This document shows positions 1-41,170 of a DNA stretch of 41,170 nt, piece after piece. Both the position numbers and the translations under genes were made by a program. The stretch comes from Minisyncoccota bacterium. GTDB lineage: Bacteria > Patescibacteriota > Minisyncoccia > Phycocordibacterales > UBA9973. Location of the stretch: positions 1 through 41,170 of the forward strand of contig JAGOPR010000007.1 of NCBI GenBank assembly GCA_017991895.1. Reading direction: 5' to 3'. Every line of letters begins with the position of its first letter. Position 1 is the first letter of the stretch. The notes beneath the pieces are model-generated. The model ran no database searches, had not been told where the DNA came from, and saw only the letters and a program-made list of their open reading frames with translations.

Positions 1-1
1 T

Positions 2-1966
2 ATGCCCCCACTTAACAACAAAAACCAGAAGAATAACGACAAGGCGCCACAAGGAGTTCCTCCTGTAAAAGCTCCTCAGTTTGCTCGCCATATCGCTATG
101 GCCGTGCTTATTTTCATGCTCATTTCGGCGGCGTATATTCTTATTTCGGGAAAGACGACAGAGAAGAAAGATATTTCACTCTCAGAGCTCGCAAAAAGTG
201 TTTCATCGGGCAACGTGAAATCGATAGAAGTTTCTGGAGCAAAACTTAAAGTGCTTTTGAAAGATGATTCTATTGTAAATGCTAAAAAAGAAGTCGAGGC
301 CTCGCTTTCTGAGACTCTTAAGAACTATGGTGTTCCATCTGAAAAAATAAGTAGTACAGAAATTACGGTAGTTACTGAAAGTGGTGTGAGCTACTGGCTA
401 TTTAATATTCTACCGATAGTTCTACCTGTAATAATCATCGTTGTATTTTTCTGGCTACTCACACGACAAGCAAAGGGAAGTGGCATGCAGGCGTTTACTT
501 TTGGACAGTCAAAGGCACGCATGACCGACCCTTCCGACAAAAACCACCGCGTTACATTTAAAGATATCGCTGGGGCTAAGGAAGCAAAAGAAGAGCTAAA
601 AGAAATCGTAGATTTCCTAAAGAGCCCAAAGAAGTTTCTTGATATCGGAGCACGAATTCCGAAGGGTGTAATTTTGACAGGCGCTCCAGGGACTGGAAAG
701 ACACTTCTTGCGCGTGCCGTTGCGGGGGAAGCGAATGTACCGTTCTTCCATTTGTCCGGTTCTGAATTCGTGGAAATGTTTGTTGGAGTTGGAGCTTCAC
801 GTGTGCGTGATCTTTTCCAGCGTGCAAAGAAAGCGGCACCGGCTATTATCTTCATGGACGAAATTGACGCAGTTGGACGCGTGCGTGGAAGCGGTATTGG
901 AGGAGGAAATGATGAACGTGAACAGACACTCAACCAAATTCTTGTTGAAATGGATGGATTTGAACCAAACGATAAGGTTATTGTTATGGCGGCAACAAAC
1001 AGAAGCGACGTGCTCGACCCCGCTCTTCTTCGCCCCGGACGTTTCGATCGACGCGTTATGCTTGATTTGCCAGACCGCGCTGATCGTGAAGCGATACTTA
1101 AAATCCACTCGCTCAAAAAGCCTCTTGCTGAAGACGTTAATATAAAAATTATTGCTGAGCGTACAAGCGGGTTTTCTGGAGCTGACCTTTTCTCTCTAAT
1201 GAACGAAGGAGCTATTTTAGCGGCACGAGAAAACAGAAAGAAAGTTTCTCAGTTTGACCTCGTACGCTCAATTGAAAAAGTCATGATGGGACCTGAACGC
1301 AAGAGTCATTTACTTACTGAAGAAGAAAAGAAAATCACTGCATACCACGAGGGCGGACACGCGCTTGTTGCCTCAGTTCTTCCGTTTGCTGATCCTGTAC
1401 ACAAGGTTTCGATTGTTGCACGTGGACGTGCTGGCGGATATACATTAAAAATTCCACTTGAGGAACGTAAACTTCAAAGTAAGAGCGAATTTCTTGATGA
1501 CATTGCAATGGCTCTCGGCGGACTCGCGGCAGAGAAAATGATTTTTGGCGATATCACGACTGGTCCATCAAATGATTTACAGGTAGCGACTGGGCTCGCA
1601 CGCGCAATGGTGACTAGATGGGGAATGAGTGACGAGATTGGCCCCGTGGCGCTTGAAAGTGATGGTGGACGTACAATGTTTGGTGGACAAGGAGCTGATG
1701 GAGAAATGTCCGAGGCAACGCACGCGATGGTAAACAAGGAAGTAAAGCGAATCATGGATGAGAATCTTGCACGAGCTCAGAAGGTTTTGAAGGATCACCG
1801 CAAGTGTCTTGATGCTATTGCAAGCAAACTTGTTGAGGTGGAAACGCTCGAACAGCCAGAATATGAGGAAATAATCAAAGCTCATGGTATTAAACTTAAA
1901 AAGAAACAGGACGTAGTGGCAGAGATGGCGAAGGCCAACTCTCCGATGGAATCTAGGGAGGAATAG
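2..1966 (+). CDS. ftsH: ATP-dependent zinc metalloprotease FtsH
   Basis: Membrane-anchored AAA+ protease that unfolds and degrades membrane and short-lived soluble proteins. Seen in the 654-aa product: a transmembrane segment near residues 29-49, a short extracytoplasmic domain, a second transmembrane segment near 132-154, Walker A GAPGTGKT (227-234), Walker B with D286-E287, the [19 protein letters not shown] second region of homology, and the zinc-protease motif HEGGH (449-453), followed by the helical peptidase domain. The length fits the family. The start at base 2 gives a normal basic N-terminus, but the window begins one base earlier, so an upstream start cannot be excluded. A strong terminator follows directly, so this gene ends its transcript. 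Confidence 0.97.
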
Positions 1967-1967
1967 A

Positions 1968-1996
1968 AAAAAAGTCGCCGAAAGGCGACTTTTTTG
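1968..1996 (+). terminator. Intrinsic terminator of ftsH
   Basis: A perfect 6-bp stem GTCGCC/GGCGAC closed by a GAAA tetraloop, with an A-run before it and TTTTTT after it, starting a few bases past the ftsH stop codon. The flanking A and T runs make it potentially bidirectional. Confidence 0.9.
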
Positions 1997-2018
1997 ATAG
2001 GATAGGCATTGTATATAT

Positions 2019-2092
2019 CCGCCCTTAGCTCAGTTGGTTAGAGCACAGAGCTTATACCTCTGGGGTCCTTGGTTCGAATCCAAGAGGGCGGA
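2019..2092 (+). tRNA. tRNA-Ile (anticodon TAT)
   Basis: Complete cloverleaf read by eye. Acceptor CCGCCCT (2019-2025) pairs with AGGGCGG (2085-2091) and the discriminator is A2092. The D arm is GCTC/GAGC. The anticodon stem CAGAG/CTCTG encloses the loop CTTATAC with anticodon TAT (2053-2055). The T arm is CTTGG/CCAAG with loop TTCGAAT. No CCA is encoded. The anticodon reads AUA (Ile). Most bacteria read AUA with a CAU anticodon modified to lysidine by TilS; a plain UAU isoleucine tRNA is the minority solution. The C1-G72 first pair is also unusual for an isoleucine tRNA. Confidence 0.92.
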
Positions 2093-2135
2093 CAAGTACG
2101 GAAAAGTTTGCGGGGCAAAGTTTTCCGACTTGTCC
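2090..2135. repeat. Near-perfect intergenic palindrome overlapping the tRNA 3' end
   Basis: The outer arms GGACAAGT (2090-2097) and ACTTGTCC (2128-2135) are perfect complements. The inner arms CGGAAAAGTTTG and CAAAGTTTTCCG pair except for one G-G mismatch. The left arm uses the last three bases of the tRNA. Downstream, 2136-2223 has a GC-rich stretch and a small hairpin AAAATTC/GAATTTT (about 2169-2187), then reaches the next gene. No coding sequence is evident here. It could be a terminator, a REP-like intergenic repeat, or a structure affecting tRNA 3' processing. Confidence 0.7.
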
Positions 2136-2223
2136 GAGCCGGAGCGCGACGGCGTGAGGCGGGGTCGCGGAAAAATTCATCAGAATTTTATCTGTGACGA
2201 CAAGGGCAATAAACTAAATTTTC

Positions 2224-3237
2224 ATGTCTCAACTCATACTTATAATTATTCTTGTTGTCCTAGCAGATGCTCTCTGTTCATGTCTTGAGGCATCTTTTTT
2301 TACTGTGTCACTTGCTCAAGCTCGGCTTTTTGCACAACAGGGAAAGCGAGGAGCTCAAGCACTTCTTAAAATAAAAGAGCGAATACAGCACACGATAATC
2401 ACCCTTGTTATTTTGAGTAATGCAGTCACTATTGTGGGCTCTATTTTTGTGGGGTATGTTGCAACACAAATATACGGTAGCGAAGTTATAGGTATTATTT
2501 CTGCCATTCTTACTACTCTTATAATCATGCTTGGAGAAATTCTCCCGAAACTTATTGGAGAAAATTATGCCAAACCTATTGCCCTCGCTTTTGCTCCCGC
2601 TGTATATATAATCACAAAATTTTTTACTCCGATTACGTATCTTGTCGAGCATATTATGCAAAGCTTTATTCGAAAGAATAAAGTAGTATCTGAAGACGAG
2701 CTCAAAATGCTCTCAGAAATGGGCGAGGCTGAAGGTTCAATCGAGCGTGATGAACGTGAGCTTATACAACGTGTATTTACGCTCAATGACCTGACTGCAA
2801 AAAATATCATGACACCTCGAACTGTCATTGAAGGACTTCCAGCGAATTCACCCGTTCGTGATGTGGCTGTTGTGCTCACACACAAGCCATATTCTCGTTA
2901 TCCAGTGTTTGTTGATTCTATAGATAAGATTGTAGGAGTGGTTCAAACGAGCAAGATTCTAGCGGCGCTCGTACACAACAACGACAAGGAACTTGTCTCG
3001 CATTTTATGACGACCCCAGTATTTGTGTCGGAAAAGAAACGCGTTGATGACCTTTTGGCACTTTTTCTTTCAACACGCAATCATATGGCGGTCGTTCAAG
3101 ACGAGTTCGGGGGCACTGTAGGAGTAGTTACATTTGAGGACGTACTCGAACAGCTCGTGGGGGAGATAATGGATGAGACAGACGAGGTTGCTGATCTTCA
3201 AAAACATGCACGAGATGCCCATACAAAGACGCAATAA
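2224..3237 (+). CDS. CNNM/HlyC-CorC family membrane protein (DUF21 plus CBS pair)
   Basis: 337-aa integral membrane protein of the DUF21/CBS family, whose members are linked to Mg2+/Co2+ efflux or regulation. The N-terminal third holds hydrophobic segments near residues 3-22, 55-80, 86-108 and 115-140, with the LGEILPK motif typical of DUF21. An acidic linker (EAEGSIERDERELI) precedes two CBS motifs, from about NIMTPR through the region around EFGGTVGVVTFEDVLEQLVGEI. The C-terminal CorC_HlyC domain seen in longer relatives is absent. The start ATG follows the structured spacer after the tRNA. A strong terminator follows. The transport role is inferred from the family only. Confidence 0.9.
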   Translation: MSQLILIIILVVLADALCSCLEASFFTVSLAQARLFAQQGKRGAQALLKIKERIQHTIITLVILSNAVTIVGSIFVGYVATQIYGSEVIGIISAILTTLIIMLGEILPKLIGENYAKPIALAFAPAVYIITKFFTPITYLVEHIMQSFIRKNKVVSEDELKMLSEMGEAEGSIERDERELIQRVFTLNDLTAKNIMTPRTVIEGLPANSPVRDVAVVLTHKPYSRYPVFVDSIDKIVGVVQTSKILAALVHNNDKELVSHFMTTPVFVSEKKRVDDLLALFLSTRNHMAVVQDEFGGTVGVVTFEDVLEQLVGEIMDETDEVADLQKHARDAHTKTQ

Positions 3238-3247
3238 TAATTTTTTT

Positions 3248-3281
3248 AAGAAAAACCCGTACAATTGTACGGGTTTTTCTT
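3248..3281. terminator. Bidirectional terminator between the CNNM gene and tatA
   Basis: A perfect 15-bp stem, AAGAAAAACCCGTAC paired with GTACGGGTTTTTCTT, around an AATT loop. It lies between two convergent genes and has T-runs in both directions, so it should serve both. Confidence 0.92.
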
Positions 3282-3289
3282 AGCTTTAG

Positions 3290-3448
3290 TTATTTCTTTT
3301 TTGAGTCGTCGTCACTCTTGAATGCGCCACGGAGATGGCGAAATGCATCTACTAAACTCTTTGCGAGTTCTGGGATTTTTTTTGATCCAAAGAGTAGTAT
3401 ACCTATGACGGCGATTATTATGAGCTCTCTTGTTCCTAGTCCAAACAT
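3290..3448 (-). CDS. tatA: Twin-arginine translocase subunit TatA
   Basis: A 52-aa protein, short but typical for TatA. The N-terminus MFGLGTRELIIIAVIGILLF is a membrane helix, followed by the hallmark hinge FGSKKIPELAKSLVDAFRHL, an amphipathic helix, and a short acidic/lysine tail (SDDDSKKK). TatA oligomers form the translocation pore for folded proteins recruited by TatC. The gene starts three bases after the tatC stop, so the two are co-transcribed and probably translationally coupled. TatB is not seen; a single TatA can serve both roles in minimal TatAC systems. The gene ends just before the bidirectional terminator, making it the last gene of the long minus-strand operon. Confidence 0.93.
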   Translation of the reverse strand: MFGLGTRELIIIAVIGILLFGSKKIPELAKSLVDAFRHLRGAFKSDDDSKKK

Positions 3449-3451
3449 GGT

Positions 3452-4162
3452 TTATTTCTTCCTGTTATTTACTAATATGGTCACCTCATATAGTGCGACC
3501 AAGGGCAACGACATCGCTATTAATGATAACCCGTCGGTTGGAGGAAGTAAAGAAACTATTATAAATACAATAAATATTGCAATACGACGTTTCTGTCGTA
3601 ACATAGCAGATGAGCAAACCCCGATTCTTACGAGTAAGGTAAGAACTAATGGGAACTGAAAAAGAATGCCAAGGAAGGAGGATGTCGTAAAAAGTTGTGA
3701 TAGATATAGTCCGATGTCCCAGATATTTTTAATACCTATTCGTTCATTTATTTTTGCTAGTAAGTCAAACGAGTAGTATAAAATTAGAAAACCGTATGAA
3801 AATCCGATTACAAATAAACCTACACAGATAGGTATTGAAAGTAATAATAATGAACGTTCTTTTTTTGTAAGTCCTGGGAAAATAAAATTGAATACTTGAT
3901 ATATTAGAATTGGAAGAGTTACGAAAGAAGCGAAAAAAAATCCTATATCTACTGCAATATTGGCAAATTGAAAAGGAGAAGTTGCTGCGATAGTAACTCC
4001 GCTTATGTTGAAGAATGCAACGAAGTATTTTAGTGTGGGTACAGAAAGAAAAAAACCGGTAACGAAAGATACGATAAACACATAAGCCGAAACTGTAAGT
4101 TTACGGCGGAGTTCCTCCAAGAAAGGAAGGAATTTTTTCATTGTTGGGACGAAGCCTTCCAT
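3452..4162 (-). CDS. tatC: Sec-independent translocase subunit TatC
   Basis: 236-aa polytopic membrane protein with about six hydrophobic segments. It carries TatC signatures: FLPFLEELRRKL near the N-terminus, TSPFQF in the first periplasmic region, FIFPGLTKKER, and the late LLPPTDG loop. TatC is the receptor for twin-arginine signal peptides. The chosen start lies three bases after the preceding stop; an internal Met8 (4141) is an equally plausible start and looks more like a normal TatC N-terminus. tatA follows at three bases. The genes upstream encode one protein with a Tat-like signal and several phage-like proteins, an unusual neighbourhood for a translocase. Confidence 0.95.
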   Translation of the reverse strand: MEGFVPTMKKFLPFLEELRRKLTVSAYVFIVSFVTGFFLSVPTLKYFVAFFNISGVTIAATSPFQFANIAVDIGFFFASFVTLPILIYQVFNFIFPGLTKKERSLLLLSIPICVGLFVIGFSYGFLILYYSFDLLAKINERIGIKNIWDIGLYLSQLFTTSSFLGILFQFPLVLTLLVRIGVCSSAMLRQKRRIAIFIVFIIVSLLPPTDGLSLIAMSLPLVALYEVTILVNNRKK

Positions 4163-4165
4163 CGG

Positions 4166-4387
4166 CTAATCAGCAAGGATAAAAATATTTCCACCAACTT
4201 GATCGGTAAGGGAGAGTGTGTGGTTGGTGATTGTAAAACCAGCGAGGTACCAGTCTTTCCACGGGTTAATGGATTTGTACTCCATGGAGCCAGTTTCATG
4301 TCGGAGCATTTTAAATTTACTGCTCGTTCTATTACGAAATCCAAATGCAGATATCATACGAGATTGTCCTTTAAGTGTAGTAGCCAT
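4166..4387 (-). CDS. 73-aa hypothetical protein, last gene before tatC
   Basis: I do not recognise this family. The product (MATTLKGQSRMISAFGFRNR... to ...QVGGNIFILAD) has no signal peptide or membrane helix; it looks like a small mixed beta protein with a basic N-terminal third. It is supported as a gene by its junction: the bases from the preceding stop through its ATG (GGTAAATCTATGGC) are identical to the junction in front of the 266-aa gene, so the stop-to-start unit was duplicated with the tandem paralogs. Its stop is three bases from the tatC start. An overlapping reading frame at 4138-4344 lacks this support. A small phage-type structural protein is possible but unproven. Confidence 0.65.
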   Translation of the reverse strand: MATTLKGQSRMISAFGFRNRTSSKFKMLRHETGSMEYKSINPWKDWYLAGFTITNHTLSLTDQVGGNIFILAD

Positions 4388-4391
4388 AGAT

Positions 4392-5192
4392 TTACCCTTG
4401 AGTCCAAATTACTTGTCCAGTAATATTTGAAGTCGTGGTTGTGTTTGGAATAAATACTAGAAAGGGGACACTGTTGTCATATACCCGTGGAAAGCCAGCT
4501 GTTAAGGCGTCGATTGCACTAGACTGTGTATTGGGGAGTATCTCTAATCTTGCAATCACGCGGTATAACACGACGTGAATTTTTCCGCTTGTCCATGAAC
4601 CAGAAAGTGTAATTGATTGAGCTTTTTGTACACCGACGTCTCCGGTCGCTAATCCTATCGGGTAAAAAGCTCCCACAGTTGTTGACGTAGCAAGAATGTT
4701 TGTCCCTGTTTGGTCAGCGGTACCACTTGAGTTTGTATATTTAAGCGTAATTGTTGGCGCACCTGCTCCTGTTGTTGCAGAAGTTTCAATTGCAGCATAT
4801 ACCCCAACACCATTGTTTGTACCATTCGCATCTCGAGCAGGAATTTGTACAGAACTTGTAAAAGTTTGTTCGCTTGTGTTTGTTACATCGATACCACTAT
4901 TGTGCCAAAGTCTGTCGCAAAGAAGTAGAGTGCCTGCTTGTGTCGCTTGCGCTTGAAAACGAGCAAGGTAAGTATTTCCGCTACTTGGGTTTGTGAAAGG
5001 TATTTGTCCTGCATATGTTGTAAGAGCTGCACCTACCAATCCTGTAGACGGGGCTGTTGCAGCTGGGGGGTTACCTGCTAGATAAAACAATGATTGAGGA
5101 CGACCTCCCGCTATCGTACCGGTGACCGATTTTGTAATCTCAATCGGCATTCCCATGTTATTGATTGCATTGTCTAGGGTGGTGATCGCCAT
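4392..5192 (-). CDS. Phage-structural-like protein, tandem copy 2
   Basis: 266 aa, beginning MAITTLDNAINNMG and ending GQVIWTQG. It is a tandem paralog of the upstream 267-aa gene, sharing most of its sequence, including LLLCDRLWHNSGIDVTNTSE, QIPARDANGTNNGVGVYA and HVVLYRVIARLE. From memory, the block 'TL.LYDRL.H..' followed by a 'R..G.DYNG....' segment and a 'P...I.YTN..G' segment matches proteins found near capsid and tail genes in tailed phages and prophages; this is recognition, not a database hit. There is no signal peptide. A 110-bp stretch is identical to the paralog at DNA level, suggesting gene conversion. Four bases separate it from each neighbour. Confidence 0.75.
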   Translation of the reverse strand: MAITTLDNAINNMGMPIEITKSVTGTIAGGRPQSLFYLAGNPPAATAPSTGLVGAALTTYAGQIPFTNPSSGNTYLARFQAQATQAGTLLLCDRLWHNSGIDVTNTSEQTFTSSVQIPARDANGTNNGVGVYAAIETSATTGAGAPTITLKYTNSSGTADQTGTNILATSTTVGAFYPIGLATGDVGVQKAQSITLSGSWTSGKIHVVLYRVIARLEILPNTQSSAIDALTAGFPRVYDNSVPFLVFIPNTTTTSNITGQVIWTQG

Positions 5193-5196
5193 AGAT

Positions 5197-6000
5197 TTAC
5201 CCTTGAGTCCAAATTACTTGCCCATTAACGTTTGAAGTCGTAGTTGTGTTCGGAATAAATACTAGAAAGGGGACACTGTCGTTGTACATTTGAGTGAATC
5301 CACTTGTGAGTGAATCAATCGCGCTACCGGCCTGAGCAGGTACCTCTAGTCTGGCAATCACACGGTATAAGACTACGTGAATCGTTCCGCTTGTCCATGT
5401 TGCGGATAGGGTTATAGATTGAGCCTTTTGAATTCCTTTATCGCCAGCAGCGAGCCCAATTGGATAGAATGTTCCAGCGATAGATGAAGCCACCGTTGAT
5501 ACTACGTTGATAGCAGTTTGGTTTGACGTGGCATCAGAATTTGTATACTTAATAGTGATTGTCGGAGTTCCCGCACCTGTTGCAGAAGATACTTCAACCC
5601 CCGCATACACCCCAACACCATTGTTTGTACCATTCGCATCTCGAGCAGGAATTTGTACAGAACTTGTAAAAGTTTGTTCGCTTGTGTTTGTTACATCGAT
5701 ACCACTATTGTGCCAAAGCCGGTCACAGAGAAGTAGTGTCCCAGCTTGGGTGCACTGAGCTTGGAAACGAGCGAGATATGTATTACCACTGCCTGGGTTT
5801 GTGAAAGGTAGTTGTCCTGCGTATGTTGTAAGCGTCGTACCGCCGATTCCGATAGAAGGTGCTACTCCAGCCCCAGGAATTCCAGCTGTGTAGAGTAGTG
5901 AGTGTGGACGGCCAGCGACTAGTGTACCAGTGAGTGCTTTTGCGAATTCTACTGGTGGTTGCATCCCTGCGAGTGCTCCGTCTAGTGTTGTGATTGCCAT
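5197..6000 (-). CDS. Phage-structural-like protein, tandem copy 1
   Basis: 267 aa, beginning MAITTLDGALAGMQPPVEFAK. It is the paralog of the downstream 266-aa gene. Threonine-, serine- and glycine-rich with predicted alternating beta strands and no signal peptide or membrane helix, as in phage virion proteins. The opening MAITTLDGALAGM and the LLLCDRLWHNSG block resemble a family of phage structural or hypothetical proteins known to me from tailed phages. A TATAAT box sits 8 bases before the start, so this gene may begin an internal, nearly leaderless transcript running through tatC and tatA as well as being reached from the operon start. Confidence 0.78.
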   Translation of the reverse strand: MAITTLDGALAGMQPPVEFAKALTGTLVAGRPHSLLYTAGIPGAGVAPSIGIGGTTLTTYAGQLPFTNPGSGNTYLARFQAQCTQAGTLLLCDRLWHNSGIDVTNTSEQTFTSSVQIPARDANGTNNGVGVYAGVEVSSATGAGTPTITIKYTNSDATSNQTAINVVSTVASSIAGTFYPIGLAAGDKGIQKAQSITLSATWTSGTIHVVLYRVIARLEVPAQAGSAIDSLTSGFTQMYNDSVPFLVFIPNTTTTSNVNGQVIWTQG

Positions 6001-6008
6001 ATATTTTT

Positions 6009-6014
6009 ATTATA
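6009..6014 (-). promoter_or_regulatory. -10 box (TATAAT) inside the Tat/phage-like operon
   Basis: A perfect TATAAT on the minus strand, 8 bases before the ATG at 6000, in the 33-base gap behind the acidic-protein gene. No convincing -35 box is visible. The spacing would give a transcript with almost no leader. Confidence 0.6.
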
Positions 6015-6033
6015 GCTTATTTTGTAATAGGTT

Positions 6034-6702
6034 CTAGTTTTCTTCTATCACTTCGTTCGTATTCTCTTGCGGAATACTTGGTTCTGGTATGACAGTATCT
6101 TCAGTGGTTTCTACAGGGGTAATTATAGGGGGTTCCACAACTTCATCAATGACCTCTATTTGAGGGTTTTCTTCAGGTTGCTCATCTTGCACTTCGGCCA
6201 CAATCTCAGTCTCTTCTGGTGGAGTTACTGTTTCACTTGTTTCATTTATTATTGTTTCTTGGACTGGTGTTTCTGGGATAGTTTCTGGCTCTGGTAGAGG
6301 AGGAGTTTCTTCTTGTATAACCGGTGGCTCTTCGATTATTTCGATTTCAGGTGGTATCGGGTCGATTTCCTCTTCGGACAGCTCAGCGACAGTTTTTTTA
6401 CTAAATAGGTCTATGACTATTGCTTTTGCAGTTTGAATACCTTGGTTTACAAGCGGGTGCGCTCCAGCAGATTCGATATCAAGCTTGCGCACAATCGCCT
6501 GACGGATGAGTTTGGACATTTCAATACCGTTGTCGATTAGTGGTTGTTCGGCGCTTGTAGTACTTACCGTTGTGTTTTCTGGAAGGGCCGAACCACTTTG
6601 TTCTGCGAGAGTTACAATAACCAGATTTTCCATTTTTGAAAAACCCGGCTCTTCAGTAAGTTCAGCTACAGTTTCAGGCAAATTGTTTTCATTGGTCGTC
6701 AT
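6034..6702 (-). CDS. Acidic Glu/Pro-rich low-complexity protein
   Basis: 222 aa from the chosen ATG. The N-terminal half contains two related segments that each end near 'NQGIQTAKAI' or 'NGIEMSKLI'. From about residue 110 to the end the sequence is almost entirely Glu, Pro, Thr, Ile and Val (PPEIEIIEEPPVIQEETPPL and similar), so it is probably disordered and highly acidic. No domain is recognised. I chose Met7 of the longest frame because that ATG overlaps the upstream stop as ATGA (6699-6702), the classic coupling arrangement. Possible roles are a spacer, scaffold or surface linker. Confidence 0.75.
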   Translation of the reverse strand: MTTNENNLPETVAELTEEPGFSKMENLVIVTLAEQSGSALPENTTVSTTSAEQPLIDNGIEMSKLIRQAIVRKLDIESAGAHPLVNQGIQTAKAIVIDLFSKKTVAELSEEEIDPIPPEIEIIEEPPVIQEETPPLPEPETIPETPVQETIINETSETVTPPEETEIVAEVQDEQPEENPQIEVIDEVVEPPIITPVETTEDTVIPEPSIPQENTNEVIEEN

Positions 6703-7133
6703 GCGATTGTAATCGTCCAAGTTATAACTAGAGAATCATTTAGCGCTTTTACGATAGATGTGAAAGATGAAGAACAAAGCATAACTCCACCGAGCCCACT
6801 TTCTGCATTAAAAATACCGGCTTCAGTAATTGTTCCTGCAAAATCATCATCAATACTCCATTGAGCAACATATGTCCACGTCAGACCGCTTGAGGTTTGT
6901 GACTGGAATTCCTTGCGTGACACTTCGGTACCGAGTGCCGTTGCACTTGGTGTTCCTGTTCCTATTGCCATAGTTATCATTGGGTCTTGTGCCTGTAAGC
7001 CAAAACGATCGGCGATGTGTTCCTTGCCTACTGTTGTGACCGTGTTGTGTATCTTGTGGTGGGTCTTCAAAGTACCTTCATTGTCGAAGACTTTGATATC
7101 AACTTTGCCAGTAATTTCAAGTGAATCGTGCAT
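6699..7133 (-). CDS. Phage-like structural protein (144 aa)
   Basis: The 144-aa product runs MHDSLEITGKVDIKVFDNEG to NDSLVITWTITIA. It contains an 'MAIGTGTPSATALGTEVSRK' segment, an 'ITEAGIFNAESGLGGVMLC' segment and a final 'LVITWTITI' strand. This pattern is familiar from small beta-rich proteins of tailed phages (tail or decoration-type); function is not established. The start at 7133 is preferred over a longer frame because it lies five bases after the upstream stop and removes an unlikely leader that overlaps the previous gene by about 60 bases. The TGA stop overlaps the next start as ATGA. Confidence 0.78.
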   Translation of the reverse strand: MHDSLEITGKVDIKVFDNEGTLKTHHKIHNTVTTVGKEHIADRFGLQAQDPMITMAIGTGTPSATALGTEVSRKEFQSQTSSGLTWTYVAQWSIDDDFAGTITEAGIFNAESGLGGVMLCSSSFTSIVKALNDSLVITWTITIA

Positions 7134-7138
7134 ACTCT

Positions 7139-7714
7139 TTAAACTTCGAGGTAATCCACATTGATTTGTACTGTTGTTGTTCCGCTGATGGCACAATAAA
7201 GTACTTCATTTACTCCACCTTCAACATAGTTTGGATGATTGCGCGCGCCATACAGACCTCCTGTTTTTGGAGCAACGTATTTTTCGAAATCTGTTCCGCC
7301 AGATGTAAATCTAAATGATACTGATGTTGCGTCAGCTGTAAGTGAGAATCTTGTCATGTAAACACGAATTTTTTTTCCTGAATCTGGTGTTCGAACAGTT
7401 CCTGAAGCGCTAAGGCTTGTTGAGAGTTTCGTAACTCCTGTTCCTGTTGCCGTAGCAGGGTCAATTCGAGTGTTTGAGGAATTTTTCAAACCAACAACAT
7501 TTGATGTTGGGGTACTTCCTACTACTAACGCATCTGCATTCTTGGGAAAGATTGCAGAGGCAATAAGTCCGAGGCCAGACACTCCTAGTATTTTCAGGAA
7601 GATGCGTTTGTTTTCGTCACTAACAAGCCGACTTTCCTTCGGAGACGAAATAGAATGCACGACGTTAGTTTCGCTTTCTGCAATCTCTTGGTTTGGGTTT
7701 GTAGTGTCGTTCAT
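7139..7714 (-). CDS. Exported protein with Tat-like signal, first gene of the operon
   Basis: 191 aa. A 40-residue polar N-terminus leads into NKRIFLKILGVSGLGLIASA and a cleavage-like ADA site. NKRIFLK follows the twin-arginine consensus S/T-R-R-x-F-L-K, with Lys in place of the first Arg, a variant known to work in some Tat substrates. The mature part is Thr/Ser/Gly-rich and beta-like, ending TTTVQINVDYLEV, again reminiscent of small phage or surface structural proteins. It heads the operon that ends in tatC-tatA, so it is the obvious candidate substrate. The gene is divergent from the dockerin gene across a roughly 130-base spacer. Confidence 0.8.
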   Translation of the reverse strand: MNDTTNPNQEIAESETNVVHSISSPKESRLVSDENKRIFLKILGVSGLGLIASAIFPKNADALVVGSTPTSNVVGLKNSSNTRIDPATATGTGVTKLSTSLSASGTVRTPDSGKKIRVYMTRFSLTADATSVSFRFTSGGTDFEKYVAPKTGGLYGARNHPNYVEGGVNEVLYCAISGTTTVQINVDYLEV

Positions 7715-7825
7715 TACGCGCAGATTATGTATCCCTTTTACATTAATATTATAGCAGAAAAAATGAGGACCACCTTTTATTTTGGGAAATTAACTCTTTC
7801 CCTGTACTCGCGACGAGATGTTGCA

Positions 7826-7831
7826 TATAAT
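7826..7831 (+). promoter_or_regulatory. -10 box (TATAAT) of the dockerin/cohesin operon
   Basis: A perfect TATAAT 12 bases before the chosen ATG at 7844. It would give a leader of about six bases. No clear -35 box. Confidence 0.6.
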
Positions 7832-7843
7832 GTAATAGCCGTA

Positions 7844-9430
7844 ATGAAATTTGGAATTTCGAAAACCCTATTGATAGTACTGCCGATATTTTTGGTTGGT
7901 TTTTTTGTTTTAACTACTAGTGCTCTTGCTACATATCAGACAATCGAACTTGGAGGGACGATTGTATTAGGTGAGTTTGTATACGAAGATGACTATACAG
8001 CTTCAACCGCAGATTGCACTATCACGATATACGACACAACAAACACAATTCGAGTAAACGGGGGAGCTATGACTGAAAATGCGAACGGTTGGCATTACTA
8101 TAGTTATTCTGTCGGAGGAGGTGAGACAGCTGGAATCTGGCCAGCATACATAACTTGTGGATCGCTTGTTGGGGGAGACCTTGTAAAGGTGGATAAAACT
8201 TTTACCGTGACTTCAACATCTTTATATACAGATCTAACTACAGTTAAGACTAATGTTGCAACACTTATAACAGAGGTTGGTACGGGGAATGTTTCTGCCA
8301 TTAAAGCAAAAACAGATACTATAACTTGGGCAAATATTACAGCGCTTCCGGCTAGTGTCTGGGAATATTCAACACGCACACTTTCTTCTTTTGGAACTCT
8401 AGTTGCTGATGTTTGGGATTCGCTAACCTCGAGTCACACAACAGTTGGGTCCGTTGGTAAATTGCTTTCAGATAATATTAATGCAACGATTTCATCACGT
8501 GCATCACTTTCAAACCAAACAGCTGATTGGACAATCGTAATGTCAGATTATAGCTCGGTAGAAACAGGTAACTTATATCGTGCAAAAGTTGAGATTCGCA
8601 ATAGTCAAAGTGTTCCAACCGCACCATTCGCGACACCAACTGTTACTGTTTATGATCCTGACCGTAACGCAGTAGTTTCTGGTATTTCAATAACGAGTAT
8701 TGGAACCGGCCTTTACGAGTATACGTATACACTTTCTGGAAGCGCAACACAGGGGGTTTGGGAAACCGTGGTTTCTTCGGAGGTTGAAAGCGGAAAAACA
8801 CTTAAGAATAATGACTATTGGGTAGTCGCAGGATCACCAGCACAAGTTATCATCAATAGTGTTACCGCAACTTCTGTGCCAAATGCGAGCGCGAATCTTA
8901 CAATTACAAACGAAGGTCTCGCTGGTTATGAATATGATTATGAATGGTGTGTTGTGGAAGGAGTTTCTGACGAATGTGGAGGAGGTGATGATATTTATCG
9001 CGGAACTGGAGCAAAGTTTATAAACCCTGGCGAGGACTGGAACACAAATCTTACAGCAACAGTGCCAGATGCAGGCTCATATTACTTTAAAGTGGTAGTT
9101 TACTTCGGTACAGAGAGTTCTGGTTCATCTAGAACATTTACAATCTCTGAGGCTTCTTCGGGCGGCGGCGGTGGTGGTGGCGGCGGTGGAGGTGGAGGCG
9201 CAGGAATTCTACCAGTTTCAACTTCCACGGCTTGTATCGGTGCAGATTTTAATCATGACAACAAGGTCAACTCAGTAGATTTTTCTATATTGCTCGCATT
9301 TTGGAAGACAAATCCGCCGTTTAAAAATGCATGTGCTGATATAAACCAAGATAGTAAAGTAAATTCCATAGACTTTTCCATAATGCTCTCGCAGTGGGGA
9401 ACCAGCGGAACTTTATTTGTAAAAAGATAA
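7844..9430 (+). CDS. Secreted dockerin-domain protein
   Basis: 528 aa. Residues 1-29 form a Sec signal peptide (core LLIVLPIFLVGFFVLTTSALA). The middle has repeated Ig-like or beta-sandwich segments (about 30-130, 230-340, 345-440). A run of 13 glycines follows. The C-terminus carries two EF-hand-like dockerin repeats: DFNHDNKVNSVD from D468 and DINQDSKVNSID from D499, each followed by a hydrophobic helix ending in W. Type I dockerins bind cohesins in a Ca2+-dependent way, and the next two genes encode cohesin-like domains. The start at Met64 of the longest frame is chosen because it opens the signal peptide; a TATAAT box lies 12 bases upstream. Confidence 0.85.
   Translation: MKFGISKTLLIVLPIFLVGFFVLTTSALATYQTIELGGTIVLGEFVYEDDYTASTADCTITIYDTTNTIRVNGGAMTENANGWHYYSYSVGGGETAGIWPAYITCGSLVGGDLVKVDKTFTVTSTSLYTDLTTVKTNVATLITEVGTGNVSAIKAKTDTITWANITALPASVWEYSTRTLSSFGTLVADVWDSLTSSHTTVGSVGKLLSDNINATISSRASLSNQTADWTIVMSDYSSVETGNLYRAKVEIRNSQSVPTAPFATPTVTVYDPDRNAVVSGISITSIGTGLYEYTYTLSGSATQGVWETVVSSEVESGKTLKNNDYWVVAGSPAQVIINSVTATSVPNASANLTITNEGLAGYEYDYEWCVVEGVSDECGGGDDIYRGTGAKFINPGEDWNTNLTATVPDAGSYYFKVVVYFGTESSGSSRTFTISEASSGGGGGGGGGGGGGAGILPVSTSTACIGADFNHDNKVNSVDFSILLAFWKTNPPFKNACADINQDSKVNSIDFSIMLSQWGTSGTLFVKR
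9161..9199 (+). repeat. GGN triplet tract encoding polyglycine
   Basis: Thirteen consecutive glycine codons (GGC, GGT and GGA mixed) inside the dockerin gene, between the last beta domain and the dockerin. It is a flexible linker at protein level and a slippage-prone tract at DNA level; triplet changes would alter linker length without a frameshift. Confidence 0.9.
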
Positions 9431-9434
9431 AACT

Positions 9435-10316
9435 ATGAAAATTAAATTACAAAAAATTAGTTTAATCTTTCCTGCATTTTTCTTGGGCATATTTTTAATA
9501 CCTCATGGAGTGAGCGCACTTTCTGTATATGTAGAAAAGCCAATTTACGAAGTTCGCGAGGGGGACGTAGTTTCATTTTCAGTATTTTTGGATACCGAAG
9601 AAAAAGAAATAAATTCTCTGGACGGAAAAGTAGTAATAAATGGACCAGTACAAATTTCTGCTGTATCAACTGGAGGTTCAATTTTTTCATTTTGGCCGAT
9701 TAAACCATCTGTGGATGGAAATATTATTACCTTTACGGGAGGTTCGATTTCCGGTGTTTCTGGGGGTAAATTGAAACTATTTTCTGTCTCACTTATGCCA
9801 ACAGCCTCGGGCTCGATAAGTTTTCACTCCAAGGAAGTAATTGGATATATGGCTGACGGGTATGGGACAAAAATCAACGGTGTACAGAAGACTATTTTGG
9901 TTAATGTTGAGAAATCTGTCGCAGAAAAAAGGAGTGATTTGAATGAGTTAATTCTTTCTGACAAAGAGCCACCCCTGCCTTTTACGATTGAATTTGGACG
10001 AGATTTGGCACTTTACGATGGGCAATATTTTGTTAGCTTTTACACGAAAGATAGTGGATCTGGAATAAGGTACTACGAAGTTTCCGAGAAGGGTTTTCCA
10101 ACTGTTCGTTCAGGTAGCCCTTATGTATTACGTGACCAAAGTCTACGATCGAATATTGAAATTAAAGCTGTAGATTTTTCTGGAAACTCTCGTACTGAGA
10201 AATTTTCTCCTCCATCTAAATCACAAAACAAGGTAGCTGTTATTTTGATATCTAGCCTTATTGTCCTCGGCGTCATAATTATTACTTTTAAAAAGAAAGC
10301 ATTTACGAAGCGATAA
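9435..10316 (+). CDS. Membrane-anchored cohesin-like protein (short)
   Basis: 293 aa. The signal peptide is residues 1-29 (ISLIFPAFFLGIFLIPHGVSA). Residues 30-165 resemble a cohesin fold: VYVEKPIYEVREGDVVSFSV, an 'INSLDGKVVI' strand, 'TGGSIFSFWP', 'ITFTGGSISG', and 'GYMADGYGTKI'. A second beta domain (about 180-265) follows. The tail is a single membrane helix (VAVILISSLIVLGVIIITF) and a short basic end, orienting the protein outward. It starts four bases after the dockerin gene. Cohesin domains bind dockerins; here the likely partner is the upstream product. The assignment is by pattern recognition. Confidence 0.78.
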   Translation: MKIKLQKISLIFPAFFLGIFLIPHGVSALSVYVEKPIYEVREGDVVSFSVFLDTEEKEINSLDGKVVINGPVQISAVSTGGSIFSFWPIKPSVDGNIITFTGGSISGVSGGKLKLFSVSLMPTASGSISFHSKEVIGYMADGYGTKINGVQKTILVNVEKSVAEKRSDLNELILSDKEPPLPFTIEFGRDLALYDGQYFVSFYTKDSGSGIRYYEVSEKGFPTVRSGSPYVLRDQSLRSNIEIKAVDFSGNSRTEKFSPPSKSQNKVAVILISSLIVLGVIIITFKKKAFTKR

Positions 10317-10317
10317 A

Positions 10318-12039
10318 ATGAAAAAAATACTTTTTATATTTGTAATTACGTTCGCTCTTTTTTTGGGGGGAACTAATTTTGCGCATGCCGCTGGGCTATC
10401 ACTCTCTATTAGTAAGTCGGAAGTTGTAGAAAATGAATTTATTACTGCAACCGTACTTGTAAATACCAATAGCACTTCAATTAATAATGCTGAGGGTATA
10501 ATTTCTTTTCCGGCAGATTTACTATCGGTTGAATCGATTAATCTCAACGGCTCAATATTTAGCATCTGGGTTGAGCAGCCGTCATATTCAAATAGTAATG
10601 GCACAGTTTCTTTTAACGGTGGTGCTCCAAACCCCGGCTATAATGGAATAGCTGGGACAATAATGCGTATTGTTTTTCGTGCAAAGAACGCAGGCGCTGT
10701 TCAACTTTCATTTTCTTCTGCTTCGGTATATGCAAACGATGGACTAGGGACAAATGTATTATCTACAAAGACTCCTGCTATTTTTCAAATTTCAAATTCT
10801 ATAAAATCTCCGAAGATAGAACAAAGTGCTGAGGAAGATCTCGGAGGAGTCCCGCTCGCGCCTATCGTGATTTCAGATACTGTACCCAATCCGGAAGTTT
10901 GGTATTCAACGTCAGAAGTTGCCTTAGGATGGGATATTCCTTCTGGGGTAACAGCGGTACAGTTACTTTGGAATGGAAAACCATTTAGTCTTCCTACGCT
11001 TACGTATACTCCGCCAATCTCTGGTAAGAAATTTACGAATGTTTCTGATGGTGTTTCATATCTGCATGTTCGGTTTAAAAACATAAATGGGTGGGGTAAG
11101 ACTGCGCATCGTAAGGTGTTGATTGACACTCTTCCTCCTAGAGATATTACACTCGAAAAAGACATCGATTCTGAAGACATCGTAAAGATAAATATAGCAA
11201 GTTTTGACGTCAGCTCCGGAGTTGCAAAGTATTCTATTGCAGTCGACGATAAGATGCTAGAAAATAATGCCACACCAATAAAGGGTTTTGTGAATATCAG
11301 TTTGCCTAGAATGACATCAGGAACGCACAAGGTTTCAGTAAGAGCTTACGACAAGGCAGGAAATAATGCAGAGAAAACTTTTGAGATTGAGACTCCTGTT
11401 CTCGACGCACCTGTTATAACGAAACATTTAAGCGCTATTCAAAAAGGGGGCAAGATAGAAATTGAGGGTAAAACCTACAAGGGGGAAATGGTGAAAGTTT
11501 ATCTTGTTTCTTCAAATGGTGAAGAAAAAAGCTACAACGTACAGTCTGATTTGAACGGAGAATTTTCTTTCGTCAGCGAAAACATTGAACGTGTTGGGCG
11601 AGTTGAACTATATGCAGTTGTTGCTAACGACGTAATTCACCTAAGTCCTAGCTCGGAGAGGGTCCATGTCTTAGTCGAGCGTTCATCATATGTTCAAAAA
11701 AGCTTAGAGGTTATAGATTCAATTGCCATATCAATTCCAGTAGTAATATTGTCTTTCCTACTTCTTTTGACACTTTATCTTTTCTTCCATCACTTCAGAG
11801 TTGTTCACCGAAATATTCGTAAAGACCCTCGTCTTGCACGCGACCTTACTCATAAGGTATTTGATGTTATACGTGAAGACCTAAAAGAGAGTATGAAGAT
11901 ACTTCAAAAACCGTCTGTTAAGCGAGCTCTTACTATAAAAGAGAAGAAGGTGGTAGAGACTTTGGAACGTGACGTAGATGAAGCTGAGGAATATTTTTCG
12001 AAGCGGATGAAATCGATTCAGGTAAAAGATAAGAATTAA
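10318..12039 (+). CDS. Membrane-anchored cohesin-like protein (long)
   Basis: 573 aa. Signal peptide 1-24 (ILFIFVITFALFLGGTNFAHA). Residues 25-160 form a cohesin-like domain: LSLSISKSEVVENEFITATV, 'INNAEGIISFPADLL', 'NGSIFSIWVEQPSYSNSNG', 'SVYANDGLGTNVLS'. Then come Ig-like modules (about 190-360, the second with an 'ASFDVSSGVAKYSIAVDD' strand) and a third near 370-450. A transmembrane helix near residues 470-495 precedes an 80-residue charged cytoplasmic tail with predicted coiled coil. One base separates it from the previous stop. The long cytoplasmic tail, absent in the shorter paralog, could link the surface complex to the cell interior. Confidence 0.8.
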   Translation: MKKILFIFVITFALFLGGTNFAHAAGLSLSISKSEVVENEFITATVLVNTNSTSINNAEGIISFPADLLSVESINLNGSIFSIWVEQPSYSNSNGTVSFNGGAPNPGYNGIAGTIMRIVFRAKNAGAVQLSFSSASVYANDGLGTNVLSTKTPAIFQISNSIKSPKIEQSAEEDLGGVPLAPIVISDTVPNPEVWYSTSEVALGWDIPSGVTAVQLLWNGKPFSLPTLTYTPPISGKKFTNVSDGVSYLHVRFKNINGWGKTAHRKVLIDTLPPRDITLEKDIDSEDIVKINIASFDVSSGVAKYSIAVDDKMLENNATPIKGFVNISLPRMTSGTHKVSVRAYDKAGNNAEKTFEIETPVLDAPVITKHLSAIQKGGKIEIEGKTYKGEMVKVYLVSSNGEEKSYNVQSDLNGEFSFVSENIERVGRVELYAVVANDVIHLSPSSERVHVLVERSSYVQKSLEVIDSIAISIPVVILSFLLLLTLYLFFHHFRVVHRNIRKDPRLARDLTHKVFDVIREDLKESMKILQKPSVKRALTIKEKKVVETLERDVDEAEEYFSKRMKSIQVKDKN

Positions 12040-12075
12040 TATATTCCTATGGTCTGGGGTACAATACAATATTGA

Positions 12076-14241
12076 TTACTCAAAGTGTGTTTCTAGTTTT
12101 TTTGATTCCACGAGTTCTTTCATTTGTGGATATTCTGTAAGATTTGGGTCTCTTTGTACGATTGCTGTTGCTTCAGTGCGTGCTGCTTCTACCATTTTAA
12201 TATTTTTTATGGCTTCCATGCCAAGGTCTGTGATACCCCATTGCTTTGTGCCACCAAGCTCACCTGCGCCACGGAGGGCGAGGTCTAGCTCGGATAATTC
12301 GAAACCATTTTTAGCAGTTTTTAAAGCCTTCAATCGGTCAGCAGTTTTGTCAGATTTTGATTCGGCAAAGAGATAGCAATAAGCTTGGTGGTTGCTTCGT
12401 ATTACGCGTCCGCGAAGCTGGTGAAGCTGGGCAAGGCCGAAGCGTTCTGCCCCTTCGATGATGATTAGTGTAGCGTTTGGAACGTTGACTCCCACTTCCA
12501 CTACTGATGTTGCGCAGAGAATATCGATCTGGTGCGAAGAAAAATCCTCCATCACTTCATCTTTTTTTGCCGGTGTCATTTTGGAATGGAGGATGCCGAC
12601 GGAATATCCTGAAAAGACTTTTTGTAAGTGTTTCGCTTCAGCAGTTACTGAGCGAGCTTGTACAGCGCCTTCCTTCTCGGGGTCTGGTTCGTCGATGCGC
12701 GGACAAATTACATAAAGCTGTCTACCATTTTTCATTTCAGTCTTGATGAAGTCGTATACTTTATCGCGATTTGTCGGAAGAATAATTTCAGTGATTATTG
12801 GCTTTCGCCCAGCTGGCATTTGGTCGAGAATAGAAAGGTCGAGGTCTCCGTAAATAGTGAGTGCAAGCGTGCGGGGAATTGGGGTCGCCGTCATTGATAG
12901 GAGATGCGGTGCAAATCCTTCTTTTGTGACGAGCTTTTTTCTTTGCATTGTGCCGAAGCGGTGTTGCTCATCTATGATGGCAAGAGCGAGATGTTTGAAC
13001 TTTACAGATTTCTGTATGAGAGCATGTGTGCCGATAAGGATTGGGATTTCTCCATTTTCAACCCACTTTAAAAGTTGTGTACGTGAAATATTTGTCCATG
13101 GTTCTTGTGCGGAAGCGACTTTAGTTGGGAATTTTCGGCATCCCGAGCCTGTAATCAATCCGACTGAAATGCCAGTGTGTTTAAAATATTGAATGAAATT
13201 TTCAAAATGTTGGGTGGCGAGAATTTCTGTGGGTGCCATATATGCCACTTGCAGATTCCCATAATTTTTACCGTCAGGCCTTGTTTTGATTACTGCATAC
13301 GAGAGAGTCGCTGCGACAGCAGTTTTTCCTGAACCTACGTCACCCTCGAGGAGTCTTGCCATTGGATGAGGATTTGCCATATCGGCGAGCATTGTATTGA
13401 TAGCCAAAGTTTGTGCCTCTGTATGTTTGAAAGGAAATCGGTTTATGAAATCGTCGATGTCAGCGCGGGCATGATTTACTGGAAATGATTTATTCTCCAA
13501 ATAGTTTTCTCGTTCGATTTTACGTGCGAGCTGAATGAAGAATACTTCTTCAAAAGCGAAACGTTTGCGTGAAGCCTCGGCGTTGTTTTCTGATTGAGGG
13601 GAGTGAATCCAAACAAGTGCGGTTGATAGCTTGGGTAGATTATATTTTTTCAATATATCGTTCGGGATATAATCTTCCATCGTTTGGACTAGCCCAGAAG
13701 CAATTATTTTTTGCACAGTGTGATATATAAATCGACTTGTTACACCTCGAGTCTCACGATAGATGGGGAATCCATATATTTCCGAAGCTTGGGCGCCTTT
13801 ACCGAATATCGAATTGTGCATATCTATCGGCAAAGCATTTTTTTCTTTAAGCTCCGGGTTTGATAAAAATAGTCCATGCTTCCCCTCAGCAACTTTTCCT
13901 GACAATTCCACATAGTCGCTTTCGTGCACCATCTTTGCCATATAAGCTTGGTTGAACCAGATTATAGGAATTGTTCCGGAACTATCTTCAAGCAGAGCCT
14001 CGCCCATAGGCATTTTGCTTTTGAATGCTTTTCGTGTTTTGAGTTTGCTGATACGCCCGTAAAGAGTGACAGTATCTCCAGAGACGACATCTTGTATCAG
14101 CTTGATCTCACTTACATTTGTATATCGAGTAGGGAAGTAATAGAGAATGTCGCGGATAGTTTTGATTCCAAGTCGAGCGAGGGCCTTTTTCTGGTCGTCG
14201 GATGTTCGGAAATGTTTTATGAGTTCGTCGGTTAGTAACAT
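12076..14241 (-). CDS. recG: ATP-dependent DNA helicase RecG
   Basis: 721-aa superfamily 2 helicase that remodels stalled forks and Holliday junctions. Seen: the N-terminal wedge/OB region (about 50-160), Walker A GDVGSGKT (300-307), DEQH box (424-427) within IIDEQHRFGTMQRKKL, SMTATPIPRTLAL, and motifs V-VI in VVEVGVNVPNATLIIIEGAE with QLHQLRGRVIR. The domain after the helicase core includes GAGELGGTKQWGITDLGM. Length is slightly above the usual ~690. The start is fixed by a TATACT box six bases upstream. It converges with the cohesin operon; no strong terminator is visible in the 36-base gap. Confidence 0.96.
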   Translation of the reverse strand: MLLTDELIKHFRTSDDQKKALARLGIKTIRDILYYFPTRYTNVSEIKLIQDVVSGDTVTLYGRISKLKTRKAFKSKMPMGEALLEDSSGTIPIIWFNQAYMAKMVHESDYVELSGKVAEGKHGLFLSNPELKEKNALPIDMHNSIFGKGAQASEIYGFPIYRETRGVTSRFIYHTVQKIIASGLVQTMEDYIPNDILKKYNLPKLSTALVWIHSPQSENNAEASRKRFAFEEVFFIQLARKIERENYLENKSFPVNHARADIDDFINRFPFKHTEAQTLAINTMLADMANPHPMARLLEGDVGSGKTAVAATLSYAVIKTRPDGKNYGNLQVAYMAPTEILATQHFENFIQYFKHTGISVGLITGSGCRKFPTKVASAQEPWTNISRTQLLKWVENGEIPILIGTHALIQKSVKFKHLALAIIDEQHRFGTMQRKKLVTKEGFAPHLLSMTATPIPRTLALTIYGDLDLSILDQMPAGRKPIITEIILPTNRDKVYDFIKTEMKNGRQLYVICPRIDEPDPEKEGAVQARSVTAEAKHLQKVFSGYSVGILHSKMTPAKKDEVMEDFSSHQIDILCATSVVEVGVNVPNATLIIIEGAERFGLAQLHQLRGRVIRSNHQAYCYLFAESKSDKTADRLKALKTAKNGFELSELDLALRGAGELGGTKQWGITDLGMEAIKNIKMVEAARTEATAIVQRDPNLTEYPQMKELVESKKLETHFE

Positions 14242-14247
14242 CTAGTT

Positions 14248-14253
14248 AGTATA
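14248..14253 (-). promoter_or_regulatory. -10 box (TATACT) of recG
   Basis: TATACT on the minus strand, six bases from the recG ATG, so transcription would begin at or near the start codon (leaderless mRNA). Confidence 0.65.
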
Positions 14254-14263
14254 GCGTATTTTG

Positions 14264-14292
14264 ACATTCTCTTAAAAAATCGTAGTATGAAT
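14264..14292 (+). promoter_or_regulatory. Promoter of the 49-aa small ORF
   Basis: TTGACA followed after about 16 bases by TAGTAT on the plus strand, a near-consensus sigma70-type promoter. The -10 box overlaps the first ATG of the small ORF, which argues that the second in-frame ATG (14323) or another start is the one used. Confidence 0.55.
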
Positions 14293-14436
14293 TTATCACA
14301 AATATTTTTTAAAAAACCGCTTATGCTTAGTGAAGTAGGCAACACCGACAAAAGTGCGTCAGGGGCCGCAAATGGAGTCCCCTATGAAGATTTCATCGAG
14401 TGGCTTAAAAAAGCTCACTACACCGATGGATATTAA
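14287..14436 (+). CDS. Small hypothetical protein (49 or 37 aa)
   Basis: A small ORF with its own promoter and terminator. From 14287 it reads MNLSQIFFKKPLMLSEVGNT, a Gly/Ala/Ser-rich hinge, then VPYEDFIEWLKKAHYTDGY and a TAA stop; from the second ATG at 14323 it is 37 aa. The C-terminal third is a plausible amphipathic helix. No family is recognised. The TTGACA/TAGTAT promoter and the GC-rich terminator frame it precisely, which is the main support. If the first ATG were used, the start would overlap the -10 box, so 14323 is the better start. Confidence 0.6.
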   Translation: MNLSQIFFKKPLMLSEVGNTDKSASGAANGVPYEDFIEWLKKAHYTDGY

Positions 14437-14463
14437 TTAACGCCATTATTATTGGCAAAAAAG

Positions 14464-14489
14464 AAAAGCCCCGCGAAGCGGGGCTTTTT
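14464..14489. terminator. Bidirectional terminator
   Basis: An 8-bp stem AGCCCCGC/GCGGGGCT with GAA loop, A-run before and TTTTT after, between the small ORF (plus) and the response regulator (minus), which converge on it. Confidence 0.93.
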
Positions 14490-14499
14490 CAATGGGAGT

Positions 14500-14868
14500 T
14501 TATTTTAAGATTTCCTTTATTCGGTCGGAGAGCTCATCAAGAGTAAAATTGGATTTTACCATGTAGTCTGTTGCTCCGAGGTCTTTTGCGTGTTTGATGT
14601 CTTTGTCTTCAGAAAGGTTTGAGAAAACTATGACAGGAGTGTTTTTTGTTTTTTCTGCCTCACGGATCATTTTTAGGATTCCAAATCCGTCTATCCCTGG
14701 AAGTACAAGGTCGAGAAGCACAAGGTCAGGAGTATCGCCGTTGAGTATTTTGGTTGCCTCGTCGCTGTTTGATGCTCCGTTTACACTAAATCCTTCCTTC
14801 TCAAGCTTTGTTAGAGCAAGCCCTTGGAGGAAACTATCGTCTTCAACTATTAGGATTTTCTTTGCCAT
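14500..14868 (-). CDS. Single-domain response regulator
   Basis: 122-aa receiver domain with no output domain. Acidic pocket D10-D11, phosphoacceptor D53 in LLDLVLPG, Thr/Ser switch in VIVFSNLS, and the conserved Lys in YMVKSNF near 104. Such stand-alone receivers act by protein contacts or as phosphate shuttles. It lies about 60 bases downstream of a soluble histidine kinase on the same strand, its likely cognate partner. Confidence 0.93.
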   Translation of the reverse strand: MAKKILIVEDDSFLQGLALTKLEKEGFSVNGASNSDEATKILNGDTPDLVLLDLVLPGIDGFGILKMIREAEKTKNTPVIVFSNLSEDKDIKHAKDLGATDYMVKSNFTLDELSDRIKEILK

Positions 14869-14929
14869 ACTTTCGTTACATTAATTACTTATCAATAATA
14901 TGTATTTTAACACGCCTTTTCAGACATCG

Positions 14930-15679
14930 CTACTGTACCACGTCGAGGGGGATGTGTACATAAAAGGTCGTTCCAGTGCCTTGGTTGCTCTCAAACCAGA
15001 TTCGTCCACGGTGACGCTCGACGATACTTTTAGTTGTGTATAGACCAAGACCTGATCCTACAGAGTCTTGTTTTTTCGCGTTGCTAGCTCGGAAGAATTT
15101 ACCAAAGATACTTGGCTGGTCCTCGATAGAAATACCTATACCTGTATCGCGTACAGATACTTCAATCCCGCCGTCTTTTTGTCCTATGTTTACAAAAACA
15201 CGCCCACCTTTGTTTGAGTATTTCACAGCATTTTCTATTAGGTTCTGGAAAACGACACGGATTTTTTCTGGGTCTACGATAACAGGCCCGATTATATGAT
15301 CTGGTTTTAGAAATATAAGTTCTATGCCTTTCTTGTAGGATTCTCCTGTGAAGTCGAAGACAACTTCGTCGAGGAGTTTGACGAGATCTGTAGGCTCTGT
15401 GTGCATCGATTCGAGGGTGTCTTCAGCATGGTTGATAGAGAGCATTTCATTTACAAGACGAATCATTCTGTCGTCTGACTCAAACGCTTTTTTCATGAAA
15501 TTTAATTGTTCTGCTGTAAGAGTACCGAAATCACCGTCTATAAACATCTTAAGTATCCATTTCATTGCTGAAAGGCTTGTGCGGAGCTGGTGGGCAGAGA
15601 TTGAAATTAAGTCACTCTTTGTGGCATTTTGGCGTTTTAGTTCTTCGTTTTCACGAATCAGGTCATCTGTTGTAGACAT
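14930..15679 (-). CDS. Soluble sensor histidine kinase
   Basis: 249 aa from the chosen start. A short N-terminal coiled coil (DDLIRENEELKRQ) leads directly to the HisKA dimerisation helix with phosphoacceptor H30 (SAHQLRTSLSAMKW). The HATPase_c domain follows, with the N box NLIENAVKYS, G1 DTGIGI, F box FGKFFRA and G2 GSGLGLYTTKSIV. No transmembrane or sensory domain is present, so the input is probably cytoplasmic or comes from a partner. I prefer Met10 of the longest frame because a TATACT box lies six bases before it. The response regulator follows. Confidence 0.92.
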   Translation of the reverse strand: MSTTDDLIRENEELKRQNATKSDLISISAHQLRTSLSAMKWILKMFIDGDFGTLTAEQLNFMKKAFESDDRMIRLVNEMLSINHAEDTLESMHTEPTDLVKLLDEVVFDFTGESYKKGIELIFLKPDHIIGPVIVDPEKIRVVFQNLIENAVKYSNKGGRVFVNIGQKDGGIEVSVRDTGIGISIEDQPSIFGKFFRASNAKKQDSVGSGLGLYTTKSIVERHRGRIWFESNQGTGTTFYVHIPLDVVQ

Positions 15680-15685
15680 GGGGAT

Positions 15686-15691
15686 AGTATA
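15686..15691 (-). promoter_or_regulatory. -10 box (TATACT) of the histidine kinase gene
   Basis: TATACT on the minus strand, six bases before the ATG at 15679. It overlaps the first codons of the longer reading frame, which supports the shorter start and a leaderless transcript. Confidence 0.62.
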
Positions 15692-15727
15692 CGGCGTAAA
15701 GTCCAAACTTCAAAATATAAATTATAA

Positions 15728-16780
15728 TTAACCCGTAGTGTCTTTTTTGCTTGTTACTAGTTTTTTTTCTAGGCCATTTTTGACTATATATTCTGCTACG
15801 GCAGGGGGAACGAGGTTCTTCCAGTCTGCACCCTCTGTAGCAGAATCACGGACTTTTCCACTACGCTCGCGATCCACATCTTTATCTAGTGTCAATATTG
15901 TTTTGACGTCGTAACCCATTTTTTTAATAAAGGAAATTTTTGCAGAGTCACCGTCTCCTGTAATGCTCATTAGAAATACAGTGTTTGGTAATAATATATC
16001 CTTAATGTTTTTGTAGTCGCTTGGGAATGGGATTATTGTATATTTATTTTGTTTTACATTTTCCGCATCGAGTGCGAGTGCGATCATGTCGCGTCTTTCT
16101 TCGAATGAAAAGGGGTTGAGTTCGGCAGTACAAGGAAACCCAGTTCGTTCAGACTCTTCTCGGGTGCAGATTTCTGGAGTACAGATACCAATGTAGAGGT
16201 GGTTTGTTTTTTCAAGTGCAGAAAGAATATATCGGAGATGCCCGTTGTGCGGTGGCTGGAATCTTCCATGTACGATGCCAGTGCCAATCTTTTTTGTTGT
16301 ATGTCCATTTAAGCCAAAAGCGTTCCATGGAGGTTTGATGTTCCATTCTGGAAACTGTGAGAGAATCCACCCTACGTAGCTATTGCTGTTTGATGAGAGC
16401 AGGGAATATTTGTCTTTGAATGCATATGTTTCAAATGAGTGCACAATTGTATCCGATATTTCGCGAGCTGTAGAATTTTCGTCACCTTCAATAGCATCGA
16501 TTATTTTTACATCGTCCCATGTTTCGCTTGAAAATATTGGAAACTTTAGTGTTCCAGAAAAGAGAGGGAGGGCGTCTTTATGTAAATATCCCCAGTGCTC
16601 TTTTCCTTCGATTATTTTATGGAGTACTTCAAAACGAGAAACAAGTCCTCTTTGATTTACCACAAACCATAGGTGTCGTGCGAAGTTTATAGGAATAGAT
16701 GCCGGACACGAAAAAACAAATACTTGGTATTTGGCTGGGTTTAGCAACTTCTCAAAATCACCTGAAAATTCATTTTGCAT
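15728..16780 (-). CDS. DUF3750-like domain fused to an NMN adenylyltransferase-like domain
   Basis: 350 aa in two parts. Residues ~1-158 resemble DUF3750 (VFVFSCPASIPINFARHLWF, a central helix-rich part, then SSNSNSYVGWILSQFPEW and PPWNAFG); this is recognised from the family's 'PNSN...' and '.P..AIG' blocks. Residues ~165-345 form a nucleotidyltransferase of the NMNAT type: GRFQPPHNGH (172-181, the HxGH motif), ICTPEICTREESERTG, NPFSFEERRDMI, and a C-terminal SGKVRDSATEG that aligns with the ISxTxxR-type signature. The catalytic half probably adenylylates nicotinamide mononucleotide or a similar substrate for NAD synthesis. A TATATT box six bases upstream fixes the start. Confidence 0.78.
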   Translation of the reverse strand: MQNEFSGDFEKLLNPAKYQVFVFSCPASIPINFARHLWFVVNQRGLVSRFEVLHKIIEGKEHWGYLHKDALPLFSGTLKFPIFSSETWDDVKIIDAIEGDENSTAREISDTIVHSFETYAFKDKYSLLSSNSNSYVGWILSQFPEWNIKPPWNAFGLNGHTTKKIGTGIVHGRFQPPHNGHLRYILSALEKTNHLYIGICTPEICTREESERTGFPCTAELNPFSFEERRDMIALALDAENVKQNKYTIIPFPSDYKNIKDILLPNTVFLMSITGDGDSAKISFIKKMGYDVKTILTLDKDVDRERSGKVRDSATEGADWKNLVPPAVAEYIVKNGLEKKLVTSKKDTTG

Positions 16781-16786
16781 GAATTA

Positions 16787-16792
16787 AATATA
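16787..16792 (-). promoter_or_regulatory. -10 box (TATATT) of the nucleotidyltransferase gene
   Basis: TATATT on the minus strand, six bases before the ATG at 16780, again implying a leaderless transcript. Confidence 0.58.
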
Positions 16793-16871
16793 ACACGAGT
16801 ATGTTTTGTGTATGCACTGCGGGGAAGATTATGTGTTTCTCGAACTTATTAAAATATACAATCTTGCTAAA

Positions 16872-16979
16872 CGTGGCAAGCCTTTTCTGCAAACAATTTT
16901 AAATCATTCCATTTTGCCACGAGTGGCTTAATATCATTTTTGGTATTTCTATCCTCCTATTAATGGCAAATCATTTAAC
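16872..16979. promoter_or_regulatory. TGGCAA boxes upstream of the broken XRE gene
   Basis: CGTGGCAA (16872-16879) and its exact complement TTGCCACG (16914-16921) form an inverted repeat, and a third TGGCAA lies at 16974-16979. On the far side of the neighbouring gene, TTGCCATAAATGGCAA (18077-18092) contains two more in palindromic arrangement. They could be operators for the XRE-type regulator. The rest of 16793-16994 holds no recognisable gene. Confidence 0.45.
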
Positions 16980-16994
16980 CTACTCTTAAATTAT

Positions 16995-17216
16995 ATGAGC
17001 ACAATACAAAACAATCTTCGTCATTATCGTGAATTAAAAGGTTTGACCCAACAGCAGCTTGCTGACAATCTTGGATTCAAAAGTACGGCTCGAATCTCAA
17101 AATGGTAAGCTGGAAAGCAATATCCGCATGTAAGGCATTACATTAAGTTACTGAAATTTCTAGAGGTTTCTGCGTTTGAAATTTATCCATTTAAAGATAC
17201 GGTTTCAGATCAATAA
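16995..17216 (+). pseudogene. XRE-family helix-turn-helix regulator with in-frame stop
   Basis: The frame from 16995 reads MSTIQNNLRHYRELKGLTQQ...RISKW, then a TAA at 17106-17108 (codon 38), and continues in the same frame as AGKQYPHVRHYIKLLKFLEVS...DQ to a second TAA at 17214. XRE/HTH_3 domains almost always have Trp-Glu at this point (RISKWE.G), so a single G-to-T change (GAA to TAA) explains the break. The 73-residue total is a normal length for a one-domain repressor. It is a very recent inactivation, a sequencing error, or a read-through case. The last 26 bases overlap the convergent hypothetical gene. Confidence 0.85.
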
Positions 17217-18003
17217 CTACTTTTTCTACTGCCTGCATCATGTTTTGCAAAGTCTCCATAAGAGGCTCACCATTTGTTATGTCTGCTTCGGGTTCATTAA
17301 AACCAACTTCAAACTTAAAAGCCATATCTGGATTGGGTTTTTCATCTATTGCTCCGATTAAAAGTTCAGTACCTACTTTCAATGGGAACTCTCTGTCTGC
17401 CGGTGCAAAGAAAGCACTGAGTTTTATATCCGGGATAGGTTCAGGGTATTGTTCAGGATGCGCCTGCTGAAGATTTTTCCGCATCTCTCGCATCATCGGT
17501 AGCATATATGCCCCCAGGTCTGCGCTTCTGAACGAAGAACCTACCGTAATAAGTAAGCGGTGCTTATCAATATTATTCAATTTATTCAGTTTCCACAGTA
17601 GATCGTTGGCTCCTTTATATGGCTGCATAGTGTCAATAGCTGTTATAGCGGCCGGAGTTGCACCTTTCAGCATTTTTACCTTATTTATGTCGTACTTAGC
17701 TAAATCATCAGAAATAGGAAAATATATTTTCTCAGTAGAAAATGAGGCACCGGTTCCGTTCAAAACTAACTGATATGCCACATTATCAAGTGCGCTCCGT
17801 AAACATGCAATTACTTCGCCAGTAATGACAGCCATTTTCTCGGGCGTTTCCTTAACTTCAGATACGAAATAAACAATTTTACGGTCTGCATTAAGTTTTG
17901 TCTCAACCTTATATGGTGCAGCAACAAAAAAAGTACCCATCTCTTTTTGTAGTTCTTGCAGATGTTCTTTTGCACGTTCAATTTTTAATTCAAAGCTTTT
18001 CAT
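17191..18003 (-). CDS. Hypothetical protein (270 aa)
   Basis: A soluble protein of unknown family. The N-terminus is a long charged helix (MKSFELKIERAKEHLQELQK). A central stretch, ACLRSALDNVAYQL followed by IYFPISDD and LNKLNNIDKHRLLITVG, resembles a motif seen in uncharacterised abortive-infection-like or phage-neighbour proteins ('LR.aLDn..y.l', '..n..DKHr.l'). The C-terminus is acidic and beta-rich. There is no signal or membrane segment. It converges with a broken XRE regulator, has a ~70-base leader with a TATTAT box, and differs in style from surrounding leaderless genes, suggesting an acquired accessory gene. A defence-related role is only a guess. Confidence 0.75.
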   Translation of the reverse strand: MKSFELKIERAKEHLQELQKEMGTFFVAAPYKVETKLNADRKIVYFVSEVKETPEKMAVITGEVIACLRSALDNVAYQLVLNGTGASFSTEKIYFPISDDLAKYDINKVKMLKGATPAAITAIDTMQPYKGANDLLWKLNKLNNIDKHRLLITVGSSFRSADLGAYMLPMMREMRKNLQQAHPEQYPEPIPDIKLSAFFAPADREFPLKVGTELLIGAIDEKPNPDMAFKFEVGFNEPEADITNGEPLMETLQNMMQAVEKVVIDLKPYL

Positions 18004-18097
18004 ATTCCAAAGTTCGAGAAAAATTCATCAGGGTTGCCTTTTTTTATTCCGAAAATCCGTATTTAATAATACTCATTTGCCATAAATGGCAAGCTTG

Positions 18098-18186
18098 CGG
18101 AGACGGCGAGATTCGAACTCGCGAGGGGTTATGAAGCCCCTGCCTCTTTAGCAAAGAGGTACGTTAGACCACTCTGACACGTCTCC
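18098..18186 (-). tRNA. tRNA-Ser (anticodon GCT)
   Basis: Class II tRNA on the minus strand. Acceptor GGAGACG/CGTCTCC with discriminator G, anticodon stem CCTCT/AGAGG around the loop TTGCTAA (anticodon GCT at 18150-18152), a long variable arm with an AGGGG/CCCCT stem, and a GTTCGAATC-type T arm. It decodes AGC and AGU. Confidence 0.95.
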
Positions 18187-18272
18187 TTTAAAAACTTTCT
18201 CACTTTAGCACATTATTTGTAGTATTTCACTTTGGTTTCAAAAATGTTGAATATATTGTATAGTCTCCAGAC

Positions 18273-18359
18273 GGAAGCGTGGATGAGTGGTTTAAATCAA
18301 CAGTTTACTAAACTGTCGACCGTTAATTCGGTCCGTGAGTTCGAATCTCACCGCTTCCG
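18273..18359 (+). tRNA. tRNA-Ser-like (anticodon ACT)
   Basis: Class II tRNA. Acceptor GGAAGCG (18273-18279) pairs with CGCTTCC (18352-18358), and the discriminator is G18359. The anticodon stem ACAGT/ACTGT encloses the loop TTACTAA, so the anticodon is ACT (18307-18309). The long variable arm has the stem GACCG/CGGTC and the T arm is GTGAG/CTCAC with loop TTCGAAT. The long arm and discriminator G mark it as serine. The loop differs from the neighbouring tRNA-Ser(GCT) loop only by A for G at wobble position 34. A34 serine tRNAs for AGY codons are not expected in bacteria. The next ORF begins three bases after the tRNA. Confidence 0.88.
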
Positions 18360-18361
18360 CT

Positions 18362-19501
18362 ATGGTTGAAACTAGGTATAGGATTGTGTTTGTAATCTCG
18401 TTTATTGCGGTGTCTTTTTTCCTAGTTACTCCAGCCTTTGCGAAACATAAATTGAAGGGCCAGATTGTGTCACACCAATTCAATATTTATGGTGCTCCAG
18501 CGGCAAAAGCTGTCGCTATATCGCCTGATGGTTCTGAAATTTGGACGGCACTTCTTATGAACAAGACTCAGGGAGTGAGTGTTTTCGACGCGCTTACAGG
18601 AGCTAAGATTACTGATATCAATCTTAATAACGGGGGCGGGGTGGAAATTGTTTTCTCTAAAGATGGAACAAAAGCATATGTGAGTCAGATGGAGACTGCG
18701 CGGGTATTTGAGATAGACACAACCGAAAAGAAAATTCTTCGAGTATTTAATACAAAGAGTAATTGGACAAAAGTGGTTGAGATTTCTCCGGACGGCAAAA
18801 AATTATATGCTTCAAATTGGCTGGGGAACAATGTATCAGAATTTGATTTGGAGAGCGGGAAACTTATTCGCAATATTAAGACAGTAAAAACACCTCGCGG
18901 TACGTATCTTACGAGCGACGGCATGTATATGTATGTTGCTGGATTCGACAGCGGAGAAATTCAAAAGATAAATTTGAAAGATGATACTAGGAAAATAATT
19001 TTCAAAAATAAAGGTGCGATGCGTTCGTTTGCTGTTGATGAGGAACGTGGGGTTTTGTATATCTCCGATATGGCTTGGAATACAATTTGGAAGATTGATA
19101 TGGCGAATGACACGGTTTCTCGTTTTGCGCGAACTGATAGTCATCCAAACACTATTGCACTTTCTCCTGATAAAAAAGTTCTCTATGTTTCAAGCCGAGG
19201 CCATAATTTTTCTCCGACAAATTACTACGTCCCCGGTCCAGACTACGGCTCAGTAGTGTTATACGATACGACAAATGGAAAAATTCTTGATGCTATTGTA
19301 GGTGGCAATCAGCCTACAGCGCTTGATATTTCGGACGATGGAACACTTTTGGCATTTTCTGATTTTCTGGATGCACGAATACAGGTTTATAAAATCCCTA
19401 CTTATGATGAGCTTTTAAAAGGGAATGGGGGAAGAGGTCTAATCTACAAAAAAGAATTGATTAAAAAGAATTTTGTAGCAATCAAAAACACCGCAAACTA
19501 G
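18362..19501 (+). CDS. Secreted YVTN-type beta-propeller protein
   Basis: 379 aa. Signal peptide 1-27 (IVFVISFIAVSFFLVTPAFA). The rest is built from repeated blade motifs such as AVAISPDGSEIWTALL, VFSKDGTKAYVSQM, VEISPDGKKLYASNWLGNNV, YLTSDGMYMYVAGFDSGEI, IALSPDKKVLYVSSRG and ALDISDDGTLLAFSDF, giving about seven blades. Such propellers are surface or extracytoplasmic binding scaffolds. The ATG at 18362 is chosen because it opens the signal peptide; an earlier in-frame ATG lies inside the tRNA. The mRNA 5' end is probably made by tRNA 3' processing, leaving almost no leader. The stop codon lies in the loop of the terminator. Confidence 0.88.
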   Translation: MVETRYRIVFVISFIAVSFFLVTPAFAKHKLKGQIVSHQFNIYGAPAAKAVAISPDGSEIWTALLMNKTQGVSVFDALTGAKITDINLNNGGGVEIVFSKDGTKAYVSQMETARVFEIDTTEKKILRVFNTKSNWTKVVEISPDGKKLYASNWLGNNVSEFDLESGKLIRNIKTVKTPRGTYLTSDGMYMYVAGFDSGEIQKINLKDDTRKIIFKNKGAMRSFAVDEERGVLYISDMAWNTIWKIDMANDTVSRFARTDSHPNTIALSPDKKVLYVSSRGHNFSPTNYYVPGPDYGSVVLYDTTNGKILDAIVGGNQPTALDISDDGTLLAFSDFLDARIQVYKIPTYDELLKGNGGRGLIYKKELIKKNFVAIKNTAN

Positions 19502-19515
19502 TTTGCGGTGTTTTT
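19488..19515 (+). terminator. Terminator of the beta-propeller gene
   Basis: A perfect 11-bp stem ACACCGCAAAC/GTTTGCGGTGT with a two-base loop, followed by TTTT. The left arm is the last four codons of the gene and the TAG stop spans the loop and first base of the right arm, so coding and termination signals overlap. Confidence 0.88.
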
Positions 19516-19535
19516 ATGACGACTTCAGGATTTTG

Positions 19536-19642
19536 TTAATACGGATGCAGTTCGCGACGCGAAGCTCGGCTTACGACTAAGCTGTATTAGGAATACAGCG
19601 CTGGAGCAAACGAGCGAGCAACAAAGAAATGCGCCGTATTTA
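19536..19642 (-). repeat. Stop-codon-adjacent repeat, copy 1
   Basis: Read on the minus strand it starts at the aminotransferase stop with ACGGCGCATTTCTTTGTTGC and ends with CTGCATCCGTATTAA. Copy 2 after the PEP carboxylase gene (25709-25908) begins ACGGCGCATTTCTTCGTTGC and ends CTGCATCCGTCTTCGTTAA. Both copies have the same orientation relative to their gene. The inside contains a hairpin CTGTATTCCTAATACAG. The two ends of each copy are imperfect inverted repeats of each other (ACGGATGCA and ACGGCGCAT). It may be a small non-autonomous mobile element or a 3' regulatory RNA. Confidence 0.7.
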
Positions 19643-20842
19643 CGAAATTCTGCCGGGGTAAGCCTCGAGTCCTTTTCTCAATATCTCCATCGAACGAGCC
19701 AATTTATCCTCGTGTAGTACATAGGCAATACGGATTTCGTTCACACCAAGTCCCTCTGTTATGTAAAAGTCGGGCATTGGGGAAATCATGACTGTTTCGC
19801 CATTATCAGAAAATTCACTAATCATGTACTTAACAAAGTTTTCTGCGCTATCTACAGGCAATGCTGCGTATATATAGAATGCTCCCATTGGTCGAGTGAC
19901 TACCACTCCTGCCATTGTACTTAATCCTTGATACACAACTTCACAGCGCTTTTTATATTCTGCGACGACTGGGTCAGTATATTTTTTTGAATCTGACATG
20001 AGCGGAATGAGCCCATACTGTTCGAGTGTGCCAACTGATAGACGAGCTTGAGCAAATTTTAAAACAGCACCCATGATGTCCAAGTTGTAAGACACAAGAC
20101 ATCCGACGCGAGCTCCGGGCATTGAGTAACGTTTTGAAACTGAATCTACAAGTACGACTGTTTCTTTTGCTCCTTCCATTGCGAGCATGCAAGAAGTGCG
20201 ACCGTCGAAACGGATTTCACGGTATGTTTCATCGGCGATGACGAAAATATTGTTGCGTTTCGCAATTCCAAGAATGCGTGCAAGTTCTTCCTCGCTCCAG
20301 AGTTTACCTGTTGGATTGTCTGGATTGATAACGACGATAGCTTTTGTTTTGTCTGTAATTTTGCTTTCAATTTCACTATCTGCCGGCATTGCAAATCCAC
20401 TTTCAGCTTTGAGTGTGATTGGAACGAGCTTTATGCCTATCATCACCGCGAATGATTTGTAGCTTACATAAAGTGGCTCGAATACAAGAATTTCATCACC
20501 GATATCGGCAACGGCCATTAGGGCAAGAAGAATAGCTTCAGCACAGCCTACGGTAGGGATAATATTTTTTGGCTCGATTGTTACTCCAAATTGTTTGTAG
20601 TAGGTAATCCATGCGTCAACGTGCTCCACAATTCCCGGAGAAGGAGCGTAAGGAAGATTTTTGCTACCGTAGCGTTTTATTTCAGCAAAAAATTCTTCCG
20701 GAACTTCAAGGTCGGGGTCACCGGCACTCATCTTATAAACTTTAATGCCCTTCTTTTCTGCCTCATACATATATGGCAAGAACTTACGAAGAGGCGAGGC
20801 GATGACGTTCGCTCCGCGTGACGATATTTGTAGGGATTTCAT
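19640..20842 (-). CDS. Class I/II PLP-dependent aminotransferase
   Basis: 400-aa fold-type I aminotransferase. PLP-binding Lys is K237 in DSVSKRYSMPGARVG. The substrate/cofactor motif VINPDNPTG and the IADETYREI aspartate motif are present, as is the C-terminal substrate-contacting Arg region (EIRIAYVL). Length is standard. Aspartate aminotransferase (oxaloacetate plus glutamate) is the most likely activity, which would connect to the PEP carboxylase encoded nearby, but substrate cannot be read from sequence alone. There is no Shine-Dalgarno sequence: the ATG is preceded directly by the end of a structured repeat element (ACTACCGG), and the stop codon is followed directly by a second type of repeat. 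Confidence 0.88.
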   Translation of the reverse strand: MKSLQISSRGANVIASPLRKFLPYMYEAEKKGIKVYKMSAGDPDLEVPEEFFAEIKRYGSKNLPYAPSPGIVEHVDAWITYYKQFGVTIEPKNIIPTVGCAEAILLALMAVADIGDEILVFEPLYVSYKSFAVMIGIKLVPITLKAESGFAMPADSEIESKITDKTKAIVVINPDNPTGKLWSEEELARILGIAKRNNIFVIADETYREIRFDGRTSCMLAMEGAKETVVLVDSVSKRYSMPGARVGCLVSYNLDIMGAVLKFAQARLSVGTLEQYGLIPLMSDSKKYTDPVVAEYKKRCEVVYQGLSTMAGVVVTRPMGAFYIYAALPVDSAENFVKYMISEFSDNGETVMISPMPDFYITEGLGVNEIRIAYVLHEDKLARSMEILRKGLEAYPGRIS

Positions 20843-20974
20843 CCGGTAGTGAAAAATGGCATAGCCTTGCGGCGAAATTTTTAGCCATTACTAATTAGGT
20901 TGATAATTGTTTATTTTGGCGCCTCGTTGAACTTTCACTTACCCGCAATGCCATTTTCTACTACGGGATTCATG
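20843..20974 (-). repeat. Start-codon-abutting inverted-repeat element, copy A
   Basis: A 132-bp element read on the minus strand towards the aminotransferase. Its left end is CATGAATCCCGTAGTAGAAA followed by ATGGCAT; its right end is ATGCCATTTTTCACTACCGG, directly joined to the start codon. The ends pair almost completely around a ~90-base loop. Copy B in front of pilM has the same ends with TGACAT/ATGTCA instead of TGGCAT/ATGCCA, a compensatory change. The left end contains a micro-ORF MNPVVENGIAGK (20973 to 20935), preceded at exactly six bases by TAAAAT. It could be a structured leader or a miniature mobile element. Confidence 0.78.
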
Positions 20975-21011
20975 TGGTGATTTTAACCCAAAAGTGAATT
21001 TGTGGCGAATA

Positions 21012-21040
21012 TTGACATGAGTGAAGTATTATTTTAATGT
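21012..21040 (+). promoter_or_regulatory. Promoter of the 130-aa membrane protein gene
   Basis: TTGACA (21012-21017), a 17-base spacer and TAATGT (21035-21040). The ATG lies 37 bases after the -10 box, so this gene has a normal leader, unlike many neighbours. Confidence 0.7.
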
Positions 21041-21077
21041 TTGAATATTCTTTCACGTTTTTTAAAAAAAATTTCTT

Positions 21078-21470
21078 ATGAAAAAGAAACTTATAATTGT
21101 AATGCTCCTAATGAGCATCGGAACCATTATTTTCGCAAAAAATCTTAGTGGCGCAATGCAGGGGATGGACGCGGAGTTTTCATGGAAACACATCGTGATA
21201 TTAGCAGTACCTTTTATTGCTATGTTCATATCAATCCTTGAGGATTACAATGTAAAAGTTGACAGGATGCTCGTTTTTTCATTTATAGGGTGTGTCCTTT
21301 GCTTACCGGTTGCAATTTTGGTAACTAAAATTTTTACATTAAGTTGTAACGCCTGTGCTTGGTACATTGCCGAATGGTGGAATTATTTTTTTACCGCGGT
21401 GCTTATACTTAGGGATGGTTATGTTGAGCTACGCTACAGGTCTAAACATGGGTTGCCGGTTAATCATTAA
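21078..21470 (+). CDS. Small membrane protein, family unknown
   Basis: 130 aa. Either a signal anchor or uncleaved helix at residues 3-20 (KLIIVMLLMSIGTIIFA) and three further hydrophobic helices (about 38-57, 65-86 and 93-112). The last loop has CNACAW, two closely spaced cysteines near a membrane edge. The tail is basic (YRSKHGLPVNH). I recognise no family. It stands alone between a repeat element and a pair of hairpins, with a consensus TTGACA/TAATGT promoter, and fits the group of isolated small envelope genes in this window that look recently acquired. Confidence 0.75.
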   Translation: MKKKLIIVMLLMSIGTIIFAKNLSGAMQGMDAEFSWKHIVILAVPFIAMFISILEDYNVKVDRMLVFSFIGCVLCLPVAILVTKIFTLSCNACAWYIAEWWNYFFTAVLILRDGYVELRYRSKHGLPVNH

Positions 21471-21493
21471 GTTTATGCCTGTTTCGACAGCAG

Positions 21494-21521
21494 AAAAATG
21501 CTTGGTCGAGCAGGCATTTTT
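21494..21521. terminator. Hairpin after the 130-aa gene
   Basis: AAAAATGC (21494-21501) pairs with GCATTTTT (21514-21521), a terminator-like A/T-flanked stem just downstream of the stop codon. Confidence 0.6.
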
Positions 21522-21541
21522 CGTGCCTATCGATTGAGTCT

Positions 21542-21577
21542 TGCCCGATTTTGTCGTTTCGACAAAATCGGGCATTT
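21542..21577. terminator. Second hairpin before ppsA
   Basis: A perfect 15-bp stem TGCCCGATTTTGTCG/CGACAAAATCGGGCA with a TTT loop, followed by TTTGG. It lies just before a TATACT box (21582-21587) from which ppsA is probably transcribed with a ~30-base leader. Confidence 0.75.
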
Positions 21578-21624
21578 GGTCTATACTGACCTCGGAAAAA
21601 CATTACTATTAATCGCAATTTTTA

Positions 21625-24132
21625 ATGAAACAAAATACCAGCGCGCGCAACAAAGCTTTTGTCTTGTGGTTTGATGAAATCGGGAAAGGTGATGTAGGCA
21701 TCGTAGGAGGGAAGAATGCAAACCTCGGCGAAATGTACCAAAATCTCACGAGTGCTGGAGCAGGAAAAGGCGAGAAAATTGCCGTGCCGTATGGATTTGC
21801 AGTTACGGCTGAGAGCTATCGCTACTTTGTAGAAAAAAACGGTTTGGATGCAAAAATCAAAGGTATTTTGAAAGGTCTTGATACAAACAATATCAAGGCG
21901 CTTGAAAAAGCTGGTCACGCTGTGCGTGAAGCTATTATGGGAGCGACGTTCCCCCCAGAGCTCTCTGGTGAAATTGAAGAAGCATATAAAGCACTCGCTT
22001 TGAAACTCAAAATCAAAACAAAAGATCTCGATGTTGCTGTGCGTTCAAGTGCTACAGCTGAAGATTTGCCGGATGCATCATTCGCTGGACAGCAGGAATC
22101 ATATCTTAATGTCACAGGTGTCGACGAAGTACTTCTTTCAATCAAAAAGTGTATGTCATCGCTCTTTACGAACCGTGCTATCTCTTACCGAGAGCACCAA
22201 GGCTACGACCACTTCAACGTACTTCTATCAGTGGCTGTACAAAAAATGGCGCGATCAGATCGCGGTGCTTCCGGTGTACTCTTTACGCTCGATACAGAAT
22301 CTGGATTTAAAGATGCAATCATCATCAACGGCTCATGGGGTCTTGGTGAATACATTGTGAAGGGAATCGTGACTCCTGATGAATACGTAGTATTCAAACC
22401 AACACTCGCAAAAGGATTTAAATCTATCGTTGGGAAGAAAATGGGGAGCAAGGAAAAGAAACTCGTTTATTCTACCGGTGGAACGGAGGTAACAAAAGAA
22501 GCAATTACAACACCATCAGAACGCAATCGTTTTGTGCTTACTGACGAGCAGATTCTCCAGCTTGCTCGCTGGGGTGCAATCATTGAAGAGCACTACAAGC
22601 GACCAATGGATATTGAATGGGCGCTTGATGGAAAGACCGGCGGACTCTATATCGTACAAGCGCGACCTGAGACGGTAGAGAGTGGGAAGAGCGGTGTTGT
22701 ACTTAGTGAATATAAACTGATTGAAACTGGAAAACTTCTTGCAGAAGGCGCAGCTGTCGGAGCAAAAATCGGACAAGGAAAAGTGCGATACATTAAAGAT
22801 GCTTCACAGCTTTCCACGTTTAAAAAAGGGGAAGTACTTGTTACAGAAATCACTGATCCAGATTGGGAACCTATCATGAAAATCGCCTCTGCTATCGTCA
22901 CTGATGCTGGAGGACGAACAAGCCATGCTGCTATCGTTTCGCGTGAGCTTGGAATTCCTGCTATCGTTGGAACTGGAACGGCGACAAAAGTATTGAAGAA
23001 TGGAATGGATATCACTGTGTCTTGTAGTGAAGGAGAGGTGGGTAAGGTGTATGCCGGACTTCTTAAATTCAAACACGAGAAACATGACCTCAAGGATTTC
23101 CAGAAGCCAAATACTCCAGTGAAAATGATCGTAGCTGATCCTCAACTCGTATTTTCACATGCTAGTCTTCCTCACTCAGGGGTAGGACTCGCGCGTGAAG
23201 AATTTATCATTTCAAACTTTGTAAAGATTCATCCGAACGCGCTCATAAACTACAAGACGCTTACTGATAAGAAACTCAAAGCAGAAATAGATGCACTTAC
23301 AAAAGGATACGATGACAAAGTAGAATACTATGTAGAAAAATTGAAGTTTGGTATTGCTACAATTTCCGCTGCATTTTATCCATATGAAGTCGTACTTCGT
23401 TTTTCTGACTTCAAGAGTAATGAATACCGCGGACTTATCGGAGGCTCAATCTATGAACCGCTTGAAGAAAATCCAATGATGGGATGGCGTGGTGCGTCTC
23501 GTTACTATGATCCAAACTTTATGCAAGCCTTTGAACTTGAATGTCGCGCAGTAAAAGAAGTGCGCGAAGAGCTCGGACTTTGGAATTTGAAGGTAATGGT
23601 GCCATTTTGCCGAACTCCAGAAGAAGGAAGAAAAGTTGTTGCGCTCATGGAAAAGTATGGACTCAAGCGCGACAAGAAAGACAAGAAAGAGTATAAGGTA
23701 GTTGTTAAAAAAGGAAACATGAAGGCAGAGACTGTAACCGTAAAATCCAAGCTTGAGATTTACGTTATGGCAGAAATTCCGTCAAACATTCTACAAGCAG
23801 ACGAGTTTGCTGATATATTCGACTCATTTTCTATTGGCTCGAACGATCTCACTCAGCTTACTCTCGGTCTCGACCGCGACTCAAAGCTCATCGCACACAT
23901 TGGAAATGAGAGAAACGGTGCAGTACAGAAACTTATCACAGAACTCATTCGTGTCGCTCACAAGCGTGGTATGAAAGTAGGAATCTGCGGACAAGGTCCA
24001 TCAGACTTCCCAGACTTTGCAGCATTCCTTGTCGGCCTTGGTATTGATTCAATCTCAATCAACCCGGATACTGTACTTAAGGCTTCTCTCAACATTTCTG
24101 CAGTTGAAAAGAAACTTAAAGGAAAGAAATAA
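21625..24132 (+). CDS. ppsA: Phosphoenolpyruvate synthase
   Basis: 835-aa enzyme converting pyruvate, ATP and water to PEP, AMP and phosphate, the gluconeogenic entry step. The N-terminal nucleotide-binding domain includes GGKNANLGEM and DVAVRSSATAEDLPDASFAG. The swivelling phosphohistidine domain has GGRTSHAAIVSRELGIPA with catalytic H434. The C-terminal PEP-binding barrel includes MVPFCRTPEEG, FSIGSNDLTQLTLGLDRDS and the catalytic Cys C788 in GICGQGPSD. All the hallmark residues are present. Length is close to the usual 790-830. Its own terminator follows, and PEP carboxylase lies immediately downstream with its own promoter. Confidence 0.96.
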   Translation: MKQNTSARNKAFVLWFDEIGKGDVGIVGGKNANLGEMYQNLTSAGAGKGEKIAVPYGFAVTAESYRYFVEKNGLDAKIKGILKGLDTNNIKALEKAGHAVREAIMGATFPPELSGEIEEAYKALALKLKIKTKDLDVAVRSSATAEDLPDASFAGQQESYLNVTGVDEVLLSIKKCMSSLFTNRAISYREHQGYDHFNVLLSVAVQKMARSDRGASGVLFTLDTESGFKDAIIINGSWGLGEYIVKGIVTPDEYVVFKPTLAKGFKSIVGKKMGSKEKKLVYSTGGTEVTKEAITTPSERNRFVLTDEQILQLARWGAIIEEHYKRPMDIEWALDGKTGGLYIVQARPETVESGKSGVVLSEYKLIETGKLLAEGAAVGAKIGQGKVRYIKDASQLSTFKKGEVLVTEITDPDWEPIMKIASAIVTDAGGRTSHAAIVSRELGIPAIVGTGTATKVLKNGMDITVSCSEGEVGKVYAGLLKFKHEKHDLKDFQKPNTPVKMIVADPQLVFSHASLPHSGVGLAREEFIISNFVKIHPNALINYKTLTDKKLKAEIDALTKGYDDKVEYYVEKLKFGIATISAAFYPYEVVLRFSDFKSNEYRGLIGGSIYEPLEENPMMGWRGASRYYDPNFMQAFELECRAVKEVREELGLWNLKVMVPFCRTPEEGRKVVALMEKYGLKRDKKDKKEYKVVVKKGNMKAETVTVKSKLEIYVMAEIPSNILQADEFADIFDSFSIGSNDLTQLTLGLDRDSKLIAHIGNERNGAVQKLITELIRVAHKRGMKVGICGQGPSDFPDFAAFLVGLGIDSISINPDTVLKASLNISAVEKKLKGKK

Positions 24133-24138
24133 TAAAAT

Positions 24139-24160
24139 GACCTCTTCGGAGGTCTTTTTA
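24139..24160 (+). terminator. Terminator of ppsA
   Basis: GACCTC-TTCG-GAGGTC stem with the stable UUCG tetraloop followed by TTTTTA. Confidence 0.9.
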
Positions 24161-24178
24161 TTTTTACTATCAAGGTAG

Positions 24179-24184
24179 TACAAT
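24179..24184 (+). promoter_or_regulatory. -10 box (TACAAT) of PEP carboxylase
   Basis: TACAAT followed by exactly six bases (AAAAAT) and the ATG at 24191, so transcription should start at the initiation codon. Confidence 0.65.
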
Positions 24185-24190
24185 AAAAAT

Positions 24191-25708
24191 ATGAAATTAA
24201 AACGGAAAATTCCGACCACGATGGCAACTCAACATCCAGACCATGCCTGTGAGGCATTCTGGCATAAGGGTGGAGCTTACATTCCTATTGGAGAAGAAGC
24301 TAAAGAATCGTACCGAAACTTTTTTGAGCTCGGGATTGGTGAAGTGATGTGGGATTGGGAAGGCAAGCTTGTGGACGAGTCTGTCCTTGAGAGATTTGTC
24401 GCAAAGAACTATGAGTTTTTCAAAAAGTATCCAATTGGAAAAGATTTTTTCCTAACATTTAGACTACCGAATCCAAAAGTACAAACTGAGTTTCGCATGG
24501 CTCGTGCGCTTATGAACATCGCTACTTCAGCAAGTATGGCAAAGCGTATTGGCTGGCATACACCGCCACTTTTTGAGGTGGTTGTACCAATGACAGAAAA
24601 TGCTGAGGAGCTAATTGAAATTCAGAAAGCTTTTAAAGAGATTGTCTCACTAAAACATCCACTCAATCGTTTTGATACGAGCCTCTTGAACCATATTATG
24701 ATTGTTCCACTTTTTGAGCAGGCAGACACGATAATAAATGCAGATAAAATACTCGAGAAATACGTAAAGCTACACAAAAAGATATTTAAAGAAAATCCGA
24801 AGTATATTCGTCCTTTTGTGGCACGTTCTGATCCAGCACTCAACTCTGGAATATTGCCGACAGTGATGGCGATAAAAATTGCACTTTCAAGATTTAAGAA
24901 ATTTGAAAAGAAATTCAAAATTCCGATGTATCCAGTGATTGGGTGCGGAACACTGCCTTTTCGTGGAGGCCTCAACCCTATTGCTCCAAGCAGGTTTATA
25001 AATGAATATAAAGGTGTGCAGACAGTCACGATTCAGAGTGCTTTCCGATATGACTTTCCAAAAGCGAAGGTTATTAAAGCAATTAAAAAGCTCGATGTTG
25101 AGCTTCCAAAAGGTGAAATTGTAGAAATAACAAAAACTGAGGAGCAGGAACTTACTGATGCTATCCGACCGTTTGAGAACTACTACCGAAAGACGATAGA
25201 AGGTCTTGCGCCGGAAATAAATCAGGTTGCCTCGCATATTCCACGTCGTCGTGAGCGTGTGCAACACACGGGACTTTTTGGATACTCAAGAGGGATAGGG
25301 AAGGTTTCATTACCACGCGCGATTTCATTTACTTGTGCTCTTTACTCACTTGGAATTCCACCGGAGATTATTGGTACAGGACGAGGTCTTGCGCAAGCAC
25401 GTAAAGATGGAACTTTGAAACTCATCGAAAAAAATTATATAAATCTGAAACACGATTTGTATTTTGCTGGAAAGTTTTTGTACAGAGATGGTCTTGTCGG
25501 GTTCGCTGAAAAATCAAAAGCATGGCGCGATGTGCTTACAGATGTAGAAGAAATTGAAAAGTATTTAGGCAGGCCACTTGGACCGAAATACAAAAATGAA
25601 ATTGAACACCAAAGGGTTTCGGCAAAGATACACCGAGCGATTAAACGAGGGCATAAGCTTGGAGTGCTAATAGAAAATTGCGCGTGTTTGCGCCATAGCA
25701 TGGGCTAG
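24191..25708 (+). CDS. ppcA: Archaeal-type phosphoenolpyruvate carboxylase
   Basis: 505-aa enzyme that carboxylates PEP with bicarbonate to oxaloacetate. It belongs to the short archaeal-type family (PpcA, about 500 aa), not the ~900-aa bacterial type. Evidence: the N-terminal KIPTTMATQHPDHA signature, EVMWDWEGKLVDESV, FRLPNPKVQ, the central GCGTLPFRGGLNP motif, QSAFRYDF, and the C-terminal PRAISFTCALYSLGIPPEII/GTGRGL region. In archaea and a few bacteria this replaces the classical enzyme. With ppsA just upstream it would turn pyruvate into oxaloacetate in two steps, feeding the aminotransferase and fumarase encoded nearby. It ends abruptly at a repeat element. Confidence 0.93.
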   Translation: MKLKRKIPTTMATQHPDHACEAFWHKGGAYIPIGEEAKESYRNFFELGIGEVMWDWEGKLVDESVLERFVAKNYEFFKKYPIGKDFFLTFRLPNPKVQTEFRMARALMNIATSASMAKRIGWHTPPLFEVVVPMTENAEELIEIQKAFKEIVSLKHPLNRFDTSLLNHIMIVPLFEQADTIINADKILEKYVKLHKKIFKENPKYIRPFVARSDPALNSGILPTVMAIKIALSRFKKFEKKFKIPMYPVIGCGTLPFRGGLNPIAPSRFINEYKGVQTVTIQSAFRYDFPKAKVIKAIKKLDVELPKGEIVEITKTEEQELTDAIRPFENYYRKTIEGLAPEINQVASHIPRRRERVQHTGLFGYSRGIGKVSLPRAISFTCALYSLGIPPEIIGTGRGLAQARKDGTLKLIEKNYINLKHDLYFAGKFLYRDGLVGFAEKSKAWRDVLTDVEEIEKYLGRPLGPKYKNEIEHQRVSAKIHRAIKRGHKLGVLIENCACLRHSMG

Positions 25709-25908
25709 GATTAACGCAAACGGCGCATTTCTTCGTTGCTTCACTCGTTCGCTTCCGCAACTTACTCCAAGTACGTCTTGGTCGCGAGCTTCGATCACTC
25801 CTTACAGGAGCTGTACACCTTTCGCTTTCCGAGTACGGAATACTCAAGGTCTTGCGAAGCTCCAAGTATTCGCTTCTCACCTCTCACTGCATCCGTCTTC
25901 GTTAATCC
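25709..25908 (+). repeat. Stop-codon-adjacent repeat, copy 2
   Basis: Begins at the base after the PEP carboxylase stop codon. Its ends are imperfect inverted repeats: GGATTAACGCAAACGGCGCA on the left and, read from the other side, GGATTAACGAAGACGGATGC. It is about 200 bp long, nearly twice copy 1, with several internal short palindromes. The first ~35 bases (ACGGCGCATTTCTTCGTTGC and the following TCGTTCGCT block) and last ~20 bases match copy 1. No reading frame of interest is seen. Confidence 0.7.
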
Positions 25909-25922
25909 GAGTACTAGTAGAC

Positions 25923-25973
25923 GTAAAAGGCTCCAATGAAAAGGAGTCTTTTACATTGGAGCCGTAGTTTTTT
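25923..25973. terminator. Bidirectional terminator with alternative pairing
   Basis: GGCTCCAATG (25929-25938) pairs with CATTGGAGCC (25954-25963), followed by TTTTTT on plus and TTTTA on minus. A competing stem pairs GTAAAAGGCTCC with GGAGTCTTTTAC (one G-U pair), so two exclusive folds are possible. It serves the minus-strand gene ending at 25981 and possibly transcripts from PEP carboxylase. Confidence 0.75.
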
Positions 25974-25980
25974 AGCAAAT

Positions 25981-26550
25981 TTAGCGAAGTGCAAACAGTT
26001 CACCTTTCATGTAGGCACGAACGTAAATTTCAATGCCCTGACTTTTGTTTTCAAGTTCTGTCAGGAGTTCTCCTGGTGAGTACTCGTCCTCAAGGATACT
26101 GAATACTTGATCAGGATTTTCGGCCTTCAGTATTTTTAGTTTTTTAATCATTTCCTCAATCGCATTGTTATACTTATGTGTATCTTTACACCATTTGTAG
26201 TAACTTGCCCAGAGTACATTTGATATCAGAACGTAAAAACTTAGCCAAGTTCCGCCTCCACGTATCCAGTCCTCTCTTTCATGGGCTCCGCCAACAAGGC
26301 AAAAGTATATTGTGATAATAAAACCACAAACACTTGCAAGCATTGGTATTTTATAGCCCCAGCCCGCTATTCTGATAGGGTCAAAAAGTAGCACAATGCC
26401 TAAATAAATAGGCAGGAAGCTAAGCACAATCCAGAAAAACAGGTTCAAATCTAAATTGTGGGGAATCGCCAGATGGACAAAGTAGTAACCGATGGCAATG
26501 TATACGGTTAATTTGAAGTAGTCGGTTGTTTGTTGCATTTGTATTTTCAT
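25981..26550 (-). CDS. Membrane protein with cytoplasmic helical tail, family unknown
   Basis: 189 aa. Four hydrophobic segments (about residues 12-30, 35-55, 68-88 and 102-118), with tryptophans and a GGAHEREDWIRGG loop between the third and fourth. The last ~70 residues are soluble, charged and helical (NNAIEEMIKKLKILKAENPD ... SPGELLTELENKS). No family recognised. It has a consensus TTGACA/17/TAGTGT promoter and a leader dominated by a 17-bp hairpin, so expression is probably controlled at that leader. It is an isolated gene framed by terminators. Confidence 0.75.
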   Translation of the reverse strand: MKIQMQQTTDYFKLTVYIAIGYYFVHLAIPHNLDLNLFFWIVLSFLPIYLGIVLLFDPIRIAGWGYKIPMLASVCGFIITIYFCLVGGAHEREDWIRGGGTWLSFYVLISNVLWASYYKWCKDTHKYNNAIEEMIKKLKILKAENPDQVFSILEDEYSPGELLTELENKSQGIEIYVRAYMKGELFALR

Positions 26551-26560
26551 AATTTTTAAT

Positions 26561-26657
26561 TTACGAGGGTGATTAATAAAAAGCCGAAAGGTCAGAAACC
26601 CCTCGGCTTTTTATTAATCGTTTTCTTTACACTACAACTCTACGTAAATCATGTCAA
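26561..26657 (-). promoter_or_regulatory. Promoter and hairpin leader of the 189-aa gene
   Basis: On the minus strand: TTGACA (26657-26652), 17-base spacer, TAGTGT (26634-26629), then near the predicted 5' end a perfect 17-bp stem (26571-26587 with 26603-26619) whose 3' arm is GGCTTTTTATTAATC, terminator-like. CGAGGG inside the loop side (26605-26600) can instead pair with CCCTCG just downstream (26569-26564), giving an alternative fold. The ATG follows at 26550. This resembles a transcription attenuator. Confidence 0.62.
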
Positions 26658-26673
26658 ACCAGAGTGTGTAAAT

Positions 26674-26712
26674 AAAAAAGAACTCATTACACTTGTCGTG
26701 TTACGAGTTCTT
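26674..26712 (-). terminator. Terminator of the GtrA-like gene
   Basis: Minus strand AAGAACTC ... GAGTTCTT with a ~19-base loop and TTTTTTATTT after it. The left arm lies in the last codons of the gene and the stop codon is in the loop. Confidence 0.82.
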
Positions 26713-27108
26713 GGGGGAAAGTATCTTTTTTGAAAAAATGTAACTTACAACGCTGAAAATAATTGTAAGAATAATGAAGGCAATTGTGTAGCTAGCTTTG
26801 CATTTTTCAACCAATAAATACATTGAGGGCGGGGTTACAATAATAATTGTAGTTCGCATTAATAAGTAAGGTGCGAGCTGTTTTTTTAGATTTGACCCGT
26901 CTTTATTATCAAATGTGTATTTTCTTTGGAGGTAAAAACTTACAAGTAGGTTAACAATTGTTCCAATGAAGGAGGATACTGTATAGGGTATGTTTAGAGA
27001 TTCAATGCAGAACCACATTGTTCCATAACCTGAAAGTACAGCGATCGCACCTAAAATGATAAAAAGAATAATTTCCCTTGTTTTTCGACTTCCCGGTCTC
27101 TTTTCCAA
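26701..27108 (-). CDS. GtrA-like polytopic membrane protein
   Basis: 135 aa with four membrane helices (about 12-32, 40-58, 78-96 and 103-125) and the GtrA-type features: a first helix with FIILGAIAVLSGYGTMW, and between helices two and three the basic NLLVSFYLQRKYTF motif. GtrA proteins flip lipid-linked sugars or assist polysaccharide and cell-wall glycan modification. The start is a TTG codon at 27108, because an in-frame stop lies just upstream and no ATG fits. A role in surface glycan synthesis is inferred. Confidence 0.8.
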   Translation of the reverse strand: MEKRPGSRKTREIILFIILGAIAVLSGYGTMWFCIESLNIPYTVSSFIGTIVNLLVSFYLQRKYTFDNKDGSNLKKQLAPYLLMRTTIIIVTPPSMYLLVEKCKASYTIAFIILTIIFSVVSYIFSKKILSPKNS

Positions 27109-27168
27109 GTACTGTTGATTTGATTACCAACATACTACCTTTAGGCTTAGAAAAAGCAATTATTCTCG

Positions 27169-28557
27169 CTAGACCATTTTTCTTGGATCTACGATTTCAT
27201 CAAATTCTTTCTCGGTTGCGTAGCCTAGAGCCAGCGTTGCTTCTTTGAGCGTTGTGCCTTCGGCGTGAGCTTTTCTGCCGATTTCTGACGCTTTGTCATA
27301 GCCAATTTTTGGAACGAGAGCTGTCACGAGCATTAAAGAGTTGTCTAGATTCTTTTTAATATTTTTTTCTATTGGCTCAAGTCCATCGATACATTTTTCA
27401 GCAAACGAAACACAGCCATCTCCGAGGAGAGTAGCGCTGTGAAGGAAATTTGAGATCATCATTGGCTTGTATGTATTGAGCTCAAGCTGTCCGTTCATTC
27501 CACCCACAGATATTGCAACATCATTTCCCATAACCTGCGCGCAAATCATGGCGAGTGCTTCGCATTGGGTCGGATTTACTTTTCCCGGCATGATTGAAGA
27601 CCCCGGTTCGTTATCAGGAATTTTTATTTCCGCGATACCACCGCGTGGTCCGGATGAAAGAAAACGAATATCATTTGCGATTTTCATGAGAGATACTGCA
27701 ATAGTCTTGAGAGCTCCATGAGCTTCAACTATCGCATCATTTGAAGCGAGGCTCTCAAACTTATTTTCCGCAGTTACAAACGGAAGTCCCGTATGTTTCG
27801 CTATTTTCTTTATGGCATTTTCGGCAAAACCTTTTGGGACGTTAAGTCCTGTTCCTACAGCTGTAGCGCCAAGTGCTAGCTCGCGTAAATGCGGAAGGCT
27901 ATTTTCGATCGTACGGATTCCATGGTCGAGTTGTGATACATACCCACTGAGCTCTTGCCCGAGTGTTATCGGTGTTGCATCCATCATGTGGGTACGTCCA
28001 AGTTTTACGATATCGGAATACTTTTTTGATTTTTTTGCGATAGAATCACGAAGTTTTTTTATCGACGGCAAGGTTACTTCTTCAAGCTTTTTGAGCGCAG
28101 AGACATTCATCGCAGTAGGGAATACGTCGTTTGAAGACTGGGATTTATTTACGTCGTCATTTGGATGAAGGATTTTTTCTTTGTCGTTTAACGCCCCACC
28201 ATTTATATAGTGCCCTCGGTTTGCAATGACCTCATTTATATTCATATTGGTCTGCGTGCCCGAACCTGTTTGCCAGATGACAAGCGGAAATTCTCCATCG
28301 AGTGACCCTTCAAGAATTTCATCGCAAACACGGCAGATAATTTGAGCCTTTTCCTTTGGTAAATCAGTGAGTTCTGCGTTTGCAAGTGCAGAAGCTCGCT
28401 TTACAATAGCAAGCGCGTAAATAATCTCCTTTGGCATTCTGTCGGTCGAGCGAGCAATATTAAAATTTTCTATTGAGCGTGCGGTTTGTGCTCCATAATA
28501 AGCATTTTCTGGGACTTCTACTTCTCCGAGCGAGTCTTTTTCTATACGATTGTTCAT
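27169..28557 (-). CDS. fumC: Fumarate hydratase class II
   Basis: 462-aa member of the fumarase/aspartase superfamily that interconverts fumarate and malate. Seen: [18 protein letters not shown] near the N-terminus, [17 protein letters not shown], the helix motif [16 protein letters not shown] with catalytic His, TAENKFE, and the signature [10 protein letters not shown] (319-328). The [12 protein letters not shown] sequence is typical of class II fumarase rather than aspartase. A longer frame runs to 28656, but the chosen ATG at 28557 matches family N-termini and sits seven bases after a TAGAAT box. Homotetrameric and cytosolic by family. Confidence 0.93.
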
Positions 28558-28564
28558 GAGAACT

Positions 28565-28570
28565 ATTCTA
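28565..28570 (-). promoter_or_regulatory. -10 box (TAGAAT) of fumC
   Basis: TAGAAT seven bases before the fumC ATG. It decides for the shorter start and implies a leaderless mRNA. Confidence 0.6.
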
Positions 28571-28673
28571 CCTGTTAAAGAACCTATCTCAAAATTAACC
28601 ACGTTTATAATAAATGAGAGTTGAATAAATATGATTCTTTCCTGTGCCACTAACACTCCTTTTTGGTTTTTGG

Positions 28674-28679
28674 TACAAT
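28674..28679 (+). promoter_or_regulatory. -10 box (TACAAT) of the 166-aa gene
   Basis: TACAAT six bases before the GTG at 28686. The longer frame would start upstream of this box, so the GTG is preferred. Confidence 0.6.
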
Positions 28680-28685
28680 GTGCGA

Positions 28686-29186
28686 GTGAAAGCTACTAAT
28701 AAAATCAAACAGCAAATCTGGAAGGGCCTATATCCTGTTTGGCCTTACGTTGCACATTTTTTCAAGTGGCTACATAAGGGTGGACGTCAGCATTACAAAC
28801 TTGGGTGGCTTGCGAACGGTTATAATCTGGAAGATTTAAAAAAGCACTTGAGTGAGAACTGGAATTTCGGCAATCATTTCGTTGCTTGGCATGACGAAGG
28901 ACAGGTTTTATCATGGCGCCGACTCGAGAGTTTTGAAAAGCAATATCATCTCCGAGTTTTTTCTGATGGAGAAATCCGTGGGCATTATGAATACACGCCA
29001 GAAGCTCGCCCTATAAAGCACTTCCGAGAAATAGGGGAAGAAGAAAGACGAGAAGATTTTTTGAAATTTCTTGGCGACTATGTGACTCAAGAAAAATGTG
29101 TTCGCATGATAGTTGCTGATAAAAAGAACTCAAACGAGCCTCAATTTACTTTTGATAAGGCTTGTGAAAAGTTCGCTCAAAATTAG
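28686..29186 (+). CDS. Conserved-looking hypothetical protein (166 aa)
   Basis: A soluble, aromatic-rich protein starting at [23 protein letters not shown]..., then [20 protein letters not shown], a [20 protein letters not shown] block, and an [17 protein letters not shown] strand pair; the C-terminus is helical ([16 protein letters not shown]). No family is recognised. The protein looks like a small alpha/beta domain with many Trp, His and Arg residues that could bind nucleotides or lipids, but nothing specific can be said. It converges with the ATP-grasp gene with only seven bases between stops. Confidence 0.78.
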
Positions 29187-29193
29187 TTTAACT

Positions 29194-30387
29194 TTAGAAA
29201 ATTAAATCCCAAACCATGCCCGCAATGTTGCGGGGTTTTCCTTTTAGCGGGTTGTGGTGCAAGTCGATAAAAGGCATTGAGTTGCATTCAATTACACCGC
29301 ACCTTGGTTGTTCGCGCCATGAGCGTGTGACATCAATCATCATAAAATCAACTCCAACGAGAGAATCGTCTAGAACTTTTGCAACGAGTTCGAGCATTGC
29401 AACATTGTCTTTGTGAATTTCATCTGTCATGTCTGTCGCGCCACCACCTACTCCACGACTAGCCTTTTGACCGAGCGCGACTGTAATATTTTTTTCAGGA
29501 ATGCTTTCAGTTGTCAGATTGTTTCGAGCTAGTTCCTCTATAACTTCGTCTGTGACAGTAATTGTATGAAATATTGGTCCTTGTCGAAGTGGATTCTTGT
29601 TTTCTATATCTATGAGTTCGGAAATTTTATGAACACCATCTCCAACAACAGAGGCTGGTTCACGGCGTAAAATACCAGCCACTTTTCCGCCGACAAGAGT
29701 TCCTCGATGGACGAATCCTTTGTGTTCCTCTTCCATTACAAGGTATGGAGAAAGTACTTTCGCACACTTATATGCTTTTTTTAAATCATCGAGAGTTTCA
29801 ATGTGAATTGTTGTATGTCGACTGCGCGAGCCTCGTTCGGGTTTTATTATTACTGGCTTTGAAAGCGAGTTGAAAAGTTTTTTTGTTGCTCTCCACGAAC
29901 TCACAGCTCCACCTTTCGCTACAGGAATACCTGCCTCGGCAAATTTTTCCCGCATTATTTTTTTGTCATCCATCCACGCGAGACTTTTTGAGTCGATTGT
30001 ACCTTTGCGTGGAAGACCCATGAATGTTTTTGTTTGGCCTTTGTAGGTTGCGATGAAAGCTTCTTGTCCAACATGGAATAGGCGGAATTCACGCACGCGA
30101 ATTCCGCGCCGGATGGCTTCTTCCCACATTACGCGACTTCGTCCACCGGTTTTTGCATCGGGGGCATCTTTGAAGCTAGCGAGCCGAACCGCGACGAGAG
30201 ATTTCATTATGATAGGGGTTACATAATTAAAAAGTGGTCCGGACGCAATCGGCTCGAGGACTCGCCAAATCCATTCCATGGGGCGAGATATTGGCTGAAA
30301 AAATTTATCGAGCACGGCCGAAACCCACTCGAGTTTGTGGTTTACGGGAGCATTGCCACAGTCGGGGCAGGAAGCTTTCTTTTTCAT
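29194..30387 (-). CDS. ATP-grasp ligase, RimK/cyanophycin-synthetase-like, with N-terminal Cys motif
   Basis: 397 aa from the chosen ATG. The first residues, MKKKASCPDCGNAPVNHKLEW, hold a CxxC pair followed by a helical region. The ATP-grasp core includes DDKKIMREKFAEAGIPVAKG, KPVIIKPERGSRSRHTTI, a VMEEEHKGFVHRGTLVGGKV hairpin, GVDFMMIDVT, and the metal-binding IECNSMPFIDLHHNPLKGKPR. The closing 'GKPRNIAGMVWDLIF' resembles cyanophycin synthetase and glutamate ligases. It should ligate an amino or carboxylate group using ATP; the substrate is unknown, possibly a peptide or cell-surface polymer. A longer frame starts inside the adjacent palindrome and is rejected; TATACT lies nine bases upstream. 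Confidence 0.85.
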   Translation of the reverse strand: MKKKASCPDCGNAPVNHKLEWVSAVLDKFFQPISRPMEWIWRVLEPIASGPLFNYVTPIIMKSLVAVRLASFKDAPDAKTGGRSRVMWEEAIRRGIRVREFRLFHVGQEAFIATYKGQTKTFMGLPRKGTIDSKSLAWMDDKKIMREKFAEAGIPVAKGGAVSSWRATKKLFNSLSKPVIIKPERGSRSRHTTIHIETLDDLKKAYKCAKVLSPYLVMEEEHKGFVHRGTLVGGKVAGILRREPASVVGDGVHKISELIDIENKNPLRQGPIFHTITVTDEVIEELARNNLTTESIPEKNITVALGQKASRGVGGGATDMTDEIHKDNVAMLELVAKVLDDSLVGVDFMMIDVTRSWREQPRCGVIECNSMPFIDLHHNPLKGKPRNIAGMVWDLIF

Positions 30388-30397
30388 GATGGTAGAA

Positions 30398-30443
30398 GTA
30401 TACCCATACACCTACTTTTATAAAAGTAGGTGTATGGGTATAC
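30398..30443. promoter_or_regulatory. Perfect 46-bp palindrome between divergent genes
   Basis: The left half (30398-30420, from GTATACCCATACACC to CTTTTA) is the exact reverse complement of the right half (30421-30443). It lies between the start of the ATP-grasp gene (30387) and the GH18-like gene (30460). Its left edge supplies the TATACT -10 box for the ATP-grasp gene, and TAAAAT (30448-30453) beyond its right edge serves the other gene. A shared operator for a dimeric regulator or a cruciform-forming site is likely. Confidence 0.85.
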
Positions 30444-30459
30444 GTGGTAAAATATAAGT

Positions 30460-31572
30460 GTGGCCAACAGACAGATCTACATGCTAAAAATAGCCTTAAT
30501 CGCTACTCTGGTCTACGGGGGATTTTTTCCTGTTTCTGTTTTTGCAGAGACGGAAAGTTCCTTAAATGGACCACAAGCACTTTTGTACGTAACAAACTCG
30601 CCGAAGTCGCTTGCTTCACTTCGAGAACACGTGAGTGCAAATGACATAATTTCACCTCAGACGTATACCGTAAATTCTGCAGGAAAACTTTTTGGCGTAC
30701 CGAAAAAGGAAGTATTAGAGGTTGCTACAAAGCATGGAGCAAAAGTTATGCCACTTGTTTCTAACCAAAATTTTAATCAAAAAACAGTACATGCTTTCTT
30801 GATTAATAAAAAAGCACAAACAACTTTGGTCAATTCACTTATTAAGGAAGCGAAGAAAAGAAAATATATCGGTTACCAGTATGACTTTGAGCATATGCTA
30901 TATACCGATCGCAATCTCTACTCTAGTTTTGTAAAAAAGAGTGCAGAAAGTTTTCATAAAGCAGGACTGAAGCTCTCTGTTGCTGTATCGCCACTTCATT
31001 CTGATGATGCGCTCGCATATGGGCCGGGGTCTTGGAAAAATTGGACGGGAGCTTTTGATTATAAAGCCCTCGGAGAATCTGCCGATTTTATTTCAGTGAT
31101 GGCTTACGATGACTCACTTTCTGTTGGACCTGTGGCGTCACTGCCATGGGTAGAGCAAGTTATAGATTATTCTTTAAAAAAAATACCTGCACATAAAATA
31201 TCAATCGGTATTCCTGCGTATGCATGGGTCTGGAACGACAAAACAGGGAAGCGTGTGCGTGCGCGTGGATATTCTTCACTTGAACCAATTATTTCCTCAG
31301 GTTCGTTTTTAGCGAACGGTCATTCCGATGAGCACTCTGTATCATATTTAACATACGCCAAGGACAATATTAAATATACGGCATGGTATGAAGACGGAAA
31401 AAGTTTTGAACGAAAACTCGCTCTTGCAAAATCAAAAGGAATTCAAAGTTACTCACTTTGGGCACTCGGTCTAGAGCATCCAGAACTTTGGAACAAGAAA
31501 GCTCTAGCCGAATTACCTGACAGTGGTTTGAATTTGGCTAGCTCATCACAGGTGGCGATAGAAAATCGGTAA
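30460..31572 (+). CDS. Secreted GH18-like (chitinase/YaaH-type) protein
   Basis: 370 aa from a GTG start. Signal peptide about residues 8-29 (LKIALIATLVYGGFFPVSVFA). The TIM-barrel features of glycoside hydrolase family 18 follow: LYVTNSPKSL, the core strand GYQYDFEHML with D142 and catalytic E144, GLKLSVAVSPL, FISVMAYDDSLS, and ISIGIPAYAWVW. It resembles spore-germination-type YaaH/SleL enzymes that cut peptidoglycan or act on N-acetylglucosamine polymers. GTG is chosen because TAAAAT lies six bases upstream; the ATG at 30481 is a close alternative. The gene diverges from the ATP-grasp ligase across a palindrome and may share its control. Confidence 0.82.
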   Translation: MANRQIYMLKIALIATLVYGGFFPVSVFAETESSLNGPQALLYVTNSPKSLASLREHVSANDIISPQTYTVNSAGKLFGVPKKEVLEVATKHGAKVMPLVSNQNFNQKTVHAFLINKKAQTTLVNSLIKEAKKRKYIGYQYDFEHMLYTDRNLYSSFVKKSAESFHKAGLKLSVAVSPLHSDDALAYGPGSWKNWTGAFDYKALGESADFISVMAYDDSLSVGPVASLPWVEQVIDYSLKKIPAHKISIGIPAYAWVWNDKTGKRVRARGYSSLEPIISSGSFLANGHSDEHSVSYLTYAKDNIKYTAWYEDGKSFERKLALAKSKGIQSYSLWALGLEHPELWNKKALAELPDSGLNLASSSQVAIENR

Positions 31573-31770
31573 TTCCACCTTTTGTTGATTCAGAGCCCAC
31601 CTATACTCAGCTATTTCTGTTGGGTATAAGTGGGCGAGGAAAGAGGGTCGGAGAGTAGTGAGCATTGCACACGCCGAGAACCGAGGGGTCCTCGAAAATT
31701 AATATCCTCGCACTTGGTGCGAGGATATTAATTTTGAGATATACTATATGTGTTCTGCATGCTCGCTCCT
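31573..31770. other. Intergenic region with a 19-bp perfect hairpin
   Basis: No gene is visible. The core is a perfect 19-bp stem (31695-31713 with 31717-31735; arms AAAATTAATATCCTCGCAC and its complement) with a TTG loop, extended by CTC/GAG after one bulged base. Around it, GAGAGTAGTGAGCATTGCA on the left is an imperfect inverted copy of TGCATGCTCGCTCCTC on the right. A further imperfect inverted repeat, CCCACCTATACTC and GGGTATAAGTGGG, lies at about 31597-31634. A TATACT box at 31740-31745 may start the transcript into pilM. Confidence 0.65.
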
Positions 31771-31905
31771 CATGAATCCCGTAGTGAAAAATGACATTAA
31801 AATTGAGGAGTGATATTTGGGTTTAAGTATGAGTCGTTTGATTAACAATATTATAGAATTTGATAGGTTTTGCGCTGAAAGCGCCATGTCATTTTCTACT
31901 ACCGG
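31771..31905 (+). repeat. Start-codon-abutting inverted-repeat element, copy B
   Basis: A 135-bp element running directly into the pilM start codon. Left end CATGAATCCCGTAGTGAAAA followed by ATGACAT; right end ATGTCATTTTCTACTACCGG. The ends match copy A in front of the aminotransferase, with paired substitutions that keep complementarity. It includes the micro-ORF MNPVVKNDIKIEE (31772-31813; the frame could also open at 31748) and a small hairpin GCGC-TGAAA-GCGC near the right end. No Shine-Dalgarno sequence precedes pilM. Confidence 0.78.
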
Positions 31906-33033
31906 ATGAATCTTATAACTGAATTTATGGATAAATTACATTTAAATATTCCTACATCACTAAGCTCACCCGACAGTGCTGTGGGTATTGATATTGGTAC
32001 TTCTTCAATCAAACTTGTCGAATTGAAGAAAAAAGGAGGGAAGGCCATTCTTGAAACATACAGTACTCTCGCTCTTGGCCCATATGCAAAACTCGATGTT
32101 GGAGCTACTACAAACTTGCCGACGGCAGATCTAACAAAGGCGTTAGCTGATGCTCTAAAAGAAGGCGCTATCGCTACCAAAGATGCGGCAATTTCCATAC
32201 CGTCCTCCGCGTCGCTTGTTTTCTTGCTTGAATTGCCGTCTGCCATAGGAGAAAAGGAGCTTGCCGATATAGTGCCGACAGAAGCTCGTAAATATATTCC
32301 AGTGCCAGTGTCGGAAGTATCGCTCGATTATTGGGTTATTCCGCATCAGGAAGAAGGCTTTTATGAAGAGGACGGGAGCGAGAGTAAGATTCCAGCAAAG
32401 AGTGAGGTTCTAACGGCAGCGATTCACAACGACACCCTTGCAAAGTATCGCGAGCTTGCCAGCAACTCAGGTCTCAATGCAAATATTTTTGAGATTGAAG
32501 TATTTTCTGCTATTCGCTCAACATTTGCGCACGAACTTTCAGCTGTTTTGCTTATAGACTTTGGTGCATCAAAAACTAAACTAGCTATTGTGGAATACGG
32601 CATTGTTCGAAGTTTTCATATCGTAAATCGTGGATCATTTGATATCACAAGTAATATCTCAAAATCACTTTCAATTCCGTTTGAACAAGCTGAAGACAGG
32701 AAGCGTGATATTGGGCTTCTTGGAACAGGAAATGACAAACAGGTTTCCGATATTGCAAAAATTGCCGTTGACTATATTTTTTCAGAATCTGCATCTGCGA
32801 TTTCAAATTTTGAACGTAAATACAATAAACCAATCAGTAAGATAATCCTGACTGGCGCAGGCTCGATGTTGAAAGGTTTTCATGAACAAGCACAAGAGAC
32901 ATTTAGAGTGGAAACAATAAAAGGAAACCCTTTTGACAAGGTTGAAGTGCCGGCTTTTATTACGAAGGTACTTGCTGAGACTGGACCGGAGTTTGCAGTT
33001 GCCCTCGGGTTAGCGTTAAGGAAGCTAGGGTAA
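31906..33033 (+). CDS. pilM: Type IV pilus assembly protein PilM
   Basis: 375-aa actin-like ATPase of the FtsA/PilM family that forms a cytoplasmic ring under the pilus machine and binds PilN. Phosphate-binding strand VGIDIGTSSIKLVELKKK (from about residue 26), second phosphate motif LLIDFGASKTKLAIVE, and the adenosine motif IILTGAGSMLKGF. The N-terminal extension (MNLITEFMDKLHLNIP) is amphipathic. It is the first gene of the pilus cluster but is separated from pilN by two unrelated genes. Its start is joined to the repeat element, which must therefore affect its translation. Confidence 0.93.
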   Translation: MNLITEFMDKLHLNIPTSLSSPDSAVGIDIGTSSIKLVELKKKGGKAILETYSTLALGPYAKLDVGATTNLPTADLTKALADALKEGAIATKDAAISIPSSASLVFLLELPSAIGEKELADIVPTEARKYIPVPVSEVSLDYWVIPHQEEGFYEEDGSESKIPAKSEVLTAAIHNDTLAKYRELASNSGLNANIFEIEVFSAIRSTFAHELSAVLLIDFGASKTKLAIVEYGIVRSFHIVNRGSFDITSNISKSLSIPFEQAEDRKRDIGLLGTGNDKQVSDIAKIAVDYIFSESASAISNFERKYNKPISKIILTGAGSMLKGFHEQAQETFRVETIKGNPFDKVEVPAFITKVLAETGPEFAVALGLALRKLG

Positions 33034-33034
33034 T

Positions 33035-33066
33035 AGAAAAACCATTACAGCCGTAATGGTTTTTCT
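33035..33066. terminator. Bidirectional terminator after pilM
   Basis: A perfect 14-bp stem AGAAAAACCATTAC/GTAATGGTTTTTCT with an AGCC loop, between pilM and the convergent small secreted-protein gene. Confidence 0.9.
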
Positions 33067-33083
33067 GTAATGGTTTTGGTTTT

Positions 33084-33524
33084 TTATTGGCTCTTTAATA
33101 GAGCGATTACCTTGTTCATTTCTTCGGAATATTGCTCCTGCGTGACTTTCCTAAATTTTTTCTCTCTTGTAAAGTAATCATCTGAATTATATTTGAGAAC
33201 ACGCTTCTCATACTGGACAAGAATGTATTTTTTCCAGCGGTCCTTCTTTTTTTCAAGAAGCATTGTCGTATTTGCAGTCAGGTTTCCACTCCGACTGTAT
33301 TCGCGGTGGTATATTTCCACCCTGTTGTCTTGGCAATGCTTGAATTCAAGCACAAGCCTTTTATTGGTATCGTACCGCCGTGTAATCAATGTTGCGGATG
33401 GAGCTGTGTTGCTCGGAGCATATTTTTCCAGCTCCTTTGTTTTGAAAATGAGTGGCTTTTGAGCCTTTGCAATTTCTGCGAAGAACAATGCAATAATCGA
33501 AGTAAGCATGATGAGCTTTTTCAT
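33084..33524 (-). CDS. Small secreted protein, family unknown
   Basis: 146 aa from the chosen start. A cleaved signal peptide (KKLIMLTSIIALFFAEIAKA, ending AKA) precedes a basic, Lys/Tyr/Arg-rich mature protein with strands such as TLITRRYDTNKRLVLEFKHC and HREYSRSGNLTANTTMLL, ending in a helix (SEEMNKVIALLKSQ). The style (MKK signal, 'AQKPLIF') is like short secreted Bacteroidota proteins, so transfer is possible. The ATG at 33524 is preferred to the upstream one at 33572 because the latter would place a signal peptide internally and lies within a structured leader. It interrupts the pilus cluster on the opposite strand. Confidence 0.78.
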   Translation of the reverse strand: MKKLIMLTSIIALFFAEIAKAQKPLIFKTKELEKYAPSNTAPSATLITRRYDTNKRLVLEFKHCQDNRVEIYHREYSRSGNLTANTTMLLEKKKDRWKKYILVQYEKRVLKYNSDDYFTREKKFRKVTQEQYSEEMNKVIALLKSQ

Positions 33525-33540
33525 TTTTTGATGGTTGTTT

Positions 33541-33604
33541 TTAGATGAGAAAATGTACAGCACTGCTCTCATCTAGGGGATAGGCGCAAGGCTGTACATT
33601 TTTT
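33541..33604 (-). promoter_or_regulatory. Possible H-type pseudoknot in the 5' leader
   Basis: Read on the minus strand, stem 1 is AAAATGTACAGC with GCTGTACATTTT (12 bp, perfect). Inside its loop, TAGATGAG pairs perfectly with CTCATCTA, which begins right after stem 1's second arm (8 bp). The order S1-S2-S1'-S2' is that of an H-type pseudoknot, or of two mutually exclusive hairpins. It ends about 17 bases before the ATG at 33524, as in translational riboswitches and autoregulated leaders. Confidence 0.65.
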
Positions 33605-33643
33605 CTGATAAAACTAACCGAAATTTCAAAGAATCTACTTTAT

Positions 33644-33672
33644 ATTATACCACTAAACGATAAAAAAAGCAA
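33644..33672 (-). promoter_or_regulatory. Promoter of the small secreted-protein gene
   Basis: TTGCTT (33672-33667), a 17-base spacer and a perfect TATAAT (33649-33644) on the minus strand. The predicted leader is about 110 bases and contains the pseudoknot-like structure. Confidence 0.75.
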
Positions 33673-33739
33673 GGTTAATGGTTTGTAAAAAAAGAAATAT
33701 GATATAGTTATACAACTTACAAGTTAATTATTTTTAAAT

Positions 33740-34474
33740 ATGGAACCAACACAAACATCTCCACAGAATTCAACACCCAAAGCAGAATCACAACTTAAAT
33801 TATCAATCCCTGCGGCGATTATTATTGCTGGAGTAATTATTGCTGGAGCCGTGTTCTTGTCTGGTCGCGGAGGTGTCGCACGAGTTGATAATGGGGGTGA
33901 TACAGAAGTTGCTCCAGCGAAGGTTAATGTTAAGGATGTAACAGTTGCAGGCGAGCCATTTATCGGGCAGGAGAACGCTGTAGCGGTAGCATATTTTAGT
34001 GATTATCAATGTCCATTCTGTAAGAAATTTGATGACGAGGTACTTGGTAAATTGAAAACTGACTATGTTGATACTGGGAAAATTAAAATAATCTTCAAAG
34101 ACTTTGCTTTTCTAGGTGATGATTCAACTACTGGTGCGATTTTTGGACGAGCGATATGGGATCTTTATCCAGCACAGTACTTTACCTGGCGTGAAGCAAT
34201 GGTCGCTTCACAAGATGAAGAGCATGGAGGCTTTGGAGATCGCGCAAGTATTGAGAAACTTATAACTACGATACAAGGAATAGACCAAAAGAAAGTTTCA
34301 GCAGCTGTAGACACAAATATGGCAAAGTATAAGAAGCTTATCGAGGATAGTTATGCCGAGGGACAGCGTCTTGGTGTGCAGGGTACGCCATCGGTAATAA
34401 TCGGGAAGGTAATGATTGACGGTGCTTATCCACTCAATTCTTATATTGAGGCGCTCAAGAAGGTAGTGAAATAG
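33740..34474 (+). CDS. Membrane-anchored DsbA-like thiol oxidoreductase
   Basis: 244 aa. A short Pro/Thr-rich N-terminus, a signal anchor (IPAAIIIAGVIIAGAVFLSG, about 25-45), then a thioredoxin fold with an inserted helical domain: VAYFSDYQCPFCKKFDDEVL with active-site C91-x-x-C94 (CPFC), IKIIFKDFAFLGDDS, and the cis-proline motif GTPSVIIG. DsbA family members oxidise or isomerise cysteines in exported proteins. It lies inside the pilus cluster and may fold pilus or other secreted proteins. Its terminator separates it from pilN. Confidence 0.9.
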   Translation: MEPTQTSPQNSTPKAESQLKLSIPAAIIIAGVIIAGAVFLSGRGGVARVDNGGDTEVAPAKVNVKDVTVAGEPFIGQENAVAVAYFSDYQCPFCKKFDDEVLGKLKTDYVDTGKIKIIFKDFAFLGDDSTTGAIFGRAIWDLYPAQYFTWREAMVASQDEEHGGFGDRASIEKLITTIQGIDQKKVSAAVDTNMAKYKKLIEDSYAEGQRLGVQGTPSVIIGKVMIDGAYPLNSYIEALKKVVK

Positions 34475-34499
34475 CTTTAACTAAAGAACGAAAAACACA

Positions 34500-34547
34500 A
34501 AACAAGGAACGGTGCTATGTTTTGCACCAATGTTCCTTGTTTTTTTG
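34500..34547 (+). terminator. Terminator after the DsbA-like gene
   Basis: AACAAGGAAC pairs with GTTCCTTGTT, with an inner GGTGC/GCACC stem, followed by seven T residues. Confidence 0.88.
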
Positions 34548-34624
34548 TTGCTTGTTATATGCTTCATGTATTACAATAGAGAAGTAACCTGCACGTTGTG
34601 TATTTTCTCTAATTATTTTTTCTC

Positions 34625-35332
34625 GTGGACAATAATTTTCAAACATCATTTATACCAAAGAAGCCTCTTGCCGAAGAGAGAATTCCTGTGCAAGGGCATA
34701 CTTCTATTTTTTCCTTTTTTGCCGTTGTTATTTTTGTTGCCACACTTGCTTCAGCTGGGGGGACATATTTTTATCGAGCGAATCTTCAGAAAAGTATTAA
34801 TAGTATGCAAGAATCGCTCTCAGCGGCTCGCAATCAGTTTGAGCCTGCTCTCCTTGAACAATTGAAGACGACAGATCGTCGTTTAAATAATTCGAGAATG
34901 CTTTTGAGTAACCATATTGCTGTAACTCCAATATTTCGTGCGCTCGAGGGACACACATTAAAGACAGTTCAATACACGAAGTTTACTTTCACAACACCAG
35001 ATACACCGGGGGGATTGGTGAAAGTTGAAATGACTGGACGCGCACGCGACTACACTGCTATCGCGCTTCAGTCGGACAATCTTTCCATGAACAAAAATAT
35101 CAAGGATCCACTCTTTTCATCACTTGTACTTGAGGAGCGAACAGGAACTGTGACTTTCGATTTGGTATTTAATGTGGAACCAGACTTTGTTAGATTTGTT
35201 ACAAGTCTTGCTAATAAATTGGAGGAAGACTCTCTTGCTGATACTGAAACAGAGGAGGGCTCTTTGGATAGTTCGACAGACGGAACGACATTTCCAATAA
35301 CTGACGACAGTGTTGTCGAGCCTTTGCAGTAA
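34625..35332 (+). CDS. pilN: Type IV pilus PilN-like protein
   Basis: 235 aa from a GTG start. A short cytoplasmic N-terminus (MDNNFQTSFIPKKPL), a single membrane helix (FSFFAVVIFVATLASAGGTYF, near 29-49), a coiled coil (LQKSINSMQESLSAARNQFEP), and a ferredoxin-like periplasmic domain with a segment TVQYTKFTFTTPDTPGG. The tail is acidic and low-complexity. The architecture and its position before a PilO-like gene fit PilN, the inner-membrane partner of PilM and PilO; sequence identity to classical PilN is low, as is common in CPR. Confidence 0.78.
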   Translation: MDNNFQTSFIPKKPLAEERIPVQGHTSIFSFFAVVIFVATLASAGGTYFYRANLQKSINSMQESLSAARNQFEPALLEQLKTTDRRLNNSRMLLSNHIAVTPIFRALEGHTLKTVQYTKFTFTTPDTPGGLVKVEMTGRARDYTAIALQSDNLSMNKNIKDPLFSSLVLEERTGTVTFDLVFNVEPDFVRFVTSLANKLEEDSLADTETEEGSLDSSTDGTTFPITDDSVVEPLQ

Positions 35333-35340
35333 TAAATTAT

Positions 35341-35979
35341 ATGAAATTCATCACACCTATAATTCTAGTCCTAATCTCAGTAGTAACATTTCTAATGTTT
35401 ACTAATCCTACATACAAGGAGATTAAGGAACTTAAAATTAAAGCGGCGGAGTATAATGAAGCACTTACGACTTCGGCGAAGTTGCAGGCAGAACGTGATG
35501 CGTTAACTGCAAAATACAATTCATTTATGCCGGAAGACTTAAAACGTCTTTCACAGCTCTTGCCAGACAACACTGACAATATTCGATTGATTATTGATTT
35601 GCAGAGAATGGCTCAAGCCTATGGTATGACGGTAAGCTCTACAAAGTTTGATGCAAAATCTACTAAAAAAGTTACAACCCCAGTTGCCGATTCGTCATTG
35701 CAGGCAGTGGGAGCAAACGATGTAGCCCAAGCAACACGTGACTACGGAGTATTTGATTTGTCGTTCTCGACCACAGGTTCTTATGAAAACTTCATGAAAT
35801 TCTTGAAAGATGTTGAATCTGCTCTTCGTATTACAGATATTCAGTCTATTGAGTTTAGTTCAGACCAAGCTGTCTCTCAGGGATCTAGTACTTCACCTGT
35901 CGGTCTTTCTGTCGGTAATACTGGTACAGCTGGATATCTTTACACTGTTAAACTTAGAACTTACTGGCTAAAAGGATAA
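35341..35979 (+). CDS. pilO: Type IV pilus PilO-like protein
   Basis: 212 aa. One N-terminal membrane helix (ITPIILVLISVVTFLMFTNP), a coiled coil (IKELKIKAAEYNEALTTSAK...), then a ferredoxin-like domain beginning at the typical LSQLLPDNTDNIRLIIDLQR motif and ending in strand-rich sequence (YLYTVKLRTYWLKG). This is the PilO pattern: membrane anchor, coiled coil pairing with PilN, and dimerising domain. Eight bases after the pilN stop. Confidence 0.85.
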   Translation: MKFITPIILVLISVVTFLMFTNPTYKEIKELKIKAAEYNEALTTSAKLQAERDALTAKYNSFMPEDLKRLSQLLPDNTDNIRLIIDLQRMAQAYGMTVSSTKFDAKSTKKVTTPVADSSLQAVGANDVAQATRDYGVFDLSFSTTGSYENFMKFLKDVESALRITDIQSIEFSSDQAVSQGSSTSPVGLSVGNTGTAGYLYTVKLRTYWLKG

Positions 35980-35983
35980 AATT

Positions 35984-36658
35984 ATGAAATCAGCTATCAA
36001 AATAATTGTAATAGTTGCTATCGTTGGAGCTGTCGGCTACTTCGGCTATAAATATTTTATTGTCGGAGATACCGGAAGTAGTAATGGTGGACTTGAGACA
36101 ACGGCTGGGTTTGGAAGCGGTGTAGAATCCGAAATCCCAATTGCTTCTCAAGATAACAATATTCAAATGAATAATGATTTCTTAGCTAGTCTTTTGTCTA
36201 TTCAGTCGATAAAGCTTGATGACAGAATTTTTTCTGATCCAGCTTTCTTAGCACTTCAAGATTTTAACCGCCCACTTTTGCCAGACACAGATCCTGGACG
36301 CCCAAATCCTTTTTCTCCAATCGGTACAGACTCATCAGGGCTATCGACACAGATTTCTACGAGTAATCCTTCGGATGTAAGGGGTGACTCTAGTGTGCTT
36401 AACGGAACGCTAAACGAAGGCGGGGAAGGTGTTACACGATGGTTCGCTTATGGAACCAGTGCAAGCCTAGGTCAGACGACTACACCAAAACCACAGCTTA
36501 CTCCAGGGGCTTTTGCTGAAACAATCTCTTCACTAACTCCGAATACTACATATTATGTAAAGGCGATGGCTACGATTGCCGGACAGACTTTGGCTGGAAA
36601 TTTGGTAACATGGACTACGGCGCAGACAAGCTCGACACAGACACGCAGGACGAATTAA
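35984..36658 (+). CDS. PilP-position membrane protein with fibronectin-like domain
   Basis: 224 aa. A signal anchor (IIVIVAIVGAVGYFGYKYF), then NNDFLASLLSIQSIKLDDRI and FLALQDFNRPL, leading to DPGRPNPFSPIG, which resembles the 'GRRDPF' motif of PilP. From about residue 125 to 215 a fibronectin type III-like domain follows (VLNGTLNEGGEGVTRWFAYG, LTPNTTYYVKAMATIAGQ, LAGNLVTWTT). Four bases after pilO. By position and motif it is a PilP counterpart, but the beta-sandwich end is not part of classical PilP and may contact an outer structure. Confidence 0.7.
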   Translation: MKSAIKIIVIVAIVGAVGYFGYKYFIVGDTGSSNGGLETTAGFGSGVESEIPIASQDNNIQMNNDFLASLLSIQSIKLDDRIFSDPAFLALQDFNRPLLPDTDPGRPNPFSPIGTDSSGLSTQISTSNPSDVRGDSSVLNGTLNEGGEGVTRWFAYGTSASLGQTTTPKPQLTPGAFAETISSLTPNTTYYVKAMATIAGQTLAGNLVTWTTAQTSSTQTRRTN

Positions 36659-36667
36659 GAATTTAAG

Positions 36668-36703
36668 AAGCTGTAAAGCTTTACAGCTTGAAAGCTATAA
36701 GGC
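36668..36703 (+). other. Palindrome pair in front of pilB
   Basis: AAGCTGTAAAG/CTTTACAGCTT (36668-36689) is a perfect 22-bp palindrome, directly followed by a smaller imperfect hairpin GAAAGC...GGCTTC whose end touches the pilB start. There is no T-run, so it is not a terminator; it may be a processing site or may tune pilB translation. Confidence 0.6.
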
Positions 36704-36706
36704 TTC

Positions 36707-38440
36707 ATGACACCTTTTATCGAAGAACTTATTAAACAGGGAGTTATATCAAACGATAAAGTTGATGAGCTTCTTTCTGTTGCAACTGAAAAGTTTAACG
36801 GAAATATTGAAGAGGCGCTTATTTCAGGTGGAGTATCTGAAGAGGCTATTTTAGATGTAAAGAGCATGTATTACGGGCTACCGAAGAAAAAGGTAGATCC
36901 AAAAACAATTGGTAGTGAGCTATTTAAATATATTCCAGAAGATTCTGCTGAGCATTACCACTTTGTTCCAATTGGAATGGAAGACAGTACTCTTCTTGTT
37001 GGAATGGCGAGTCCAGATGATATTCAAGCTACCGACGCTCTACGTTTTATTGCTGAGAAGCATGGGATACCGTTTAAAATTTTTCTAATCACCGAATCTT
37101 CGTATAAGACTATAATGCAGGGCTATCGAGGTCTTTCTGGTACTGTCGATCAGGCGCTTTCTGAGCTTGATGCTGAAATCGAAAAGGCCAATGAGGTTAC
37201 TATAGACGATACAAAAAATATTCAAGAGCGTTTGAAGCCGGGGGAAGAAGAAAAGATTGTTGAAGAGGCGCCGATAATCAAAATCGTTGCGGTTATTTTG
37301 AATAATGCAACGGAGGGAAATGCTTCTGACATACATATTGAAAATACAGGGGATAAGGTTAAAGTGCGTTTTCGTGTGGACGGACAGCTTCATACATCTA
37401 TTATTCTTCCGGTAAATGTTTACGCTGGAGTAATCGCGCGTATAAAAATTCTTGCGAAGATGCGTCTTGATGAAAAGCGTAAACCACAAGACGGGGGATT
37501 TTCTGCAAAGATTGCTGGACGTAAAATTGATTTTCGTGTATCTACTCTTCCTTCGTACTACGGAGAAAAGGTTGTGATGCGTATTTTGGATAGTGAGAAG
37601 GGCGTGAAGTCTCTAGACCAACTAGGGCTCTCTCCCCAATATCTTCAGATGGTGCGAGATGCACTTGCTCGACCATACGGATTGATACTAATTACGGGTC
37701 CAACAGGATCTGGTAAATCAACTACACTTTATTCTGTACTAAATGAGCTTGATCGTGAAAGTTCAAACGTTGTTTCGCTTGAGGATCCAGTGGAATATCA
37801 CATTCCTGATGTAAACCAGTCGCAGGTGATGCCAGAAATCGGCTACACATTTGCTTCAGGACTGCGCTCAATTCTTCGTCAGGACCCAGACATAATAATG
37901 GTGGGAGAAATTCGTGATGCTGAAACAGCACAGCTTGCAATTCAAGCGGCGCTTACTGGTCACCTTGTCTTTTCTACGCTTCACACAAACAACGCAATCG
38001 GTGTTATTCCGCGTCTTATAGACATGGGTATCGACCCGTACCTTATTGCTCCAGTGCTTGTGCTTTCAATCGCGCAACGTCTTGCTCGCATGAGCTGTGC
38101 CTCTTCTGTACGCCCAACAGCAAATCAGTCGGCTCTTCGTGAGATGAGCGAGAAGCAATTTGCTGATCTACCAGCGGAATTTAAGGCAAAGCTTCCACTT
38201 ACGGGTGATTTTACAGAGGCAGTCCCATCGGCAGAGTGTCCTGTGGGAACCCGCGGGCGTATGGCGATATTTGAGATGTATCCGACAGACCCTGACTTGC
38301 AGGCTTTAATACTTAGAAAGCCCGTAGATACTGAGATTTATAAGCTTATTCGAGCAAAAGGGTTTATTACCATGCGCGAGAATGCCATACTAAAGTGTAT
38401 TGAAGGAAAGATACCTTTTCAAGAGATCTATAATTTGTAG
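36707..38440 (+). CDS. pilB: Type IV pilus extension ATPase PilB
   Basis: 577-aa secretion-type ATPase (GspE/PilB). N-terminal MshEN-like domain (about 1-140), then the core: a conserved ASDIHIE motif, Walker A GPTGSGKS (331-338), the Asp box LEDPVEYHIPDVNQSQ, Walker B IIMVGEIRDAETA and the His box TGHLVFSTLHTN. It powers pilus assembly. The usual four-cysteine zinc site near the C-terminus is degraded: only C in MSCAS and C in AECPVGTRGR remain and the spacing segment is Pro/Ala-rich instead. Its start follows the palindrome pair. Confidence 0.94.
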   Translation: MTPFIEELIKQGVISNDKVDELLSVATEKFNGNIEEALISGGVSEEAILDVKSMYYGLPKKKVDPKTIGSELFKYIPEDSAEHYHFVPIGMEDSTLLVGMASPDDIQATDALRFIAEKHGIPFKIFLITESSYKTIMQGYRGLSGTVDQALSELDAEIEKANEVTIDDTKNIQERLKPGEEEKIVEEAPIIKIVAVILNNATEGNASDIHIENTGDKVKVRFRVDGQLHTSIILPVNVYAGVIARIKILAKMRLDEKRKPQDGGFSAKIAGRKIDFRVSTLPSYYGEKVVMRILDSEKGVKSLDQLGLSPQYLQMVRDALARPYGLILITGPTGSGKSTTLYSVLNELDRESSNVVSLEDPVEYHIPDVNQSQVMPEIGYTFASGLRSILRQDPDIIMVGEIRDAETAQLAIQAALTGHLVFSTLHTNNAIGVIPRLIDMGIDPYLIAPVLVLSIAQRLARMSCASSVRPTANQSALREMSEKQFADLPAEFKAKLPLTGDFTEAVPSAECPVGTRGRMAIFEMYPTDPDLQALILRKPVDTEIYKLIRAKGFITMRENAILKCIEGKIPFQEIYNL

Positions 38441-38501
38441 CTACCTTGACTGTTGCTAGGGTGGTATACTATTTAGGCAGTACAGAATATAAATAACCTA
38501 T

Positions 38502-38885
38502 ATGCAAAACAAAAAGATACTTATAGTTGATGACGACGTTTTTTTGCTCGACATGTATGCACTCAAATTTTCTCAGGGTGGATTTGATGTCACTACCGCA
38601 CTAGGTGCTCTCCCAGCACTCGAGAAACTCCGTGGGGGGTTTGTTCCTGAAGTAATACTTTTAGATATCGTAATGCCCGTTGTTGACGGGTTTGAGTTTT
38701 TAGAAAAAATGAAGGAAGAGAAACTTGCAGAGAAAGCTGTACGTATTGTTCTATCAAACCGTGGTCAAGAAGCAGATATCAAGCGTGGTACTGATCTCGG
38801 AGCGGTGGGGTACATCGTCAAAGCTTCAACCACCCCAGCAGAAGTCATTGCACAAGTAACTGATATTATTAATAAACATAAATAA
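38502..38885 (+). CDS. Single-domain response regulator within the pilus cluster
   Basis: 127-aa receiver domain with D10-D11-D12, phosphoacceptor D55 in LLDIVMPVVDG, the VLSNRG switch region and a Lys in YIVKAS near 107. No output domain. Its place between pilB and pilT suggests it controls pilus activity by protein contact, as PilG/PilH-type receivers do in twitching bacteria; the cognate kinase is not in this cluster, though the soluble kinase at 14930-15679 is one candidate. Confidence 0.92.
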   Translation: MQNKKILIVDDDVFLLDMYALKFSQGGFDVTTALGALPALEKLRGGFVPEVILLDIVMPVVDGFEFLEKMKEEKLAEKAVRIVLSNRGQEADIKRGTDLGAVGYIVKASTTPAEVIAQVTDIINKHK

Positions 38886-38979
38886 ATATTAGAAAGTAGA
38901 AAATAGTAAATAGAAAGTAGGAACTTAAACACAAATGTACTCACTATTTTTTATTTTCTACTAACTATTTACTAGCTCC
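38886..38979. other. A/T-rich spacer with repeated words before pilT
   Basis: The spacer repeats the words TAGAAAGTAG, TAGAAAATAG and TAGTAAATAG on one side and contains ATTTTCTACTA and CTATTTACTA (complementary words) on the other, so several stems are possible. No ORF is seen. Confidence 0.5.
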
Positions 38980-40038
38980 ATGGATCCAAAACAACTTATC
39001 GAAGCGCTCGTTGATATAATTATAAAAGAAGGAGGCTCCGACCTGCATATTTCTGCAGGGCGTTTTCCGTCTATTCGCGTGGCTACACAGCTCATAACGC
39101 TCGTTAATCAAAAAAAGTGTACTCAAGAAGATCTTCTCGGGATGCTTAAGTCGATGGTGAGTCAAGAAAAGTATGATTACTTCATAAAAAACTTCGAAGT
39201 AGACTTTTCATACGAACATACTGATGGTACTCGCTTGCGCGGAAATGCTTTTTATCATAAAGGTGCAGTAGGTATGGCGCTTCGTGTTATTCCAAAAGTT
39301 AAGACTCTAGCTGAACTCAAGCTTCCAGAAGTACTCAAAGCTTTTGCGCGCAAGAAACAGGGATTTTTCCTTGTTGTGGGTCCAGTGGGACAAGGTAAAT
39401 CTACTACAATCTCAGCAATGGTGGAGTTTATAAATACGGAACGATCTGAGCACATTATGACGATCGAAGACCCTATCGAATATCTCTTTGTTGAGAAAAA
39501 TTCGATTATTGATCAGCGTGAAGTAGGTATCGACACAAAGGATTTTCAAAATGGTCTACATTCTATCTTCCGTGAAGATGCAAACGTAATCATGATTGGA
39601 GAGATGCGTTCTGCTGAAACAATTTCAACCGCTGTAACCGCGGCGGAAACAGGACACCTTGTGCTCTCGACTCTTCACACAAATACTGCAGCTCAGACCA
39701 TCGACCGTATTATAGATTCCTTCCCTGGTAGTCAGCAGGATCAGATTCGTAGCCAACTTGCGGAGTCGCTTCTAGGGGTTTTTTCACAGCGTCTTATTCC
39801 AAAAATTACTGGAGGGCTCGCGCTCGCATATGAGCTTCTCATAAACAATAACGCTGTATCAAACCTTATTCGTGAAAAGAGAACACACGAAATAGACGTT
39901 GTAATCGAAACAGGAAGTGAGAGTGGAATGATGGATATGAATCGTTCACTTCTAGACCTTGTGCGCGCAGGGGAGATAACAATGGAAAGTGCCTATACAT
40001 ATTCTACAAATCCGAAAGCACTCGAGAGATTGATGTAA
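38980..40038 (+). CDS. pilT: Type IV pilus retraction ATPase PilT
   Basis: 352-aa ATPase that disassembles the pilus. The N-terminal SDLHISAG motif, Walker A GPVGQGKS (134-141; the usual GPTGSGKS with V, Q), Asp box IEDPIEYLF, Walker B VIMIGEMRSAETI and His box TGHLVLSTLHTN. AIRNLIRE-like sequence is present as NAVSNLIREKRTHEI, the retraction-specific C-terminal motif. The presence of PilT implies a retractile pilus capable of twitching, adhesion or DNA uptake. Confidence 0.94.
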   Translation: MDPKQLIEALVDIIIKEGGSDLHISAGRFPSIRVATQLITLVNQKKCTQEDLLGMLKSMVSQEKYDYFIKNFEVDFSYEHTDGTRLRGNAFYHKGAVGMALRVIPKVKTLAELKLPEVLKAFARKKQGFFLVVGPVGQGKSTTISAMVEFINTERSEHIMTIEDPIEYLFVEKNSIIDQREVGIDTKDFQNGLHSIFREDANVIMIGEMRSAETISTAVTAAETGHLVLSTLHTNTAAQTIDRIIDSFPGSQQDQIRSQLAESLLGVFSQRLIPKITGGLALAYELLINNNAVSNLIREKRTHEIDVVIETGSESGMMDMNRSLLDLVRAGEITMESAYTYSTNPKALERLM

Positions 40039-40052
40039 CAATCACTCGAGTG

Positions 40053-40146
40053 CAGTATATTAGTAAGCTAACATACAAGAGTATAGACAGTCCAATATAT
40101 TTATATTTTTTTCTAATTTACTAATATACTAATTACTAATATACTG
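40053..40146. other. Long-range inverted repeat before pilC
   Basis: CAGTATATTAGTAA (40053-40066) and TTACTAATATACTG (40133-40146) are perfect 14-bp complements around a 66-base A/T-rich loop that repeats the word TACTAATATACTA. It ends six bases before the pilC start, so it could close the start region. Confidence 0.6.
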
Positions 40147-40151
40147 TTTAT

Positions 40152-41170
40152 ATGACATTCCACTACAAAGCAGTAACAAATACAGGCGAAAAAAAGGAAG
40201 GTGATATTGACGCGGCAAATAAAGACCTTGCCATCGCGGCACTTCAACGTCGTGGTTTTATTGTTGTTTCTATAAAGGGTGCGGAGGAAAAGTCTTTTCT
40301 CCAGCGTTCATTTTTTGAGAGTGTTCCGGAGAAAGATATCGTTATTGCTTCTCGTCAAATTTCAACACTTTTCGAGGCACAGGTCTCAGCACTTAAAGCA
40401 TTTACTTTGCTCGCCAACAATGCGGAGAATCCACTACTCAAGAGAAAGCTCTTGGAGGTTACAGACGATATCCAAGCGGGTATGTCTATTTCTAATGCAC
40501 TTGGAAAACATCAAGATGTTTTCTCTGACTTTTATGTAAACATGGTGAAGTCTGGGGAAGAATCCGGAAAACTTTCACAAGTTTTTGCATACCTTGCCGA
40601 CTATCTCGACCGTCAATACGAATTGAACGCAAAAACCAAGAATGCACTTATTTACCCAGGATTCGTTGTCGGAATATTCTTTGCTGTTATGACGCTCATG
40701 TTTACGATGGTTATTCCAAAACTTGGTGCAATCATTATGTCTTCTGGAACTGAAATTCCTATTTATACAAAAATAATTCTTGCGATCTCAGCCTTCTTCG
40801 TTGATTATGGTATTTTTGTACTTATTCTAATTGTTATCGGAGTAGCCTATGTATGGCGTTTGACTAAGACTGAAACAGGCAAGAACTATATCGACAATCT
40901 ACGCTTGTCTGTACCCGTTTTTGGTCCGCTTTATACAAAACTCTATCTTTCTCGAATCGCTGACAACATGGACACAATGCTTGCATCTGGAATCTCTATA
41001 GTGCGAGCACTTGAGATCACAAGTAAGGTGGTGGGAAGTAAGGTCTATCGTACGATCCTTGAAGACTGTACTGAACAAGTTAAGGCCGGAAAATCTTTCT
41101 CTGACGCACTCGCGAAACATCCACATGTACCACAGATCATGGTGCAGATGATGAAGGTTGGAGAAGAAAC
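40152..41170 (+). CDS. pilC: Type IV pilus inner-membrane platform protein PilC (partial)
   Basis: 339 codons visible; the frame is open at the right edge, so the 3' end is missing. It starts MTFHYKAVTNTGEKKEGDI, a normal GspF/PilC N-terminus, with LATAALQRRGF-type (IAALQRRGFIVVSI) sequence. Two T2SSF domains follow: the first with SRQISTLFEAQVSALKAFTL and MVKSGEESGKLSQVF, the second beginning near FGPLYTKLYLSRIADNMDTM. Membrane helices lie near residues 178-205 and 216-240. PilC connects the ATPases to the pilus fibre. Confidence 0.92.
   Translation, partial: MTFHYKAVTNTGEKKEGDIDAANKDLAIAALQRRGFIVVSIKGAEEKSFLQRSFFESVPEKDIVIASRQISTLFEAQVSALKAFTLLANNAENPLLKRKLLEVTDDIQAGMSISNALGKHQDVFSDFYVNMVKSGEESGKLSQVFAYLADYLDRQYELNAKTKNALIYPGFVVGIFFAVMTLMFTMVIPKLGAIIMSSGTEIPIYTKIILAISAFFVDYGIFVLILIVIGVAYVWRLTKTETGKNYIDNLRLSVPVFGPLYTKLYLSRIADNMDTMLASGISIVRALEITSKVVGSKVYRTILEDCTEQVKAGKSFSDALAKHPHVPQIMVQMMKVGEE

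What the first reader, a model, noticed from the sequence alone, without database searches (positions are those of the whole stretch)
20843..20974. Start-codon-abutting element (copy A) with micro-ORF and covarying ends
Seen: a 132-bp element ends with ACTACCGG directly joined to the aminotransferase ATG. Its other end begins CATGAATCCCGTAGT. The same ends occur at pilM (31771-31905). Paired differences keep base pairing (TGGCAT/ATGCCA here, TGACAT/ATGTCA there). The left end encodes MNPVVENGIAGK with TAAAAT six bases before its ATG, the spacing used by leaderless genes in this window. Inferred: either a regulatory leader with a leader peptide or a small mobile element that supplies promoter and start region.
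Basis: partly seen in the sequence, partly recalled or inferred. Interest (0 to 1): 0.8.

Follow-up and report, generated by a model that had tools for sequence, protein, structure and literature searches.

The report
Mobile DNA that inserts at start codons
The 130-base sequence in front of the aminotransferase gene is one copy of a small mobile DNA element of Paceibacteria (CPR bacteria) that inserts almost only at gene start codons, duplicating the start codon as it does so, and it has the same terminal design as larger mobile elements that carry a GIY-YIG DNA-cutting enzyme gene.

Summary
The element is one of 5 copies in this 751-kb genome and one of 109 distinct copies I extracted from Paceibacteria. 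In 104 of 109 an ATG (101), GTG or TTG directly follows the gene-side end. In 77 of 100 non-compound copies the first five bases of the gene (ATGNA) are repeated exactly on the far side, as a target-site duplication. Orthologues without the element (aminotransferase, topA) have the promoter flank joined straight to the ATG, so these are insertions. Host genes include dnaA, topA, secY, smc, atpA and rplB. The ends pair in a stem with real compensatory changes, yet one A.C plus one G.U mismatch is kept in 98 of 100 copies. Nine to twelve larger relatives (about 310-320 bp) with the same outer ends and mismatch enclose an 87-92 aa GIY-YIG endonuclease gene, most of them also at start codons with ATGNA duplicated. 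Best reading: the window copies are non-autonomous, MITE-like members of a GIY-YIG-linked mobile family that takes over a gene's start codon and gives the gene a new one. The micro-ORF MNPVVENGIAGK is duplicated start codon plus element end, not a dedicated leader peptide. That GIY-YIG moves the short copies, and how the downstream gene is translated, are inferred.

The parts
20843..20968 (-). element copy A (gene-sense: minus strand), about 126 bp without the duplicated target
20969..20973 (-). far copy of the duplicated target ATGAA, i.e. the original start site
   Evidence: sequence; compare empty sites
20838..20842 (-). gene-side ATGAA: first five bases of the aminotransferase gene
20935..20973 (-). 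micro-ORF MNPVVENGIAGK*, made of duplicated ATGAA plus element end
20948..20968 (-). distal terminal repeat, AG type (TCCCGTAGTAGAAAATGGCAT)
20843..20862 (-). gene-proximal terminal repeat; plus strand reads CCGGTAGTGAAAAATGGCAT (GA type)
20980..20985 (-). TAAAAT box of the original leaderless-type promoter, six bases before the far ATG
   Evidence: the same arrangement at the empty sites
19640..20842 (-). host gene: class I/II aminotransferase (PF00155, E 5e-43)
31778..31905 (+). element copy B (GA end distal, AG end proximal: swapped relative to copy A)
31772..31777 (+). far copy of the duplicated target ATGAAT
31906..33033 (+). host gene pilM (PF11104, E 2.7e-36), starting with the gene-side ATGAAT

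Best explanation
A non-autonomous (MITE-like) mobile element of Paceibacteria that integrates at start codons. SHOWN: it sits between two copies of ATGNA, one being the host gene's start; sites without it exist in relatives; its ends form an imperfect terminal inverted repeat with a conserved A.C/G.U mismatch; its inner part always has the same orientation to the gene; larger elements with the same outer ends and target habit encode a small GIY-YIG endonuclease. INFERRED: the GIY-YIG enzyme (or one like it) makes a staggered cut across ATGNA, the element is inserted and the gap filled, which duplicates the start codon. The original promoter or ribosome-loading site stays in front of the far ATG and the gene keeps an intact start codon at the near end. 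The gene is then translated from that restored ATG, probably by termination-reinitiation or direct entry on an mRNA that carries the folded element as leader. GIY-YIG relatives support such a scheme: two (L259, L323) use the host start codon as their own and end in a TGA that overlaps the restored ATGA.
For: Five copies in the genome. 109 distinct copies; 104 followed directly by ATG/GTG/TTG; 77 of 100 with exact 5-nt duplication, including variable bases ATGGA, ATGTA, ATGCA. Empty sites: aminotransferase in two same-genus genomes; topA in many relatives, with G014 flank nearly identical to the flank upstream of the element in G018. Patchy: 9 of 60 relatives, 13 of 297 genomes of the order by a strict pattern. 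Stem covariation: position N of ATGNCAT is G-C in 63 and A-T in 30, paired 93 against 74 in shuffles (max 82); coordinated AG/TC or GA/CT ends 98 against 76 (max 86). Inner part in the same orientation to the gene in 139 of 140 comparisons; the exception is a copy whose gene side was chosen by longest ORF at a contig end and is probably mis-oriented. GIY-YIG relatives; Pfam PF01541 E 2e-18; GIY..YIG tyrosines, Arg and Glu invariant over 12 proteins. Co-occurrence of the two element types in 3 of 5 GIY-YIG genomes, P about 6e-4.
Against: This genome has no small GIY-YIG gene, only UvrC, though it is 93% complete. No GIY-YIG copy with the exact AAAATGNCAT inner stem was found; short and long forms share only the outer part CCnGTAGT-AG-AA and the mismatch. 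A single-domain GIY-YIG protein is not known to me as a transposase. About 5 of 15 GIY-YIG relatives with such ends are not at start codons. Reinitiation is not universal: the mini-ORF of the gene-side end stops on the start codon in 39 copies, runs in frame in 32 and does neither in 23.
Confidence: 0.72

Rival explanations
1. Non-autonomous element moved by a conventional enzyme (a DDE transposase or a Y1/RAYT REP transposase); the GIY-YIG elements merely share a target habit and convergent ends.
For: Terminal repeats plus short target duplication are classic for DDE enzymes; Y1/RAYT genes occur in 6 of 9 element-bearing and 3 of 14 element-free genomes tested; both ends begin GTAG as REP sequences do.
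Against: RAYT genes here have their own, different hairpins and no copy of these ends. No longer element with the short elements' exact ends was found in the loci held. GIY-YIG elements share outer ends, the two-base mismatch and start-codon insertion.
Confidence: 0.2
2. RNA-level removal or bypass: the element is spliced out, or ribosomes hop from the far AUG to the identical near AUG, so the gene is expressed as if empty.
For: Matching codons on both sides of a strong hairpin; conserved internal mismatch; inner part oriented with the gene.
Against: About 12 of 100 copies have no far ATG. Two pilin copies are open reading frames in frame through the whole element, so they look translated rather than removed. 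No Rfam match above noise. Too short for known introns.
Confidence: 0.1
3. Conserved cis-regulatory leader (attenuator or riboswitch with a leader peptide).
For: Micro-ORF, strong fold, fixed position at the start codon.
Against: Unrelated host genes, absence from orthologues in sister genomes, target duplications, tandem copies.
Confidence: 0.04
4. Processing model (may act together with the best explanation): the long stem is cut by RNase III, as reported for NEMIS/Correia RNAs, leaving a near-leaderless mRNA for the gene.
For: The stem of about 20 pairs ends at the ATG; NEMIS precedent (PMC2229807).
Against: No transcript data.
Confidence: 0.15

Closest known systems
Bacterial MITEs (Correia/NEMIS, RUP, ERIC; review PMC2229807)
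   Same: 100-150 bp, terminal inverted repeats, target duplication, no transposase gene, RNA can fold through the ends
   Different: Insertion almost only at start codons, regenerating the start; conserved two-base mismatch in the stem; long relatives encode GIY-YIG rather than a known transposase
Rickettsia palindromic elements (RPE)
   Same: Small palindromic elements tolerated in genes; two pilin-leader copies here are read in frame like RPEs
   Different: Main target is the start codon, not the coding sequence
GIY-YIG insertion sequences in CPR rRNA genes (PMC11270868)
   Same: Small GIY-YIG genes in CPR insertions that are neither group I nor group II introns and look outside classical homing
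   Different: That paper covers rRNA sites; my term search in it found no mention of inverted repeats or start codons
GIY-YIG homing endonucleases (I-TevI and free-standing phage enzymes)
   Same: Catalytic domain; mobility through a DNA cut
   Different: No intron and no homing to one allele; many unrelated targets with ATGNA duplicated
REP/REPIN and RAYT
   Same: GTAG at both ends in inverted orientation, hairpins
   Different: RAYT genes in these genomes have other hairpins; clear target duplications here

Membership tests
MITE (non-autonomous TIR element) | terminal inverted repeats | tested here: met
   Outer stem paired in most copies at every position (86-100%) except the fixed two-base mismatch
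MITE (non-autonomous TIR element) | target-site duplication and empty sites | tested here: met
   77 of 100 exact 5-nt duplications; empty sites
MITE (non-autonomous TIR element) | multiple copies, no transposase gene inside | tested here: met
   5 copies in the genome, 109 overall, mostly 110-142 bp
MITE (non-autonomous TIR element) | autonomous relative sharing the ends | tested here: inconclusive
   GIY-YIG elements share the outer ends and mismatch but not the inner stem
GIY-YIG endonuclease (long relatives) | GIY-YIG domain with catalytic residues | tested here: met
   PF01541 E 2e-18; invariant Tyr, Gly, Arg, Glu
GIY-YIG endonuclease (long relatives) | nuclease activity on these ends or targets | not testable with these tools
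   needs purified protein
REPIN/RAYT | RAYT gene with matching terminal sequence | tested here: not met
Rfam-described structured RNA | match above gathering score | tested here: not met
Group I/II intron | intron RNA core | tested here: not met
   No Rfam match; the long relatives have only about 30 nt outside the GIY-YIG gene on each side
cis-regulatory leader | conserved at orthologous genes of one pathway | tested here: not met

The most novel reading that the evidence does not exclude
A new class of minimal bacterial transposon: about 300 bp, a single-domain GIY-YIG protein as the only enzyme, hairpin-forming ends with an obligatory two-base mismatch, and insertion targeted at translation start sites, so that even essential single-copy genes can be invaded without loss of function. 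The window copies are its non-coding passengers.
Probability: 0.45. Interest if true: 0.92.

Novelty: new variant of a known kind. Interest (0 to 1): 0.8.

Why it matters
An element that enters dnaA, topA, secY, ribosomal-protein or ATP-synthase genes exactly at the start codon and leaves them intact is a neat way to live in a streamlined genome. It gives a natural test of how leaderless and reinitiation translation work in CPR bacteria. It also offers a function for some of the small GIY-YIG genes of CPR genomes, and it warns gene callers that MNPVVEN-type peptides are mobile-element ends.

Tried and rejected
Y1/RAYT transposase as mover: enriched in element-bearing genomes but with other flanking hairpins. 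Targeting of transcription starts: a strong -10 box 4-10 nt before the far ATG in only 26 of 88 copies, and many hosts are operon-internal genes. Long element with the short elements' exact ends: none. Rfam: nothing. Pattern hit in viral contigs: one lone end with no partner, apparently chance. Single-end matches in Bacteroidota and other phyla: no paired end. Literature searches for the combination found nothing direct.

Full report
WHAT IS THERE. The genome (751 kb, 34 contigs) holds five copies: the two in the window, C12:28922-29053, C26:43683-43814 and C24:3594-3732. All five touch the ATG of a gene: aminotransferase (PF00155), pilM (PF11104), a protein whose N-terminus weakly matches PF24838 (below its cut-off), a short protein of unknown family, and carA (PF00988). 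In gene sense each reads ATGNAT-CCnGTAGT-(AG or GA)-AAAATGNCAT ... ATGNCATTTT-(TC or CT)-ACTACnGG-ATGNA.

IT IS A MOBILE ELEMENT. Nine of 60 relatives hold copies, several with 8 or more matches, with sister genomes lacking them. A pattern scan of GTDB contigs found 105 stretches, mostly in Paceibacteria (Nomura-, Zambryski-, Wolfe-, Vogel-, Kaiser-, Harrisonbacteria and others). Merging all sources gave 109 distinct copies of 90 bp or more; 101 are followed directly by ATG, 2 by GTG, 1 by TTG. Most of these are long open frames; several of the short ones are simply followed by another element copy or cut by the end of the locus. Of 100 non-compound copies, 77 repeat the gene's first five bases exactly on the far side, including ATGGA, ATGTA and ATGCA cases. 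Empty sites: the aminotransferase orthologues of G001 and G004 (77-78% identical) have a -10-like box about 8 nt before the ATG and no element, whereas in the window the TAAAAT box is 6 nt before the far ATG and the element follows. For topA, the flank of the empty G014 site (TTTGCAAAAAAAACTAATCAATGTTACTAATGAAGTCACA|ATGAAA) matches the flank upstream of the element in G018. Tandem copies occur (L209, L210, L181).

START CODONS ARE THE TARGET. In the window 18 of 65 non-coding ATGNA sites are gene starts, so survival in non-coding sites alone cannot explain 100 of 109. Host genes include dnaA, dnaN, topA (two genomes), secY, smc (two genomes), murG, rplB, rplQ, atpB, atpF and atpA in one operon, frr, pyrG, typA, ligA and mreB (named by me from the N-terminal sequences, not by a family search). 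A strong -10 box 4-10 nt before the far ATG is present in only 26 of 88 copies, so promoters as such are not the target. The few exceptions include two pilin genes of one genome (L212), where the element is read in frame inside the prepilin leader (GFT-PSVENG...FFTTG-FTLIELLVV), a place where extra residues would be removed by the prepilin peptidase (the last step is from general knowledge).

STRUCTURE. The ends pair over about 20 bp. Compensatory change is clear at the N of ATGNCAT (63 G-C, 30 A-T; 93 paired against a shuffle mean of 74, maximum 82). Against this background two positions stay unpaired or wobble: AG opposite TC in 86 copies, GA opposite CT in 12, one AA/TT and one AT/TC, never a repaired AG/CT. 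The inner part keeps its orientation to the gene in 139 of 140 alignable pairs, including 14 in which the AG/GA ends are swapped. So mismatch and inner orientation are both constrained; why is unknown.

LONG RELATIVES WITH GIY-YIG. At the topA start of G015 the insertion is instead a 94-codon GIY-YIG gene in frame with the far ATG (MNPVRDNKYYYVYVLRS...FLSLTG*), whose stop TGA overlaps the ATGA of topA; a second case is L323. Another nine GIY-YIG genes (87-92 aa) lie between ends CCnGTAGT-AG-AATTTTnRnY ... RnYnAAAATT-TC-ACTACnGG, i.e. the same outer ends with the same mismatch. Six of these nine sit at an ATG start, with the first bases of the gene (ATGNA in most) duplicated (L292, L317, L342, L344, L345, L347), and three more with similar ends came from a profile scan (L142, L314, L333). 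In five of the six the far ATG opens a seven-codon frame MxPVVEF* whose stop lies a few bases before the GIY-YIG ATG. The domain assignment is firm (PF01541) and the catalytic residues are invariant. Genomes with this GIY-YIG type carry the short element more often than chance (3 of 5 against 13 of 297, P about 6e-4). Other GIY-YIG genes of the same genomes have perfect terminal repeats of 20 bp or more with different sequence (L291, L327), so the association of small GIY-YIG genes with terminal repeats is broader.

HOW IT PROBABLY WORKS. Shown: duplication of the start codon, retention of the original upstream signals in front of the far ATG, and an intact gene behind the near ATG. Inferred: cut and insertion by GIY-YIG, and translation of the gene from the near ATG. 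The conserved gene-side end itself contains a mini-ORF, ATGNCATTTTTCACTACnGG. Its stop overlaps the start in 39 copies and it is in frame with the gene in 32, which would suit reinitiation or a short extension, but 23 copies do neither, so this is a suggestion only.

LIMITS. The host genome lacks a small GIY-YIG gene, and no GIY-YIG element with exactly the short elements' stem was found. The link between short and long forms rests on outer ends, mismatch, target and co-occurrence. Copy counts come from pattern searches and are lower bounds; copies are not phylogenetically independent.

RELATION TO KNOWN THINGS. It works like a MITE and meets the structural features of one; the autonomous partner is only partly established. 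CPR rRNA insertion sequences with GIY-YIG genes that are not introns have been reported (PMC11270868). I found no report of start-codon insertion or of GIY-YIG genes with terminal repeats in bacteria, within an open-access library only.

Noticed in passing
L126, L136, L159, L203, L209 (Wolfebacteria NORP133), e.g. L126 from 5898: A sister family with ends CCCGTTAGAGA...TCTCTAACGGG, also between ATGAAT copies; non-coding members as well as GIY-YIG members (L259, L323).
   Followed up: partly
L171 4434 and 7951: A further variant, ATGAAT-CCCGTTAGAGTTTTAC...AAAACTCTAACGGG-ATGAAA, at a start codon.
   Followed up: no
L084, L086, L088-L092 (G046, G055): Shorter hairpins (35-90 bp) with the same GTAGT..AG/GA stems but target duplications such as GCAAG or TATAAT; most are not at start codons.
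   Followed up: partly
L141, L157, L166, L171, L175, L226 (mostly Zambryskibacteria): Compound units: a short hairpin element (GTAGTAGAAGTTGGCA...), a short linker such as GGGCTAT, then the long element, then the gene ATG.
   Followed up: no
L212 1187-1317 and 5054-5184; L182 near 6270: Elements inserted in frame in pilin genes just before the G|FTLIE cleavage motif.
   Followed up: partly
L291, L327, L332, L341: Small GIY-YIG genes with other terminal repeats (e.g. CCCGCACACTTACTTTTTTA, CCCCACACCTATTGTTTTA, 20 bp or more and perfect in L291 and L327): perhaps a broad class of GIY-YIG mobile elements in CPR.
   Followed up: partly
L311, L321, L330 (G016, G030, G002): Another GIY-YIG subgroup flanked by 27-33 bp inverted repeats like GTCATCCTGAACTTGTTTCAGGAT.
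   Followed up: no
L233, L234, L238, L245 and others: RAYT-like Y1 genes flanked by their own GC-rich hairpins (e.g. CCAGGAGGCCTTGCCTCCTGG).
   Followed up: partly
window 18097-18360: Two tRNA-Ser genes (gct on minus, act on plus) lie on opposite strands within 300 bases.
   Followed up: no
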